NCBI GenBank assembly: GCA_944390045.1
Contig: CALXOO010000006.1
Location: 1 to 64,000, forward strand
From: an uncultured Spirochaetales bacterium
GTDB taxonomy: Bacteria; Spirochaetota; Spirochaetia; Sphaerochaetales; Sphaerochaetaceae
DNA: 64,000 bases
Direction of reading: 5' to 3'
Below, in pieces: positions 1-64,000 of this stretch. The position numbers and the translations under genes were made by a program. Numbering within the stretch: the first letter of the stretch is position 1; the number at the start of each line of letters is the position of its first letter. The notes beneath the pieces are model-generated. The model worked only from the letters and a program-made list of their open reading frames with translations, did not search any database and was not told the DNA's origin.

Positions 1-96
1 GGCGGGCTGACGGCCGGCACGGAGAAATGTGCAGTTAATCTGCTTATTATGGCCTTTTTCGCACTTTTCCTATATATTGGTGCAAGGAGTTTTTTA

Positions 97-2655
97 ATGA
101 GACGGATAATCGCGCTGATACTGCTTGTAGTGCTGTGCCTCGCGGCACCTCTTTTCGCGGATGCCACATCATCTGATGCCGGCAGCCAGACCGGCACTGC
201 ACTGGAAGGGCAGTGGTGGTACGGCAGGACAATCGAGGCATTCACCTTCAATGGACTTCAGAACGTTTCGCAGCGCACCGCTGGTGCGGTTGTGCGCCCA
301 TATGTGGGCCAGGTCTTTACGACAGAGCTTGAGAACGAGATCAACAACAGTCTGTACAGCCAGAGCTGGCTTGAGTATGTCGAGTCGATGGAGATGATCC
401 TCAATCAGGCCACCGGAGGAATGACGGTGTGCATCACCCTGCATGAGATCGCAATGGTAAGCGAGATAGCCTTCAGCGGCAACGACGAGCTCAGCAGCCG
501 CTCGCTTGTCGAGCAGCAGAGCATACAGACCGGCGACTTTTTCTCTCCTGGCCTGCTCAGGGCCAATGCCTCACAGGTCCAGACATATTATCTTTCCCGC
601 GGTTTCGCCGAGGCCACTGTCCAGGCCTACAGTGAAATCAATGAGGAAGACAATACTGTCCGCATTGTCTATGAGATCTCGGAGGGGCCTCAGTACAAGA
701 TAAGCTCGATTAACTTCACCGGCATCAGCGCCTTTGCCGCCAACGACCTCAAGCGGGAGATGACGAGCAAGGAACGCAGCTTCTTCAGAAGCGGAAATTT
801 CGTTGCCTCCACAATGGACCAGGACCTTGTCACTCTGCAGAATTACTACCGTGACAACGGCTATGCCGACGCTGTCGTGAGCGGTTATGAGCTTGCCGAC
901 GTCACGCAGGAAGGCGACAAGTACCACATGGTCGACGTGAACATCACGGTTGAGGAGGGCGAGCAGTGGCTGCTCGGCAGCATCACTTTCACCGGCAACA
1001 CGGTCTTCAGCGATGAGGAGATCCAGAGCGCCATCTATCTCAGGAGCGGAATAGTACACAACCAGAGCGATATCCTGGCCCAGATACAGGCCGTTGCCAG
1101 CCTCTATTACAATGACGGGTACATCCAGACAATGATCAATCCGGTCGCGACCCGGAACGCCGAGACGCACACTGTAGATTACGAGCTGCAGATCACTGAG
1201 AGCGGCCAGTCCGTCATCGAGCGCATCGTGATCACGGGAATGACAAAGACAAAGCCCTATGTCTTCGAACGCGAGCTTGAGCTCCATGTGGGCGATGTCT
1301 TCAGTCAGGACGCGCTCCAGCGCAGCGGACGCAACATCCTCAACACTGGACTCGTCACAGACATCCAGACCGGGCTCTACCAGGGTGAAGGCGAGAACGG
1401 AGTCGTTTTGGAGATCGCCGTGGAGGAGGGCAACCAGATGCAGCTGCAGTTCGGTGCGACCTTCGGCGGAACAGTTGACGGCTTCCCTGTCTCCGGCTTC
1501 CTTCAGTGGTCAGACACCAATATCTTCGGCACCGGACGTGACTTCGCCATCAACACGACGCTTTCTCCCGACACCCAGTCACTCAGCCTCTCGCTCTCCG
1601 ACAGCTGGGTCGGAAAACAGAGGTGGTCCAATGCTGTCACCCTTTCTTTCGAGAGAAACCATGATGACAACGTGCTCCAGCGCGGAACCGGATCACCGTA
1701 CTACGACGGAAGGGACAAGGAGAACGTGACATACCCGCTGGGCTTCACCTCGAATGCGGCCTGGGACGCCGCTGGCAAGCGCACCAGCGCCTCCACCGAC
1801 CTGATGAGCTATGAGTTCTACTCGTTCTCAGTCGGCTACAACACCGGATACACCTGGAACTTCATCCCCGGTGACCTTACAATCTCCGGAGGACTCTCGC
1901 TCGGACTGTCGAGGGCATATTACGACAGCAGCTACGATCCCTATGAGGAGCTGATCAAGAAGTATCATGACAGGTGGCAGTTCTCCAACCGCCTCTCGGT
2001 CTCACTGACCTGGGATGGAAGGGATCTTGTGACTGACACCACCAGGGGCTACATGCTCTCTGGCTCATATACCTATGCAGGAGGCATTCTGGGAGGACTG
2101 AGCAACTACAACAGACTCTCGTTCTCTGCTGCCGGATACATCCCTCTCTTCACATACACGAATGATGTGGGGGAGAGCAGGTCTCTGGTCCTCAGCGGAA
2201 CGACATCGCTTTCCGTCATGCTTCCGCAGTACTGGAACAACAGCTATGAGCACGGCTGGGACTGGTATTCTCCTTTCGAGGGTGCCACCCGCTATGAGAT
2301 GCTCTACCTTGACGGAATGAATACCGGCCGCGGTTTCGATGTCCAGCTGTACAAGAGCTTCCTGTGGCACAACCAGATCGACATGAGCTATCCGCTCGTG
2401 CGCAACGTGCTCAATGCCGAAGTCTATATCTCCGGTGATGCGACGGTCGACGATCTTGAGGATCTGACCAGCTTCAGCGCACTGCACTGGTACTTCTCCA
2501 CCGGCTTCGGAATCAAGCTGCGGATTCCTGGCTTCCCGCTCGGCCTCTACTGGGCCAAGACTGCGGAATGGGACAACACCAGCGGCTTCCGCTTCAACAA
2601 CGGACAGATCCTCGGCGGCCAGATAGTGCTTGCAATCACGACATCGATCTACTAA
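97..2655 (+). CDS. bamA: BamA/Omp85 outer membrane protein assembly factor
   Basis: Inserts beta-barrel proteins into the outer membrane. The start at 97 is chosen because AGGAG lies about 10 bases upstream and the first residues, MRRIIALILLVVLCLAAPLFA, form a classical signal peptide. An in-frame ATG at 49 lacks both. After the signal come repeated POTRA-type units, each with a glycine-rich turn such as FTGNTVFSDEEIQ, over residues 45-440. A C-terminal barrel of about 400 residues rich in alternating aromatic strands follows. The protein ends in a tyrosine (ITTSIY) rather than the usual phenylalanine. Length (852 residues) fits the family. mutS follows 11 bases downstream, so both may share a transcript. 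Confidence 0.93.
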   Translation: MRRIIALILLVVLCLAAPLFADATSSDAGSQTGTALEGQWWYGRTIEAFTFNGLQNVSQRTAGAVVRPYVGQVFTTELENEINNSLYSQSWLEYVESMEMILNQATGGMTVCITLHEIAMVSEIAFSGNDELSSRSLVEQQSIQTGDFFSPGLLRANASQVQTYYLSRGFAEATVQAYSEINEEDNTVRIVYEISEGPQYKISSINFTGISAFAANDLKREMTSKERSFFRSGNFVASTMDQDLVTLQNYYRDNGYADAVVSGYELADVTQEGDKYHMVDVNITVEEGEQWLLGSITFTGNTVFSDEEIQSAIYLRSGIVHNQSDILAQIQAVASLYYNDGYIQTMINPVATRNAETHTVDYELQITESGQSVIERIVITGMTKTKPYVFERELELHVGDVFSQDALQRSGRNILNTGLVTDIQTGLYQGEGENGVVLEIAVEEGNQMQLQFGATFGGTVDGFPVSGFLQWSDTNIFGTGRDFAINTTLSPDTQSLSLSLSDSWVGKQRWSNAVTLSFERNHDDNVLQRGTGSPYYDGRDKENVTYPLGFTSNAAWDAAGKRTSASTDLMSYEFYSFSVGYNTGYTWNFIPGDLTISGGLSLGLSRAYYDSSYDPYEELIKKYHDRWQFSNRLSVSLTWDGRDLVTDTTRGYMLSGSYTYAGGILGGLSNYNRLSFSAAGYIPLFTYTNDVGESRSLVLSGTTSLSVMLPQYWNNSYEHGWDWYSPFEGATRYEMLYLDGMNTGRGFDVQLYKSFLWHNQIDMSYPLVRNVLNAEVYISGDATVDDLEDLTSFSALHWYFSTGFGIKLRIPGFPLGLYWAKTAEWDNTSGFRFNNGQILGGQIVLAITTSIY

Positions 2656-2666
2656 ATTGTAGTTCC

Positions 2667-5252
2667 ATGGCCGAAAAGACAGATCTTACGCCGATGATGA
2701 GGCAGTATCAGGAGATCAAGGAAAAGCATCCTGATGAAATCCTCTTCTTCCGGCTTGGGGATTTTTATGAAATGTTTGACAGCGACGCCGTTGAGGTGTC
2801 GCGTCTTTTGAATCTGACGCTTACCCGCCGCAGCGGTCAGCCCATGTGCGGTATTCCCTATCATGCCGCGAAAAGCTATCTCAAGCGGCTGCTGGATGCC
2901 GGACGCAAGGTGGCCATCTGCGAGCAGCTCCAGCTGTCTTCAGGGGGCAGGGAGCTGGCCAGGCGGGAGGTGGTCCAGATCTATACACCGGGCACTGTCG
3001 TCGACGATGAGTATCTGGACAGCTTCAGCGACAACTACATCCTTGCTGTCAACATCCAGAAAGGTCAGACATATACGGCCTACTGTGACATCTCCACAGG
3101 AAGCTTCCTTGTCAAAGACCTGGGACGGGATGCCGGTTTCAGCAATCTCTCAAGCCTGATGGCCACGACCAGCATCAGCGAGGTCCTGGTCGCTGACGAT
3201 CTTTATTTCACTGACAAGGAACTGAGAAACGTTCTTGACACCAGCGGGGCAATAGTGACCAAGCTTCCCGCCTGGTATTTCACTGTAAAGGAAGGTCTGG
3301 GGCGCATCAGGTCCGTCCTGGGAGTCGACAATCCTTCTGTCTTCGGCATTGAGCCGAAAAGCCAGCTGCTCAAGCCCATCGGGGCGCTGCTGCGCTATGC
3401 GGCTGAAATGAGCCACAGCGAACTGGGACAGGTAGAGAATATCCGCATTGTCGATGATTCGGGCAGACTCCTGCTTGATGATGCCACCAGCCGGAATCTC
3501 GAGATTGTCAGATCCATACAGAACGGTACTGGTGCATACACGCTTTTCTCGGCACTTAACCAGACCTGCACCGCAGCCGGCAGCCGGGCGCTGAAGGAGC
3601 GGCTGCTGCATCCCGATGCGGATGCCGCACGGATCAGGAGCAGTCTTGACTGGACTGGAAGACTTGTTGATGACGTGGATGAGCGCAGCCGCATAAGGGA
3701 GCTGCTGTCCTCATCCGCGGATCTGGTGAGACTTGCCTCCAAGCTTGAGATGAAGCGTTCTGTTGTCCGTGATCTCGTTGCGATCCGCCAGTCACTTTAT
3801 TCTTTCTTCTCGCTTGTCGGCGGCAACGGCTCCTATCTTGAGCTGATGGATGACGAGATAGCCGACGGAGAGGCGCTTGTCTCTCTTGCGGATACGATTG
3901 GAAAGGCCATCAATCCGGAGTGCACCAATGACAGGGACAGCGGGAATGTGATACTTCCCGGTTTTGATGACGAGCTTGACCGGCTGCGCGGTATTTATGA
4001 CCATGGTTCAGCGCTGCTTGACGACTATCTTGAGAAGGTCAGGGCGGAAAGCGGGATAACGACGCTGAAATGCTCATCGAACAGGATAATAGGTGTCTAT
4101 CTGGAGGTTCCCAAGAGCCAGCTTGCGAAGGTTCCTGACTATTTCATCCGGCGTCAGACGCTGGTTGGCGGAGAGCGATTCACCACACAGGAGCTTTCCC
4201 GGCTGGAGGCTGAGATAAACTCGTCCCAGCAGGAGGCTGAGGAAAGGGAGAGGGCAATCTACAATTCGATAGTCGCCAGGGCCGCGGCGCTCACCTCAGA
4301 CCTGGTATCAATCGGCCGCCTTTTCAGCCGGCTAGATGTCTACCAGTGCTTCGCCACCGTATCCAGCCAGTACGGATACACGAGACCTGAAATTGTGGAG
4401 GATGGTGAGCTCGAGATAGAGGATGGCCGGCATCCAGTGGTTGAACAGCATCTTCCCTCCGGATCCTTTGTCCGCAATGGCTTCAGCACTGCATCCAGCC
4501 GTTTCGCACTGATCACAGGTCCGAACATGGCAGGAAAGAGCACCTTCCTGCGGCAGAATGCGCTCATCATACTGATGGCGCATGCCGGCTGCTTCGTGCC
4601 GGCGGGCAAGGCGGTGATTCCTGTGTGCGACAGGATTTTCTGCCGCGTGGGCTCAAGCGACAATCTGGCCCGCGGTGAGTCGTCATTCCTGGTGGAGATG
4701 CAGGAGTCCAGTTTCATACTGCGCAATGCCGGACGGCACAGCTTCGTCATAATGGATGAGATCGGCCGTGGAACCAGCACTCAGGACGGAATGAGCATCG
4801 CATATGCCATAATGATGTATCTGCGCAAGCTGGGCTGCATCACGCTTTTCGCGACGCACTACCATGAACTGACTATGCTTGATTCGCGCGACATCCAGCT
4901 TCTTACCCTGAGCGTCAGGCAGGACAGGGGAGGAATCGTCTTCCTCCGGCGCATCATGGAGGGTGTGGCTGAAAGCAGTTACGGCCTGCATGTCGCCCGA
5001 ATGGCGGGAATACCATCTTCAGTCATCAGGGACGCAGCCAGTTTCCAGAAGCGTCATTTCGCTGACTACGGGATGGACACATCAGCTTCCCAGCTTGACC
5101 TTTTCGTGGACAGTGCGGCCGTGGCAGGTGATGAAAAGGACCGCATTCTTGACGAGATCGCAGACTTCGACGTCTCCGGCTCGACTCCTCTCGAGGCCAT
5201 GCTCCTCGTGACCAGGCTGCAGGAAGAGCTCCGCTCATCAGGCAGAAAGTGA
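2667..5252 (+). CDS. mutS: DNA mismatch repair ATPase MutS
   Basis: Recognises mismatches and recruits the repair machinery. The N-terminal mismatch-binding motif is GDFYEMF (about residue 32), the Walker A site is GPNMAGKST, and the Walker B region reads FVIMDEIGRGTST. All lie in the usual order, and the length of 861 residues is typical. The start at 2667 (MAEKTDLTPMM) matches the family; the upstream in-frame ATG at 2568 lies inside bamA. No strong Shine-Dalgarno sequence precedes it, so it may be translated by coupling to bamA 11 bases upstream. No mutL is visible in this window. Confidence 0.96.
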   Translation: MAEKTDLTPMMRQYQEIKEKHPDEILFFRLGDFYEMFDSDAVEVSRLLNLTLTRRSGQPMCGIPYHAAKSYLKRLLDAGRKVAICEQLQLSSGGRELARREVVQIYTPGTVVDDEYLDSFSDNYILAVNIQKGQTYTAYCDISTGSFLVKDLGRDAGFSNLSSLMATTSISEVLVADDLYFTDKELRNVLDTSGAIVTKLPAWYFTVKEGLGRIRSVLGVDNPSVFGIEPKSQLLKPIGALLRYAAEMSHSELGQVENIRIVDDSGRLLLDDATSRNLEIVRSIQNGTGAYTLFSALNQTCTAAGSRALKERLLHPDADAARIRSSLDWTGRLVDDVDERSRIRELLSSSADLVRLASKLEMKRSVVRDLVAIRQSLYSFFSLVGGNGSYLELMDDEIADGEALVSLADTIGKAINPECTNDRDSGNVILPGFDDELDRLRGIYDHGSALLDDYLEKVRAESGITTLKCSSNRIIGVYLEVPKSQLAKVPDYFIRRQTLVGGERFTTQELSRLEAEINSSQQEAEERERAIYNSIVARAAALTSDLVSIGRLFSRLDVYQCFATVSSQYGYTRPEIVEDGELEIEDGRHPVVEQHLPSGSFVRNGFSTASSRFALITGPNMAGKSTFLRQNALIILMAHAGCFVPAGKAVIPVCDRIFCRVGSSDNLARGESSFLVEMQESSFILRNAGRHSFVIMDEIGRGTSTQDGMSIAYAIMMYLRKLGCITLFATHYHELTMLDSRDIQLLTLSVRQDRGGIVFLRRIMEGVAESSYGLHVARMAGIPSSVIRDAASFQKRHFADYGMDTSASQLDLFVDSAAVAGDEKDRILDEIADFDVSGSTPLEAMLLVTRLQEELRSSGRK

Positions 5253-5289
5253 GGTATTCTTTTTCCTCAGAGAAAAAACTGCCTGCTTA

Positions 5290-5319
5290 TTGACACTGTG
5301 CGCCATCTGGCAATATCCT
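5290..5319 (+). promoter_or_regulatory. Promoter of the rimP-nusA-infB operon
   Basis: TTGACA at 5290-5295 is a perfect -35 box. TATCCT at 5314-5319 is a plausible -10 box with an 18-base spacer. Transcription would begin near 5326, only about 20 bases before an intrinsic terminator hairpin and 60 bases before rimP. Confidence 0.65.
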
Positions 5320-5340
5320 AAGCACAGTTCAATTTTCTTA

Positions 5341-5375
5341 AGGAAAGGGAACCCAGCAATGGTGTTCCTTTTTTT
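5341..5375 (+). terminator. Intrinsic terminator in the rimP leader (putative attenuator)
   Basis: GGAACCCA (5348-5355) pairs with TGGTGTTCC (5360-5368) with one bulged T, closing a GCAA tetraloop. A run of seven T residues follows. The hairpin lies downstream of the promoter at 5290 and 12 bases before the rimP start codon, so it can act on operon transcription itself. It could alternatively serve mainly to end the mutS transcript. Confidence 0.75.
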
Positions 5376-5386
5376 GTGGATGGAGA

Positions 5387-5878
5387 ATGCTGGCTAAAGG
5401 AATAGAGAATGATCCGCTTTTCTGCGGAATGGAGAAGATACTTTCTCCGATGGGCTTCAGGGTCGTGGACGTATCGCGCAGCGACAGTCCCCGCTCGATT
5501 CAGCTGCACCTTGTCGTCTACTGTGCCGACCATGAGATAAACACAGACGATCTGGCGGCGGTCTACAACATTGTTTACCCGCGATACAGCGTGCTGTGGA
5601 ACACGAGGGATCTCGTGCTTGAGGTCTCGTCGCCAGGGCTGCAGAGGACGATAAAGGATGAGTATGAGCTGCAGGTCTTCACGGGCCGGCTGATCAAGGT
5701 GTACAGCAGCGAGCTTTCAAGCAATGTCGAGGGTGTGATAAAGTCCTGTGACGGGACTTCTCTCGTCCTGGAAGCTGCGCTCGTTGTGGACAGGAACGAA
5801 AAACATGACGAGCTTTCGATCCCCCTTGCGGAGATCCAGAAGGCGAAACTGACATACCGTTGGGAGGAAAAGAAGTAA
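5387..5878 (+). CDS. rimP: Ribosome maturation factor RimP
   Basis: Needed for 30S subunit assembly. The 163-residue protein has the family layout: an N-terminal alpha/beta domain with the HLVVYCADHEINTDDLAAV segment, the LEVSSPGLQRTI motif near residue 85, and a C-terminal Sm-like beta barrel (FTGRLIKVYS onward). Its position directly before nusA and infB is the standard bacterial order. GGAG lies only two bases before the ATG, so start recognition may be weak. The stop codon overlaps the nusA ATG by one base (TAATG). Confidence 0.92.
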   Translation: MLAKGIENDPLFCGMEKILSPMGFRVVDVSRSDSPRSIQLHLVVYCADHEINTDDLAAVYNIVYPRYSVLWNTRDLVLEVSSPGLQRTIKDEYELQVFTGRLIKVYSSELSSNVEGVIKSCDGTSLVLEAALVVDRNEKHDELSIPLAEIQKAKLTYRWEEKK

Positions 5879-7359
5879 TGGCAACAGATCTCAAGGAAGC
5901 CATAAGGCTGATGATTGAAGAGAAGAACTACACACATGACATGGTCCTCGAGACCATCAGGGAGTTCGTCAAGGCGGCCTACAAGAGGAAATATGGCACG
6001 GACCAGAATGTTGAGATCAGCTTCTCTGAGGACGATGAGCTCACCGTCTGCGCAAGGAAGACTGTTGTCGACGAGGACCACTACTACAACGAGGTGACAG
6101 AGATCCCGCTTGATGAGGCCCAGGAGCTGACTGAGGATGTCGAGATCGGTGACGAGGTCCTTATCCCGCTTGATCTTTCCACCTTTGACCGCGGTTCTGT
6201 CCAGAGCGCAAAGCAGCGCGCCCAGCAGACTTTCAAGGAAGTGCAGAACAACAGGACTTACAAGGAGTTCAAGGCGAAGGAGGGCGAGATCATCCTCTGC
6301 TATGTCAATTCGGTCCTTCCCAACGGCGACTTCAGGCTGAATGTCGGAGGTGGCGTTGAGGGAATCCTTCCCAAGAAGAACCAGTCCCCCAGAGAGATCT
6401 ATGAGCTCGGCGGGGAGGTGAAATGCTATCTTGAGAAGGTCGAGAACGCGGACAGCGTCCGTGATCCGCAGATCAACCAGAAGGGCAGGAAGCAGAAGAA
6501 GGATGTCAGGATCATCCTCTCCAGAACAAGCCCGCGTCTTGTCGAGAAGCTGCTTGCGATCCAGGTGCCTGAGATCTACGACAGGGAGGTTGAGATAGTC
6601 AGGACCGTCAGGCAGGCCGGTATAAGGACCAAGGTCGCAGTCAGGGCCAACAGCCGCGACATTGATCCGGTCGGTGCGACAGTGGGACTCAAGGGCAACA
6701 GGATCCAGGCCGTGATCACCGAGCTCGAGGGTGAGAAAATAGATGTCATCCCATATGACGAGAATCCGATCAACTTCATCGCCAGCGCCCTTACTCCGGC
6801 CCATGTCGAGAAGGTCTATCTTGTGGACATGACGACCAAGAGGGCCATCGCCATTGTGAATCAGAAGGATGTCGGCCTTGCCATCGGCCCGAAGGGCAGC
6901 AATGTCAACCTCGCCAACAGCCTCTGTGACTGGATGATAGAGGTCATGACGCAGGAGCAGTTCGATGAGCTTGATCTGACACAGGAAACCAGGGAAAGGG
7001 CTGAGGCCATCTTCTCAAGTGATGAGGAGGCTGCCCCTGCTGAGGAGCACCAGCTCACTCCCGAGGAGCTCGGCATTGACGAGAACGAGACACTGCTGAG
7101 CGATCTCAACCTCGATCCCGAGCTTGTCAAGAAGCTCAACTTCCACGACATCTATACGGCAGAGGAGTATTTCAACCTCACTGACGAAGAGCTCGCCGAG
7201 ATCGGTCTCACCGATGAGGAGAAGGCCTCCATCAGTGATCTGATCTATGTCGAGGAAGAGACAGAGGAGGAGTTTATCTGTCCCCGCTGCGGAGCCACTG
7301 TCAAGGTGGGAACCACTGTCTGTCCCAGCTGTGGTGCCGAGTTTGAATTTGAGGAATGA
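5878..7359 (+). CDS. nusA: Transcription termination/antitermination factor NusA with C-terminal zinc ribbon
   Basis: Binds RNA polymerase and nascent RNA to control pausing, termination and antitermination. The start at 5878 (MATDLKEAI) overlaps the rimP stop codon. Domains in order are the polymerase-binding N-terminal domain (1-130), S1 (about 135-200), and KH1 and KH2 (about 225-365) with DPVGATVGLKGNRIQAV and AIGPKGSNVNLA. An acidic helix-hairpin-helix segment (about 395-455) follows. Last comes a four-cysteine zinc ribbon, CPRCGATVKVGTTVCPSCG, which Escherichia coli NusA lacks. Its operon is preceded by a terminator it might itself control. Confidence 0.96.
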   Translation: MATDLKEAIRLMIEEKNYTHDMVLETIREFVKAAYKRKYGTDQNVEISFSEDDELTVCARKTVVDEDHYYNEVTEIPLDEAQELTEDVEIGDEVLIPLDLSTFDRGSVQSAKQRAQQTFKEVQNNRTYKEFKAKEGEIILCYVNSVLPNGDFRLNVGGGVEGILPKKNQSPREIYELGGEVKCYLEKVENADSVRDPQINQKGRKQKKDVRIILSRTSPRLVEKLLAIQVPEIYDREVEIVRTVRQAGIRTKVAVRANSRDIDPVGATVGLKGNRIQAVITELEGEKIDVIPYDENPINFIASALTPAHVEKVYLVDMTTKRAIAIVNQKDVGLAIGPKGSNVNLANSLCDWMIEVMTQEQFDELDLTQETRERAEAIFSSDEEAAPAEEHQLTPEELGIDENETLLSDLNLDPELVKKLNFHDIYTAEEYFNLTDEELAEIGLTDEEKASISDLIYVEEETEEEFICPRCGATVKVGTTVCPSCGAEFEFEE

Positions 7360-7369
7360 GGAATAGCTG

Positions 7370-10009
7370 ATGAGCGAAGAGAAGACGAAGATAAGAGTTA
7401 TCAAGAAGGCCTCGAGCAGCCCGGCACCGGCACCGGCTCCGGCGCCGAAGCCCGCGGCGGCCAGCGCGCAACAGCCGGAGAAAAAGGTCGTCGTAATAAA
7501 GAAAAAGATCGTACAGGTCAAGGCAAAGGTAAAAGAGGACAGGCCCGCAGAACCAGAGAAGCCGGCCGCCCCAGCGCCATCAGCTCCGGTACAGGAGAAC
7601 ACTGCCGCGGCTCCCTCACAGCCTGTTTCCAGACCGGCAGCCCAGCCTGCGGCGAAGCCCAGGCCCCTTGTCCAGCCGGCGGCAAGCAGACTGGCCTCGA
7701 CTGTTCCTGCAGCCAACCGCAATCTGGTCGGCGGAGAGAGAGTCAAGAGCACAGTGCTCAACGGACCCGTCGTCATAAAGAATGCAAACCTTCCTCCTGT
7801 TCCGGGACAGATGGTTTCAGGTACCCCTGCCTCCAACAGGCCCAGAGTTGTCGGAATTGTCGGCGGAAGGCCGACCAATAACCGTCAGGGACAGGGCCGC
7901 TATAACGGAAACGGAGGTCAGGGGCAGGGCAACTGGCAGAACAGGCGTTTCAACGGCCAGGGCCAGGGACAGGACGGTGCACGCCGGCCATTCAACCGTG
8001 AGGGCGGTTTCAGCCGTCCCGGTGCGCCCGGCTCACAGCGTCCTTCCTCATTCGGCCGTCCCGGCGCCCGTCCCATGGGAAGTCAGGGCGAGGCCTCTAT
8101 GGACCTGAACCAGAAGGGCGGTGCCAGGAAGCCTGCCGGAAAGCGCAAGGAGGGAACCGATTACAGGACCCGCCGCGATCAGGAAGTGGATTTCCAGTAT
8201 CAGCAGAAGAAGAAGGAGGAGAGCAAGCTCGCCGCCGTGCCCAAGTCCATTGACATAATGGAGAACATCACGGTCAGCGACCTGGCCAAGAAGATGAACC
8301 TCAAGGCCAGCGACATCATCTCCAAGCTCTTCAAGATGGGCATGATGGTCACCATCAACCAGCAGATTGACCATGAGACTGCCGAGATCATCGCAAGTGA
8401 GTTCGGCTGTGAGGTCCACCTTGTCTCACTGTATGACGAGACTGTCATCGAGGGAGAGGAGGACCGGCCGGAGGACATGGTCCCACGCGCTCCGATCGTC
8501 ACGATCATGGGTCATGTCGACCATGGAAAGACCAAGCTTCTGGACGCCATCCGCTCAAGCGACGTCGCCGGCGGAGAGTTCGGCGGCATCACACAGCACA
8601 TCGGCGCATACAAGGTCAATGTTCCGGGCCGCGGCGATGTCGTCTTCCTTGACACGCCGGGCCATGCGGCATTCAGTATGATGAGGGCACGCGGTGCGCA
8701 GGTGACTGACATTGTCGTCCTGGTCGTCGCTGCCAATGACGGCGTCATGCCGCAGACCAGGGAGGCCATTGACCATGCCAGGGCGGCGAATGTCCCAATA
8801 ATCGTTGCGATCAACAAGTGCGATCTTGCGGACAGCAACCCGGAGCGCGTCATGCAGCAGCTGTCAGACATCGGACTGGTGCCCGAGGAGTGGGGCGGAC
8901 AGACGCTCTACTGCAGGATCTCCGCACTCAAGAAGGAAGGTATCGACGATCTGCTCGACACTATCCTTCTCCAGGCTGAGATGCTTGAGCTCCGGGCCAA
9001 TGCGAACTGCCGCGCGGTCGGAAAGGTGCTCGAGAGCAGGATCGACCAGGGCCGCGGTACTGTGGCGACTGTCATCGTGCAGAAGGGTACGCTCCATCAG
9101 GGCGACTACTACGTGGCGGGAATCTATCCGGGCCGCGTGCGCGCCATGTTCGACGACAAGGGCAAGAAGATCCAGGAGGCCGGACCCAGCACGCCGGTCG
9201 AGATCATTGGTCTGTCCAACATTCCTTCTGCCGGAGATCCCTTCCAGGTAACTGAGGATGAGAAGCAGGCCAGGCTCGTCGGTGCCAAGAGACAGGAACT
9301 TGAGAGACTGGGCAACAGCGGTGCCACCAACAAGGTCACTCTGGATACACTCTATGAGAAGATCCGCGAGGGAGAGATCAAGGACTTCAACGTCATCATC
9401 AAGGGCGATGTCCAGGGTTCTGTCGAGGCGCTGCAGGGAACGCTCCAGAAGCTCAGCACTGACGAGATCAGGCTTAATGTCATCCGCGCTTCCGCTGGTG
9501 CCATCATTGAGAGCGACATCACCCTGGCTGCGGCCAGCAATGCCCTGGTCATCGGCTTCAACGTGCGTCCCACGCCGCGCGCCCAGGCCCTTGCCGAGCA
9601 GGAGAAGGTCGAGATCAGGAAGTATAACATCATCTATGATGTGGTTGATGACATCAAGGCTGCCATGGAGGGCATGCTCTCTCCTGAGATCCGTGAGATC
9701 GACTGCGGCCGTGCCGAGGTCAGGGAAGTCTTCCGTGTTCCCAAGATCGGAATGGTCGCCGGATGCTACATCCTTGACGGAAAGGCCACCAGGACCTGCT
9801 TTGTCCGTGTTGTCCGTGACTCGATCCAGATCAACAAGGAGAATATCCGCATTGCCAGCCTGAAGAGGTTCAAGGATGATGTGAAGGAAGTCGCCGCCGG
9901 CTACGAGTGTGGTATCGGACTGGAGGATTTCCAGGATATCCAGAAGGGTGACATTCTGGAGTTCGTGCAGATGCAGGAAGTCGCAAGGAAGCTGAATTTG
10001 GACGTATGA
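7370..10009 (+). CDS. infB: Translation initiation factor IF-2
   Basis: GTPase that brings initiator tRNA to the 30S subunit and promotes subunit joining. The first 270 residues are low complexity: an Ala/Pro/Lys-rich stretch, then a Gly/Gln/Asn/Arg-rich stretch around 165-215. The IF2N domain follows ([18 protein letters not shown]). The G domain has P-loop [16 protein letters not shown] and NKCD. Domains II-IV complete the usual 879-residue protein. It starts 10 bases after nusA. Its last bases (ATGA) overlap the rbfA start. Confidence 0.97.
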
Positions 10010-10353
10010 GCAATTATTCCACAGGAAGACTCGAAAGCCGTGTGATGGAGGCGGTCTCGACGATGATCGTGACAGGTGTGATCAAGAATCCGCACCTGTC
10101 GCGGTTCACCTCCGTCACTGATGTCAAGCTCTCGAGCGACAACGCATACGCGACAGTCTATGTGTCGACTGTCATGGAGAAGGATCTGGACCGGAGCGTG
10201 AAGGCGCTCAACAGCGCTGCAGGCTTCATCCAGGCCAGGCTCGCCGCCATTCTGAAGACACGCAACACGCCTGTGCTCAGGTTCGTCAGTGACACGAGCT
10301 ACATCGAGGGTGAGAGGATCAACAGTCTCATCGATGAGGCGCTTGGCCGCTGA
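10006..10353 (+). CDS. rbfA: Ribosome-binding factor A
   Basis: Small KH-fold protein that helps mature the 16S rRNA 5' end in the 30S subunit. The 115 residues show the expected pattern: VMEAVSTMIVTGVIKNP at the start, a DVKLSSDNAYATVYVS strand pair, and the LRFVSDTSYIEGERI segment near the end. Its ATG overlaps the infB stop (ATGA), and its TGA overlaps the truB ATG, so translation is coupled along the operon. Confidence 0.92.
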   Translation: MSNYSTGRLESRVMEAVSTMIVTGVIKNPHLSRFTSVTDVKLSSDNAYATVYVSTVMEKDLDRSVKALNSAAGFIQARLAAILKTRNTPVLRFVSDTSYIEGERINSLIDEALGR

Positions 10354-11219
10354 TGTCCTTTGCCGTCATCTGCACCACAAAGGAGGCCGGAGTCACCAGC
10401 TTCCAGTCACTGCGCGCCGTGAAGGCCGCATACCCGGCACAGAAGGTGGGCCACACCGGCACCCTTGACCGTTTCGCAGGCGGTCTGATGATAGTACTTG
10501 TAGGAGAGGCGACCCGTCTCAATCCCTTCTTCACCGGTTTTGACAAGTCTTACAGGGCCGTGATGAGGTTCGGGGTCCAGACGGATACGCTTGACCCGGA
10601 GGGCGCAGTGGTCAGGGACGGAGGAAGAATTCCGTCCCTGGCTGAGATCGAGGCTGTCCTTCCTTCTTTCACCGGAAAGACCCTGCAGCGGCCTCCTGTC
10701 TACTCTGCCATTCATGTCGGGGGAAAGAGGGCATACAGAGAGGCGAGAAAGGGAAGGGAGATTGAGATGCCGGAACGTGAGATCGAGATAAGCCGGCTCT
10801 CTCTTGTCTCCTATGATCCTCCCGATCTTGTCTTCGATGCCAGCGTCAGCAAGGGAACATATATCCGCTCCCTTGCCCGGGACATAGCGCTTTCCCTTGG
10901 AAGCTGCGCCCATCTGACCGCTCTTGATCGCTACAGGGTGGGGCCCTTTGACTCCAGCAGGCTGACAGGAATTCCTGCCTCCCTTCAGGAGAGCGAGGCC
11001 AATATATCCCTGGTCATCAGGGGGCGTATCGATGCCGCTCCCTGGGCACTTGGCAGCATTGCGAACGGATACTTTCCGCCGCGCTGCATTGAGAGTATCA
11101 TTGATGCCGGTATGAGCTATTTCCGCCTCTACTCGGAAGAGCGCTTCCTGGGTGTCGTGGAAAGGAAGGAGGATGGCCGCTACAAGGTGGTCTGTCTGGT
11201 TTCGCGTGAGAATATATAA
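10353..11219 (+). CDS. truB: tRNA pseudouridine-55 synthase TruB
   Basis: Isomerises U55 in the T loop of tRNAs. The catalytic aspartate lies in GHTGTLDRFAGGLMIVLVG (about residues 33-51). The conserved KTLQRPPVYSAIHVGGKRAY and CSKGTYIRSLARD-like segments (here VSKGTYIRSLARDIA) are present. The protein of 288 residues carries a short C-terminal PUA-like tail. Its start overlaps the rbfA stop by one base, and its end overlaps the ribF start by 14 bases. Confidence 0.95.
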   Translation: MSFAVICTTKEAGVTSFQSLRAVKAAYPAQKVGHTGTLDRFAGGLMIVLVGEATRLNPFFTGFDKSYRAVMRFGVQTDTLDPEGAVVRDGGRIPSLAEIEAVLPSFTGKTLQRPPVYSAIHVGGKRAYREARKGREIEMPEREIEISRLSLVSYDPPDLVFDASVSKGTYIRSLARDIALSLGSCAHLTALDRYRVGPFDSSRLTGIPASLQESEANISLVIRGRIDAAPWALGSIANGYFPPRCIESIIDAGMSYFRLYSEERFLGVVERKEDGRYKVVCLVSRENI

Positions 11220-12009
11220 CTTTGACACGCTCAGGGAAAATCTCCTGCTGAAGGATGTGGATGCCGCACTGGCAATCGGCGTCTTCGACGGAGTGCACCT
11301 GGGACACAGGGAGATATTCACCCGGCTTGCCGGCTGGAGCAGGGAGCACGCTGTCTGCTCTGCGGCGGTCACATTCGGCACAAATCCCAAGATCAGGGGT
11401 CTGGCTCCTCTTGATACGATGCGGCTCAGGGCAGCATATATGGAAAGTTTTTCAATCGACTATATGCTGGTTATTGACTTTTCTGCAGATTTCAGTAAGA
11501 TGAGTGGCCGTGAGTTCATCCGCTTGCTATGTACGATGTGCCGTCCAAAAGCCGTCATAGTCGGGGAGGATTTCAAATGTGGCTGTCCCTCGGACCAGAT
11601 AACGGCCGATGAGTTGTCCGGGGCCTTTGCCGGATTCGGATGCAGTGTCGAGGTTGTGATAATCCCGCCTGTGCTTGATCCGGGCCGCTGCAGAATCTCT
11701 TCCACACATATCAGGAGTCTGATCTCATCCGGTGACGTTGAGCTTGCCAACAGGCTGTCCGGATCATGCTATCGCTATGATCTCGTGCAGAACAGCTTCG
11801 CCCCTCTGGGCAGCTCCTATGTGACTAGCGCGGTCACCACGCAGCGTCTGCCAGCAGACGGGCTGTACAGGTCCAGACTGGTCCTGCTTGACAAGAGTGA
11901 GGCTGACTGCCTGCTTGAAGTCAGGGGAAGGGAGCTTAAACTGAGCCTGGACAGCGGTGTCGGGCTTGCCGGCGCCGATTCAATCAGAATACTCTACAAG
12001 GAGAAGTGA
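11206..12009 (+). CDS. ribF: FAD synthetase RibF with reduced C-terminal domain
   Basis: Adenylates FMN to FAD. The nucleotidyltransferase half is complete: [16 protein letters not shown] near residue 28 and [11 protein letters not shown] near residue 163. The GTG at 11206 is chosen because it gives the family-like start VRIYNF; longer in-frame starts lie deep inside truB. The C-terminal region is only about 90 residues and lacks the flavokinase signature GxPTAN, so riboflavin phosphorylation by this protein is doubtful. The family norm is a bifunctional protein near 310 residues, against 268 here. Confidence 0.85.
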
Positions 12010-12013
12010 GATA

Positions 12014-12280
12014 ATGATCACAAAGGAAACAAAGCAGGAAATCGTTTCACAGTACGGCGGAAACAGCGCCAACACAGGTGATGTGGCGGTCCAGGTCGCC
12101 CTTCTTACGGCAAGGATCAACGACCTCCAGAGCCACTTCAAGATGCATCCCAAGGACCATGCGTCCAGACGCGGTCTGCTGAAGATGGTCGGACAGAGAA
12201 GAAGGCTTCTCAGATACATCAAGAACCGCAACATCAACGAGTACAGGGACCTCATTGCAAAACTCGGTCTCAGAAAGTAA
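12014..12280 (+). CDS. rpsO: 30S ribosomal protein S15
   Basis: Binds the central domain of 16S rRNA early in 30S assembly. The 88-residue protein is full length and shows [37 protein letters not shown] and [10 protein letters not shown], the hallmark S15 segments. The start at 12014 follows AAGGAG by 10 bases. It is followed by pnp, the order also known from enterobacteria, with a hairpin in between. Confidence 0.97.
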
Positions 12281-12291
12281 GAGATAAATCC

Positions 12292-12319
12292 AGGGCCAGG
12301 CTCACAGCAGTCTGGCCTT
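12292..12319 (+). promoter_or_regulatory. Hairpin in the rpsO-pnp intergenic leader
   Basis: AGGGCCAG (12292-12299) pairs with CTGGCCTT (12312-12319) around a 12-base loop, eight pairs including one G-U. No T run follows, so it is not a typical terminator. In Escherichia coli a stem at this place is cut by RNase III and lets PNPase repress its own mRNA. A similar role here is inference. Confidence 0.45.
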
Positions 12320-12365
12320 GTCAGCTTGATAAAGAACAAAAAAAGAACGAATAAGGAAACCGTTT

Positions 12366-14492
12366 ATGTCAAATGTTACAAGTGTGTCCGTCATGATTGG
12401 CGACACGGAACTGGTCTTTGAGACCGGAAAAATCGCAAAGCAGGCAAATGGTGCCGTCTACGCGCACTATGCCGGAAGTGCAGTCATTGCCACAGTCTGC
12501 TGTGGCGAGCAGCCCAGTGAGCCGATCGACTATGTGCCCGTATCGGTTGAGTACAACGAGAAGTATTACGCCGCCGGAAAGATTCCCGGAGGCTTCCTGA
12601 AGCGCGAGAGCAGGCCAAAGGACAAGGAGATCCTTGTCTCACGTCTGATCGACAGGCCCATGAGACCCCTGTTCGACAAGGCCTTCGGACGCGAAATCCA
12701 GATCGTACCGACAGTCGTCTCCTCTGACATGTCCCACACTCCTGACATCGTCGCGATCAACGCCGCAAGCTGTGCGGTCACTATCTCAGACATTCCTTTC
12801 TATGGACCCATCGCCGCAGTGCGTGTCGCGCTGATCAACGGCGAGTACGTCATCAATCCTACATTCCAGCAGCTCCCGCTTGCCAGTCTTGACATCGTCG
12901 TTGCCGGAACTCATGACGGAATCACGATGGTCGAGGGCGGTGCGAAGGAGGTCAGTGAGGACGAGATGCTCGCAGCCATCAACGCTGCCCAGCCTGTCAT
13001 CACAAAAATCTGTGAGGCACAGATGAAGATGAGGCAGCTGTGCGGCAAGGAGAAGCTGCCTCTCATGGAGATCAGCGAGGATCTCAGCTGGCTGGAGCCA
13101 GTTCGTGAGTTCGCCACGCCGCTCGAGAAGGAGGCCAGCTTCGTCAAGGGCAAGATGAACCGCTATGCGGCCCTTGAGAAGGCACATGAGACAGTGCGCG
13201 AGAAGTTTGCCGATCTCATCGTCCAGGACGAGAAGAGACCCGGCCAGCTCGCTGCGATGTTCGAGGATCTCGAGTACAACATCCTGCGCTCCTCGATTCT
13301 CAATGACGGAGTCAGGACTGACGGCAGGACAGTCACACAGATCAGGCCCATCACCTGCGAGGTCGGCGTCCTTCCCTGCACGCATGGTTCGGCGCTCTTC
13401 ACCCGCGGTGAGACACAGTCCCTGGCTGTCACGACACTTGGAACCGCCTCTGACGAGCAGATGTTCGATACGATCGACGGCGACAAGACATTCAGCAACT
13501 TCATGCTTCACTATAACTTCCCGCCTTATTCAGTGGGCGAGTGCGGCAGGCTGACCACAGGACGCCGTGAGATCGGACACGGACATCTGGCACAGAGGGC
13601 CCTTGAGGCTGTGATTCCGCCCAAGGAATCATTCCCTTACACGATCCGCGTCGTCAGCGAGATCATGGAGTCCAACGGCTCAAGTTCAATGGCCTCTGTC
13701 TGCGGTGGCTGTCTGTCCCTGATGGATGCTGGTGTCCCGATCAAGAAGCCTGTGGCCGGAATCGCCATGGGTCTGATCACTGAGGGCGCAGACTATTCCA
13801 AGTACGTTGTCCTCTCCGACATCCTCGGTGAGGAGGATCACCTGGGCGACATGGACTTCAAGGTCGCCGGAACCAGGGATGGAATCACGGCATTCCAGAT
13901 GGACATCAAGATCGCCGGCGTCACACCCGAGATCATGTCCAAGGCTCTCCAGCAGGCAAAGGAGGGCAGGATGCACATTCTGGGAATCATGGCCGATACT
14001 CTTGCGGCACCCAGGAGCGAGATCAGCGAGCTTGCCCCGAAGATCCTGACCTTCAAGGTCCCTGAGGATGCGATCGGCGCCATAATCGGAACCGGCGGAA
14101 AGACCATCAAGTCAATTGCCCAGCAGACCGGTGCGGAGATCAACATCGATGACAACGGACAGGTCACTGTCTACGGCAAGAACAATGCCAGTGCCCAGGA
14201 GGCGAAGAGGCTTGCACTTTCCATCATCGAGAAGCCGGAGGTCGGCAAGATCTACCATGGAACAGTCAAGAGAATCGTCGACTTCGGCGCATTCATCGAA
14301 ATCCTGCCCGGCAAGGAGGGCCTGTGCCATATCTCCAAGCTTGCCAGGACCCGTGTCAAGCAGGTCACTGACGTGCTCCAGGTCGGTCAGGAGGTCGACG
14401 TCAAGCTCATTGACATCGACAGGATGGACCGCCTGAACCTCTCTTACATCGATGCACAGCCCGACGCTGATGACAAGAAGGGCAGGAAGTGA
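12366..14492 (+). CDS. pnp: Polyribonucleotide nucleotidyltransferase (PNPase)
   Basis: Phosphorolytic 3' to 5' exoribonuclease of RNA turnover. Two RNase PH-like domains (about 1-215 and 300-530) flank a helical linker. The KH domain carries [23 protein letters not shown] near residue 560, and a C-terminal S1 domain starts at [18 protein letters not shown]. The length of 708 residues is typical. AAGGAAA precedes the ATG. The stop overlaps the dut ATG (TGATG). Confidence 0.97.
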
Positions 14493-14926
14493 TGGAGAGA
14501 GTGCCTACCAGCCTTGAGGCGGGAGCAGTGCTTCCCGCCTATGAGACTGCGGGTGCGGCGGGCGCCGATGTAAGGGCCCGCCTCGATGAGGACCTGGTCA
14601 TAGCTCCTTCTCGTGCCGCGCTGGTTCCTACAGGACTGCGCTTCGCGATCCCTGAAGGCTACGAGATCCAGGTGCGTCCCCGCTCAGGGCTGGCACTGCG
14701 GCATTCGATAACAGTCCTCAACAGTCCCGGCACGATCGACAGCGACTACCGGGGTGAGCTTGGTGTGATACTGATCAATCACTCTGCTGAGGATTTCACG
14801 GTACATGACGGCGACAGGATAGCCCAGCTCGTGCTCTCTCCTGTCGTCAGGGCCGACTTCGTCAGGACAGATGTACTTGACGAGACCGGGCGGGGCAGTG
14901 GAGGTTTCGGCTCCACGGGAGTGTAG
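14492..14926 (+). CDS. dut: Deoxyuridine 5'-triphosphate nucleotidohydrolase
   Basis: Hydrolyses dUTP to dUMP, limiting uracil in DNA and feeding thymidylate synthesis. All five trimeric dUTPase motifs are visible in 144 residues: [39 protein letters not shown] and the C-terminal [10 protein letters not shown] arm. A GTG three bases upstream (14489) is also possible; the ATG at 14492 overlapping the pnp stop is preferred. Confidence 0.95.
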
Positions 14927-14928
14927 AC

Positions 14929-16206
14929 TTGTCCGTAAGACATTCAAGCCATCTTTTGCTGTCCTGGCATGTGACAAGGGAATTCATTCTGGATTTCCTT
15001 GTCTCTTTTCTTTTCTTCTTCTTCATATTTTTTATCAACCAGATCCTGCTGCTGGTCCAGCAGGTCATGCTCAAGAGCGTGGATGTCCCGACCATCCTGG
15101 TTCTGGTAGTCTGCGCGATCCCGCAGTTTCTGCAGTATGTGGTTCCCTTCGCGACGCTCTCTGCCTCCTCAATGATCCTTGGCGACCTGGGCAGTGCCAA
15201 CGAGCTCATGGCGCTGCGGAGCTGCGGAATCAGCCTGTCCAGAGTCTACAGAGTGCTGGTCATCTGCTCGCTCGTCCTCTCGCTTGTGACATTTTATATC
15301 TCCGACTATCTGATGCCGGCCTCAAGCCGCGTTTACCAGAGAATGCTGTCTGATGTGATGAGGGAGCTGCCGACCTTCGAAATCAGGGCTGATGCCACAA
15401 ACAGTGTAGGGGACGTGGTGATGCGCAACGGGGCAGTCTCCGGCGACAGAATCGATGACATTGCAATGTTCACGACCTCAGGTGACCCGAACATGACGCT
15501 CTCCTCTCCGTCAGGCACGCTGGAGCTTGTTGATGCCACTAATTTCGTATACCGCCTGGATCTGGACAGCGCGCGGCTGATGCTGACCGAGGCTGACATC
15601 ACGCGCTCAATTCTGGCAGAGGCAGAGGACGCGAGTGTCTATCTTGATTTCTCGAGCCAGCTGCCTTCACTGACGGACAGCTCGCCGTCGAATCTCTCAT
15701 CGGCTGAGCTCTGGCCCCTGATGCAGTCCAGACGCCAGATCAGGGATGAAAATGTCAGATCCTTCCACATCCAGAGAGAGGAAGAACTGTACACTCTGGC
15801 CTCCTCGCTGAGAAAGGTCTGTGACGAGGACAGCCTCAGCCTCTGGTCAAACATCATTGACAACAGCCTGAGCCGGCTTGATGCGCTGGGAGAGGATGAG
15901 CCGGTCCAGTTCTACTACCAGTATTACAGTGCGGAGTTCAACAAGAAGTTCGCACTCTCGCTCGGATGTCTGGCGCTGACAGTGATGACACTGCCTCTTT
16001 CCCTGATAAAGATCAGGCACGGCCGCCTGGTCGGCTTCGGGCTTTCGCTGCTGATCGCAGTATCATACTGGTATATACTTTTTGTCAGTCAGCTCAAGAT
16101 CTTCGACTACTCATTCAATGCAGGCTTTCTCATGTACATACCCGATGCGGTCATGCTAATTGCGGGGCTTGTGCTGCTTGCCTGGAGGACGGGGAGGGCC
16201 GGATGA
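14929..16206 (+). CDS. lptF: LptF/LptG-family permease (YjgP/YjgQ), first copy
   Basis: Inner-membrane component that, with LptG and the LptB ATPase, extracts lipopolysaccharide-type lipids toward the outer membrane. It has the family shape: N-terminal membrane segments (residues 18-45, 58-85, 100-125), a long periplasmic beta-rich domain (about 130-325) and three C-terminal membrane helices. The start is TTG at 14929, preceded by GGGAG. It directly follows dut and overlaps lptG by four bases. Which copy is F and which is G is assigned by order only. Confidence 0.8.
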   Translation: MSVRHSSHLLLSWHVTREFILDFLVSFLFFFFIFFINQILLLVQQVMLKSVDVPTILVLVVCAIPQFLQYVVPFATLSASSMILGDLGSANELMALRSCGISLSRVYRVLVICSLVLSLVTFYISDYLMPASSRVYQRMLSDVMRELPTFEIRADATNSVGDVVMRNGAVSGDRIDDIAMFTTSGDPNMTLSSPSGTLELVDATNFVYRLDLDSARLMLTEADITRSILAEAEDASVYLDFSSQLPSLTDSSPSNLSSAELWPLMQSRRQIRDENVRSFHIQREEELYTLASSLRKVCDEDSLSLWSNIIDNSLSRLDALGEDEPVQFYYQYYSAEFNKKFALSLGCLALTVMTLPLSLIKIRHGRLVGFGLSLLIAVSYWYILFVSQLKIFDYSFNAGFLMYIPDAVMLIAGLVLLAWRTGRAG

Positions 16207-17285
16207 AGATAATCGACAGGTACATAGTCTTCTCAATCCTCAGGACTGCCCTGGCCACACTGGCCATCTGCACGCTGCTTGTCGTCGCCGTGGAGATGTT
16301 CAGCTCGATGAACAGCTATGTCACCAATGCGGTCCCGCTCTCACAGATCCTGTGGCTGTCAGTACTTGGACTTCCCGAATACCTGATGATGTGCGCATCA
16401 ATCTCATTTCTCTTCGCTACGACCTTCTTCCTGTCCCAGCTTGAGGGAAACAACGAGATGATCATGTTCCTCAACGCGGGACTTGGCTACCGCAGGATCT
16501 GCCTGCCGGTCATCATGCTCTCCCTGATCGTCACCCTGGTCTTCTTCGTCTTCAGCCAGACAGTCCTGATCGATGCGGCAGTCGAGCATGACAGACTCTC
16601 AGTTGAGTATTTCGGCCAGACGAGCACCCAGGACTCAGGAGATGTCACGGTGAGTGAGATGGACGGTAGCTACATCATCAGCGCAAGCTATTTCTCGCCT
16701 GAGCTTGAGCGCCTGTTTGATCCAATTCTGGTGACCCGGGCAGAAGACGGTTCTGTCCTGATGCGCCTGGAGGCGGCCTATGCGGACAGACAGGACGGTC
16801 ACTGGGTCTTTTATGACGGCAGGAGCTATGAGGCGGGAGAGCAGGGGCTCACTGCGCAAAGCTTCGATCGCCGGCATGTGCCTGAGGTCACGATGGAAAG
16901 CTCGCTTTTCTCTGCCCGCTCAAGGGACATAACGACAATGGACGGCAGGGATGCAAGGGCCTATCTTGAGAGACTGAGAAGCATAGACCTGGACAGCTGG
17001 TACCGCAGCCGCACAGAGTATCTGTCACGTCTTTTCTCCCCGCTGCCGATTCTGGTGCTGGTGCTGATCTCGCTGCTGATGAACTACCGCTTCAAGAAGA
17101 ATGTCTTCCTGTTTTCCCTGATCCAGTCCCTGTGCACTGCCGTAGTCTACTATGTGGTCCAGATGCTGGTTTCCATCATGTGCGAACAGGCTATGATGCC
17201 TCCCTCATTCAGTGTTATCATACCGGTCGTGACAGTGCTTGCGCTCTCACTCCTAATCAGACTAATCGGAGCAATCAATGGCTGA
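16203..17285 (+). CDS. lptG: LptF/LptG-family permease (YjgP/YjgQ), second copy
   Basis: Partner of the preceding permease. The start at 16203 (MKIIDRYIVFSILR) overlaps the previous stop as ATGA and gives the classic LptG opening; a longer in-frame start at 15966 would lie within lptF. Of 360 residues, three membrane segments come first, then a periplasmic domain (about 105-265), then three more helices ending near the stop. Its last eight bases overlap tgt. No LptB, LptC or LptA gene is in the window. Confidence 0.8.
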   Translation: MKIIDRYIVFSILRTALATLAICTLLVVAVEMFSSMNSYVTNAVPLSQILWLSVLGLPEYLMMCASISFLFATTFFLSQLEGNNEMIMFLNAGLGYRRICLPVIMLSLIVTLVFFVFSQTVLIDAAVEHDRLSVEYFGQTSTQDSGDVTVSEMDGSYIISASYFSPELERLFDPILVTRAEDGSVLMRLEAAYADRQDGHWVFYDGRSYEAGEQGLTAQSFDRRHVPEVTMESSLFSARSRDITTMDGRDARAYLERLRSIDLDSWYRSRTEYLSRLFSPLPILVLVLISLLMNYRFKKNVFLFSLIQSLCTAVVYYVVQMLVSIMCEQAMMPPSFSVIIPVVTVLALSLLIRLIGAING

Positions 17286-18411
17286 AAGAATCTACACATG
17301 CACGCTTCGCGACACGGTTACGCGTGCCAGACTCGGTTACATCGACCTTCCTCACGGCAGGGTCGAGACACCGGCCTTCATGCCTGTGGGCACAAATGCC
17401 ACAGTCAAGGGAATCTACCACGACACTATCAGTGCCATAGGTTACAGGCTGATACTCGCAAACACCTATCATCTCTATCTCCGGCCCGGCATGGAAGTAA
17501 TAGGGCAGTTCGGCGGGCTTCACAGGTTCTGCTCATGGGAGGGCAACATCCTGACTGACTCAGGAGGCTTCCAGGTCTTCTCCCTTTCCGGACTGAGAAA
17601 GGTCAGGGATGCGGGAGTAACCTTCCAGAGCCATATTGACGGCTCAAGGCATGTGTTCACTCCTGAGAAGGTCGTCGATATCCAGGCGACTTTCGGAAGC
17701 GATATCGCGATGTGTCTGGATGTCTGCACGCCGCCGGGAATTGACTACCGCAATGCCAGGGAGGCCTGGAGGGTCACGAAGCTGTGGGCAGAGCGCTCTC
17801 TGGAGGAGAGAAAGAAGCTTGGCGAGTCATTCCGGGGAAATCTTTTTGGAATTGTCCAGGGCAATTTCTATCAGGACCTCAGAAAGGAAAGCGCTCTGAC
17901 GATCAGTGAAATGGACTTTCCGGGAATCGCCATCGGAGGCCTGTCGGTGGGTGAGGAGAAGAGCCAGTTCAATGACTTCCTGGCCTATACGAGTCAGTTC
18001 ATCACTGATGAGAAGCCACGCTATGTCATGGGAATAGGCTCGCCTGACTACATTTTCGAGTGCGTCGAGAACGGTATTGACCTCTTCGACTGCGTGCTTG
18101 CCACCAGGATGGCCAGAAACGGAGCTCTTTTCACAGACGACGGCGTGGTGACGCTGAAGAAGGCGGTGCACAAATTTGATGAGAGGCCTGTCCAGGAGGG
18201 CTGCAGCTGCACCTGCTGCCGCAAATACAGCCGTGCCTATATGCATCATCTTGTCAAATGCAATGAGATGCTCGGAGGAATGCTGGCGACAGAGCACAAT
18301 CTGACATACCTCTACAATCTTCTTGTCAGAATCAGGAAGAGCATCGCAGAGGGCCGTTTCAGTGAATTCAAGAAGGAGTACATGGAGCGATTCTACGCTC
18401 CCAGAGCCTGA
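17278..18411 (+). CDS. tgt: tRNA-guanine transglycosylase
   Basis: Exchanges guanine 34 of Asp, Asn, His and Tyr tRNAs for a queuosine precursor. Visible landmarks are LTDSGGFQVFSLS, the catalytic region GSDIAMCLDVCTPP, the binding loop IAIGGLSVGEEKSQF, the nucleophile region GIDLFDCVLATRMARNG and zinc ligands CSCTCCRKY..H near residue 305. The Glu next to the active-site Asp (Asp-Glu-Cys in well-studied bacterial enzymes) is Val here, while the neighbouring Cys and the Val of the binding loop are kept. A predicted queuosine transporter and queuine-lyase-like gene lie 6 kb downstream. Confidence 0.95.
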   Translation: MAERIYTCTLRDTVTRARLGYIDLPHGRVETPAFMPVGTNATVKGIYHDTISAIGYRLILANTYHLYLRPGMEVIGQFGGLHRFCSWEGNILTDSGGFQVFSLSGLRKVRDAGVTFQSHIDGSRHVFTPEKVVDIQATFGSDIAMCLDVCTPPGIDYRNAREAWRVTKLWAERSLEERKKLGESFRGNLFGIVQGNFYQDLRKESALTISEMDFPGIAIGGLSVGEEKSQFNDFLAYTSQFITDEKPRYVMGIGSPDYIFECVENGIDLFDCVLATRMARNGALFTDDGVVTLKKAVHKFDERPVQEGCSCTCCRKYSRAYMHHLVKCNEMLGGMLATEHNLTYLYNLLVRIRKSIAEGRFSEFKKEYMERFYAPRA

Positions 18412-19928
18412 TGGCAGAAAGTGAGCGGAACACAGCACTGATGATGATCTGCACCTTTTTCTCCAGAGTGCTAGGCATTCTGAAGAACAGGGCACTGTCA
18501 GTTCACTTCGGTGCCGGGCCTATCGCTGATGCGATGAACTTTTCCTTCAATCTCGCCAACAGTCTGAGAAAGCTTTTCGCAGAGGGCTCTCTCGGACAGG
18601 CCTACCTTCCACTCCTCGCAGAGGGACGGAAGGATGACGAGAGGGCAGAGAGGCTGATGAACCAGATCCTCAGCCTCCTTGTTCTCATCTTCATCGTCCT
18701 GCTGCTGTTCTCCGTTCTTCTTGGACGCCAGACTGTGGACTTTCTTGGAGACTGGGAGGATGCACGCAGTGCTGCAGTTGCTGCATCCCTGCTTCCCTGG
18801 TTCACGATCTTCCTTTTCTTCATCTCTTCCTCGATCCTGGTCCAGTCCGTTCTTCAGACCCGGGGGCGCTTTCTTGCCTCCGCACTGGCGCCGCTGATGT
18901 TCTCACTGGTGCTGCTGGTCTCACTCATGGTCCTTCCTGACCATATTGCCCATTACAGCATGGCTGTCGGGGCTGTGGCCGGTGCGCTTGCCGAGTTTTA
19001 TTCTGTCTTCATCCCGCTAAGGCGCCTTGGCTTCCGCTTCCGGCTCACGCTTGATTTCTCGGGTCATGACTTCCGTTCAGTCATTTCCCGCTGGATTCCG
19101 GGCTCGCTCTCGTCGCTGGTCGCGATTGTCTCACAGTCCGTGACGATGTATCTGGCCAGCTCACTGGGCACAGGGGGACTCAGCGCGCTGTCAAACTCCA
19201 TAATCTTCTACCAGGCCCCATACGGCATCGTATTCTCAGCTGTGCAGAGCGTGTTCTACCCACAGCTTTCAGCCGCTGCTGATGAAAGAGAGAGAGCCGT
19301 GCGGCTTTCATCCGCGCTTGAATACCTGTACACCTTCCTGCTTCCTGCGACCCTGATACTGCTGCCGCTGATGCAGCTGATGATCGCCTCCCTGCTTCAG
19401 AAGGGGGCCTTCAGCGCAGCTGATACGCTGCTGACTGCGCAGGTGCTGGGATGGTATCTGGCAGCGATGGTGCCGATGTCATTCTATGCGATGCTGCAGC
19501 GGCTGCTCATGTCGAGGGGCGAATACAGGCTGAACCTGCTTGTGACGAGTCTTGTTTCTGTCCTTGATATGGTGCTGATGATTATTCTGATGAGCTGCGG
19601 CTGCGGTATCTCATCTCTCTCACTGGCGACATTTATCTCCAGCACTGCCGGTGCCGCAGTGCTCTTTGTCAGGGCAGGGGACTTCCCCTGGAAATCCTTC
19701 CTTTGCCGGATTGCCAGGATAACAGGTGCAAACGCACTGACCGTCATCCTCGCGCTGTGTTATATAAAATGGAACCCGCAGGAATGGCTTGCGGGCTCCA
19801 GTATCGGGAACGTGATGCACTTCATCTTCCGTGCGGCCGTGATGCTGCTGTCGACAGTGCTGGGCTATGTGCTGCTGCGAGTCGACTTCATCACTCAGCT
19901 CAGAAGTCGGCGACACGGATTGAGATGA
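18411..19928 (+). CDS. murJ: MurJ/MviN-family lipid II flippase
   Basis: Multi-helix membrane protein predicted to flip the peptidoglycan precursor lipid II. The opening FFSRVLGILKNRALSVHFG and the following ADAMNFSFNLANSLRKLFAEGSLGQAYLP are hallmark MurJ sequence, including basic residues needed in the central cavity. About 13-14 hydrophobic segments span its 505 residues. It starts on the tgt stop (TGATG) and ends convergently with greA, overlapping it by 29 bases. Confidence 0.93.
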   Translation: MAESERNTALMMICTFFSRVLGILKNRALSVHFGAGPIADAMNFSFNLANSLRKLFAEGSLGQAYLPLLAEGRKDDERAERLMNQILSLLVLIFIVLLLFSVLLGRQTVDFLGDWEDARSAAVAASLLPWFTIFLFFISSSILVQSVLQTRGRFLASALAPLMFSLVLLVSLMVLPDHIAHYSMAVGAVAGALAEFYSVFIPLRRLGFRFRLTLDFSGHDFRSVISRWIPGSLSSLVAIVSQSVTMYLASSLGTGGLSALSNSIIFYQAPYGIVFSAVQSVFYPQLSAAADERERAVRLSSALEYLYTFLLPATLILLPLMQLMIASLLQKGAFSAADTLLTAQVLGWYLAAMVPMSFYAMLQRLLMSRGEYRLNLLVTSLVSVLDMVLMIILMSCGCGISSLSLATFISSTAGAAVLFVRAGDFPWKSFLCRIARITGANALTVILALCYIKWNPQEWLAGSSIGNVMHFIFRAAVMLLSTVLGYVLLRVDFITQLRSRRHGLR

Positions 19929-22593
19929 CCTTGTAGCTGTAGGCTGTTCCGTTGATGGAGAAGTCCAGCTCATCTCCGACGCCCTTGTTCAGGAGCTTCA
20001 TTCCGAGAGGGGTCTTGAAGTTGAGAATGCCTCGCTCCGGGTCGCTCTCCCACTGGCCGAGAATGGTGTAGGTCACGTCCCTGTCTGCAAGCCTGTCGTG
20101 GAGGACCACCTCGGTTCCGAAACTGATCTTCGAGGGATTCACGGACTCGGGAGTTATGACCTGTGCCTTCTCGATTTCATCAGTCAGTGTCCTCAGTCTG
20201 GCATTGAGGTTCTTCTGCTTGTCCTTTCCATACTGGTACTCTGCGTTCTCCCTCAGGTCTCCCAGAGCTCTCGCATCGGCGATTTCCCTTGCGACTTCCT
20301 GAAGCTCGACATGCTCAATGTGCTCCTTCTCCCTGATCTTCTCGTCCAGACCTTTCCTGGTGCAGAGGAAGCCCATGGGTATGAGCTCATCCTCATTGAC
20401 GGGCAGGGTGACATCATCGAAGAAGGTGAAGTCCGGATACTTCTCTCCGATGAAGTGCTTGACCTCGATCACATAGCCCTTGTCGATGTTCCTGTCGTTG
20501 GCGATGATCGAGTAGATCTTGCTGGCCAGGTCCCTGTCTCCCTTGTCGATGGCATTGAAGATCAGCTTGTCCTTGAACAGGTAAGTCGTGACAAGCTCGT
20601 TGCGCTTCCTGTTCTCGCTGACATCCTTCTTTAGCTCGATGGACGAGGCCGTGTGGTCAAGTACTAGAAGCAGGGTCAGGAGCAGATCTTCGGAGCTGAT
20701 GCCGGCCTTTGCCCACTCCCTGTCATCAGCATTCCTGTAGTTCCAGAGGAAGACATCAATATTCTCCCTGTAGGCATGAACGCTCTCACTGAGCATGCTG
20801 TAGTAGATCGACTCCTTTCCGTTTGCCTTGAGACTGTTGGGGATCCAGGAGTAGGTGTAGTAGGGGAAGCACTTCCTGTAGATCTCAGGCCACTGCCTGT
20901 CACAGGCCATCACGGACTCAAGGTAGCATCTCTTGAGGTCAGCATTGTTGATCCTGTCAAAGACGGTGACTTTGTCATCAAGCCTCTTGTACAGAGTCTG
21001 GAAGTCGACTCCGCTCTCAATGAGAGCCGTGGCGATGTGCTGCTGGTTCCTGAGCTGGTCAAGAAGCAGATAGCTGGCAAGCACCCTGTCATCGACGGCG
21101 GACTCATAGCGGGACAGCTCCTGGTTGAAATACCTGACCATGTCGCTGAAGGCCTCGCTCTCGGCATCCAGATCCTTTGCGACAAAGTCCTTGATGATCT
21201 TTACCTTGGCGTAGAAATCCTTCTCAGCCTGGAAGACGGCAAGCTGCTTCTCTTCCTGGGTTATCGGGGTGGAACGCAGAGTGTAAGTGTCGCTTTCCCC
21301 GAGCACCGCACTGAAATAGGGGTCCTCCTGAAGTATCTTTCTGGCCTCTGTCTTGAATGCGTCCCAGGACTTCTGGTCGAAAACTTTAGGCACCAGCTCG
21401 TCCTTCATTTCCTTGATTGAGCACTTGTTGTTGTGGCTCTCCATGATCGTCACGAGACCCCAGCGGGGATCCTTTCTGATTCTTGCGGCGAGCTTGTCAG
21501 GAATTGCCGTCTTGAGCACGCGCATGTTGTTCTTGGCAAGCGGCGTAAGAGCCTTGAATGCCATATCGGGAGACATGGAGACCTTGCTGGTCTTATTGAA
21601 TGCCACCACGACCTGCTTGTCGTTTATGGACTGGATGAGTCCAAGTCTGTCGAGGGAGCGCTGGTAGACGAAGGAGCCGACGTCGAAGCCGATGTCCGTC
21701 TCGAAGAATGCGATGGCCTTGTGCACGTCCTCGTTCGGGTTGTTCAGCCCTGATTTGCGGATACACTCGTCAAGTCTTGTGCTCTTGCTGTACTTCTTCC
21801 TGTAGGCCTTGACCAGCTCCTCGCGTGCCTGCCTGTTCGCAGGGTCGATCTCAAGCGCCTTCTTGAGGATTGTGATGCCCTTTGCGGGATCCTCGCTGAA
21901 ACGCGGGTAGATGTCGGACAGCAGGGCAACTGCAAGCTGCCTGTCAACGGACTGCGCGACCTTCTCCGCGATGCCGAGGAAGTAGCCGTAGTCCTCACCC
22001 TGCAGATCGAGGAGGGTGTTCCAAAGAGCCTTGATGTTCTCAATGTCCTTTGAGGATATTGACCTTGTAAGCGTCCTGCGATAATAGAGGAGGGCCTTGT
22101 CCCTGTCTCCGGATTCAAGGAAGTGGTCTCCAAGAGAGCGCGTGATCTTCTTCTCATCGAAGTCAATCTTGACCAGACGCTCGAGCAGGGCCCAGTGATC
22201 ATCTTCACGTCCTGTCTCCTCATAGCACTCTGAAAGGATTCTCAGTGCCAGACGGTTCTCGTTGAAGGAGAGGATCTTGTCGCACAGGAATTCAACGACT
22301 GTCCAGTTGCGGTTGTCGTAGAAGGTTATCAGAAGGTTCTGCATGAAGATGTTGTCCTCATGGGGGCGCCTGATAAAGGCCACGCAGCCCAGGACATAGC
22401 GGGCCCAGATGCTGTCCTCGCGCTGTTCGACAATGGCGTTTGCCTGATCGACAAGCTGGGAACAGTCATCATAATCGAGTTTCTTCATGGCCTTGTCGAT
22501 CTCCTGGAAGGAGTCAAGGCCCAGCTGGGCAAGTTCGTTCTTGGAGAACTCGCGATCATCCTTGAGTATTCTCACTGCAGCATTGTTTTTCAT
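19900..22593 (-). CDS. greA: GreA transcript cleavage factor fused to a long TPR-like N-terminal region
   Basis: The last 150 residues are GreA: a coiled coil with the acidic tip motif GDLRENAEYQYGKDKQ, then the FKBP-like domain (FGTEVVLHDRLADRDVTY to the stop). It should rescue backtracked RNA polymerase. The preceding 740 residues are helical and TPR-like, with repeats such as LGDHFLESGDRDKALLYYRRTL and AVALLSDIYPRFSEDPAKG. This arrangement is known from treponemes; ordinary GreA has about 158 residues. The start at 22593 (MKNNAAVRIL) is preferred because an intrinsic terminator and promoter lie in the upstream extension to 22740. Confidence 0.88.
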   Translation of the reverse strand: MKNNAAVRILKDDREFSKNELAQLGLDSFQEIDKAMKKLDYDDCSQLVDQANAIVEQREDSIWARYVLGCVAFIRRPHEDNIFMQNLLITFYDNRNWTVVEFLCDKILSFNENRLALRILSECYEETGREDDHWALLERLVKIDFDEKKITRSLGDHFLESGDRDKALLYYRRTLTRSISSKDIENIKALWNTLLDLQGEDYGYFLGIAEKVAQSVDRQLAVALLSDIYPRFSEDPAKGITILKKALEIDPANRQAREELVKAYRKKYSKSTRLDECIRKSGLNNPNEDVHKAIAFFETDIGFDVGSFVYQRSLDRLGLIQSINDKQVVVAFNKTSKVSMSPDMAFKALTPLAKNNMRVLKTAIPDKLAARIRKDPRWGLVTIMESHNNKCSIKEMKDELVPKVFDQKSWDAFKTEARKILQEDPYFSAVLGESDTYTLRSTPITQEEKQLAVFQAEKDFYAKVKIIKDFVAKDLDAESEAFSDMVRYFNQELSRYESAVDDRVLASYLLLDQLRNQQHIATALIESGVDFQTLYKRLDDKVTVFDRINNADLKRCYLESVMACDRQWPEIYRKCFPYYTYSWIPNSLKANGKESIYYSMLSESVHAYRENIDVFLWNYRNADDREWAKAGISSEDLLLTLLLVLDHTASSIELKKDVSENRKRNELVTTYLFKDKLIFNAIDKGDRDLASKIYSIIANDRNIDKGYVIEVKHFIGEKYPDFTFFDDVTLPVNEDELIPMGFLCTRKGLDEKIREKEHIEHVELQEVAREIADARALGDLRENAEYQYGKDKQKNLNARLRTLTDEIEKAQVITPESVNPSKISFGTEVVLHDRLADRDVTYTILGQWESDPERGILNFKTPLGMKLLNKGVGDELDFSINGTAYSYKVISIRVADF

Positions 22594-22635
22594 AACCGTG
22601 TTTTGGAAAACCTCCAAATATTGTTCGTTTGATTG

Positions 22636-22670
22636 GTAAAAAGCAAACCGGGCAAGGCGTCCTGCCCGGC
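22636..22670 (-). terminator. Intrinsic terminator in the greA leader
   Basis: On the minus strand CCGGGCA (22669-22663) pairs with TGCCCGG (22654-22648), followed by TTTGCTTTTT. It lies downstream of a good promoter and about 45 bases before the greA start, so it can attenuate greA. It could also end the perM transcript. Confidence 0.75.
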
Positions 22671-22693
22671 GTGTCATTAGTTGTCTTGTATCA

Positions 22694-22722
22694 ATAATAA
22701 CATTATCGGGGACGATTTGCAA
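22694..22722 (-). promoter_or_regulatory. Promoter of greA
   Basis: Minus-strand -35 TTGCAA (22722-22717) and -10 TATTAT (22699-22694) are separated by 17 bases, in the gap between perM and greA. Predicted transcription start is near 22687, some 18 bases before the leader terminator hairpin. Confidence 0.6.
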
Positions 22723-22756
22723 ACAATTCTTAATTTCCAAAGCTGGAAGGAATTTG

Positions 22757-23902
22757 CTATTGCCCGCTCCAGATGCCGGCCTGTCTCTCCCTTATCCTGC
22801 TCCGCCTCTCCTTGAGAAGGGTGTAGACGATGGAGCCGACCGGAACGGCGAAGAGCATGCCCACCAGGCCGAAGGTGCTGCCGCAGACAGTGACCAGGGT
22901 GAAGGTGTAGACGGTGGGCAGACCGAGCGATCCTCCGACGACTCGCGGATAGATCAGGTTTCCCTCAAGCTGCTGGAGGATTATCAGGAAGATGAGGAAG
23001 AGCAGGGCCTCAAGCGGAGACTGCACTGCGATCACGATTGCCCCGATGATCGCACCCACAAAGGCGCCGTATACCGGGATGAGTGCCGTGACACCGACCA
23101 GGACTCCTATCATCGTCGCGTTCGGCAGGGCCAGAAGCAGCATGCCAGCTGTGCACAGACAGCCGATGATGATGGCCTCAAGCACCTGTGCCACAACGAA
23201 GTGGCGGAAGGCCCTGAAGCTGATTGAGGCAAGATGTTCGAGATAGTTCGACACCTTTGGCTTTCCAAGCATGGAACACAGGGATCTGAGGTGGCGTGCG
23301 ATCAGCTCCTTGCCCGTGACAAAATAGATCGCGAAGACGAAGGAGATGAAGAAGGTCACGAAGCTGTTGATGGTCCCGAGTATAGTGTTGAAGGTGCTTG
23401 TTATGAAGCGCGGGGAGTTTTCCCTGGCGAAATCGACAAGCCGCGAATACAGTTCGTCAAGCGACATGTCCAGCCAGTTGAGCAGAGTGTAGAAGGCGGC
23501 CTCAACACCAGGCTCAGAACCCACAAGGTTGCCCTGGAGCCTGTCTGAAAGGAGGAGGATGGAGTTGCTCAGTGTCCGAACGGCCTCGACGAGGGAGGGG
23601 ATTATGAAGCCGAGCACTGTTATTATCACAAGGATCAGCAGGCAGATGGCCAGAAGGATTCCCAGTGCCCTAGCACCCCTGGCAAGGACCTTGATCCCGC
23701 TTTTTTTCAGCAGCCTCTCGAAAAAGCCTGCCGGAATGTTGAGGATGAAGGCGAAGACAATGCCGATGAGCAGCGTGTTGAGGGATGAGAGGATGAACTG
23801 CCCGATGTTGGCAATCGACAGGTCAAGGTTTCCCACAAGTGTGTAGATCACAATCAGAATCGTGCCCAGCAGCAGCCAGGTCAGGAAGTCTTTCCGGCTC
23901 AT
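22757..23902 (-). CDS. AI-2E/PerM-family permease
   Basis: Polytopic membrane protein of 381 residues with the AI-2E transporter family pattern: paired N-terminal helices, a central amphipathic region (about residues 110-195), and the conserved late segment ATMIGVLVGVTALIPVYGAFVGAIIG near residue 265. LQQLEGNLIYPRVVGGSLGLP follows near residue 310. The substrate cannot be told from sequence; relatives have been linked to autoinducer-2 export, ion/proton exchange or lipid transport. Its start lies 60 bases from the divergent queuosine-type transporter. Confidence 0.85.
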   Translation of the reverse strand: MSRKDFLTWLLLGTILIVIYTLVGNLDLSIANIGQFILSSLNTLLIGIVFAFILNIPAGFFERLLKKSGIKVLARGARALGILLAICLLILVIITVLGFIIPSLVEAVRTLSNSILLLSDRLQGNLVGSEPGVEAAFYTLLNWLDMSLDELYSRLVDFARENSPRFITSTFNTILGTINSFVTFFISFVFAIYFVTGKELIARHLRSLCSMLGKPKVSNYLEHLASISFRAFRHFVVAQVLEAIIIGCLCTAGMLLLALPNATMIGVLVGVTALIPVYGAFVGAIIGAIVIAVQSPLEALLFLIFLIILQQLEGNLIYPRVVGGSLGLPTVYTFTLVTVCGSTFGLVGMLFAVPVGSIVYTLLKERRSRIRERQAGIWSGQ

Positions 23903-23910
23903 GTTGCCTC

Positions 23911-23939
23911 ATTCTATCCGCCTGCTTGCACTTTTTCAA
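23911..23939 (-). promoter_or_regulatory. Promoter of the AI-2E permease gene, ending 8 bases before ATG
   Basis: Minus strand: TTGAAA (23939-23934), 17-base spacer, TAGAAT (23916-23911), then GAGGCAAC and ATG. Transcription should start at or within two bases of the start codon. The GAGG after the -10 box might serve as a ribosome site if initiation is slightly earlier. Confidence 0.6.
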
Positions 23940-23955
23940 TTCCATCGGCTATATT
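23926..23955 (+). promoter_or_regulatory. Promoter of the queuosine-precursor transporter gene, ending 7 bases before ATG
   Basis: TTGCAC (23926-23931), 18-base spacer, TATATT (23950-23955), then seven bases to the ATG at 23963. The mRNA should be leaderless or nearly so. It overlaps the divergent permease promoter. Confidence 0.55.
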
Positions 23956-23962
23956 CCACTGC

Positions 23963-24634
23963 ATGAACAAGGTACCGGAAAACCCTTCAAAAAACCGGGA
24001 TGCGGACTTCAACGCGCTTGTTGTGGTCTCCAGCCTCCTGGTCAGTCTCTATCTCATCGCAAACCTGATGGCAGTGAAGATCATCAGGATCGGACCATTC
24101 TCGCTCTTTGACGCCGGAACGCTGACCTTTCCCTTCACATACATGCTTGGCGACGTGCTTGCGGAGGTGTGGGGCTACAGGACGGCGCGCAGGGTTGTCC
24201 TGCTGACCTTCCTGTGCAACATCATGCTGGTGCTCTTCACCTCGCTGGGTGCGGTCCTTCCATATCCTGACTACATGCAGCAGACACAGGAGGCCTATGT
24301 GGCCATCTATACCTATGTCCCGCGCATAGTCGCCGCCTCTCTGGTCTCTTTCCTGCTGGGAGAGCTGGCCAACGCAAAGGCCCTTGTCCTGATCAGGCGG
24401 GTACAGAGGGGAGGCAAGGCGCTCTGGGTCAGAACAATAGGATCGTCCATGGTCGGCTACCTTTTCGACACGGTTCTCTTCGTTGTCCTGGCCTTCGCGT
24501 TCACTGTCCCCGCGTCCGAACTTTTGTCGATGATTGCCGTTCAGTATGCCGCAAAGCTGCTCATAGAGGCCGCTGCCGGCACTCCGCTCGCATACTGGGC
24601 AGTCAGTCTCATAAGGAGAAAAAGCAGTGTCTGA
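23963..24634 (+). CDS. VUT/YhhQ-family queuosine precursor transporter
   Basis: Six-helix membrane protein of 223 residues. The family signature is clear: NLMAVKIIRIGPFSLFDAGT near residue 35, FPFTYMLGDVLAEVWGYRTAR near residue 60, a second-half FLLGELANA motif, and YLFDTVLFVVLAF near residue 172. YhhQ imports preQ0/preQ1 in Escherichia coli, while relatives in other bacteria take up queuosine or queuine. It overlaps the following radical SAM gene by eight bases and has no Shine-Dalgarno sequence. Confidence 0.88.
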   Translation: MNKVPENPSKNRDADFNALVVVSSLLVSLYLIANLMAVKIIRIGPFSLFDAGTLTFPFTYMLGDVLAEVWGYRTARRVVLLTFLCNIMLVLFTSLGAVLPYPDYMQQTQEAYVAIYTYVPRIVAASLVSFLLGELANAKALVLIRRVQRGGKALWVRTIGSSMVGYLFDTVLFVVLAFAFTVPASELLSMIAVQYAAKLLIEAAAGTPLAYWAVSLIRRKSSV

Positions 24635-25316
24635 GCTTGTGCGCTACAGCCGGACGGGGGGCTTCTTTCCCCGTGAGTTCATACTTCTCCAGGGCCTTGG
24701 CTGCAAGTGGGCCAGGTGCACCTTCTGTGACTATTATCTTGACGCGTCATCATCTCCCTTTGAGACGAACAGAAAAGTGCTCTCGCTTGTCAGCGGGGAA
24801 TACGGGGTCCTTGACGTGATCAATTCCGGTTCCGCCATGGAACTCGATGACAGGACAGTCGGCCTGATTGCAGAAACGGTTGAGAAGAAGGCTATCCATG
24901 ACCTCTGGTTCGAGGCGCACTGGATCTACCGTGACGAACTGGAGGATTTCGCCGGCCGCTTTCCCTGCCGTGTTCACTACCGCCTCGGGGTCGAGTCCTT
25001 CAATCCGGATCTGAGGATCAGGTGGAGGAAGGGAATAGGACGGGATGTGACGCCTGCCGACATCAGGCGCTACTATGACGGGGTCTGCCTGCTTGCGGGA
25101 GTTGAGGGCCAGAGCCTTGAGGATATCGCAGAGTCCGTACGCATTGCAGAGGAGTATTTCGACTATTATTCCGTGAACCTCTTCTGTCCGAACACGACTT
25201 CCCAGAGGCGGGATGATGAGCTTGCCGGACGATTTGTCAGGGAGCTTGTGCCGCAGATCAGGAAAAGCCGGAAGGCCGAGGTGCTCGTGCAGAACACGGA
25301 TCTTGGTGTCGGCTGA
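24627..25316 (+). CDS. Radical SAM protein, candidate queuine lyase (QueL-like)
   Basis: 229 residues with a cluster-binding motif CKWARCTFCDYY (C26, C31, C34), spaced Cx4Cx2C rather than the usual Cx3Cx2C. The rest fits a compact radical SAM barrel (HYRLGVESFNP near residue 115). It starts with GTG at 24627, eight bases after AAGGAG, and overlaps the queuosine-type transporter. QueL of Clostridioides difficile is a small radical SAM enzyme that frees queuine from queuosine 5'-phosphate and is encoded with a transporter. That function is inferred here from size, motif and neighbour. A different base- or nucleoside-cleaving radical SAM enzyme is possible. Confidence 0.65.
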   Translation: MSELVRYSRTGGFFPREFILLQGLGCKWARCTFCDYYLDASSSPFETNRKVLSLVSGEYGVLDVINSGSAMELDDRTVGLIAETVEKKAIHDLWFEAHWIYRDELEDFAGRFPCRVHYRLGVESFNPDLRIRWRKGIGRDVTPADIRRYYDGVCLLAGVEGQSLEDIAESVRIAEEYFDYYSVNLFCPNTTSQRRDDELAGRFVRELVPQIRKSRKAEVLVQNTDLGVG

Positions 25317-25323
25317 TCCGCTG

Positions 25324-25352
25324 TTTCCATCCTTTGAACTTTCCGCTATACT
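25324..25352 (+). promoter_or_regulatory. Candidate promoter of rpe, ending 8 bases before ATG
   Basis: TTTCCA (25324-25329), 17-base spacer, TATACT (25347-25352), then eight bases to the rpe ATG with no Shine-Dalgarno sequence. The -10 box is good and the -35 box weak. Confidence 0.5.
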
Positions 25353-25360
25353 TTCTGGAC

Positions 25361-26050
25361 ATGAGTGAAAAGAGAATCCAGATTGCACCCTCGATCCTCT
25401 CAGCCGACTTCAGCAATGTCAGGGCAGCGGTGGCAGAGGTAGAGGCCAGCGGAGCGCAGATCCTTCATCTTGACGTCATGGACGGAGTCTTCGTCCCGGA
25501 GATAACCTTCGGTCCGAAGCTTGTCATGGACATCAGACCGCACAGTGATCTGGTCTTTGACGCCCACCTCATGATAACCAGCCCGGAGTCCCAGGTTGAC
25601 GCATTCATTGATGCCGGATGCGACTATGTGACAATCCATCAGGAAAGTTGCATTCATCTGAACAGAGTTCTGAACCGCATTAAGGAGAAGGGGGCCAAGT
25701 GCGGCATCTCGATTGTACCCAGCACACCTGTGTCCGCCATCACACCCCTGCTTGACCTTGTTGACCTCGTGCTTGTCATGACGGTCAATCCGGGATATGG
25801 GGGGCAGAGGATGATCCAGAGCTGTCTGGACAAGATAGTCGAGCTTGACGCGATGAGACGCAGTGAGGATTATGGCTATCTCATCAGCGTTGACGGCGGA
25901 GTCAATCTGGATACGATACAGGATGTCGTGGCAGCCGGTGCTGACATGGCTGTAGCCGGCAGCGCCTTCTTCAATGAGGTTGACAAGCTGACCTTCATGG
26001 AGAGGATGAACACGCTCGCCCAGGAGAGCTTCCGCTCGAGCGGAAGATGA
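25361..26050 (+). CDS. rpe: Ribulose-phosphate 3-epimerase
   Basis: Interconverts ribulose 5-phosphate and xylulose 5-phosphate in the pentose phosphate pathway. TIM-barrel motifs are intact: IAPSILSADF near the start, LHLDVMDGVFVPEITFGP (catalytic Asp and metal ligands), DAHLMI, VMTVNPGYGGQRMI and ISVDGGVN, ending with VAGSAFF. The start at 25361 (MSEKRIQIAPS) is preferred over 25334 because the promoter lies between them. The 229 residues match the family. dtd follows after 10 bases with its own AGGAGG. Confidence 0.95.
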   Translation: MSEKRIQIAPSILSADFSNVRAAVAEVEASGAQILHLDVMDGVFVPEITFGPKLVMDIRPHSDLVFDAHLMITSPESQVDAFIDAGCDYVTIHQESCIHLNRVLNRIKEKGAKCGISIVPSTPVSAITPLLDLVDLVLVMTVNPGYGGQRMIQSCLDKIVELDAMRRSEDYGYLISVDGGVNLDTIQDVVAAGADMAVAGSAFFNEVDKLTFMERMNTLAQESFRSSGR

Positions 26051-26060
26051 GGAGGCTCTG

Positions 26061-26516
26061 ATGAAGGCTGTGATCCAGGTCTGCAGGGATGCACGTGTCG
26101 ATGTCGACGGCGTCACCACAGGAGCGATTGAACACGGCATGCTGGTCTACTTCGGTGCCGAGGCCGGGGATGACAGCTCAATGCTGAGGCCCTTTCTTGA
26201 AAAGATGATGAGACTGCGCATCTTCAAGGACGAGAGAGGGAAGATGAACCTTTCCCTCTCTCAGACTGGAGGCAGCATTCTCCTCGTCAGCCAGTTCACG
26301 CTGGCCGCTGATGTCTACAAGGGGAACAGGCCCGGCTTCGAGACGGCTCTTGATGCCGGCAGTGCAGAAAAGCTGTATGAAGAGGCTGTCTCAATACTGC
26401 GCGGCATGGGCTATACTGTCAGCACCGGAGTCTTCGGAGCACACATGCTCGTCAGCTACACAAATGACGGTCCGGAGACCTTCATTCTGGATTCACAATG
26501 TTTTCTACACAGATGA
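26061..26516 (+). CDS. dtd: D-aminoacyl-tRNA deacylase
   Basis: Removes D-amino acids mischarged onto tRNA. The 151-residue protein has the two facing active-site motifs, LLVSQFTLAAD near residue 77 and SYTNDGPETFIL near residue 134, plus the opening MKAVIQVCRDARVDVDG. AGGAGG precedes the ATG. A few residues deviate from the commonest form of the Gly-Pro motif (GPET for GPVT), and the cis-Gly-Pro itself is kept. Confidence 0.93.
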   Translation: MKAVIQVCRDARVDVDGVTTGAIEHGMLVYFGAEAGDDSSMLRPFLEKMMRLRIFKDERGKMNLSLSQTGGSILLVSQFTLAADVYKGNRPGFETALDAGSAEKLYEEAVSILRGMGYTVSTGVFGAHMLVSYTNDGPETFILDSQCFLHR

Positions 26517-26554
26517 GCGGATTATTCCGTATATTTCGCTAGGAGAAATAATGC

Positions 26555-27619
<1,065 letters not shown>

Positions 27620-27625
27620 TGACAG

Positions 27626-28573
27626 TTGGAAGGCGAGGAGCAGTTTGACGTCCTTTTTGACAGGGAGGAAAAGCAGGTCTTCAGGACACCGGAGTTTGAG
27701 GGCCCGCTTGACCTTCTGCTTTACCAGATCCAGAAGTCCGAGATAAACATCTACGACATACCCATTGCCGAGATCACAGGACAGTTCCTCGACTACATCG
27801 AGGAGCACAAGGACAGCGGGCTGAAGAATCTGGCTGATTTCTACCGCATGGCCGCGGACCTGCTGTACATAAAGAGCAAGATGCTGCTTCCGGTGGAGGT
27901 CGAGTTTCCTGACGAGTACGAGGACCCGAGACAGGAGCTGGTCGAACGTCTGCTTGAGTACCAGAAGTTCAAGAAATACACGGACCTGCTGACCGGTTCC
28001 GCAGTCGGAGACAATTTCCACATTCCCCGGCGCGAGAATTTCTTTGCCCTGCCGTTTCAGGATGAGGATCTCTTCAGGGGATGTACGATAGATGATCTTT
28101 TCAGCGCCTTCAGGAACATAATAGAGAAAAAGGCGCCGACAAAGCTCTTCAACGTCTTTGAGGAAGTCTCTGTCAAGGAAAAGCGTGCCTACATGATGGA
28201 GCTGTTCGAGACAAAGGACCAGATCACGATCAGCGAGGTCATTGTCCACTTTGACCAGCCGCTGCACATCATCTGCTCGTTCATGGCCATTCTTGAGATG
28301 GCGAAGGACAAGGTCATCGTCTTCCAGCAGAATGAGCCGAACGGGGAGATCTACATAGTCCTCCGGCCCCAGGACTGGACTGCCAGCCTTGCCGAGGAGT
28401 ACGACAGGGACTATGATGAGGTGGTTGAGAACGACCTCGATGATCCTGATGACTTCAGCATCATCACAAAGGAGCGTCAGGAAGAGATAGACAGGGAGCT
28501 GGAGGAAGAGGGCGAGACTTCCATCGACGAGGAGTTTGTAGGAGACGAGGAAGACCTCCTCGATGACGACTGA
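27626..28573 (+). CDS. scpA: Segregation and condensation protein ScpA
   Basis: Kleisin that bridges the heads of the SMC dimer. The N-terminal motif FEGPLDLLLYQIQKSEINIYDIPIAEIT is typical, and the C-terminal winged-helix region (about residues 190-245) follows. An unusually acidic tail covers about the last 65 residues. The start codon is TTG at 27626. With 315 residues it is slightly long because of the tail. Its stop overlaps the scpB ATG. Its partner smc lies 30 kb away at 57992-60832. Confidence 0.92.
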   Translation: MEGEEQFDVLFDREEKQVFRTPEFEGPLDLLLYQIQKSEINIYDIPIAEITGQFLDYIEEHKDSGLKNLADFYRMAADLLYIKSKMLLPVEVEFPDEYEDPRQELVERLLEYQKFKKYTDLLTGSAVGDNFHIPRRENFFALPFQDEDLFRGCTIDDLFSAFRNIIEKKAPTKLFNVFEEVSVKEKRAYMMELFETKDQITISEVIVHFDQPLHIICSFMAILEMAKDKVIVFQQNEPNGEIYIVLRPQDWTASLAEEYDRDYDEVVENDLDDPDDFSIITKERQEEIDRELEEEGETSIDEEFVGDEEDLLDDD

Positions 28574-29151
28574 TGGCAAGAAACACATTGATGAGCACCG
28601 GAGCACGGCTCGTTGAGACCGTGCTCTTCATAGAGAACGAGTCGCTTCCGCTGGAACGCATAGCCTCCCTGACAGGACTGTCTGAAAGGGAGGTCGAGAA
28701 GGCTCTGGATGAGATTGCGGACGTTTATGAGGAGAGGGGACACGGCCTCAGGCTCAAGGAGAATTCCGACGGCTCGTGGGAGTTCGCCCCATGCACTGAC
28801 CTGTATGACATGCTCCGCAGCACATACGGCAGGAAGGTGGACAGGAGGCTGACGCGTGCGGCCATGGAGACACTTTCCATCGTGGCATACAGCCAGCCGA
28901 TAACCCGCAAGGAGATTGACAACATACGCGGTGTCGCATCGGACTCGATAGTCCGTCTGCTCAGGGAGAGGGAATATATCAAAGTTGTCGGCAGAAAGGA
29001 CGTCCAGGGACATCCATGCCTCTACGGCACAAGCAGGAAGTTCCTGTTCGAGTTCGGACTGAAGTCGATAAGCGACCTGCCGAAACTCAGCAGCATAGAC
29101 AAGCTCAGATTCGACAAGAGCGAGGAAGACAGGGAAGAAGATGGAGAATGA
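28573..29151 (+). CDS. scpB: Segregation and condensation protein ScpB
   Basis: Dimeric winged-helix partner of ScpA in the SMC complex. Family segments are LVETVLFIENESLPLERIASL at the start, RAAMETLSIVAYSQPITRKEIDNIRGV near residue 95 and LYGTSRKFLFEFGL near residue 156. The 192-residue length is normal. It starts on the scpA stop codon (TGATG). Confidence 0.94.
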   Translation: MARNTLMSTGARLVETVLFIENESLPLERIASLTGLSEREVEKALDEIADVYEERGHGLRLKENSDGSWEFAPCTDLYDMLRSTYGRKVDRRLTRAAMETLSIVAYSQPITRKEIDNIRGVASDSIVRLLREREYIKVVGRKDVQGHPCLYGTSRKFLFEFGLKSISDLPKLSSIDKLRFDKSEEDREEDGE

Positions 29152-29152
29152 G

Positions 29153-29923
29153 ATGAGGCTTCAGGCCTTCATGGCCAAGTGTGGAGTGGGAGGAAGGCGC
29201 TATTGCGAGGAACTCATAGCCCAGGGAAGGGTGAAGGTCAACAACCGTACCGTCAGGGAGATGGGTGTCAAGGTCACTCCGGATGACATAGTGCAGCTTG
29301 ACGGCGAGACGCTGGAAGCCAGCGAGAAAATATATTACATCGCGCTGAACAAGCCGCGCGGCTATGTATGCACAAACTACGATCCAAAGGAGACTCTCTA
29401 TGCCCGCGACCTGATCGCGATCCGGGATCAGAGGCTTCTTTTCAATGTCGGACGGCTGGACAAGGAGTCAAACGGCCTGATCCTCTTCTCAAATGACGGT
29501 GACTTCGCCAACCGCGTCACGCATCCGAGAAACGGAATCGAGAAGGAGTATCTTGTCCACCTGGACCGCAAGTGTGAGATCGAGGATCTGAAGAAGGCGC
29601 TCAAGGGTGTCTACATTGACATCCCCCAGCCTTACAGGATAAAAAGCTACAGCTTCGTGCCCCGGCGCAAGGACTACATCAAGGTTGTCCTGACAGAGGG
29701 CAGGAACCGTGAGATAAGGAAGATCTTCAGCTATCTCGGCTATGAGGTGAAGGGCCTGACCCGCATCAGAATCGGTTGCATAGAGCTCGGAAACCTCCAG
29801 AGCGGTGACTTCAGGAACCTGTCAAGGCGCGAGATCGAGGGCCTGCTTGCCGGACGCAACAGCCTCAATGAGTCCAGACCTGTCAGGAAAAGAGTGAAGA
29901 CGGGCACAGGAGAAGGGAAATGA
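29153..29923 (+). CDS. RsuA/RluB-family pseudouridine synthase
   Basis: Modifies a uridine in rRNA. An N-terminal S4 domain (MRLQAFMAKCGVGGRRYCEELI) precedes the catalytic domain with FNVGRLDKESNGLILFSNDGDF, whose Asp is the catalytic residue, and LTEGRNREIRKIF. It most resembles RluB, which targets U2605 of 23S rRNA, and scpB-rluB is a common pair. RsuA or RluE type cannot be excluded. The ATG at 29153 is preferred over 29141 because GGAG lies six bases ahead of it. Confidence 0.88.
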   Translation: MRLQAFMAKCGVGGRRYCEELIAQGRVKVNNRTVREMGVKVTPDDIVQLDGETLEASEKIYYIALNKPRGYVCTNYDPKETLYARDLIAIRDQRLLFNVGRLDKESNGLILFSNDGDFANRVTHPRNGIEKEYLVHLDRKCEIEDLKKALKGVYIDIPQPYRIKSYSFVPRRKDYIKVVLTEGRNREIRKIFSYLGYEVKGLTRIRIGCIELGNLQSGDFRNLSRREIEGLLAGRNSLNESRPVRKRVKTGTGEGK

Positions 29924-30561
29924 TAATTGCTATTGACGGCCCTGCCGGCTGCGGGAAGAGCACTATCGCGAAAATGGTGGCGAAACAGCTGGGCTTCTAT
30001 TTTCTGAACACCGGTTCGTTCTACCGGGCTGTGACATACGCCCACATCCGTCGCGGCGGCGACTGTACTGACAGGGCAGCCTGTCTTGAGACGGCAAGAT
30101 CGGTCGACATTTCTGTCAGGGACGGAGACATCATCCTGAACGGAGAGGATGTCGAGGACAGACTTCACACGAAGGATGTCGACATGAACGCCAGCATAGT
30201 CTCCTCCGATCCTGAGCTCAGAATCCTGGTGACTGATCTTATCAGACGCATCGCAAGCGGTATGGACATTGTCACCGAAGGGCGCGACACAACGACGGAG
30301 ATCTTTCCTGACGCCGACTACAAGTTCTACTTCGACGCCAGTCCTGAGGTCAGGGCCAGAAGGCGCATCGCGCAGCAGGGCGGGAACCAGACTTATGAGG
30401 AAGTTCTCGATCTGATCTGCAAACGTGATGAGAACGACAGGAACAAGGCTCTGGGGGCCCTTAAAATCGCCAAAGATGCTGTCTATATAGACACTTCTTA
30501 CTTGACCATAAGGGAAGTTTGTGAGAAAGTTGTTTCAGTTGTGCGCCCTGCGCACTGCTAA
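29920..30561 (+). CDS. cmk: Cytidylate kinase
   Basis: Phosphorylates CMP and dCMP. The P-loop GPAGCGKSTIAK is at residues 7-18, followed by the CMP-binding NTGSFYRAVTY, the TEGRDTTTEIFPDADYKFYF segment and the mobile lid with KRDENDRNKALGALKIAKDA. The 213-residue length fits. It overlaps the upstream pseudouridine synthase stop as ATGA and is followed by rpsA, a widely conserved pair. Confidence 0.95.
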   Translation: MIIAIDGPAGCGKSTIAKMVAKQLGFYFLNTGSFYRAVTYAHIRRGGDCTDRAACLETARSVDISVRDGDIILNGEDVEDRLHTKDVDMNASIVSSDPELRILVTDLIRRIASGMDIVTEGRDTTTEIFPDADYKFYFDASPEVRARRRIAQQGGNQTYEEVLDLICKRDENDRNKALGALKIAKDAVYIDTSYLTIREVCEKVVSVVRPAHC

Positions 30562-30585
30562 AGTATTTGGATAGGAGCAAAAGAA

Positions 30586-32283
30586 GTGGAAGATGAAACT
30601 CAGATGACTGACATGCAGTCCCTCCTGCAGGAGCAGTATCTAAAGTCACTTGCGGGCATCGAAGACGGTCAGATCGTAACCGGTACTGTTGTACAGTTGA
30701 ATAACGACTATGTGTTTGTTGATGTAGGCTACAAGAGCGAGGGCAAGATTCCTGTAGACGAATTTATCGAACTGCCGAAGCTTGGCGACAAGGTCAATGT
30801 CGTGATTGTCAACAAGGAAGGCAAGGGCGGACAGATCGTCGTTTCCAAGAAGAGGGCTGACGCAAAGGAGCGCACAGAGGCTCTCAGGGAGGCGGCTGAG
30901 AACAAGACCCCTGTCCTGGGCAAGTTCAGCAAGGTTATCAAGGGTGGCTTCGAGGTCGACCTCGGAGCTGACTATAAAGGCTTCTGCCCCCTCTCGAAGG
31001 CAGACGTCAACAGGGTGGAGGATCCTGAGTCCCTTATCGGCAAGACGGATTACTTCATCATCGACAAGTTCCATTCATCCCCCAAGATGAAGAGCGTCGT
31101 CTCCAGAAGGGAGTATCTTGAGAAGATCATCGCACAGAACAAGGAGAAGTTCTTCTCGACAGTCCAGATCGGCGACGTTGTCCAGGGCGAGGTGAAGAGC
31201 TTTACGAGCTTCGGCGCTTTCATTGATCTGGGTGGCTTCGACGGCCTGCTTCACATCAATGACATGAGCTGGGGTCATGTCACAAAGCCCAAGGATTTCG
31301 TGAAGAAGGGACAGGTTGTCCAGCTGCGTCTGATCAACATTGATCCGGAGACACAGAAGATCAATCTCTCCCTGAAGCATATGCAGCCGGATCCCTGGAT
31401 GAACTTTGAGGACAAGTATCAGGTTGGCGACGTCATCAAGGCGCCTGTCACGAAGATCACCAACTTCGGTGCCTTCATCGAGCTTGAGCCCGGCATTGAG
31501 GGTCTTGCCCACATCAGCGAGCTGAGCTGGACAAAGAAGATCACCAATCCCAAGGAAGTCGTCAACATCGGCGATGTCGTCGAGGCAAAGATCCTTGGCT
31601 ACGACCTTGACAAGAAGCGGGTCTCCCTCGGCCTCAAGCAGCTTATGGACAATCCCTGGGACACCATAGCAGAGCGCTATCCTGTCGGAACGGTTCTCAA
31701 GAGGAAGGTCGTCAAGCTCACCAACAGTGGTGCCTTTGTCAACCTTGAGGACGGAATCGACGGCTTCCTGCACATGGACGATGTCTCCTGGACAAAGAAG
31801 CTGAAGAACATGAACCAGTTCTGCAAGGAAGGCGACGAGATCGAGGTACAGGTCAGCCGCGTCGAGCCCGAGAACAGAAGGATCAGACTTTCAGTCAAGA
31901 ACCTCGAGGGCAATCCCTGGCAGAACCTCAGGAAGAGCAATCCCAAGTATTCCCTGATCACGGGAACTGTCAGCAACGTCACTGACTTCGGAGTCTTCGT
32001 GAAGGTTGCCGGTGACATCGAGGGACTGATCTCTAAGTACAACCTTGTCGGACCTGATGAGGAGTACAACGACAAGGTCCTCGAGAACTTCAAGGTGGGT
32101 GACGAGGTCACGGCCATGGTCGTTGACATCAACCCCCAGACCCAGAAGCTTTCCCTCTCCATCAAGGAGATGATCAGAAGGAATCAGGAGTCCGAGATGG
32201 CCAAGTACATGGCGGACAGCAAGGATGATGGTGACACATACTCACTTGCCGACATGCTGAAGGCCAAGGACGAAGAGATCTGA
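30586..32283 (+). CDS. rpsA: 30S ribosomal protein S1
   Basis: RNA-binding protein that brings mRNA to the 30S subunit. Six S1 repeats are visible: about residues 28-95, 110-178, 195-263, 280-350, 367-437 and 454-525, with landmarks such as TSFGAFIDLGGFDGLLHINDM, TNFGAFIELEPGIEGLAHISE and TDFGVFVKVAGDIEGLI. The start is GTG at 30586, eight bases after AGGAG. The 565-residue length is typical. Leaderless mRNAs predicted elsewhere in the window would not depend on it in the usual way. Confidence 0.95.
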   Translation: MEDETQMTDMQSLLQEQYLKSLAGIEDGQIVTGTVVQLNNDYVFVDVGYKSEGKIPVDEFIELPKLGDKVNVVIVNKEGKGGQIVVSKKRADAKERTEALREAAENKTPVLGKFSKVIKGGFEVDLGADYKGFCPLSKADVNRVEDPESLIGKTDYFIIDKFHSSPKMKSVVSRREYLEKIIAQNKEKFFSTVQIGDVVQGEVKSFTSFGAFIDLGGFDGLLHINDMSWGHVTKPKDFVKKGQVVQLRLINIDPETQKINLSLKHMQPDPWMNFEDKYQVGDVIKAPVTKITNFGAFIELEPGIEGLAHISELSWTKKITNPKEVVNIGDVVEAKILGYDLDKKRVSLGLKQLMDNPWDTIAERYPVGTVLKRKVVKLTNSGAFVNLEDGIDGFLHMDDVSWTKKLKNMNQFCKEGDEIEVQVSRVEPENRRIRLSVKNLEGNPWQNLRKSNPKYSLITGTVSNVTDFGVFVKVAGDIEGLISKYNLVGPDEEYNDKVLENFKVGDEVTAMVVDINPQTQKLSLSIKEMIRRNQESEMAKYMADSKDDGDTYSLADMLKAKDEEI

Positions 32284-32306
32284 GTCCACAGGTGACCTTA
32301 ATACGG

Positions 32307-32334
32307 TAGGCGGGAGACTTTTGTTGCCCGCCTA
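32307..32334 (+). terminator. Hairpin after rpsA, weak terminator or processing stem
   Basis: TAGGCGGG (32307-32314) pairs perfectly with CCCGCCTA (32327-32334). Only a short, mixed T/G tail follows (TCTGGTTT), so termination is likely partial. It stands 22 bases before the next gene. Confidence 0.4.
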
Positions 32335-32355
32335 TCTGGTTTCAGGGGGAATTGA

Positions 32356-33048
32356 ATGAAAGACAAGAAGAAGAGTCTAACCTCATCGGAGAAGATCGCC
32401 GCCAAGACAGAGGGCTTTCTTTCCAGGAATTACAGACTGCTTATCATAGTACTGGTCATCGTCGTGCTCGTTGTCGCAGCACTCGGCATCTGGTCCTTCG
32501 TCTCCGGAAATGACAGGGAAGAGGTCGCCACTGCCGTATATGATCTGGAGCAGCACTACAATGACCTGCTGCTTCTTGATGAGACCAGCGCTGACTTTGA
32601 GACTGCTGGCAGCCAGCTCGTCTCAGACGCCCAGGCCATTCTGGCCGCTGTTGACGGAAATGAATATGCCGGGCTGAAGACTAACTACATTCTGGGTGAG
32701 TACTACTTCCTCAATGGTGACTATGCTTCAGCACTCAGCTGCTTTGAGACAGTCGCTGCAGACGGCAGCGGAACCTATTTCGGTTCTCTTGCCCTTGCGA
32801 ACGCGGCGGCCAGTGCTGAGAACGCAGGCGACCAGGATTCAGCGCTTGCATATTACAACAGAATCTGGGATGAGTACGGAACTGAAGCTCCCGAGAGTCC
32901 CAAGGCACTTTTCAACGCGGCAAGGATCTATGAGGCTCAGGGTGATACTGAGCTGGCTTCAGCGACCTACGCTCAGCTTGCTGACGAGTTCACATCAAGT
33001 GAGTACGCCCAGCTTGCCAATGCTAGACTCATCGTGCTCGGAAACTGA
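32356..33048 (+). CDS. Membrane-anchored TPR protein
   Basis: Residues 29-50 form one hydrophobic segment ([21 protein letters not shown]), after a lysine-rich cytoplasmic start. The remaining 175 residues face the periplasm and contain TPR-like repeats (YILGEYYFLNGDYASALSCF, ALAYYNRIWDEYG, FNAARIYEAQGDTELASATY). The layout resembles YfgM/BamD-like scaffold proteins, which assist envelope protein assembly. No specific function can be assigned. A following lipoprotein gene is 37 bases away. Confidence 0.7.
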   Translation: MKDKKKSLTSSEKIAAKTEGFLSRNYRLLIIVLVIVVLVVAALGIWSFVSGNDREEVATAVYDLEQHYNDLLLLDETSADFETAGSQLVSDAQAILAAVDGNEYAGLKTNYILGEYYFLNGDYASALSCFETVAADGSGTYFGSLALANAAASAENAGDQDSALAYYNRIWDEYGTEAPESPKALFNAARIYEAQGDTELASATYAQLADEFTSSEYAQLANARLIVLGN

Positions 33049-33085
33049 TCCGTTTGCTGCTTGACAGTACAGGAGGATGGAATAC

Positions 33086-33877
33086 TTGAGACGCTTGTGC
33101 ATTATTCTCATTGTATCCATCCTCTTTCTGTCTTCATGCGGCATTCCTTCTTATCATGAGTTCTCTGATGCGGTGAGTGTTTCCAGCGTCTCCTATGTTC
33201 CTGGGGTCGCGACAAACTATGATGCCGGCTTCAGAGTTACAATCAGGTGGGACAGTGACGAGAACCTGTCTTTCCTTGACAGCGTTTCTCCATCAGTGCT
33301 GCTGATGTACAGCATTGCACCGGGCCGTGATTCATTAACTTCCTATTTCAACCGCAACATCAGAAGCAGCAACAATTACTACAACGGTGTGGCTGCATCC
33401 TTCGATTCAGCAGGAAGGCTGAACAACGTGGAGGGAAGCCTGAACGGCAACACTGTCAACCTCTATGCGTTCAGGGGTCAGGACGGGCGCTCTCTTTCTA
33501 CAGCCGCATCATACACATTCTCTCCGCTTGACAGCTCCTCATCCAGCTGGTACTTCATGATCCGCCGCATTGAAGGCCCTGACAACGGTTTCCACTTCGA
33601 GATGGATGTCTACAGCCAGCAGGAGGACGGAACATATTCAGTACAGGGCACGATTCCTCTCTACCGCTACAGCGGGTCGAACTCAACATTCTATCTGACG
33701 GCTGAAAACGACGCGCTCTCGCAGGCCGACTACAGCTACTACGCTGAGGCCGACGCTGATGATGATATGACATATTCCATTTACTTTTATCTTGCAGTGA
33801 ACCTTGTTCCCGGCTCTGGCGCCGGTTTCAACAATATTTACTGGTCATCGCTTTCCTATGATTCTGTTGATGCCTGA
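33086..33877 (+). CDS. Predicted lipoprotein of unknown function
   Basis: A lipoprotein signal (RRLCIILIVSILFLSSC) ends in the lipobox LSSC, so the mature protein should begin at the cysteine near residue 18. The TTG at 33086 is preferred as start because AGGAGG lies nine bases upstream; the in-frame ATG at 33077 touches that ribosome site. The mature part is rich in Ser, Tyr and Asn with alternating beta-type sequence and no motif I recognise. Confidence 0.6.
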   Translation: MRRLCIILIVSILFLSSCGIPSYHEFSDAVSVSSVSYVPGVATNYDAGFRVTIRWDSDENLSFLDSVSPSVLLMYSIAPGRDSLTSYFNRNIRSSNNYYNGVAASFDSAGRLNNVEGSLNGNTVNLYAFRGQDGRSLSTAASYTFSPLDSSSSSWYFMIRRIEGPDNGFHFEMDVYSQQEDGTYSVQGTIPLYRYSGSNSTFYLTAENDALSQADYSYYAEADADDDMTYSIYFYLAVNLVPGSGAGFNNIYWSSLSYDSVDA

Positions 33878-33944
33878 ACTGCAGCTTGTCGTATGATGAA
33901 ATCAGGTCAAGGCTTTCAAGATTTGCGGCAATTTCCTTTACTGT

Positions 33945-34244
33945 AAGGCCCAGGCATGCTGAAGCCCACAGGCCGGCTGCAGTCGTCAGCCGCGGATCTG
34001 GTTGCGCTTAGTTACTATGATTGATCTTGCACCAAGGAATCCGACTCCGCTGATCACCTGTGCTGCCATACGGCTGCGATCTACGGTATCATAGACTTGG
34101 AAAACATAGATGTTCGTGATCATGACAATGCAGGAGCCCATACACACGAGAATGTGAGTCCTGAAGCCAGCGGCCCTGTTCAGAGTGCTGGACCAGAATG
34201 AAAAGGGCAAGCCTGAAGAGCATTGAAGTGAGTGTCAGATCCAT
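33945..34244 (-). pseudogene. Decayed mgtC-family gene
   Basis: The minus strand has a strong start (AGGAGG then ATG at 34244) and the opening MDLTLTSMLFRLALFI. In another frame comes the MgtC core, with RAAGFRTHILVCMGS followed by MAAQVISGVGFLGARSII. The conserved continuation LTTAAGLWASACLGL is in a third frame after a one-base shift near 33990. At least two lesions are needed: loss of material around 34195 and the shift at 33990. MgtC proteins are inner-membrane factors for low-magnesium or intracellular survival. The conserved GLGAG-type glycine motif also reads GARS. Confidence 0.75.
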
Positions 34245-34405
34245 AATGTACCTCCTGAAAGGAAGGAAAGTGTAAACATCATGGAAAAAAAAGTAGGGGA
34301 AAGAGGTGTGTATTCTGTATGAGGAGGCAGATGATCCGGCAATGCAGAGTTTCAATACAGATATCAGGCAGTCAAACGATTCGGATGCATCCTTTGCAGA
34401 CAGAA

Positions 34406-34430
34406 GAACCGGACGGAATCCGTCCGGTTC
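34406..34430 (-). terminator. Terminator of the tusA-yedE-trxB unit
   Basis: GAACCGGACGG and CCGTCCGGTTC form an 11-pair inverted repeat separated by only three bases. On the minus strand the stem is followed by TTCTGTCTG, a modest T-rich tail. It lies 22 bases after the trxB stop. Confidence 0.55.
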
Positions 34431-34452
34431 AATGCTGATCGCTGATCAGGAC

Positions 34453-35667
34453 TCAGAGTGCCGCCTCAATTGAGGAGAGGTCGAAGTTCTCCTTCAGGCA
34501 GACAGTGGCGAGCTTCTTTCCCTTCCTGTAAAGGGATGCAGAAAGCGGCTGGCCGTCAAGGATCCTCATTACCTTGTCACTCTTGTAGATATCGACAGGC
34601 CTGATCTCAAGATCATGCTCCTTTCCATAGGTCTCAAGCTTGAGAAGGATGGCCCTGTCGTTCTCCTCACTTGCGTTGTAGTAGAAGACAAGGACCTTCT
34701 GCTTGCTGAGAATATCCTCATGGATTGTCTCAAGATCGCTGATGTAGCGCTCTGCCATGCTTCCTGCGATGGCTCCGTCGCCAACAGCAGTCGCGACCTG
34801 ACGGAGCACCTTGGCCCTCACGTCTCCTGCCGCGAATATACCCGGCTGGCTGGTCTCCATCTCCTCGTTTGTGACAATATAGCCGCGGCCGTCAAGCCTG
34901 ACGAGGTCCTTGAAGAGCTGGGTGTTTGGCAGATAGCCGATGAAGAGGAAGCAGCCGTCAACATCGACAGGAATGATCTCACCGGTCTTGAGATTCTTCA
35001 GGTTGACCCTCTTGAGCATGTCGTCTCCCTCAAAGGAATCGACAGAGGTGTTCCAGATGAAATGCATCTTCTCATTCTTGAAGGCCTTCTCCCTGGCAAC
35101 CTGATTGGCATCAACATGACCCTCGTCATGGACGACTGAGACCCAGACTTCTGAACAGAAGCGGGTGAGGAACATTCCTTCTTCAATCGCGGCATCGCCG
35201 GAGCCGATGATCAGCACTTTCTTTCCTGTGTAGCGTGCGGCATCACAAGTGGCGCAGAAGCTAATTCCCTTGTCCAGGTATTTCTCCTCTCCTGGAGCTC
35301 CTGTAAGTCTGTTTCTGCCTCCGGTGGCAAGGACGACAGCCTTTGCATGATAATCAGTGCGGAAGGTCGAAACACACCACTGTCCATTGTCGAGCTTGGT
35401 GACTCCCTTGCAATCCGTAAGCTTGACACTGACACCGAACTTCCTGAACTGCTTGTCGAAAAGCTTCATCAGCTCTGTTCCGTCAATACCCTCAGGGAAA
35501 CCGGGGTAGTTCTCAATCTCGCTGGTATAGGTGGCAAGTCCGCCGATAAGTGACTTCTCCATCAGGAGTGTCTTGAGTCTTGCACGGCCAGCATAGAGTG
35601 CCGCAGTCATTCCACCAGCACCGCCTCCGATCACCACGACATCATATTCTTCAATTCTCTTTTCCAT
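34453..35667 (-). CDS. Thioredoxin-reductase-like flavoprotein with extra C-terminal domain
   Basis: Residues 1-315 match thioredoxin reductase: FAD site GGGAGGMTAALYAGRA, redox pair CATC in ISFCATCDAARY and the late FAD motif GIFAAGDVRAKVLRQVATAVGDG. The usual NADPH-phosphate motif HRRxxxR is replaced by HDEGHVDANQ, so NADPH use is doubtful. An additional 85 residues (from VLVFYYNASEEND) look thioredoxin-like but lack a CxxC. The gene sits in a tusA-yedE unit, which suggests service to persulfide or selenide chemistry. A strong hairpin lies 15 bases before its start. Confidence 0.8.
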   Translation of the reverse strand: MEKRIEEYDVVVIGGGAGGMTAALYAGRARLKTLLMEKSLIGGLATYTSEIENYPGFPEGIDGTELMKLFDKQFRKFGVSVKLTDCKGVTKLDNGQWCVSTFRTDYHAKAVVLATGGRNRLTGAPGEEKYLDKGISFCATCDAARYTGKKVLIIGSGDAAIEEGMFLTRFCSEVWVSVVHDEGHVDANQVAREKAFKNEKMHFIWNTSVDSFEGDDMLKRVNLKNLKTGEIIPVDVDGCFLFIGYLPNTQLFKDLVRLDGRGYIVTNEEMETSQPGIFAAGDVRAKVLRQVATAVGDGAIAGSMAERYISDLETIHEDILSKQKVLVFYYNASEENDRAILLKLETYGKEHDLEIRPVDIYKSDKVMRILDGQPLSASLYRKGKKLATVCLKENFDLSSIEAAL

Positions 35668-35681
35668 ATTCTCTCCTCAGG

Positions 35682-35713
35682 AAATAAAATGTCCCCACCA
35701 GGGGCGGGGACAT
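35682..35713 (-). terminator. Intergenic terminator between yedE and trxB
   Basis: On the minus strand ATGTCCCC (35713-35706) pairs with GGGGACAT (35696-35689), followed by TTTATTTC. No promoter was seen between it and trxB (start 35667), so it should lower trxB expression relative to yedE or act as an attenuator. Confidence 0.7.
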
Positions 35714-35728
35714 GATTTGACAGGGCAG

Positions 35729-36949
35729 TTAGAACTGAGCCCTTTTCTTGTTCTCCCACCAGGCAGCGAGGATCCAGAGGGCCAGAAGGGCCAGCAGCTG
35801 GATGAGCAGGGCAGGCACAAGGCCGCCGAAGACTGCGGGCAGGTAGACCTTTGAACCGGCTGTGAACCAGGTTCCGGCTGTTGCCTTTGTGATGGCGCCG
35901 GCAACTGCGTTTCCAAGGCAGAAGAAGGGGAAGCAGATCCAGAGCTGGACATAGCCTTCACCCATTCTGACAAAGGTTCCGGAAGCACATCCGCCTGCCA
36001 GAACAGCACCGATTCCGAAGATGAAGGAACCGACACACATCTGAAGGTTGATGACGTTTCCAGGCATGTTGTCAGCAGTGAGACCGGAGAGGTCAGCACC
36101 GAATGCCGCAGCGTGCTTTCCGAAGAAGAGGATTGTGGAGAGCGCGAATGCGACGATGACAGCCCTTGTCAGCTTTGTCTCACCTGTGAGACCGGGATCA
36201 CGGTAGGCTGCTGTGAAGCAGAACCTTGAACGCTGCATGACGTAGCCGAGACCGATTCCAACGACCATGAAGAGCGGAGCCTTCGGGTAGGTGGGTGCGA
36301 CAACAGCGGCGATGATGAGAAGCAGGACGACGATCACGCAAGCAACGATGATCTGGATTCTCTTGTTCCTTGCCTTCTGCTCAGCAGTCAGTCTCTTCCT
36401 GTTAGGCCTCTTGTTGGACACCGGGGGCATGAAGAACTTGAGCAGCTTTCCGCCGACAGTTGCGCCGAGGAAGACGAAGAGGAGGAAGAGCCAGGCAGCA
36501 AGAGAGAACTGGGGCAGCTGGGAGAAGAGTCCTCCGATGTTACAGCCGCCGGCCATCTTTGCACCGATACCCATCGCAAGACCGCCGATGATCGCAGCGA
36601 GAGCCTGCTTGTAGTGCTTGATGTTCCTGATCTTCCACTGTGCTGCGAGCAGACAGGCGATCAGTGCACCCAGCAAGAGTCCGATGTCTGTGAGGGAAGC
36701 CTGGTTTGCAAAGAAGTTGTAAGAGCTTGTGTTTGTTCCGAAAGTCGCGGCAGTATCAATGCCGAAAAGACCGAGGAACATGTTGCCCCACATTCCGAGC
36801 GCACCGGAGACACCCCAGGTGCTTCCGAACATGCTGAGCGCAAGTGCGAAGACAACGATAAGTGCGCTTCCTGTGTAGTATGACCACTCCTTCTTGAACA
36901 GAGTCTCATAGAGAGTGGGCTTCTGAAGTTCAGTCTTCTGATCCGTCAT
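35729..36949 (-). CDS. yedE: YeeE/YedE-family transporter (thiosulfate or selenium)
   Basis: Polytopic membrane protein of 406 residues with two related halves. Each carries a conserved Gly-Gly-Cys motif: AKMAGGCNIGGLFSQLPQF and VLAGGCASGTFVRMGEGYVQ. Relatives import thiosulfate by passing it along cysteines, and a subfamily is linked to selenium use. The ATG at 36949 (MTDQKTELQ) follows GAGG; an earlier in-frame start at 36985 lies in tusA. It follows tusA directly, its usual partner. Confidence 0.87.
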   Translation of the reverse strand: MTDQKTELQKPTLYETLFKKEWSYYTGSALIVVFALALSMFGSTWGVSGALGMWGNMFLGLFGIDTAATFGTNTSSYNFFANQASLTDIGLLLGALIACLLAAQWKIRNIKHYKQALAAIIGGLAMGIGAKMAGGCNIGGLFSQLPQFSLAAWLFLLFVFLGATVGGKLLKFFMPPVSNKRPNRKRLTAEQKARNKRIQIIVACVIVVLLLIIAAVVAPTYPKAPLFMVVGIGLGYVMQRSRFCFTAAYRDPGLTGETKLTRAVIVAFALSTILFFGKHAAAFGADLSGLTADNMPGNVINLQMCVGSFIFGIGAVLAGGCASGTFVRMGEGYVQLWICFPFFCLGNAVAGAITKATAGTWFTAGSKVYLPAVFGGLVPALLIQLLALLALWILAAWWENKKRAQF

Positions 36950-36954
36950 GCACC

Positions 36955-37182
36955 TCAGCAGGTCTTCTCGATGACGACTTCCCACTCGCCGTCTCCGACT
37001 TCCTCGATCTCGACGTTGTAGCCCTGTCCACGGGCCCAGTCGGGAACGTTCTTCATAGCGCAGGTGTGATCAATGCCGACAACGAGCACATCGCCAACAG
37101 CCATTTCCTTGAGAGCGTTCTGAGTCTTTACCAGTGGTACCGGGCAAGCCTCTCCGAGGCAGTCAAGATACTTTTCAGCCAT
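36955..37182 (-). CDS. tusA: TusA-family sulfur carrier protein
   Basis: 75-residue protein with the family signature LDCLGEACPVPLVKTQNAL; the Cys of CPVP carries persulfide (or selenide). It also has cysteines at the HTCAMK segment and at the last residue (EKTC). AAGGAG stands eight bases before the ATG. TusA beside YedE suggests that sulfur or selenium taken up is handed to this carrier. The promoter region upstream carries two 12-base direct repeats. Confidence 0.93.
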   Translation of the reverse strand: MAEKYLDCLGEACPVPLVKTQNALKEMAVGDVLVVGIDHTCAMKNVPDWARGQGYNVEIEEVGDGEWEVVIEKTC

Positions 37183-37260
37183 AATTCATTTCTCCTTGTG
37201 TTTATGGTTTTCTGATACCGAAATTGCACCACGAAGAAATGAAGTCAGCAATCTTTTATT

Positions 37261-37312
37261 TTGTGACAAATCGACAAATAAGCGATTAAAATATGTGATA
37301 TTGTGACAAATC
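37261..37312. promoter_or_regulatory. Two 12-base direct repeats 40 bases apart upstream of tusA
   Basis: TTGTGACAAATC occurs at 37261-37272 and again at 37301-37312, exactly 40 bases (near four helical turns) apart. The first continues as GACAA, giving a near-dyad TTGT...ACAA like Crp/Fnr sites. The second overlaps the crp-type stop codon. Both lie in the 128-base gap before tusA, so they are candidate sites for one of the two neighbouring Crp/Fnr proteins. Confidence 0.55.
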
Positions 37313-37967
37313 AGATGCTCTGCAATTTAACAGAGTTGTAAATCTTTATCTTGCCATGACTTGCCTTGAGAATATCCTCGTGCTCGAACTGAGCAAGTAT
37401 ATTTGACACAAGACTTCTTGCAACAGACGTTTCTCTGCTTATTGTCTCCTGCGTCACATTAATCACGCTGTCAGGACAATTAACCGACAAATCGTACAAA
37501 TAAGACGCAACAAGCTGTCTCGGGCTTGAGAATGCCTTCTGCTGCAGGATGAAGAGTATGTCTGAGAAGCGGTCCATGAAGTTTCGTCTCAGATAAAGTG
37601 TCATGTCAGGATACTTGCTGCACAGCTGTGAGTACAGCGTGGCAGGAACCTTGAGAATCTCACTCTCGCTGTCGCTGACAAGCGTGATTTTCTGCGACAT
37701 CCCGAAAAGGTGCGGACTGGAGGCAAGCGTGCAGATGTCTCCCTGGTTCAGATAATACAGCAGAAGGCTGGAACGGCCCTGGACAAGCAGGCTCTTGACC
37801 CGGCCGGAGAGGAGTATGAGAAGGTTTTCACAGGGATCAGAGGGAACAAGTACAACCTCATTGCGGCTGAAGTGCTGCGTATAACTAAAGTAGGCCAGAG
37901 AATCCTGGTCAGAAGCATCAAGCTCCGGAAAGAACGGAAGATTCTCCTGCAGAATGTCCTTCATCAT
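37311..37967 (-). CDS. Crp/Fnr-family transcription regulator, first of a divergent pair
   Basis: 218 residues with an N-terminal cyclic-nucleotide-type beta roll (about 1-115), a dimer helix (MDRFSDILFILQQKAFSSPRQ region) and a winged helix (VTQETISRETSVARSLVSNILAQFEHEDIL). It lacks the four-cysteine cluster pattern of Fnr, and the cAMP-binding Arg/Ser motif is not evident, so the signal is unknown. It precedes tusA-yedE-trxB on the same strand and likely controls them. Its ATG lies 25 bases from the divergent regulator. Confidence 0.9.
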   Translation of the reverse strand: MMKDILQENLPFFPELDASDQDSLAYFSYTQHFSRNEVVLVPSDPCENLLILLSGRVKSLLVQGRSSLLLYYLNQGDICTLASSPHLFGMSQKITLVSDSESEILKVPATLYSQLCSKYPDMTLYLRRNFMDRFSDILFILQQKAFSSPRQLVASYLYDLSVNCPDSVINVTQETISRETSVARSLVSNILAQFEHEDILKASHGKIKIYNSVKLQSI

Positions 37968-37986
37968 ATTATTATGATATTATATT
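37963..37986. promoter_or_regulatory. Overlapping divergent promoters and palindrome between two Crp/Fnr genes
   Basis: ATCATA TTAT TATGAT (37963-37978) is a perfect 16-base palindrome covering the first gene's start codon. A plus-strand TATATT (37981-37986) lies six bases before the second gene's ATG. A minus-strand TATAAT (37984-37979) lies 11 bases before the first gene's ATG. The -10 boxes overlap, so only one polymerase can occupy the site at a time. Confidence 0.55.
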
Positions 37987-37992
37987 GCCATC

Positions 37993-38655
37993 ATGATTTC
38001 CACAGATGACTTCTCCCTAATGTGTCAGGCTCTTCCTTTTCTGAATTTCATCCCGGCCGGTGAGAAGGCCAGAGTGCGTTCCCGCTCAAGGATTGTCGAC
38101 CTGAGAGAAGGGGAAGCGGTCAGGGACAGAAAGGGAGGAATTGACTCGGTCTTTGTCGTGAAGTCCGGTGCAGTCAGGGTCTACACACAATCTGCGGCAT
38201 CTGAGGAACAGCTTCTGCTTTACTATGTTCCACCTGGAGCACCCTGCATCATGGCTGCGACACGGCTGTGTCTGTCATCCTCTCTGGATTACTGTATCCA
38301 CGCAGTTGCCAGAACCCGGATTCTCGCACTTGACGAGAAGACGATCATGGATTATGAGAAAAAGTATCCAAAGATGCGGGTTGAGATCGACAACATGCTG
38401 GCAAGCCGGTTGTCATCGCTTTTCAGCAATCTTTCTTCAATTGTCACAGATGATCTCAGAACAAGGGTCTGGGATTACCTGAATTATCTTTCAGACTGCT
38501 TCGGAACAACAGAGATCACCGTGACACACAAGGCAATCAGCCAGGATCTCAACTGCAGGCGTGAGGTCGTGACAAGAATTCTTTCGGCTCTGGCTGATGA
38601 CGGACTGGTGAGCGTTTCCCGCGGAAAGATCAGAATCATGGAAAAAGCCCCCTGA
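37993..38655 (+). CDS. Crp/Fnr-family transcription regulator, second of a divergent pair
   Basis: 220 residues. The beta roll (about 20-120) contains the cysteine segment VPPGAPCIMAATRLCLSSS, at the place where some Crp/Fnr proteins near sulfur-trafficking genes carry a similar Cys-containing motif. The DNA-binding wing is ITVTHKAISQDLNCRREVVTRILSALADDGLV. No Shine-Dalgarno sequence precedes the ATG, and the -10 box ends six bases before it. A redox- or persulfide-sensing role is conjecture from cysteines and context. Confidence 0.9.
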   Translation: MISTDDFSLMCQALPFLNFIPAGEKARVRSRSRIVDLREGEAVRDRKGGIDSVFVVKSGAVRVYTQSAASEEQLLLYYVPPGAPCIMAATRLCLSSSLDYCIHAVARTRILALDEKTIMDYEKKYPKMRVEIDNMLASRLSSLFSNLSSIVTDDLRTRVWDYLNYLSDCFGTTEITVTHKAISQDLNCRREVVTRILSALADDGLVSVSRGKIRIMEKAP

Positions 38656-38659
38656 GGTC

Positions 38660-39130
38660 ATGAAAAACCACACCAGAAAAAATTAGATATAATGTATATT
38701 CTGTCAACTAGACTATCTTAGAGTCTCTAAAATGGCCAAGTTTGCAAGGATCTGGGAAAGGAGTAGAAAAACCCTGTTGCACCCTTGCTAAAGCCTCTGA
38801 TGGCCGTTTTTCAGCATGATAAGTTTTATTTACTGATAATGTAAAATCTTCATAACATTCGAAAAGACAGGTTTTATATTACAATTGCTATATTACTTTA
38901 CATAAATAAAATAATATTTTACGTCATGTTTTATTTACTAAAAATGTCAAGTAATATTATTTTATATTTATAAAACATTACAACTATATTTAATAATATA
39001 TACTTATAGTTGTATGTTTATTTTGTATTACATTTTATGTAATGTTTTATTAATAATACTTTCTATATCAAGTAATAATAACATTGTTAGTTCAGTTTTA
39101 TTGACATAATATTTTAGGGCCTAGTTAAAA
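38660..39130. repeat. AT-rich intergenic island with internal repeats
   Basis: About 470 bases without a gene; 38815-39115 is far more AT-rich than the rest of the window. GTTTTATTTACT occurs at 38824-38835 and 38929-38940. TACAACTATA (38980-38989) is an inverted repeat of TATAGTTGTA (39006-39015). ATTACAT TTT ATGTAAT (39028-39044) is a palindrome, and GTAATGTTTTAT at 39040-39051 inverts ATAAAACATTAC at 38971-38982. No transposase or terminal repeats were found. Its role is unknown. Confidence 0.7.
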
Positions 39131-39134
39131 GCAG

Positions 39135-39187
39135 AAAAAAGGGATTCGCCTGCCCTACTGGCACTTGGCCATCGGTCAGGCGAGTCC
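39135..39187 (-). terminator. Terminator of the phn-type operon
   Basis: On the minus strand GGACTCGCCTG (39187-39177) pairs with CAGGCGAATCC (39152-39142, one G-U pair), and the stem is followed by CTTTTTTCTG. It lies 25 bases after the last gene of the operon. Confidence 0.85.
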
Positions 39188-39212
39188 GCAGTATCTGGAT
39201 GGAACTGTAAAT

Positions 39213-40694
39213 TCAGACGACAGTGAAATCGGTCCTTTCAGGAACAGCCACGGGACTTGAGCCTGCAATGACATCAATCAGAACATCCTGGATTTCTCTG
39301 TCATAACTCTCCATAACAGGAAGTCTGCCGTACACCTCATATCCACCGGTTCCAGAGGCACGGTAAGAGTTGAGAACGATTGTCAGCCTGGTATCAGATT
39401 CCCACAGGAGATCGGTTCCATGGAACATGAGCCGTGTGACACGGCTGCCTGCCGGTTTTGAAAGGTCAAAGGTGTACGACACGCCTCTGTAGAAATCACA
39501 GTTGTAGCGCTCATCCTTACCGGGTGAGAATGAAGCGGATTCGACGACAGTTCCGTCAATTCTGTCACAGAAGGCCGCACTGCGCTCCATTGCTGATTTC
39601 AGCTGTGAGCCGCTGATCTCGAGCTTGACCAGTGTGTTGGAGAACGGGTAGGCGCTGAGGATGTCGAGCATGGATACGTCTCCCTCAAGAGAGACCGGGT
39701 TGTTGACCAGTGCTGTGGCGCTTACATCAGCCCCGCTGAGGCCAAGCTGGATATCATTGATGAAGTCAGCAAGAGCTGATCCTCCTGTAAAGCTGCTGAT
39801 ACGGCCATGATCATCAAGACAGCCATCAATCTTTCCAATTATTCTTTCAAGATATGATTGTGCGGCAGTCTTTGAAGAGTCAGCGAGGCAAAGCGCCCTC
39901 ATGGCAGGCGAGACTTCCGTGGCCAGAGACGCAGGCAGAATTTCCGCATGTGCCGCCCTGCCCTTCTCCAGCACGATATGTGCATAGTGCTCACCCCGGC
40001 TTCCTGCCTGGAGGACAAGACTTTTTCCTGTCATCTGCGGTCTGATTATCCGATGCTGATGAGCTGTGAGAAGCACGTCAAAACCGAGCTGTGCGATTTC
40101 ATCAGCCGCATTCTCTGTCAGATGCCCGCTGTTCACTGGTCCGAATCCTCCGTGATAGACACATATGCGGAAGTCTGCATTCACACTGAGGGATGCCTCA
40201 TATTCACGTCTGAGAGCATCCAGCGCCTGTGAGACCTCAAGACCGTCCAGTCTGTCCCTGTCCCAGACATTGACATAGTCAGTGACGACCCCTGTGATGA
40301 AGACCCTGAGTCCGTCACGCTCGATCACGACATGCTGCTCAGGCCTGATCAGCCCTCTTGTGTCTGTCAGGTTTGCGCACACGAAGTGACCGTGCAGATG
40401 TTTTCTGATCTCAAGCAGACCGGCATAGCCGAAATCAAAATCGTGGTTTCCAGGCACAAAGACATCCAGACCGGCTGTGTTGAAAGCCTTGTAGATCAGC
40501 CTGTCCTCAATTCCCTCACTGCTCTCATAGCGCAGAAGCGGAGAACCCTGCAGTATGTCACCCCCGTCGATCACAATGGACCCAGGTGTAAAGGCAGAGG
40601 CTGCCAACAAATATCCCATGGCTTTCGGGGCCTTGCTGACATAGTCAGTCGGATAGACGTAAGAATGGGTGTCGCTGGTGTAGTAGATATCCAA
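39213..40694 (-). CDS. Cytoplasmic metallophosphatase / 5'-nucleotidase family protein
   Basis: The UshA-type two-metal motifs are all present: DTHSY near residue 9, IDGGDILQGSPLLR near residue 41, PGNHDFDFG near residue 81 and a TAHQHRI segment near residue 210. The C-terminal substrate-binding domain follows. There is no signal peptide, unlike periplasmic UshA, so it acts inside the cell. The start is TTG at 40694 with GGGGAGAG upstream. Its place as last gene of a phosphonate-type importer operon suggests it dephosphorylates or de-esterifies the imported compound. Confidence 0.85.
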   Translation of the reverse strand: MDIYYTSDTHSYVYPTDYVSKAPKAMGYLLAASAFTPGSIVIDGGDILQGSPLLRYESSEGIEDRLIYKAFNTAGLDVFVPGNHDFDFGYAGLLEIRKHLHGHFVCANLTDTRGLIRPEQHVVIERDGLRVFITGVVTDYVNVWDRDRLDGLEVSQALDALRREYEASLSVNADFRICVYHGGFGPVNSGHLTENAADEIAQLGFDVLLTAHQHRIIRPQMTGKSLVLQAGSRGEHYAHIVLEKGRAAHAEILPASLATEVSPAMRALCLADSSKTAAQSYLERIIGKIDGCLDDHGRISSFTGGSALADFINDIQLGLSGADVSATALVNNPVSLEGDVSMLDILSAYPFSNTLVKLEISGSQLKSAMERSAAFCDRIDGTVVESASFSPGKDERYNCDFYRGVSYTFDLSKPAGSRVTRLMFHGTDLLWESDTRLTIVLNSYRASGTGGYEVYGRLPVMESYDREIQDVLIDVIAGSSPVAVPERTDFTVV

Positions 40695-40695
40695 G

Positions 40696-41511
40696 CTACT
40701 CTCCCCTCATGAGCCTGTTTCTCAGCCTGGAGGAGAACCACTCCACGATGAGGACCAGAATGATAAGTCCCAGAAGAATCGCACCGACATCGTTCCAGCG
40801 GTAGCTGTTCATCGCAAACATCAGAGGAGCACCGATACCACCGGCACCGACCAGACCGAGCACGCTTGCGTCCCTGAGATTCATATCAAAGCGGTAGATA
40901 AGAGTCGAAGAGAACGAAGGCATCAGCTGCGGAAGTATTCCGTATCTGATCTTGTCAAATGTGTTGCATCCTGCAGCGTCAAGGGATTCCAGAATTCCTC
41001 TGTCCAGTTCTTCAATTGACTCTATGAACATCTTTGACAGCATTCCGATGGAACAGCATGACATTGTAAGAAGTCCGGCGAAAGCTCCCGGGCCAGTGAC
41101 CATGATGAACATAAGTCCATACACAAACGGTGGTATTGTCCTTATGGCCATGACACAGAGTCTGACAAGGTATGAAACAGGACGCGGGACGATGTTCTTT
41201 GCGCCGAGGAATGAGAAAGGCACAGAAAGCACAGCTCCCACCAGTGTTCCGAGAAAGGCAATCGCTATTGTCTCGAAAAGCAGATATGGTACACCGTTAG
41301 TTCCCAGGTTGAAGAGGAGAGACGGTGTCGGATGCAGAATGCCTGAGATGATACCCCTTGCAACGGCAAGGCCGGATCCTCCCGTGGAGTTCGACTGCAC
41401 CGCACTGCTGGACCAGGCCAGAAGCGCCAGACAGGCCAGCAGGGCTGCAAGCTGCCCCACCCAGGTCCTCGGAGCTTTCTCAAGTGTGCTGACATAGTTT
41501 TTCTCGCTCAT
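40696..41511 (-). CDS. phnE: PhnE-type ABC transporter permease, second copy
   Basis: Inner-membrane permease of 271 residues with about six helices. The cytoplasmic EAA-type loop reads ESLDAAGCNTFDKIRYGILPQLMPSF, followed by the PhnE hallmark DASVLGLVGAGGIG. GGGGAG precedes the ATG. It follows the other permease by 12 bases and ends one base before the phosphatase start codon, so all are translated together. Confidence 0.9.
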   Translation of the reverse strand: MSEKNYVSTLEKAPRTWVGQLAALLACLALLAWSSSAVQSNSTGGSGLAVARGIISGILHPTPSLLFNLGTNGVPYLLFETIAIAFLGTLVGAVLSVPFSFLGAKNIVPRPVSYLVRLCVMAIRTIPPFVYGLMFIMVTGPGAFAGLLTMSCCSIGMLSKMFIESIEELDRGILESLDAAGCNTFDKIRYGILPQLMPSFSSTLIYRFDMNLRDASVLGLVGAGGIGAPLMFAMNSYRWNDVGAILLGLIILVLIVEWFSSRLRNRLMRGE

Positions 41512-41523
41512 TTCACACTCCCC

Positions 41524-42345
41524 TTATACCAGCTTGGACCTGAGATAGGAACTTATGTACTCAATGATCACTACTGTCACGAACAGTGAGAGCAGAATCA
41601 TTCCTACACGGGCGTATTCCATCCAGCCGATGCGCTCATTCAGGATGATTCCCAGTCCGCCGGCACCGACATATCCCAGAATAGACGCATATCTCACGTT
41701 TCCTTCAAAGCAGAAGAGCACTGTCGAGATGAAACCGGGAAGCACCTGAGGCCAGACCGAATACCTGATTGCAGAGATCCTGGCCATGCCCAGTGCCTCG
41801 AGCGCCTCATAGCTGCCCATGTCGACAGTCTCGATCTGCTCATAGAGGATCTTGCCGCAGTATGCAAAGGTGAAGACTGCGATTGCGACAGTTCCTGCAA
41901 AGGTTCCAAGTCCGAAGATGTAGGTCGCAATCAGCGCAATCACCAGAGTCGGCAGTGTTCTGACGACAGAATAGAACAGTTTGAAAAAACCTGTCACAAG
42001 CCTGTTCGAGATGAGGTTTGATGAGCAGAGCACGGAGAAAGGGATGCAGAGGACAGCTCCGATAAATGAACCAAGCAGGCTCATCTTGATCGTGTCCATC
42101 AGCGGTCCCCAGATGCGCGGCATATAGCTCCAGTCAGGAGGAATCATGTCGCCGAGGATCACAAAGAAATAGCTGATCCTGTTTATCAGGGTCCTGAGGC
42201 TGAAACCTGTCACCTCACCGGCGATTATGGTTGAGACAAGCAGGACAATGAGAATCAGCGGGAGCCTGGAACGTTTCTGGCTGACTGTCTTTCCGTTCTC
42301 CAGTGTGTACTGGACCGGCCTGAATATCCGGTCGTAAATGTTCAT
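41524..42345 (-). CDS. phnE: PhnE-type ABC transporter permease, first copy
   Basis: 273-residue permease with the EAA loop YEALEALGMARISAIRYSVWPQVLPGF and the family motif YASILGYVGAGGLG. About six membrane segments are visible. The ATG at 42345 (MNIYDRIFRP) is preferred, four bases after the phnC stop; an ATG at 42363 overlapping phnC is also possible. Two permeases in one phosphonate-type system imply a heterodimeric channel. Confidence 0.9.
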   Translation of the reverse strand: MNIYDRIFRPVQYTLENGKTVSQKRSRLPLILIVLLVSTIIAGEVTGFSLRTLINRISYFFVILGDMIPPDWSYMPRIWGPLMDTIKMSLLGSFIGAVLCIPFSVLCSSNLISNRLVTGFFKLFYSVVRTLPTLVIALIATYIFGLGTFAGTVAIAVFTFAYCGKILYEQIETVDMGSYEALEALGMARISAIRYSVWPQVLPGFISTVLFCFEGNVRYASILGYVGAGGLGIILNERIGWMEYARVGMILLSLFVTVVIIEYISSYLRSKLV

Positions 42346-42349
42346 CTTT

Positions 42350-43099
42350 TCAGTCTTTCTCATCCTGTGCCCCGTAGATGCTGTCCAGTACAGCCTGGTC
42401 CACCTCACCTGAGGGACCGTCAAAGACGATCTGGCCTTCCCTGATGCCAATGACGCGGTCGCAGTACTCAAGCGCGAGCTCGACATGGTGTATGTTTATG
42501 AGCACTGTGATTCCCATTTCGCGGTTGATCTTCCTGAAGTCATCCATCACGACACGTGCAGTGACCGGGTCAAGTGCGGCCACAGGCTCATCAGCAAGTA
42601 TAACAGAAGGGTTCTGTGCCAGTGTCCTTGCCAGTGCGACGCGCTGCTGCTGTCCTCCGGAAAGCTGGTCGACTCTTGTGAAGGCCTTCTCCAGGATGCC
42701 GACCTTGTCGAGGCACTCGAGCGCCTTGAGCTTGTCTTCCCTTTTGAAGACGCCAAAGATCCTGCGCATAAGCGGCTCATCCGGGACGAATGCCGTGAGC
42801 ACATTGCGGATCACTGTCGTCCTCGTGACAAGATTGAAAGACTGGAAGATCATTCCGATGCGGCGGCGAAGGGCCCTGAGCTCGCGGCTGCTGAGCCGTT
42901 CGACATCGACAGAATCGACATTCAGGTTTCCCCCGGTGATTGGATGCATGCGGTTGATTGCCCTGATCAGTGTCGACTTGCCGGCTCCCGAGCGGCCGAT
43001 GATTGCAACGAACTCACCGTCCTTGATGGTCAGGTTCACATCCCTGAGCCCGACAGTTCCGTTTGGATACACCTTCTGTACATTTGTGAACTGGATCAT
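42350..43099 (-). CDS. phnC: PhnC-type ABC transporter ATPase
   Basis: Energises uptake. Walker A GRSGAGKST, signature LSGGQQQRVALARTLAQNP, Walker B VILADEPVAALDP and the switch His in INIHHVELALEYCDRVIG are intact over 249 residues. The ATG at 43099 (MIQFTNVQKVYPNG) has GGAG eight bases upstream; a TTG at 43111 is less likely. It closely follows phnD in the operon. Confidence 0.95.
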   Translation of the reverse strand: MIQFTNVQKVYPNGTVGLRDVNLTIKDGEFVAIIGRSGAGKSTLIRAINRMHPITGGNLNVDSVDVERLSSRELRALRRRIGMIFQSFNLVTRTTVIRNVLTAFVPDEPLMRRIFGVFKREDKLKALECLDKVGILEKAFTRVDQLSGGQQQRVALARTLAQNPSVILADEPVAALDPVTARVVMDDFRKINREMGITVLINIHHVELALEYCDRVIGIREGQIVFDGPSGEVDQAVLDSIYGAQDEKD

Positions 43100-43167
43100 T
43101 GATTTCTCCAAAAGGGACAGGGTCCCGATGTACCCTGCCCCTGTGTTTTCAGTTTGCGCTTAAGTGA

Positions 43168-44214
43168 CTAGTTGTTCAGGGACCTCATGATCTCCTGGGC
43201 GACACGCTCGTTGTCATAGTCAGCGCTGGTTGCCGGCATATATCCGGTGTGGCTGTAGATCGCGATAACATCGCGTCCTTCCTGAGTCTTGTTGAGATTC
43301 ATGAAGGCCTGCTGGAGAGCAGAGACGAAGTCCTCTGTCATGACGGGGCTGGACTTTGAAACGCACACAGTATCATTGTAGATCATGGGTGTGACGCCGA
43401 TGACATCTGTCTCCTCCCAGACGGAGGCAGTGCGTCCGAATGTGGATGTCCAGTCATCTTCATAATCCCTTCTGGCATCAGCAAAGGTGCAAAGGATGTC
43501 GACCTGGCCGGATGCGAGGCGTGCGAAGGCTGAAGGATAGGAATCAACCTGGACAGTGTGCTCAAGATCGGCGATTGTCTTTCCGTCGTAGTTGTTCATC
43601 AGCCACATTGTCGGATAGACATAGCCTGCGCTGCTTGTGGATCCCATGACGGCCCAGTTGGCACTGTTCAGGTCATCCCAGGTGAGAGCCTGTCCTGCGT
43701 TGACCTTGTCCCTGAGCTCCTGACCTTTGGCAGAAGGTCCTGCGATCATCAGAGCCCTGTATCCGACAGCCTGCTCAGTGCTTGCCGTGATGGGCTCATT
43801 GTTGTTCCAGTCCCTCGGGTCGTCGCTGTCAACAGACAGTCCGTCCCTTGTCGCCGTGAGGATGACATCACAGCCCTGATCATAAAGGAGATAGGTGTTG
43901 GCCGGCATGCCTACAGAGACATCGGCACTGCCTGCTGTGAGAGCGACACCGACAGCCTCATAACTGGTTCCAACGGAGATGTCGACATTGTTGACAGTGT
44001 AGCCAAGGCCTGCAAGCTCACTCTTGAGCAGGTCCTTCAGCGGCTCTGTCACGGTCACGATCTCTGCAGGCTCCCTGGAAGGAACATACATGATCCTCAG
44101 TGTGTCGATCACCGTGTTTCCATCGGCACTTGCTGCAGTGCCCTCAGCAGCTCCGTTTGCGAAAAGGCTCACTGCCACAAGGGCCATGAGCAGGACGAAC
44201 AATGCTTTTTTCAT
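43168..44214 (-). CDS. phnD: PhnD-type phosphonate/phosphite substrate-binding protein
   Basis: Periplasmic binding protein of 348 residues. The signal peptide MKKALFVLLMALVAVSLFANG has a likely cut after LFA. The mature protein has the PhnD-family pattern LRIMYVPSREPAEIVTVTEPLKDLLKSEL, GTSYEAVGVALTAGSADVS and SSAGYVYPTMWLM. AGGAGG stands before the ATG at 44214; the longer in-frame start at 44403 runs into lacI. The ligand is not set by sequence alone; relatives bind phosphonates, phosphite or other small anions. Confidence 0.9.
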   Translation of the reverse strand: MKKALFVLLMALVAVSLFANGAAEGTAASADGNTVIDTLRIMYVPSREPAEIVTVTEPLKDLLKSELAGLGYTVNNVDISVGTSYEAVGVALTAGSADVSVGMPANTYLLYDQGCDVILTATRDGLSVDSDDPRDWNNNEPITASTEQAVGYRALMIAGPSAKGQELRDKVNAGQALTWDDLNSANWAVMGSTSSAGYVYPTMWLMNNYDGKTIADLEHTVQVDSYPSAFARLASGQVDILCTFADARRDYEDDWTSTFGRTASVWEETDVIGVTPMIYNDTVCVSKSSPVMTEDFVSALQQAFMNLNKTQEGRDVIAIYSHTGYMPATSADYDNERVAQEIMRSLNN

Positions 44215-44224
44215 TTTTATCCTC

Positions 44225-45154
44225 CTATACCCTGTCAAGGGAATTGGTTTCAACAAGATCCGAGGGAGCGTAGACACAGTAGCTCTGTGTTCTCTCCCCC
44301 TTAATTCTCTCGAGAATGAGTGAGAATGCGGTGCGGAATATTCCGTCAGGGAAGATCCACAGCGCATACTGAGTCCTGACATCCTCCGGAAAGAAGTTTT
44401 CATATGTTACGCCGAGGGGATTGATCCCCCTCTCATCAAAGGCTCTCAGCGCGCCTTTTGCACAGTCAATGTCACTGAAGATCACAGCCTCCGTCTCCGG
44501 ATCGAGCTTCATCGCCGCGCTGTATCCGAATTCCTCATCCATTGTTCCGAGAAAAAAGCGTGAGCTGTCAAACATGGAGTATTTCTCAAGGAGTTTTGAG
44601 AACTGGACTGCCCTGGTCCGTCCTATCTCATGACCGCTGCGCAGGAAGGTTCCACCGATATATGCGGCCCGCCTGAGGCCCCTGTCGCAAAACAGGCGCA
44701 CTACCCTCTCCTCGCTCTCACTGTAGTCCATCATTATGGAATCATGGGAGTAACTTGTTCCGAGATTGTTGATCAGAAGGAGGGCATCGCTCATTGCCTC
44801 AAAGTCCTTTACCTCGTCGCGGCTGAACTCGCCAATGGCTATAAGTCCGTTTGTGTGGCTGCTCCTGTCATATGCCCTTATTGTGATTCCAGCAGGTGCG
44901 ATGGCTGTCAGATGGCTGATAATGCGTTCCTCAAAGCCGGCCCTGTCGAAGGGTGAGAGTGCGATCGCGACGGATATGGCCTTTTCCCTCCTCTTCTGTC
45001 TCGGTGTCATGTATCCGAGTGAGGAGGCCGTGTCGATTATCTTCCTGCGTACGCTGTCAGATACGCTCAGGGACAGATCCTGGTTAAGCACCCTGGATAC
45101 TGTCGCTGGAGAGATTCCGCAGATACTCGCGATTTCCTTTATCGACGATGCCAT
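44225..45154 (-). CDS. LacI-family transcription regulator
   Basis: 309 residues: an N-terminal helix-turn-helix and hinge helix (SSIKEIASICGISPATVSRVLNQDLSLSVSDSVRRKIIDTASSLGY), then a sugar-binding-type periplasmic fold with VIFSDIDCAKGALRAFDERGI. It starts the minus-strand operon and ends 10 bases before phnD, so it probably autoregulates it. LacI proteins usually sense sugars or nucleosides, hinting that the imported compound may contain one. A palindrome lies upstream at 45201. Confidence 0.9.
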   Translation of the reverse strand: MASSIKEIASICGISPATVSRVLNQDLSLSVSDSVRRKIIDTASSLGYMTPRQKRREKAISVAIALSPFDRAGFEERIISHLTAIAPAGITIRAYDRSSHTNGLIAIGEFSRDEVKDFEAMSDALLLINNLGTSYSHDSIMMDYSESEERVVRLFCDRGLRRAAYIGGTFLRSGHEIGRTRAVQFSKLLEKYSMFDSSRFFLGTMDEEFGYSAAMKLDPETEAVIFSDIDCAKGALRAFDERGINPLGVTYENFFPEDVRTQYALWIFPDGIFRTAFSLILERIKGERTQSYCVYAPSDLVETNSLDRV

Positions 45155-45200
45155 GGCCTCATGTAACAATGACAGGTGCCGGCTTGTCAACGTATATAGT

Positions 45201-45217
45201 AAAATTTAGTAAATTTT
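45201..45217. promoter_or_regulatory. Candidate operator for the LacI-type regulator
   Basis: AAAATTTAGTAAATTTT is a perfect 17-base palindrome with a single central base, in the gap between divergent lacI and mazG and 47 bases upstream of lacI. LacI-family operators are palindromes of this size, though they often have a central CG, which is absent here. Confidence 0.4.
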
Positions 45218-45317
45218 TTACCTTGCTTTCACTTTTGCACCTGTCAAGATTATCTCTAAAAAGCAAAAAAAGTTTACGTTATTTATTTCCAACGGATTCC
45301 TCAAAAGTGTCAGCCAA

Positions 45318-45346
45318 TTGTATTCCACCCTTCTTCACGCTATAAT
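45318..45346 (+). promoter_or_regulatory. Promoter of mazG, ending 8 bases before ATG
   Basis: TTGTAT (45318-45323), 17-base spacer, perfect TATAAT (45341-45346), then eight bases to the mazG ATG. No ribosome-binding site follows, so the mRNA is predicted to have only zero to two leader bases. Confidence 0.7.
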
Positions 45347-45354
45347 CACTAATC

Positions 45355-46173
45355 ATGATTGAATACCATTTCAAGGCCGCCAAGGACACGACGGGAGCCT
45401 TCAGGAACCTATATGAAATCATCTCGCTGCTCAGGAGCGAGAACGGCTGCCCCTATGACAGGGCACAGACCGAGAAGTCAAGTCTCGGAAATCTGATTGA
45501 TGAGGCATATGAGTATCTTGAGGGGGTCAATGACGCAGATCCCGCTGTCTGCAAGGAAGAACTGGGAGATGTGCTGCTGAATATCTTCTCACTGCTTCAG
45601 ATTCATGAAGACAAGAGGGATTTTCTTGCCGTGGATGTCGTGAATGATGTATGCGAGAAACTGATCCGCCGCCATCCGCACGTATTCTCCAGAGAGACGG
45701 CCGCCAGTGTCGAAGAGGGACTCAGCCTCTGGAATCAGGCAAAGAGCCAGGAGGAATCGCATAAAGACTCCTCAATCAAGGCTGTCCTCGGCCATATCTC
45801 AAGCGGTATGCCTCCACTGGAGAAGAGTTATGAGATCCAAAAGAAGCTTGGCTCGATGGGTTTTGAGTGGACCAATGTCGATGATGTGATTGACAAGGTC
45901 TATGAAGAGCTCGATGAAGTAAAGGATGCGATGAAAGAAGGAAACCGGGATCATGTCGAGGAAGAGCTGGGCGATGTGCTGCTGACAATTGTCAATCTGT
46001 CGCGCTGGCTAAAAGTAAGACCCGATCAGGCTCTTGAGAAAGCAAACAGCAAGATCACGAGACGCTTCGTCAGGCTCAGCGAGCTGGCCAGGGAACGCGG
46101 CATCGAGATCAGCAGTGAAAATCTGGACAAGCTTGACGAGATCTGGAATGAGGTGAAGGCTTCGGACAATTAA
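45355..46173 (+). CDS. mazG: Nucleoside triphosphate pyrophosphohydrolase MazG
   Basis: House-cleaning enzyme that hydrolyses NTPs, including aberrant ones, to NMP and pyrophosphate. Two tandem MazG domains are seen: residues 20-120 with CPYDRAQTEKSSLGNLIDEAYEYLEGV and KEELGDVLLNI, and about 150-245 with EELDEVKDAMKEGN and EEELGDVLLTIVNL. The acidic metal-binding residues are kept in both. The 272-residue length is standard. It ends convergently with the next gene, overlapping by four bases. Confidence 0.94.
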   Translation: MIEYHFKAAKDTTGAFRNLYEIISLLRSENGCPYDRAQTEKSSLGNLIDEAYEYLEGVNDADPAVCKEELGDVLLNIFSLLQIHEDKRDFLAVDVVNDVCEKLIRRHPHVFSRETAASVEEGLSLWNQAKSQEESHKDSSIKAVLGHISSGMPPLEKSYEIQKKLGSMGFEWTNVDDVIDKVYEELDEVKDAMKEGNRDHVEEELGDVLLTIVNLSRWLKVRPDQALEKANSKITRRFVRLSELARERGIEISSENLDKLDEIWNEVKASDN

Positions 46174-46970
46174 TTTGCCTGAAGCTGGATGAGCCTCCCG
46201 CTCACTGCAGATGGATAGTCCAGGTATGCCAGTCCATAATATGTCCGCGCGGATTTCTCATCTCCCATCTGGGCATATATGTCACCGAGGATGAGATTGC
46301 TGAGACTGTCACTCTCACCCTGCCTTATCCGGAAGACCAGAGGCAGGGCCAGCTGCCCCTCAGAGCGCTGGAGCAAGATTCCGCTTGCCTCTACGACTGC
46401 GTTCCTGAACTCCTGTGAATAACCTTCCTGCGAATACCAGGACTCAAGATTTGACGCGATGAGACCTGATGAGGCCCCAGCGCTGATGCACAGCAGTGCG
46501 GCATCCCTGGAACTGATTCTGTCCCTCAGGGAATTGTAGACTTCAGCAGCGGTCTCATAGTCTCCGATGTCCATCAGCGCGCTGAAGTAATACATCTGAT
46601 CGCTTGTCCGTCCGCTTCCGGAATCAGCGAGCCGGTGACCTGACTGGACCCTCAGGACGGGATCATCATCGTAGAGCAGAATGATCCTGAGTGCATTTGA
46701 AAGCCTCTCATCCTCTTTCGATGAGTATATCAGGCTGTAGGCCAGGGCTGCATCAACGCTTTCCTCCTGGCGGCCCAGCCTGTAACAGGCCATCATCTTG
46801 TAATACAGCGCATCCTGCGAGAGGCCTTCCGCCAGGGCTCTGTCACACATTGTGGCAAGCCTCTCATAGTCACCTTGCTCATAAATGCTGGAATAACTGT
46901 CAGAGGAACAGGAAACAAAAAACAGGAACAATGCGGCAAGAACAGTGATAAACACGGATTTACATCTCAT
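46170..46970 (-). CDS. Predicted TPR-like lipoprotein
   Basis: The signal VLAALFLFFVSC ends in a lipobox (FVSC), so the protein should be lipid-anchored at the Cys near residue 21. The mature part of about 245 residues is helical and repeat-like (YEQGDYERLATMCDRAL, LYYKMMACYRLGRQEESVDAAL, GDIYAQMGDEKSARTYYGLAYLDYPSA), typical of TPR scaffolds. A role in envelope assembly is plausible but unproven. It follows the RNase P RNA gene on the same strand. Confidence 0.7.
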   Translation of the reverse strand: MRCKSVFITVLAALFLFFVSCSSDSYSSIYEQGDYERLATMCDRALAEGLSQDALYYKMMACYRLGRQEESVDAALAYSLIYSSKEDERLSNALRIILLYDDDPVLRVQSGHRLADSGSGRTSDQMYYFSALMDIGDYETAAEVYNSLRDRISSRDAALLCISAGASSGLIASNLESWYSQEGYSQEFRNAVVEASGILLQRSEGQLALPLVFRIRQGESDSLSNLILGDIYAQMGDEKSARTYYGLAYLDYPSAVSGRLIQLQAN

Positions 46971-46993
46971 CGCATCGCCCCTGTGAAAAAAAA

Positions 46994-47333
46994 TATGCGG
47001 CCGTCCATAAGCCGGGTTCTGTTTTTGGCAATCATCTATCTAGGCCTGGAATTACTCCCAGGCTCGAGCAGTCCACCCGCAGAGCATTGTCCAAGGCGGG
47101 ACCCTCTGCTGCTTGACCTTGCACCTGATGAGGTTTGCACTGCCACCGTCTGTCACCAGCGGTGCGGTGAGCTCTTACCTCGCCTTTTCACCCTTACCCC
47201 CAAACGGGGGCGGTATGTTTTCTGCTGCACTTTCTGTTGCATTGCTGCACCTGGACGTTATCCAGCATCATGCCTTGTGGTGCCCGGACTTTCCTCTTCA
47301 ACTTAATGAAGCGATTGCCTGTACGACCGCAGT
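46994..47333 (-). ncRNA. rnpB: RNase P RNA, bacterial type A
   Basis: Catalytic RNA that trims the 5' leader of tRNA precursors. On the minus strand the universally conserved GAGGAAAGTCCGGGC is at 47296-47282, and the 3'-end signature ACAGAACCCGGC lies at 47022-47011. The outer helix P1 closes the molecule: GCGGTCGT (47330-47323) pairs with ACGGCCGC (47004-46997). Its length near 340 bases is normal. Exact ends are estimates. It lies between the zinc-ribbon gene and a lipoprotein gene, all on the minus strand. Confidence 0.93.
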
Positions 47334-47349
47334 CTTTGCGAAATGATTG

Positions 47350-48171
47350 TCAGACGTTGTCGAAGTCGTCGTCGCTGATCGCGTCTGCGAAGAAGTCGTC
47401 GCTCTCCTCGTTCTGGAAGTCTGACAGGTCGATTGTCTCCTCGTCCTCCTGATAGTAAAGGATTCTGGAGCAGTAGGGACAGTATTCGCTCACACTTGTG
47501 CCCTGTCTGACGTCATTGACGAACTGCATGGGCAGGATCATGTGGCAGCCGGAGCAGACCTGGCCCTGAATGATCGGTGTGATTCCAAGTCCGTTCTTGT
47601 TCTTCACGATCTTGCAGAACTTCTGGAAGATGTCATCGCTGACACCCTCTCCCTTGATCTCCAGGCTTCTCTGATCCAGCTCAGCGATCTTGGCCCTCTT
47701 CTTCTGGAGGATTCCGTCAATCTTTGCCTTCTCGTCCTCCACCTCGCCCTTGATCCTGTCGCACTCCTCACCCTGAGCCCTGAGCTTGCCGTCAAGCTCC
47801 TCGACAAGGGCATTTGATGCATTGCGGGCCTTGAGGTAGGAGTTTTCGACGATGCGGGCCTCATCAATTTCCTTGGTGATGGCCTCGTACTCCCTCTGCT
47901 GGGTGATCAGCTCGACCTTCTTCTCGCTCTCAGTGCGGCGGCGTACGGCCTCGTCATACTGGATGGAGTTGGAAGTGGCATCCTGCTTGGCCCGGTTGAA
48001 GGCGTCATTCAGCTCGACATACTTGCTGTTCGCCTCCTCCAGTGCCGCCTCCTTGCCCTTAAGTGCGGCAGGGATTGTCTCGATCTCCTCTTCCAGTTGG
48101 AACTTCTCCCTCAGTACGTCCTGAAGCTGCAAAAGCAGTGAATGTACCTGGTGCAATTCGTGCTCAGCCAT
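47350..48171 (-). CDS. Coiled-coil zinc-ribbon protein (CT398/Rv2229c type)
   Basis: 273 residues. The first 180 are a long charged coiled coil. A four-cysteine zinc ribbon follows (CSGCHMILP...CPYCSRILYY), then an acidic tail of 35 residues ending DDDFDNV. Such proteins occur widely next to rpoD or rnpB; a chlamydial member interacts with sigma-54 and type III secretion parts. The exact function is unknown. It follows rpoD by 25 bases and is co-transcribed toward rnpB. Confidence 0.8.
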   Translation of the reverse strand: MAEHELHQVHSLLLQLQDVLREKFQLEEEIETIPAALKGKEAALEEANSKYVELNDAFNRAKQDATSNSIQYDEAVRRRTESEKKVELITQQREYEAITKEIDEARIVENSYLKARNASNALVEELDGKLRAQGEECDRIKGEVEDEKAKIDGILQKKRAKIAELDQRSLEIKGEGVSDDIFQKFCKIVKNKNGLGITPIIQGQVCSGCHMILPMQFVNDVRQGTSVSEYCPYCSRILYYQEDEETIDLSDFQNEESDDFFADAISDDDFDNV

Positions 48172-48196
48172 GTCTTATCGTTACTCCTCGTTATGT

Positions 48197-50626
48197 TTAT
48201 ACGTAATCCTTGAGCTTCCTGCTCCTCTTCGGATGGCGCAGTCTCCTCAGGGCCTTGGCTTCAATCTGCCTGATTCTCTCACGGGTGACATCAAAATACA
48301 AGCCCACCTCCTCAAGAGTCAACGGGTAACCGTCATCAAGGCCGAAGCGCATCCTCAGCACTTCCTGCTCACGCGGAGGAAGCGTGGTGAGGACCTCTCC
48401 GATCTGTTCCTTGAGCAGGACATAGGCTGTCTGTGTCGCCGGGTTCTCGACTTCCTTGTCCTCGATGAAGTCGCTCAGGAGGCTGTCCTCCTCTTCTCCA
48501 ACCGGGGTCTCAAGGCTGATCGGCTCACGCGATACGCTCTTGACTGCCTTGACCTTCTTCTCATCCCAGCCAAGCTTTGCGGCGATTTCCTCGTCGGTCG
48601 GCTCGCGGCCAAGCTGCTGCAGCAGGTTCCTGGACTCGCGTACCACCTTATTGATCTGCTCGATCATGTGCACAGGAACACGGATGGTTCTGGCCTGATC
48701 AGAAATGGAGCGCGTGATCGCCTGTCGTATCCACCAGGTGGCATAGGTCGAGAACTTGAAGCCCTTTCTGTACTCGAACTTCTCAACGGCCTTGATCAGA
48801 CCGATATTGCCTTCCTGGACGAGATCGAAGAACTGGAGTCCGCGGTTCGTATACTTTTTGGCAATGGAGACGACAAGACGGAGGTTGGCCTTGATCAGCC
48901 TGTCCTTCGCATCCTTCATCATCTTCTGCCCTTCGCGGATCCTCTTCACGGAGCTCAGTATCTTGTCTGTACCGCTGACAAGGACCTTGTCCGGATGCTC
49001 CGGGTCAGGCCTGTCGTCAAAGGACTCGAACTCATAGCAGATCTGCTTGAGCTGTTTCTCCGTGATCTGGAGGGTCTTGATGTCCTCCTTGATCTCGTCG
49101 CTTGTCATCCCGAGCTGTTCCTCGATCTGGCGTGTCTTGCTGCGGGTTGCCAGGTCACGGCCCAGCTGCCTGAGCTCGCGTGCGGTGTCGCTTGAGCCGA
49201 GCTTGAGCTTCGCGATCAGATAGCGTGCCTTCTCGTTGCACTCCTTGATCTGGGTTTCAGCCTCGAGGAAGCGTCCGGTGAGTTCGTCGATCTCATCCTG
49301 CTCGATGATGATCGGATAGTACCAGATGGGAAGCCTGACAGAACTTGAGTTACCGGCACTCCTGATCATGTCCTTATAGTCCTGGTCGACCTTGAGGGCC
49401 TCAAAGGCTCCCGGCTCACTGGGCTGCTCCTCCTCAGAGCCTGTTCCGTCAAGCTGGTCCAGAATGGAGGAATCGTTCTTGTCAGCGATGTGTGCGCGTG
49501 AGACAATGATCTGGTTTCCGTATGGCGTACGGATCTTCATGTAAGACCGCAGGGTCTCGTCATCGACTTCCTTCGCATCCAGCCCGAGGAACTTCGCCAG
49601 CTCCTTGCGGCCTGACTGACTGAAGAACTCAATCTGGGCAGGATCAACCTCAAAGCCTCCGAGATAGAGCTTCATCAGCTCCTCCCTTCTTCTTGTGAAC
49701 TTCTCGTCTCCCAGCAGATCCTCGCCGGTCAGGATTGCCCTCTGGATCTGCTCATTGTATTCCTTGAGCTGTCTGGAGCAGTCCTTCAGCGCCTCCCTGT
49801 AACAGGCGGTGTAATGCTTCTGACGGCTCAGAAGTGTCTTGAGCTCCTCTGGAGAGATGGAGTCATCCTCCTCATCCACCCTGGTCGCAAGCTGATTGCT
49901 GATTCTGGTGAAGAGACTGATCAGGAGTCCGCTTTCACGGATCACGGAGCGGATGACCTCATCCCCAGCCTCCATCTGCTTTGACAGCGTCACCTCCTGG
50001 CTGGCGTCAAGGAGGTTCTCCTTGCCGATCTCCTTCATATAGAGTCTGATCGGATCATCTCCGCTGCTCTCCAGCTTGTCATTTCCGAGGATCGTATGGC
50101 TCTTGGTCTCATGATCATGACTGTCACTGATCTGGTTTAGGTCGACGAACTGCTCACCGCTACCGATGTGCTCATCATCCGGATTGGTCCAGGACGAAAG
50201 TGTCGGAGCATCGCTGTCGACTTCCTCGTTATCCTCGTCATAGTCCTCATCATCCTCATCTTCGTCGCCGGAAGCAGATGAATCATCTCCCTCTTCCTCA
50301 GGAATGTCGAAGTCGGGCACGTCCTCATCAATGACTTCCTCGTCTTCCATGTCGGGGTACTCGAGGTTTTCCTCCTCAAGCTCCTCCTCCGTCATGCTGT
50401 CGACGCTCTCCTCATCACTGGCTATGGCCTGCGTCTCGTCCTCGTGGCAGTCTATGCCCGCCTCAGAAAGCTCGTTTACAAGATCGTCGAAGTCGGTCGA
50501 TGCATTGACTTCATCCTCGTTGATGCCCAGGGCGAGAAGCACGTCCCGCCTCAGCACGAAGCCTCCGTTGTCGACACTCTTCCTTGATAGTTCCTTGATG
50601 ATCTGCGTCTTCTGTTCTTCTGTCAT
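48197..50626 (-). CDS. rpoD: Primary sigma factor RpoD (sigma-70)
   Basis: Directs RNA polymerase to most promoters, which here read TTGACA/TATAAT. Region 1.1-like start, region 1.2 ([21 protein letters not shown]), region 2 ([37 protein letters not shown]), region 3 and region 4 ([18 protein letters not shown]) are intact. The 809 residues exceed the usual 600 because of a strongly acidic linker (about residues 75-150) and a long non-conserved region (about 240-540). The ATG at 50626 follows GAGGATTT. dnaG is immediately upstream. Confidence 0.96.
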
Positions 50627-50645
50627 CAAATCCTCTGTTCCTTTC

Positions 50646-52457
50646 CTAAATGCCCTGCAGCCTCTCGGACAAGTCCTTGATCTCCGCGTCGATGCTCACC
50701 TTCTCATTGAGCAGTTCCCTCAGATCAGCGTCACTCAGTCCTTCAGCCTCACCCTGTCTTATCTGCAGCTGGATAAGCCTTCTGTCCTCCTCCTTCCTCC
50801 TCAGCGCGATACGGTCCAGTATCTCATCAATGACCTTCTGAGGCCTGTCCACCCTGAATTCCGGCAATTCGAAACTGGTGGCTACATCATGCCTGACCTG
50901 TTCGTCCGCGATGAGGGAGAGGAAGATTTCATCAGTCTTACCGACTCCGTCCCTTCTGACATTCTCCAGCGCCAAATAGATGAGCTGGGCCTCCTTGTCT
51001 TTAAGGTCCCCGAAGCGGAAGGCCTTTGTGTAGGTCGGAAACAGATCCCTGTGGTTTGCGAACATCAGCATCATGTAGAGATCCGGACTGATGCCGGAAA
51101 CACGAAGCGGAAGCGCAGACTGTCCTGCCGTGGCCGGCTGGTCAGCCCTCTGCGCGGCATTCCGCGGCATTCTCTCAAGATCCCGGGAAACCTGCACCTC
51201 ACCCACACCAACAAGTTCACCGACCTGACGGACATAGGCCTCTCTCTCAACGCTGCTCTCAGTCGCGTTGATGAAGGGTGCCAGAAATCCGACCAGTTCA
51301 GACTTTCCTTTTGGCGTTCTGGTATTATATAAATTTAATCCTCTGGTTACAAGATACCGGAAGGCCTCTGTGGAGACAGAAAGCGCCCCTGTCAGGGCCT
51401 CAGGCCCCTCCTTCTCCAGGTACTCCGAGGCATCCTTGTACCTGTCCAGAGTGAGCACTGCAGTCTCTATGCCCTTTTCCTGAAGCATGACTATAGCTTT
51501 CGCGGTGGCATCCTGTCCTGCCTTGTCTGTGTCAAACAGGAGCTCTATGCGGCTGCAGTAGCGCGCAAGCAGACTGGCCTGCTCGGCGGTGAATGCCGTA
51601 CCGAAGGGCGCGACTGCACACTTCAGTCCTGCCTGATGAAGGCTGATGCAGTCAAAGTTTCCCTCGCACACGATGGCCCTTCCCTCCTTCTTGACCGAAT
51701 CAAGAGCTTCGAAAAGGCCGTAGAGATTGTGCTTTTTGGAATATACTTCTGTCTCCGGAGTGTTGATGTACTTCGGACTGTCATCCCTGAATGAGAGGTC
51801 TCTGGCACCGAAGGCGACCGTGCGTCCCTGCCAGTTCTTCACAGGAAACATCAGGCGGTTGCAGAAGAGCGGATAAGGATAGCTGCGCCTGCTGAAAAAG
51901 CCGCTGTCCTGGAGAAATTCGTCACTGTAGCCCTGGCGGAGAAGATGCTCGTGAAGCCATTTCGGGTCACGGGGAGCATAGCCCAGGCGGAAACGCTCAA
52001 TAGTATCCTGACTGATCTTACGGCGAGCAAGGTAGTCCCTGGCATCCTGGGCTTCCTGACTAGACAGCAGAAAGTTGTGGAAGGTCTCAGCCATTGACTC
52101 GTTGAGATCGAAAAGTGAGTTCTTCACCTCCTTGCGCCGGATGTCGGCAGGGCTCTCATCCTCAATTGTGACCCCGGCTCTCTGGGCCAGCATTCTCACG
52201 GCCTCAGGAAAGGTAACCCGTTCCATCTTCATCACGAAGTCGAACATGCTGCCATGTTCCTGGCAGGCGAAGCAGTAGAAGCTGCCCCTGTCAAGATTCA
52301 GCTTGCAGGACGGAGTGCGCTCATTTCCGTTCCCATGGAAGGGACAGCGGATCCAAGGGCTGTTGTTCCTCTGGATCACTTGGGTATAAGAGGAGACAAC
52401 ATCCACGATGCTGAGCTTTGCCTTTATCTCTTCAATCGTCCTGTCAGAAAACGCCAA
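50646..52457 (-). CDS. dnaG: DNA primase
   Basis: Makes RNA primers at the replication fork. The zinc ribbon is [17 protein letters not shown]...[10 protein letters not shown] (residues 36-75). The TOPRIM core carries [17 protein letters not shown] near residue 263 and [12 protein letters not shown] near residue 310. The C-terminal 180 residues would contact the DnaB helicase. The 603-residue length is typical. It is followed 20 bases later by rpoD, the classic macromolecular synthesis pairing. Confidence 0.96.
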
Positions 52458-52508
52458 TGTCCGAACCCCATTTATAGAAAATAGTGCCTAAAGAAGGAAA
52501 AAACAATT

Positions 52509-52949
52509 CTATTTCTTCACAATAGTTGAAAGTTTTTCCAAAAGAGTTGCCCTGCACTGCTGCCTGATCTCGCCGGCACTGTGCAGCTCTCCTTCGCCTA
52601 TACCGGGACAGCTGGCTTTCTCCGCCTCGAGAATGGCCCTGTCCTCTAACAGATAGGGCCAGAACGGATAGGTCCTGCACTGGAGCGGGCGGACCGGGTA
52701 AATTGAGCAGCCCTCATCTGTCAGGAAGACGCAGTTGTAGTCTCCGTCCTCAGTCAGTGAGATCTGGTAATAGGTTCCCATGTCAACAAGTCTCGTGTAC
52801 TTTTCAAGAAACTCGCCGCGCCCGATTCCAAGGTGAGAGGAAATGGCGGTGATACTCTCTTCTGACAGAAAGACACTGCCCGGCTCACCGGAACAGCAGT
52901 GTCTGCACATCTTGCAGCTGAAGCGGATTCCCCTGTCATACCAGGCCAT
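52509..52949 (-). CDS. YkgJ-family Fe-S/zinc cluster protein
   Basis: 146 residues with the YkgJ cysteine pattern: FSCKMCRHCCSGEPGSVFLS at the start, then CVFLTDEGCSIYPVRPLQCRTYPFWP in the middle. These cysteines likely hold a metal cluster; the biochemical role is unknown. The ATG at 52949 follows CGGGAG; an in-frame ATG at 53090 would translate through tRNA-Tyr and is rejected. It lies just behind the tRNA terminator and before dnaG. Confidence 0.8.
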   Translation of the reverse strand: MAWYDRGIRFSCKMCRHCCSGEPGSVFLSEESITAISSHLGIGRGEFLEKYTRLVDMGTYYQISLTEDGDYNCVFLTDEGCSIYPVRPLQCRTYPFWPYLLEDRAILEAEKASCPGIGEGELHSAGEIRQQCRATLLEKLSTIVKK

Positions 52950-52961
52950 ATGCGTCTCCCG

Positions 52962-52990
52962 GAAAAAGAAAACCTCCCGCTGCCGGGAGG
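52962..52990 (-). terminator. Terminator of tRNA-Tyr
   Basis: On the minus strand CCTCCCG (52990-52984) pairs with CGGGAGG (52979-52973), followed by TTTTCTTTTT. The hairpin starts 10 bases after the tRNA 3' end. The following YkgJ gene starts 13 bases beyond it. Confidence 0.85.
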
Positions 52991-52999
52991 CCTTATTGC

Positions 53000-53081
53000 T
53001 GGAGAGAGAAGGATTCGGACCTTCGAAGGCTAAGCCAACAGATTTACAGTCTGCCCCCTTTGACCGCTCGGGAACCTCTCC
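53000..53081 (-). tRNA. tRNA-Tyr (anticodon GTA)
   Basis: Acceptor GGAGAGG pairs with TCTCTCC, with discriminator A at 53000. The anticodon loop reads CTGTAAA. A class II variable arm and the T arm GGTCCGAATCC are present. The CCA end is not encoded. As a GUN-anticodon tRNA it is a substrate for the queuosine enzyme Tgt found in this window. Confidence 0.95.
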
Positions 53082-53095
53082 GTCAAACATCGATA

Positions 53096-53124
53096 TTTTT
53101 AGCAGAAAGCCGGAGCGATGTCAA
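53096..53124 (-). promoter_or_regulatory. Promoter of tRNA-Tyr
   Basis: Minus strand: perfect -35 TTGACA (53124-53119), 17-base spacer, TAAAAA (53101-53096). Transcription would start near 53089, about eight bases before the mature tRNA. Confidence 0.7.
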
Positions 53125-53180
53125 CAAGCTTGCGCCAAAATTTTCCACTTTCTTGTAATTTCTTTTAAGTTAAAGAATTG

Positions 53181-53672
53181 TCAGAATCTGAGATCCTTGG
53201 TTGACAGCAGGTCGACGACCTGTTTCGGGACCAGAGCGGAAACATCTGCACCGAATGCCGCCATCTCCTTGATCTGGCTGCTGCGGAGCATGAAATAATT
53301 CGGATCAGTCGGCATGAACAGGACCTCAAGCTCATCCATCATCTGCTTGTTCGTCATGGCAAGCTCAAACTCATAGCCGAAATCGCCGACAGCCCGGACC
53401 CCACGGATCATCACCCCGATGCCGTTCTCCCTCGCGTAGTTGACCATCAGCCCATCATAACTCGTGACAATGATATTGCTGCTGCCGCAGAAGATATCCT
53501 TCAGCACATTGACACGTTCCTGTGCGGTAAACAGACAGCGCTTGTTTATATTGTCTGCGACCACCACATGAAGTCTGTCATAGAGCTTCAGTGAACGCTG
53601 AATGATATTGATGTGCCCCAGTGTCGGCGGATCAAATGAGCCGGGGAACATTGCCACATGCGGATCTGTCAT
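53181..53672 (-). CDS. coaD: Phosphopantetheine adenylyltransferase
   Basis: Penultimate step of coenzyme A synthesis, joining ATP and phosphopantetheine. The nucleotidyltransferase motif MFPGSFDPPTLGHINII is at the start. GVMIRGVRAVGDFGYEFELAMTNK sits near residue 78, and MLRSSQIKEMAAFGADVS carries the second ATP-binding site. The 163-residue length is standard. It overlaps the preceding gene's stop by four bases, so the two are coupled. Confidence 0.95.
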   Translation of the reverse strand: MTDPHVAMFPGSFDPPTLGHINIIQRSLKLYDRLHVVVADNINKRCLFTAQERVNVLKDIFCGSSNIIVTSYDGLMVNYARENGIGVMIRGVRAVGDFGYEFELAMTNKQMMDELEVLFMPTDPNYFMLRSSQIKEMAAFGADVSALVPKQVVDLLSTKDLRF

Positions 53673-54139
53673 ACCTTGACTCCCTCAACGAAGGTCTTCA
53701 TCTTCTCGAAGTTCTCACCGCTCTCATAACTGATACGCCTCACGACAGTCCATTTACCCTCCCCGTCCTTCTCGAAGATGGCGAAATTGCCCCTTCCGGA
53801 GTAGCTCAGAGTCTGGCCCTCAGAAAGTGGATTGTCCTTTTTGATCTGTGCGATGACACAGTCAAAGTGGGCATGTGCACCATCAGGCGTAGTAAGGCAG
53901 CTTGCGATGCTCTCTATCCGGCTGCCGCACAGCGGACAGGTCTCAAATGGCTCCTTCACGATTTTCGCATCCTGTACAGGCAGGTGCGAATGGTAGGCAT
54001 GCCGCTTCGGGGCGCCGACGACCTGTGAGAGGGTCGTAAAGCCGGAAAGGCGTCCGTCATCCCTCCTCTTTTTCTTCCTGCTGTCACGTGCCTGGGGCCT
54101 CTTGCCCCTGTTCTGGCCCTTGGCCTGATTTTTTCTCAT
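53669..54139 (-). CDS. Conserved small protein with CxxC zinc-type motif, function unknown
   Basis: The first 35 residues are very basic and Gln/Arg/Lys-rich (RKNQAKGQNRGKRPQARDSRKKKR), suggesting nucleic acid contact. A middle part reads ETCPLCGSRIESIASCLTTPDGAHAHFDCVIAQ, with two pairs of metal-type ligands (CPLC, HFDC). The C-terminus (GRGNFAIFEKDGEGKWTVVRRI) is beta-rich. The ATG at 54139 is preferred because a promoter ends seven bases before it; the in-frame extension to 54289 has no ribosome site. It is translationally coupled to coaD. Confidence 0.65.
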   Translation of the reverse strand: MRKNQAKGQNRGKRPQARDSRKKKRRDDGRLSGFTTLSQVVGAPKRHAYHSHLPVQDAKIVKEPFETCPLCGSRIESIASCLTTPDGAHAHFDCVIAQIKKDNPLSEGQTLSYSGRGNFAIFEKDGEGKWTVVRRISYESGENFEKMKTFVEGVKV

Positions 54140-54146
54140 GCTGGAT

Positions 54147-54175
54147 ATTATGGGAAAAAAGCGGCCCGCTGGCAA
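54147..54175 (-). promoter_or_regulatory. Promoter of the 54139 gene and coaD, ending 7 bases before ATG
   Basis: Minus strand: TTGCCA (54175-54170), 17-base spacer, CATAAT (54152-54147), seven bases, ATG. No Shine-Dalgarno sequence; leaderless initiation is predicted. Confidence 0.6.
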
Positions 54176-54360
54176 CTGTATTGCAGTTATGAGTGGCTCG
54201 GGTGACAGACTCTCCTCACGTGCATTTCTTGTGATGCTGGTCCCGGCCGGCTCCGGAAAGCAATAGCATATCCTCAAAGTCATCCGCAAAGAACATCACA
54301 GCTGTATCAGGAAACTCACGATGAAAAGGGATGACCGTAGTACGGAAGTCAGAAGGTAAA

Positions 54361-54392
54361 TAAAAAAGACCGGATCACTTTCCGGTCTTTTG
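54361..54392 (-). terminator. Terminator after rplS
   Basis: Minus strand: AAAAGACCGGA pairs with TCCGGTCTTTT around a short loop, followed by more T residues. It ends the rpsP/rimM-trmD-rplS unit. The rest of the 270-base gap up to 54139 shows no gene; it carries only the 54147 promoter. Confidence 0.88.
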
Positions 54393-54410
54393 AAAACTTC
54401 AGCCTGACGC

Positions 54411-54767
54411 TCAGTCAGCCTTCTTCTTGATGAGCTCCTTGACCTTGGCGGCCTTGCCGACTCTGTCACGCAGATAGTAGAGCTTGGCTCTTCTGACACG
54501 TCCTCTCCTGACAACCTCGATATGGTCAATCCTGGGTGAGTGCAGCGGGAAGATTCTCTCAACACCTACACCGTAGCTGATCTTCCTGACAACGAAGGAT
54601 CTCCTGATGCCTACATTGTTCTTGGCGATGACAATGCCCTCGAAGACCTGGATTCTCTCGGTTGTACCCTCAACAATCTTGAAAAATACCTTAACTGTGT
54701 CGCCGACAGAGAAGTTCTCTGCATCCTTCTTGATCTGTCTGGCCTCAATGGTTCTGATGATGTCCAT
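54411..54767 (-). CDS. rplS: 50S ribosomal protein L19
   Basis: Sits at the 30S-50S interface. It has the family opening [15 protein letters not shown], the core [23 protein letters not shown], and [25 protein letters not shown], in 118 residues. The ATG at 54767 matches the usual L19 start and has GGGG at eight bases. An ATG at 54773 overlapping the trmD stop is the alternative (120 residues). Confidence 0.95.
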
Positions 54768-54772
54768 AGACA

Positions 54773-55501
54773 TTACCCCTTCATTTCGTTTATCAAGTCT
54801 ATTAGTCTTCTTCGCACTTCCAGGTCGAGAGAGGCCCGGGAGAGCACTTCCGGTCGGCTCAGCATCGTTTTTTCGAGCTTACGGAAAACACGCCAGGTAG
54901 CAATCCTTTCGTGATGACCTGACAACAATACATCAGGAACGGATTTTGTGCAATACCTTTCCGGCCTTGTATATTGAGGATACTCAAGCAGCTGATCAGA
55001 GAAACTCTCATCCTCAAGGCTCTCGCTGGCGATGACACCGTCCAGGAGACGGTAGACCGCATCAATGATCACTGTAGTCGCGCTCTCTCCAGATGACAGA
55101 ACGTAGTCACCGATGCTGATCTCATCATCGACATAGGTGTCAATCACCCTCTGGTCCAGTCCTTCATAATGTCCGCAGATGAAGACAAGCGACTCTTCTC
55201 CTGAAAGCTCCTGGGCATATGACTGAGTGAAGAGGCGTCCGGATGGACTGGGATAGATGACGCGCTTGTCTCTGGCACCGATGCTTTCCAGGGCCTTGCA
55301 GAGAGGATCGCACTTGAGCACCATTCCCGCGCCTCCGCCGTATGGCAGGTCATCGCACTTGTGATGCGGATCTGTCGCGAAGTCACGGAAGTTTATTATG
55401 CTGTAGTCCACCAGTCCCTTCTCAACGGCACGGGACATGATGGATGAGGTGAAAAAGCTTTCCACCATCGGCGGAAAGAGTGTCAGGATATCTATGTGCA
55501 T
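54773..55501 (-). CDS. trmD: tRNA (guanine-N1-)-methyltransferase
   Basis: Methylates G37 in tRNAs to prevent frameshifting. Family segments are [34 protein letters not shown], the SAM-binding knot [15 protein letters not shown] and [15 protein letters not shown]. The 242-residue length fits. It sits between rimM (one-base overlap, TGATG) and rplS, the usual order. Confidence 0.96.
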
Positions 55502-56010
55502 CAGTCTGCGAGCTCCGCATTGAGCAGCTCGATCTCACCCTTCACGAAATCGGGCTTTGAAACGAAAGGCTCCATGTTGGGGATGATGATCTGGCTTCCA
55601 TCCGGACGGCGGACAAGCAGATAATCAGCCTGTGCCCCGTCGGCGACACTCTCCACAGTTCCAACCGCACGTCCTGCACACACAAGAGTGAGTCCGAAGA
55701 GATCTGCGATGTAGTACTCCCCCTCCTCCAGCTGTGGGCCGAGACTGCGTGGTATGTACATTATTCCGCCGGAGAGTATCTGTGCCTTCTCCTTGCTCTC
55801 ATAGCCAGAAAAACGCATGAGGAAGGCATCCGCGTGATGGGAAAAGTCCTTGACGGACACTTCCAGCCGCCTTGAGTCACGCCGCACTATCACGCAGCTT
55901 TCCAGGCGCTCGAGGTGACTGGTCTCACCGCTGTACGGATGAATGCGCACAAAGCCCTCCCATCCATGTGTCCTTCCGATTGATGCCGTAGCAAGAAGTT
56001 TCTCTTCCAT
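55501..56010 (-). CDS. rimM: 16S rRNA processing protein RimM
   Basis: Assists 30S head maturation with S19. 169 residues: an N-terminal RimM domain with TASIGRTHGWEGFVRIHPYSGE and a PRC-barrel half with EEGEYYIADLFGLTLVCAGRAVGTV and PNMEPFVSKPDF. The ATG at 56010 follows AGGATTAAT. A complete intrinsic terminator stands only 11 bases before the start codon, so expression of rimM-trmD-rplS must depend on readthrough or a promoter not recognised. Confidence 0.92.
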   Translation of the reverse strand: MEEKLLATASIGRTHGWEGFVRIHPYSGETSHLERLESCVIVRRDSRRLEVSVKDFSHHADAFLMRFSGYESKEKAQILSGGIMYIPRSLGPQLEEGEYYIADLFGLTLVCAGRAVGTVESVADGAQADYLLVRRPDGSQIIIPNMEPFVSKPDFVKGEIELLNAELAD

Positions 56011-56021
56011 ATTAATCCTGC

Positions 56022-56053
56022 AGAAAAAAAAGCGGCGGGTAGTGACTCCCGCC
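56022..56053 (-). terminator. Intrinsic terminator between khpA and rimM
   Basis: Minus strand: GGCGGG (56053-56048) pairs with CCCGCC (56039-56034), then GCTTTTTTTT. No convincing promoter was found between it and rimM, so it may act as an attenuator for rimM-trmD-rplS. Confidence 0.8.
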
Positions 56054-56059
56054 AGTCTA

Positions 56060-56293
56060 TCAGTCAAGTATCTCAAGGACAGCCCTCTTGCCGTCCTTGG
56101 TGGCACAGGCCGAGAGAATCGTCCTGATGGCCTTGGCAATGCGTCCCTGCTTGCCTATGACCTTGCCCACATCGTCCGATGCGACATGGAGTTCAAGTAT
56201 CGTGGACTTCTCGCCCTCGATTACATTGACACTGACCTCATCCGGTCTGTCCACTAGACTCTTGACCAGGAATTCAACCAGTTCTTTCTCCAT
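56060..56293 (-). CDS. khpA: KH-domain RNA-binding protein KhpA
   Basis: 77 residues, almost entirely one KH domain with the GxxG loop in [20 protein letters not shown]. KhpA commonly sits between rpsP and rimM, as here, and in Gram-positive bacteria pairs with KhpB to bind many RNAs. No khpB is in the window. It follows rpsP by 20 bases. Confidence 0.9.
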
Positions 56294-56313
56294 AGCCAGC
56301 TCCCAGAGTAGGA

Positions 56314-56577
56314 TCAGTTCTCGCTGGTGCGTGCTGTGGAAATACCCTGCTTGTTGAGAATCCTCTTGACTGTTGCAGAGGGCTGGGCACCCTTGACGAT
56401 CCAGGCCTTCGTCTTCTCACTGTCGATTGTGACCTGTCTGTCCTCGGCCTCGATCGGATGATAGGTTCCAAGCTCCTCGATTGTCTCGCTGCCCCTTGCG
56501 CTCCTGCTGTCCATGACAACAATGCGGTAATAGGGTCTCTTCTTGGTGCCAAAGCGCTTAAGTCTAATGCTTACCAC
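56314..56577 (-). CDS. rpsP: 30S ribosomal protein S16
   Basis: 87-residue assembly protein of the 30S subunit. The start [28 protein letters not shown] and the GTYHPI motif are diagnostic. It lies 29 bases after ffh and 20 bases before khpA on the same strand. Confidence 0.96.
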
Positions 56578-56606
56578 GGTGTTTCTCCTTATTCTACATG
56601 ATAGGC

Positions 56607-57938
56607 TCAGCTGAAATATCTGGACAGCTGTGCCTGTAATTTCTTGTTTGTCATAAGCTTCCTCAGCATGTTCTTCTGCTTTTCGAAGGTCTTGAGGAGC
56701 CTGTTCACATCGGCCACAGAGGTTCCGGATCCCTTTGCAATCCTCTTCCTCCTGCTTGGTCCGATGACACGGTAGTTGGACCGCTCGAACTTCGTCATCG
56801 ACTTGATGATCGCCTTCTGGATTTCAAACTCCTTCATGTCGATGTCGTCCTCGCTGATGTTTCCCTTCGCACCGGGAATCATCTCGAGGATCTTGTCGAT
56901 TGATCCCATCTTGTTCATGCCTTCCAGCTGGTCAAGGTAGTCCTGGAGATCGAAGGTGTTCTTCTGCATCTTCCGGGCCAGCTTCTCGGCCTCTTCCTCG
57001 TCATAGATCTGCTGTGCCTTCTCGACAAGAGAGACGACATCGCCCATGCCGAGGATGCGCTGTGCTATGCGGTCAGGATGGAAGACCTCAAGATCCTCAG
57101 GCTTCTCTCCTGTTCCGATGAACTTGAGGGGCTTGCCGACCACGCTCTTCAGGGAGAGCGCAGCACCGCCGCGGGTGTCTGAGTCAAACTTCGAGAGAAT
57201 GACGCCGCTGATGCCGACCTTCTCCTCGAACTCCTGCGCTATGGCGACGGCATTCTGTCCGGTCATCGCATCTGCGACGAAGAGAGTCTCATCAGGGTGG
57301 ACCGCATCCGCGATGTCACGGATCTCCTTCATCAGCGACTCATCCAGATGCATGCGTCCGCTGGTATCGATGATCACGGTGTCATAAAGCTCATGACGTG
57401 CCGTTGCGACTGCCTCACGTGCGACCCTGACCGGATTCTTCTCTCCGGGGATGGTGAAGACGCGTACGCCGACCTTCTCTCCGAGCACCTGGAGCTGGGT
57501 GATGGCGGCAGGACGGACCAGGTCCGCCGCTACCAGCATGACCTTGCGGCCCTGCTCACGTGTCAGCTTGAGTGCCAGCTTGCTTGCGGTAGTGGTCTTT
57601 CCGGAACCCTGAAGGCCCATCATCAGGATGATGCTCGTGGCATCCTTTCCCTTGAGGTTCAGTCCCTGTCCGTCACCGCCGAGAAGCGCAACCATCTTGT
57701 CATAGACGATCTTCGTGAACTGCTGGCCGGGATCGACTGAGAGAAGCACCTTCTCTCCAAGCGCCTCTTCCAGCGTGGAATTGATGAATCTTCTGACTAC
57801 ACGGAGGTTGACGTCCGCATCCAGCAGGGAGATCTTGATCTCCTCAACCGCATCACGGATGTTCTTCTCGGTGATTTTGCCCTTTCCTGAAAGGGTCTTC
57901 ATGATGGAACCGAACTTGGTGCTTAGACTGTCAAACAT
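56607..57938 (-). CDS. ffh: Signal recognition particle protein Ffh
   Basis: GTPase that delivers nascent membrane proteins to the translocon. N domain, G domain (P-loop GLQGSGKTTTASKLA, DTSGRMHLD, TKFD-type LSKFDSDTRGGAALS) and methionine-rich M domain (about residues 300-443) are complete in 443 residues. A good promoter overlaps the end of smc just upstream. The SRP RNA gene was not found in the window. Confidence 0.97.
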   Translation of the reverse strand: MFDSLSTKFGSIMKTLSGKGKITEKNIRDAVEEIKISLLDADVNLRVVRRFINSTLEEALGEKVLLSVDPGQQFTKIVYDKMVALLGGDGQGLNLKGKDATSIILMMGLQGSGKTTTASKLALKLTREQGRKVMLVAADLVRPAAITQLQVLGEKVGVRVFTIPGEKNPVRVAREAVATARHELYDTVIIDTSGRMHLDESLMKEIRDIADAVHPDETLFVADAMTGQNAVAIAQEFEEKVGISGVILSKFDSDTRGGAALSLKSVVGKPLKFIGTGEKPEDLEVFHPDRIAQRILGMGDVVSLVEKAQQIYDEEEAEKLARKMQKNTFDLQDYLDQLEGMNKMGSIDKILEMIPGAKGNISEDDIDMKEFEIQKAIIKSMTKFERSNYRVIGPSRRKRIAKGSGTSVADVNRLLKTFEKQKNMLRKLMTNKKLQAQLSRYFS

Positions 57939-57965
57939 TCTGCCTCATCCTGCACAGCGAAATAC

Positions 57966-57995
57966 TTTATACAGTTTTTCCGCTCCACTCGTCAA
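57966..57995 (-). promoter_or_regulatory. Promoter of ffh
   Basis: Minus strand: TTGACG (57995-57990), 18-base spacer, TATAAA (57971-57966). The -35 box includes the smc stop codon. Transcription should start near 57960, leaving a 22-base leader with GAGG before the ffh ATG. Confidence 0.65.
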
Positions 57996-60832
57996 GATTT
58001 TTCCCTTCTCTTGCCGTCCTCATCGAAGTCGACGCGTCTGTCTTCCTCGTCAAGGATGACCGCCTCTCCTGCGATGTTGGCCAGCTTGTAAGTCACAGTT
58101 GTCGAGACACCGGCCTCCATCTGGGTCACACCGAGAAGGGACTGTGAGCCCATGACTGTGTGCGTGTTGTGGGTAATGATGATGAACTGGCTTGTCTGGC
58201 TGAAATCCTGAAGCACGTTCAGGAAGTAGCCGATGTTCTTGTCGTCAAGGGCCGCGTCGATCTCGTCGAGGATGCAGAACGGGCTTGGCTTGACCAGGTA
58301 GGTCGCGAAAAGAAGCGCGACGGCTGTCATGCTCCTTTCTCCGCCGGAGAGCAGAGTAAGGCTGATCAGCTTCTTTCCAGGTGGCTGGGCGAAGATGTCG
58401 ATTCCGCTGGTGAGCACATTCTCCTCATCAGCCAGAGTGATCTCTGCCCTGCCTCCGTTGAAGAGGCGCTTGAACATGGCCTGGAAATTGTCGCTGATCT
58501 GCTTATATGTCGCCATGAACATATCGATGCTTTTCTGCTGGATTTCCTCAAGGACCTTCTCCAGATCGGCCTTGGCCTTGTTCAGGTCATCCAGCTGCTT
58601 GGAGTAGAAGTTGTACCTCTCCTCGGCCTCCTTGAAGTCATCGACGGCCATGTGATTGATGTTCGGTCCGAGTGCGGCGATCTGCTTGCGCACCTCATCG
58701 AGCTCGTTCTGGACCAGTCTCTCATCAGGCAGGTCCTGCTGGGTGAGTCTGTCCTGATACTCGTTGAGACTTCTGGAATAAGTGTTGAAGAAGCTCGTGA
58801 AGAGCATCTTGATCTGCTCGTCCGCCTGCTGGGACCACAGGTCTGCCTTCTCTATCTCGTTCCTGAGATTGTGGATGGTCTCTATGGTGCCTTCCTTGCG
58901 CTTCTCCTTCTCGCCCAGACGGCTGTTGAGGCTCCTGATCTCATCCATCACAGACTGAAGCTGGTCCTTGTAGGAGGCAATGCTCTCAGCGAGTTCTGCC
59001 TTCTCCTCCTCTGCCCGCCTTATGTTCTGTGAGGTCTCTGTGATCCTCTGCTCATAGAAAGCCAGCTTGGTTCTGGCATCGTCCAGCGCTGCAGTGTTCT
59101 CCTCAATGCTTCTTCTTATGTTGAGCGCGATCTGCTTCGCACTGTCCAGTGAGGCCTGCATGGAGGCGACCTTGATCTCGATGGATTTGACCATCTCCCG
59201 CAGTGAGTCGATCTCCTGGCTCAGGGAGCTGATGCTCTGGCGGCAGGCAGCTATGTTCAGGCGGCTTTTCTCAATTCTCCGCCTGCACTCATCCTCTTCC
59301 TGCGTGATGCTCCGCTTGCGCGTGAGAAGACCTTCCGGAGCAAGAAGCGAGTCAATGAAGGGCGGAATAGTTCCACGGTATGAGGAGAAAGCCTTTCCGA
59401 GCTCCTCAAGCTGGGCTGAGAGAGACTCCAGATCCTGAAGTATCCTCTCCCGGGCATCAAGATCCTCTGGCATGTCGCGGTAGAAGCTCACTTTATCCGC
59501 AATGCGCCTGAGGATTGACTCAAGGCGCTGTGTGAAGTCCTTCTCACAGGCGCTGCGCCTCTGATGGGAATATTCCTGTCCCATCTTCTCGTCCAGTTCA
59601 AGCGCAAGATCCTCAATGACCTTCTTCAGCTGTCCGCCGAGTTCCTCAATGCGCTTCTCATTGTCGAGAATGTTCTGCTCCTCAGCCTCCAGTCTCCCGT
59701 TCTCGGTGTCAACCTTGGCCAGATCCTCCTCAATCATCCTGTTGGCATGCTTGAGCTGTCCCAGAGACTCATCAAGTCTGTCCTGCTTTTCGGCAATCGA
59801 ATCCTCATTCTCCTCCAGCTCCCTCCTGTCCCTCTCGATGAGGGCGTTGTAGCTGGACAGCTTGTCAGTGAACTCGTCTCTGTTCCTCAGGTATTCACGG
59901 TACTGGTCATCAAGGATCTTTATCCTCTCATTCCGGCTGTTGATCGTCTCCTCGGCACGGTTGATGCTGGTCTGCAGCTCAAATGAACCCTTGTTCTTCT
60001 CCCTTACGAGGGCCTGGTCCTCCTCTATGTCTGCCTTGAAGCCGTCAAGACTGGATGTCAGGGCCTCGAGCTGCTTCTCGTTGCTCGCCTTCTGCTGGAT
60101 GCGCAGGTCCTTGAGCTTCTGGAAGGTCTGGATCTGTATGGAGTGGAGTGTTACATCAAGGTCGAGCTGCTTCTTGACCAGCTCGTTGTAGTTTATCGCC
60201 TTCTCCGCCTGGTTCTTGAGTGAATTGTATGTCCTCTTTTCGGTTGCCAGCCTGATTTCGACCTGGGCTATGTTCTCGTTAGTCCTGTCGATCTTCTTCT
60301 GGGCCTCGTTGCATTCCACCTTGAAACGGCTGATGCCGGCCGCCTCTTCGAAAATATAGCGTCTGTCCTCAGGCTTCGAGGAGAGAATCTGGTCGATCTT
60401 TCCCTGCTCCAGGATCGAGTACGCGCTCTTGCCGATTCCCGTATCGAAAAAAAGCTCCCTGATGTTCTTCAGCAGACAGCGCTGTCGGTTGATGTAATAC
60501 TCGCTCTCGCCGGAGCGGAAGACACGGCGCTTGATCTCGATCTCTGCCAGATCCGTCTGAAGCTTGTGCTCGCTGTTGTCAATCGTGAGGGCCACTTCGG
60601 CGAACTGCAGCGGCTTTCTGGTGTCAGTGCCGTTGAAGATGACATCCTCCATTTTTCCGGCTCTGAGTGTCTTGGTGCTCTGCTCACCCAGAACCCATTT
60701 GATCGAGTCGACGATGTTGCTCTTGCCGCAGCCGTTCGGGCCCAGAAGGCTGGTTATGCCATCAGAGAAGTCGATATGGGTCTTGTCGGCAAAACTCTTG
60801 AAGCCGTTGATGTCCAGGGATTTGAGAAACAA
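57992..60832 (-). CDS. smc: Chromosome segregation ATPase SMC, short form without recognisable hinge
   Basis: Head parts are intact: Walker A GPNGCGKSNIVDSIKWVLGEQS near residue 32, the signature LLSGGERSMTAVALLFA and Walker B CILDEIDAALDDKN near the C-terminus. About 300 residues of coiled coil run out and back, but between them (about residues 480-505) stands only a short Pro/Gly/Tyr-rich stretch (SSYRGTIPPFIDSLLAPEG). Typical SMC has a globular hinge of about 150 residues there and totals near 1180; this one has 946. The start is TTG at 60832 with AGGAG seven bases upstream. ScpA and ScpB genes are present at 27626-29151. Confidence 0.9.
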   Translation of the reverse strand: MFLKSLDINGFKSFADKTHIDFSDGITSLLGPNGCGKSNIVDSIKWVLGEQSTKTLRAGKMEDVIFNGTDTRKPLQFAEVALTIDNSEHKLQTDLAEIEIKRRVFRSGESEYYINRQRCLLKNIRELFFDTGIGKSAYSILEQGKIDQILSSKPEDRRYIFEEAAGISRFKVECNEAQKKIDRTNENIAQVEIRLATEKRTYNSLKNQAEKAINYNELVKKQLDLDVTLHSIQIQTFQKLKDLRIQQKASNEKQLEALTSSLDGFKADIEEDQALVREKNKGSFELQTSINRAEETINSRNERIKILDDQYREYLRNRDEFTDKLSSYNALIERDRRELEENEDSIAEKQDRLDESLGQLKHANRMIEEDLAKVDTENGRLEAEEQNILDNEKRIEELGGQLKKVIEDLALELDEKMGQEYSHQRRSACEKDFTQRLESILRRIADKVSFYRDMPEDLDARERILQDLESLSAQLEELGKAFSSYRGTIPPFIDSLLAPEGLLTRKRSITQEEDECRRRIEKSRLNIAACRQSISSLSQEIDSLREMVKSIEIKVASMQASLDSAKQIALNIRRSIEENTAALDDARTKLAFYEQRITETSQNIRRAEEEKAELAESIASYKDQLQSVMDEIRSLNSRLGEKEKRKEGTIETIHNLRNEIEKADLWSQQADEQIKMLFTSFFNTYSRSLNEYQDRLTQQDLPDERLVQNELDEVRKQIAALGPNINHMAVDDFKEAEERYNFYSKQLDDLNKAKADLEKVLEEIQQKSIDMFMATYKQISDNFQAMFKRLFNGGRAEITLADEENVLTSGIDIFAQPPGKKLISLTLLSGGERSMTAVALLFATYLVKPSPFCILDEIDAALDDKNIGYFLNVLQDFSQTSQFIIITHNTHTVMGSQSLLGVTQMEAGVSTTVTYKLANIAGEAVILDEEDRRVDFDEDGKRREKS

Positions 60833-60848
60833 AGGTCAACTCCTATTC

Positions 60849-60878
60849 TTGACTGTGAGCTTTCTGGGAGGATAGCAT
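60849..60878 (+). promoter_or_regulatory. Candidate promoter of rnhB
   Basis: TTGACT (60849-60854), 18-base spacer, TAGCAT (60873-60878). The ATG is at 60893, so the leader would be about eight bases and has no Shine-Dalgarno sequence. It lies in the 60-base gap to divergent smc. Confidence 0.5.
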
Positions 60879-60892
60879 TTTTGCGGACTTTT

Positions 60893-61495
60893 ATGGAAGA
60901 AGAGCAGCTTTCCCTTTTCGATTTCAGCCTACCTGGCCTAGTATGCGGATGCGATGAGGCCGGACGCGGTCCGCTTGCCGGTCCCGTTGTCGTTGCGGCA
61001 TGCATCCTTCCTGAGGATTTCGACACCTCGCTTCTGAATGACAGCAAGAAGCTCAGCGAGAAACGCCGCTTTGAGCTCGAGCCACTGATCAGGCAGGAGG
61101 CTGTCGATTTCAGCATCGTCTTCATCGATCAGTATGAAATTGACAGGATCAACATTCTCCGGGCGACTCTCGACGGGATGAGGCGCTGCTATGAGGATAT
61201 TTCATCCCGCCACATGATCTCGACATACTACGTCGACGGCAACCGCACTCCGCTGATAGAGAACGCGAATGTGGTCACGGTGGTCCGAGGTGACGCGAAG
61301 ATCGCGCAGATCATGGCCGCCAGTATCCTGGCCAAGACCGCCAGGGACAGATATATGGTCCAGGAGGCAGAGAAATATCCTCTTTACGGCTTTGAGAAAC
61401 ACAAGGGATACGGAACCAAGACGCATTATGAAGCGATAAAGAAGTACGGACCCTGCCCTCTTCACAGGCTGACTTTCCTCAAGAAGCTACATTAG
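60893..61495 (+). CDS. rnhB: Ribonuclease HII
   Basis: Removes ribonucleotides from DNA. The catalytic motif CGCDEAGRGPLAGPVV begins near residue 18. The second Asp is in STYYVDGNRTPL, the next in VRGDAKIAQIMAASILAKTARD, and the C-terminal YGFEKHKGYGTKTHYEAIKKYGPCPLHR is intact. The ATG at 60893 gives 200 residues; longer in-frame starts reach back into smc. It ends convergently with the ZIP transporter, overlapping by nine bases. Confidence 0.94.
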   Translation: MEEEQLSLFDFSLPGLVCGCDEAGRGPLAGPVVVAACILPEDFDTSLLNDSKKLSEKRRFELEPLIRQEAVDFSIVFIDQYEIDRINILRATLDGMRRCYEDISSRHMISTYYVDGNRTPLIENANVVTVVRGDAKIAQIMAASILAKTARDRYMVQEAEKYPLYGFEKHKGYGTKTHYEAIKKYGPCPLHRLTFLKKLH

Positions 61496-62260
61496 CGCAA
61501 GCGTCAGCCCCATCAGGACTATGCCGATTATGACCGCATAGATCACAAGGTGATGCCGGCCATAGTTCTCTGCTGTCGGAAGCAGCTCGTCAAAGGCCAG
61601 ATAGACCATGATTCCCGCGACCAGGGCATAGACCAGGGCAAAGGTGAACGGGGTGAACACTGAGCGGAGGAAGAGAAAGCCCACAAGGGCACCCACCGGC
61701 TCTGCAAGTCCGCTTGCAAGGCTCATCATGAATGCCCTGCCCCTTGAGCCAGTGCTGTGGTAGACAGGACTTGATACCGTCATTCCCTCCGGAATGTTGT
61801 GAAGCGCTATAGCTACTGCTATGGATATGCCGCTCACCGGATCAGCCAGGGCGCTCATGAAGGAGGCAAGCCCTTCCGGAAAGTTGTGCACACCGATCGC
61901 AAGAGCGCTCATTAGCCCCATTTTCTTCAGGCTTCCTGAGCTTTCGTGCCCGAACTCATGAGGGTTCTCATCCTCGGGAACCAGCTTGTCGATCAGTGCT
62001 ATGACGGCCATGCCGATCAGGAAGAAGCCCAGAGACATCAGATAGCCTGTCCTGTGGCCATAGACGGCGGACAGGCTCCCGATCGCCTCAGGCAGCAGCT
62101 CCATGAAGCTGATGTAGACCATGACGCCAGCCGAAAGACCGAGCGAGAAACAGAGAAAGGCCGTATTCGTCTTCTTTGCGAAAAGCGGGATGAGACCTCC
62201 CACCGCCGTGCTCAGTCCGGCAAACAGCGAGATCAGAAAGGCAAAGGTCATCGGACTCAC
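61487..62260 (-). CDS. zupT: ZIP-family metal transporter (ZupT-like)
   Basis: Imports zinc or other divalent metals. 257 residues with eight membrane segments. The metal-site helices read IGVHNFPEGLASFMSAL and VAIALHNIPEGMTVSSPVYHSTG, the diagnostic HNxPEG motifs of the ZupT/GufA group. A further ligand lies in FMELLPEA. Its ATG overlaps the stop of the upstream PUR-alpha gene, so both are made from one mRNA. Confidence 0.93.
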   Translation of the reverse strand: MSPMTFAFLISLFAGLSTAVGGLIPLFAKKTNTAFLCFSLGLSAGVMVYISFMELLPEAIGSLSAVYGHRTGYLMSLGFFLIGMAVIALIDKLVPEDENPHEFGHESSGSLKKMGLMSALAIGVHNFPEGLASFMSALADPVSGISIAVAIALHNIPEGMTVSSPVYHSTGSRGRAFMMSLASGLAEPVGALVGFLFLRSVFTPFTFALVYALVAGIMVYLAFDELLPTAENYGRHHLVIYAVIIGIVLMGLTLALM

Positions 62261-62535
62261 TCGTCCAGATCTTCCTCTTCCTGCCTGGGGAAAGCCGCTT
62301 CCTTTCTGGCATGCAGCTTAAGATAATCAAGGCTCTTCTGCATTTCCTTGATGAATTCTCCGATGTCCTCCTGATAGACGAGAACTGACTGTCTGAGGAA
62401 ACGTCCTCCCTCAGTCGGCTTGCTCTCGACGATATTGAGGTAGAGATCTCCATACATGTTCGCCTTCACGTTGAAAAAATAGGTACGGTCTTTCCTGACC
62501 AGCTTTGAAGAGAACATTTCACCACGCTGTCCCAT
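62257..62535 (-). CDS. PUR-alpha-like DNA/RNA-binding protein (DUF3276)
   Basis: 92 residues with one PUR repeat: MFSSKLVRKDRTYFFNVKANMYGDLYLNIVESK followed by GRFLRQSVLVYQEDIGEFIKEMQKSLDYL. In Borrelia the related BpuR binds single-stranded nucleic acids and acts as a regulator. The ATG at 62535 follows GGAGG by six bases; longer in-frame starts overlap the promoter. The acidic end EEEDLDE overlaps the ZIP gene start by four bases. Confidence 0.85.
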   Translation of the reverse strand: MGQRGEMFSSKLVRKDRTYFFNVKANMYGDLYLNIVESKPTEGGRFLRQSVLVYQEDIGEFIKEMQKSLDYLKLHARKEAAFPRQEEEDLDE

Positions 62536-62565
62536 ACAGAACCTCCGCTGAATGCATTTTCCACT

Positions 62566-62594
62566 ATTAAACAGCAATACAGGAGCTGAGTCAA
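62566..62594 (-). promoter_or_regulatory. Promoter of the PUR-alpha and ZIP genes
   Basis: Minus strand: TTGACT (62594-62589), 17-base spacer, TTTAAT (62571-62566). The leader would be about 24 bases and contains GGAGG, so this mRNA has a normal ribosome site. Confidence 0.65.
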
Positions 62595-62668
62595 TAGCGG
62601 AGAAGTTGTTACAATTTCTTGTCATGCAATGAGATGTTTGATTCAGATAAAAAGTTTTCATTATCTGA

Positions 62669-62698
62669 TTGACACACATTCGCATCATGTGCTAGTTT
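62669..62698 (+). promoter_or_regulatory. Promoter of tRNA-Gly
   Basis: Perfect -35 TTGACA (62669-62674), 18-base spacer, TAGTTT (62693-62698). Start of transcription is predicted near 62705, seven bases before the mature tRNA. Confidence 0.65.
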
Positions 62699-62711
62699 AC
62701 ACAACGTCATC

Positions 62712-62783
62712 GCGTCTGTCGTATAATGGCTATTACCCCAGCCTTCCAAGCTGAAGATGCGGGTTCGATTCCCGTCGGACGCT
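62712..62783 (+). tRNA. tRNA-Gly (anticodon TCC)
   Basis: Acceptor GCGTCTG pairs with CGGACGC, with discriminator T at 62783. The anticodon loop CTTCCAA carries TCC. The T arm is GCGGGTTCGATTCCCGT. The CCA end is not encoded. Confidence 0.95.
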
Positions 62784-62789
62784 CAATCC

Positions 62790-62819
62790 AAGCTCCTGTG
62801 TGATACGGGAGCTTTTTTC
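62790..62819 (+). terminator. Terminator of tRNA-Gly
   Basis: AAGCTCC (62790-62796) pairs with GGGAGCTT (62807-62814), followed by a T run. It begins seven bases after the tRNA end. Confidence 0.88.
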
Positions 62820-62839
62820 TTGACCAGGGAGGAAGCGCC

Positions 62840-63997
62840 TTGAACTACCTTGCAGACCGTTATGCCGACTTCATTGTGCATTCCATGCTCAGGCTGGAGG
62901 AAGGTGAGAAGCTGACAGTGCATGCCAACAGCGAGACTGTCGAGTTTGCCCACCGGGTTGCCCATGAGGCAGCTGAAAGCACCGGAGTCAGTGCGGCTCT
63001 TGTATATATTGAGAATGGCAAGGTCGAATCCGTCGATGAGATCGAGCCCTCATACAGTGCCGGGGATGCAAGGGGCAACGTGATGCTCAACCTGGCTTCG
63101 TTCACCCCATCCGTATACAGAAGCGATGATGAGCTGGATGCAGTGCACCTCCAGATGCACAGGCTTCTTGCCGATCCGGTCTTCCTGGACCGGAGAATCG
63201 GAATTCCTTATGCCGTGGCCTATGTGCCTACCGCCAGCTGGGCTGAGTTCGTCTACGGCAGCGGGGCCACCACTGACCAGCTCTATCTTGATCTGGCGGA
63301 TTACCTTGGCATTGAGGATGGAGACGCGGCCGCCCGGACTCAGGCCCGGGTGCTTGAGCTGCGGTGCAGGGAGCTCAACGAGCTGGACATCAGATCGGTG
63401 GAGCTTGAGATTGGAAGGACCAGGCTCTCGGCCAGGCTTGCAGAGGGTGCCAGGATTGGAAGCAGTGCCGTGAGGCTGCCCGGCGGCAGGACCTTCTATC
63501 CGACCTTCCCCGCCGAAGACATCATCTTCCCTCTGGATTACAGGCATGCTGACGGGACAATTGTCTCAAGCTATCCGTTCCGTTTCTTTGACAGGGTCAT
63601 ACAGGGGGCCGAGATCACTGTGAAGGATGGCAGGATAACATCATTCAGCTGTGACGCACCGCAGCTGGCCCAGGCCTATGTCAACATCGACACTATGGCA
63701 GGAATGGCCGGAGAGCTTGTGCTGTGCGACAGCATGACTCCGTCTTCCAGGTTCGACCTTGCCTTCGGCATCCCTCTGCTTGACAGGATGCGGACCAGCT
63801 GCATGGTATTCGGAGGCGTCAGCCCTGAACTTGTCACTCTTGAGGATGAGGCACAGCTTGATGCGTGCGGTCTCAACACGAGCTTTGCCCGCCTCGAAGT
63901 GCCCTTCGGAGGCAGGGATCTGAACGTCAGCGCCCTGACAGGAGACGGACGCAGGGTGCAGATTTACAAAGACGGGCTCTTCTCACTGGGGATTTAG
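62840..63997 (+). CDS. M29 aminopeptidase-like protein with altered metal ligands
   Basis: 385 residues that align along the whole M29 (AmpS/AmpT) fold, from YADFIVHSMLRLEEGEKLTVHAN to NVSALTGDGRRVQIYKDGLFS. The two Glu ligands seem kept (FPAEDIIFP, AGELVLCDS). The His of the usual SCH motif is Met (TSCMVFGG), the following Tyr is missing, and the HxD pair is Arg-Leu-Glu (NTSFARLEVPFG). It therefore probably cannot hold two metals in the usual way. Residue matching was done by eye. The gene follows tRNA-Gly with AGGGAGGAAG upstream and may run with genes beyond the window. Confidence 0.75.
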   Translation: MNYLADRYADFIVHSMLRLEEGEKLTVHANSETVEFAHRVAHEAAESTGVSAALVYIENGKVESVDEIEPSYSAGDARGNVMLNLASFTPSVYRSDDELDAVHLQMHRLLADPVFLDRRIGIPYAVAYVPTASWAEFVYGSGATTDQLYLDLADYLGIEDGDAAARTQARVLELRCRELNELDIRSVELEIGRTRLSARLAEGARIGSSAVRLPGGRTFYPTFPAEDIIFPLDYRHADGTIVSSYPFRFFDRVIQGAEITVKDGRITSFSCDAPQLAQAYVNIDTMAGMAGELVLCDSMTPSSRFDLAFGIPLLDRMRTSCMVFGGVSPELVTLEDEAQLDACGLNTSFARLEVPFGGRDLNVSALTGDGRRVQIYKDGLFSLGI

Positions 63998-64000
63998 ATC

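Follow-up and report, generated by a model that had tools for sequence, protein, structure and literature searches.

The Smc protein encoded in the window (viz. the whole stretch of 64,000 nucleotides analysed here, from an uncultured Spirochaetales bacterium) is an ordinary, vertically inherited bacterial Smc of the condensin type, 946 aa in length, which is lacking the hinge domain. Based on structure models and sequence comparisons, its arm is predicted to be one continuous, all-helical antiparallel rod, whose turn is short and lies near residue 456, and the segment comprising residues 482-510, which together with the facing stretch of the outgoing strand is referred to here as the knuckle, is predicted to be a conserved break in the returning strand and not the turn. 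The hinge, by which two Smc molecules are joined in other bacteria, is treated as a universal part of the SMC complexes, where it serves as the dimer contact, as a proposed gate for DNA and as a DNA-binding site. A phylum of bacteria having Smc, ScpA and (mostly) ScpB, but no hinge, constitutes a natural experiment in which the roles of the hinge are separated from those of the heads, arms and kleisin, and in it one can directly test whether the hinge has to open for DNA to be loaded or for obstacles to be bypassed.

The protein matches the TIGR02168 (SMC_prok_B) model with a score of 780.7 bits (cut-off 567), its match to SMC_N spans residues 2-910, and its nearest full-length relative from Spirochaetales is 78% identical to it. 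The first-pass annotation of this DNA had described both ATPase halves as canonical, and this is borne out by the TIGR02168 score and by the intact motifs, viz. Walker A (GPNGCGKSN) at residue 31, the signature (LSGGERSMTA) at residue 828 and Walker B (CILDEIDAALDD) at residue 853. The protein fails the test for RecN (TIGR00634, 45.7 bits against a cut-off of 407.85), and no second Smc is found in the genome, where all other matches to TIGR02168 score below 20 bits. The genes in the vicinity, from ffh to rplS (Table 1), form a block that is familiar from B. subtilis, and the arrangement smc-ffh-rpsP-khpA-rimM-trmD-rplS is an ancestral, orthologous neighbourhood. The genes for ScpA and ScpB, whose presence had also been noted earlier and is upheld by matches to their profiles within the window, share a single base at their junction, and downstream of them lies a pseudouridine-synthase-like gene; beside ScpA and ScpB, a ParB gene is present elsewhere in the genome. 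As both ScpA and ScpB are encoded, the earlier expectation of a condensin-type complex is judged to be right. However, of the characteristics of a condensin-type Smc, the heads, ScpA/ScpB and the gene neighbourhood are all found, whereas the PF06470 hinge is not, and due to this the protein is assigned here to a hinge-less variant and not to the canonical members. The start of smc at position 60832 is predicted to be TTG, and the start of the B. burgdorferi smc is likewise given as ttg (PMC9712426).

Table 1. Coordinates of the smc gene, its parts and its partner genes in the window.
Feature	Position	Strand	Basis
smc, hinge-less, 946 aa, TTG start	57992..60832	(-)	Intact ORF; TIGR02168; full-length Spirochaetales relatives
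N-terminal ATPase half, residues 1-165, Walker A 31-39	60338..60832	(-)	SMC_N match, motif position
Outgoing arm strand, residues 166-414	59591..60337	(-)	AlphaFold2 helices 168-259, 263-414; 237-aa spacing
Knuckle, outgoing side, residues 402-422	59567..59629	(-)	Conservation peak, heptad break near 400-430, helix break 415-422
Distal coiled-coil hairpin beyond knuckle, residues 423-488	59369..59566	(-)	Helices 423-452, 460-488; pairs 430-482, 432-481
Tip turn, length-variable, residues 453-460	59453..59476	(-)	Alignment gaps, loop in both models, register midpoint
Knuckle, returning side, residues 482-510, including PPFIDSLLAPEGLLTRKRSI	59303..59389	(-)	Top arm conservation; G501, K506
Returning arm strand, residues 502-745	58598..59329	(-)	AlphaFold2 helix 502-685 and following
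C-terminal ATPase half, residues 746-917, signature 828, Walker B 853	58082..58597	(-)	TIGR02168 match to model end, motif positions
ffh, rpsP, khpA, rimM, trmD, rplS beside smc	54411..57938	(-)	Pfam matches
scpA (kleisin)	27626..28573	(+)	PF02616 E 1.9e-26, ORF
scpB	28573..29151	(+)	PF04079 E 1.6e-48, ORF

The claim that the hinge is missing, which had been made from the letters of the sequence, is confirmed by profile searches. The alignment of the protein to TIGR02168 consists of two blocks, in which residues 2-484 correspond to model positions 1-481 and residues 504-917 to positions 770-1181, and hence the model positions 482-769, which comprise the hinge and its flanking coil, have no counterpart in this Smc. 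Further, the PF06470 (SMC_hinge) profile has no match anywhere in the genome (a 2.0 Mb draft, estimated to be ~91% complete), and thus gives no indication of a separate hinge-bearing partner gene; of the 14 control genomes, 10 yield hinges in this search. Very diverged domains can escape profile searches, and a strongly diverged or separately encoded hinge could in this manner have been missed. However, in addition to the empty search of the genome, no hinge fold is predicted at residues 440-540, as AlphaFold2 predicts no strand between residues 143 and 795, the tip region when modelled alone is again all helix (mean pLDDT 87.5), and the coevolution described below leaves no space for an inserted domain. 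The explanation that a hinge has been overlooked is therefore highly improbable, and it is already close to refuted.

The AlphaFold2 models, which are of monomers, place helices at residues 168-259, 263-414, 423-452, 460-488, 492-497 and 502-685 (59 relatives, mean pLDDT 77.7), and the length variation among the relatives, as seen from alignment gaps, is concentrated at ~453-465. In a direct-coupling analysis of 239-242 sequences from the phylum (effective number 172), 14 of the top 40 pairs lie on an antiparallel register with i+j = 909-917 (~913), compared with 2.0 expected and 1-2 obtained with column shuffles; the strongest coevolving pairs are 430-482, 432-481, 421-494, 413-497, 395-518 and 377-534. 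When only 142 sequences were used, this register held 9 of the top 20 pairs (0.9 expected). The register signal is not visible when the 39 sequences from outside the class are used alone, and coevolution over the whole arm was too noisy, there being 142 sequences for 626 positions. As the predicted helices, the length variation and the coevolution register all agree, the turn is placed near residue 456. In this regard the first-pass annotation, in which the two arms were joined by a linker of ~25 residues at 480-505, has to be corrected, as the models, the coevolving pairs and the alignment gaps all indicate a turn at ~453-460 instead. Taking the head boundary at 165, the turn at 456 and the start of the C-terminal head near 742, the two strands of the rod are nearly equal in length (~291 and 286 residues).

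A different arrangement of the apical region, in which residues 402-501 form a four-helix domain folded back on the arm, was rejected, as the register is a straight antiparallel one and fold-back pairs are not in excess. When the sequence of the tip region was searched against PDB and Pfam, coiled-coil noise was all that was returned, and a fold search with the tip model returned only generic helical rods, the best of them being a coiled-coil segment of the Pyrococcus yayanosii Smc (5xg2; Z 11.7, rmsd 8.6, 152 aligned), a match that does not rise above the noise expected for long helices. No relative of the tip was revealed when viral contigs were scanned for its pattern. The A2 profile of the tip region has matches in 138 of 247 Spirochaetota genomes, nearly all of which lie within the Smc ORF. 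Nearer to the head, two other conserved arm stretches are seen at positions 60122-60184 and 58754-58816 (Smc residues 217-237 and 673-693), and these probably correspond to the joint, which in other Smc proteins is in contact with ParB.

When the heads are excluded, conservation over 21 residues is highest at 490-510 in the class alignment and in the phylum alignment alike, and residues 402-422 (397-417 phylum-wide) are among the top three. Within the returning side, G501 is retained in 228 and K506 in 234 of the 242 phylum sequences, and these two nearly invariant residues offer targets for mutation within a small region. The coevolving pairs 413-497, 416-496, 417-492, 417-499 and 421-494 set the two sides of the knuckle face to face, about 35 residues below the tip. 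The distance from the end of the N-terminal head (residue 165) to residue 402 is 237 residues in all 59 class members and in 32 of 44 phylum-wide representatives, and it is 325 in five forms with long arms; the part of the arm beyond the knuckle varies from 80 to 118 residues across the class. The long-arm proteins (L154, L155, L036, L159 and L163, in genomes G014, G026, G045, G037 and G094, respectively) have the same knuckle, and their returning strand is also ~74 residues longer. Based on this conservation and on the fixed distance from the head, the segment at 480-505 is probably of functional importance, and not just a linker. In prokaryotic Smc proteins, the head-to-hinge lengths have modes at 238 and 341 residues (Burmann and colleagues, PMC5344682), to which the 237 and 325 residues of the present proteins are close; that survey began from hinge sequences and due to this the hinge-less Smc of spirochaetes would not have been included in it. 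As the head boundaries were defined differently, the correspondence between 237 and 238 can be claimed only to within about 10-15 residues.

The absence of the hinge extends to the entire phylum. An Smc scoring above the TIGR02168 cut-off is present in 203 of 247 Spirochaetota genomes, and SMC_hinge matches were found in only 3 of the 247, one of them above cut-off and none of them in an Smc. The sole match above cut-off is in a JetC/Wadjet-like protein of ~1085 aa (L006 in genome G116), which is separate from the Smc of that genome, and the other two matches, judged by reading the sequence alone, look like phosphofructokinases. The Smc ORFs of the phylum range from ~820 aa (family f5, Borrelia-type) up to ~1130 aa, and the long ORFs are also lacking a hinge and have the same tip region on longer arms. 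As the hinge-less architecture recurs in about 80 named records and in more than 100 other genomes, an assembly error is excluded. No hinge being present in any Smc of the 247 genomes, while hinges are found in 10 of the 14 control genomes, which made up the survey outside Spirochaetota, the simplest history is that the hinge was probably lost once, before Spirochaetota radiated. A search of the literature revealed no report on the absence of the hinge throughout the spirochaetes; Soppa (2001, Gene) reportedly noted that in several bacterial Smc proteins the hinge and coil regions are shorter. With regard to the partners, ScpA was found in all 45 near-complete genomes (from a sample of 60) and ScpB in 214 of the 247 genomes. 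ScpB is absent throughout families f5 (Borrelia-type) and f9 (e.g. G229, G237, G149, G238), and its absence across f5 agrees with that published for B. burgdorferi (PMC10406323). Several f5 genomes (G134, G180, G242, G244) and both f9 genomes show only weak TIGR02168 matches, and in these genomes Smc may have been lost or become highly diverged.

A complex of this kind would, as a logical consequence, have to dimerise or load differently from one with a hinged Smc, given that the B. subtilis Smc is inactivated when hinge dimerisation is abolished (PMC5344682). Cells of B. subtilis in which the hinge has been swapped for the Rad50 zinc hook grow normally on rich medium (PMC5344682), from which it follows that the hinge fold itself is dispensable and that dimerisation is what matters. 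As shown by profile searches, coevolution and structure prediction, each monomer consists of a head and an uninterrupted antiparallel coiled-coil rod with its short turn near residue 456. In the mechanism that we propose, two Smc rods would be held together distally by the knuckle in place of the hinge, and the heads together with ScpA/ScpB would close the other end of the complex. Since a hinge channel would be lacking, DNA would pass in and out at the head/kleisin side only, and the bypass of obstacles via the hinge would be impossible. The hinge has been argued to be a gate for obstacle bypass, and some SMC complexes to be without a hinge channel (PMC12647877); in terms of the proposed mechanism, the spirochaete Smc would be an extreme case among them. 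The reading preferred here, viz. a vertically inherited Smc of the Smc-ScpAB type whose hinge was lost before the phylum radiated and whose knuckle forms the distal contact of two rods, has in our judgement an even chance of being correct. The broader proposal, that Smc-ScpAB condensin throughout the phylum is joined by a previously undescribed knuckle contact on coiled-coil rods, making hinge gating unnecessary, is made tentatively, with somewhat less than even confidence.

A distal contact between the rods may also be lacking altogether, in which case the monomers would meet via ATP-dependent head engagement and ScpA, and the complex would be a clamp near the heads with an open far end. Nothing globular is seen at the tip, the length of the turn is variable, and the Borrelia Smc does not align the chromosome arms in Hi-C (PMC10406323), all of which would suit such an arrangement. 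However, the inactivity of the B. subtilis Smc upon loss of hinge dimerisation (PMC5344682) speaks against it, the strict spacing of 237 aa and the conserved knuckle imply that something distal is of importance, and the Hi-C pattern of Borrelia may be explained by its lack of ScpB; the absence of a distal contact is thus possible, but rather unlikely. The Borreliaceae also bear on the knuckle contact itself. In their Smc the arm is shorter, with 204 aa to the aligned position, and the tip profile has no match, yet this Smc functions in vivo, which counts against the proposed contact, although it does so in the absence of ScpB and with chromosome arms that are not juxtaposed in Hi-C. Lastly, the role of the knuckle could be a different one, viz. 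that of a simple, elbow-like bend, of a site that contacts DNA or another protein, or of a dock for a partner bridging two rods. Functional breaks, viz. the joint and the elbow, are known in SMC arms elsewhere, and DNA or protein could be bound via K506, which is nearly invariant, and via the aromatic and hydrophobic residues that are conserved in the knuckle. However, an unsystematic look revealed no candidate partner, and the knuckle lies as far from the head as a hinge does, and we regard this explanation as unlikely.

In comparison to known systems, the spirochaete Smc has in common with the Smc-ScpAB of the B. subtilis type the ATPase heads, the coiled-coil arm, ScpA and ScpB, and the ancestral gene neighbourhood. 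However, it is about 940 aa in length as against about 1180 aa, it has no hinge, its arm ends in a plain hairpin turn, and a conserved knuckle is present below the tip. With Rad50/SbcC it shares heads and a coiled coil whose tip is without a hinge, but those proteins dimerise by a CXXC zinc hook, whereas the spirochaete Smc has none (no cysteine is conserved in the tip region of 59 sequences, the highest fraction being about 0.10 at residue 516) and its match to Smc is far stronger than that to Rad50. In 2025, 'hinge-less' SMC proteins forming a cluster were reported from uncultured marine Actinobacteria, without mention of spirochaetes (PMC12153180). Those proteins, compared here by their description only, likewise have heads and a coiled coil with neither hinge nor zinc hook, but they belong to another lineage and are known from ocean gene catalogues only (PMC12153180). 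Hence, in the literature searched, the loss of the hinge is itself already reported, but not for spirochaetes, nor with partners and gene context, nor with a conserved site in its place. The Smc of Borrelia burgdorferi (BB0045) is from the same phylum, and the sampled Borrelia-type f5 genomes encode an Smc of ~821 aa which also has no hinge; the Borrelia-type protein differs from the one described here in its shorter arm, in the lack of a match to the tip-region profile and in the absence of ScpB. The hinge goes unmentioned in the main text of the two studies on the Borrelia Smc (PMC9712426, PMC10406323). In the first of these studies, foci of the B. burgdorferi Smc were seen, and the protein was recruited by ParB and had a part in the segregation of origins (PMC9712426); in the second, it promoted contacts over long distances but did not align the chromosome arms (PMC10406323). 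The two studies show that a hinge-less Smc can be recruited by ParB and can shape the chromosome.
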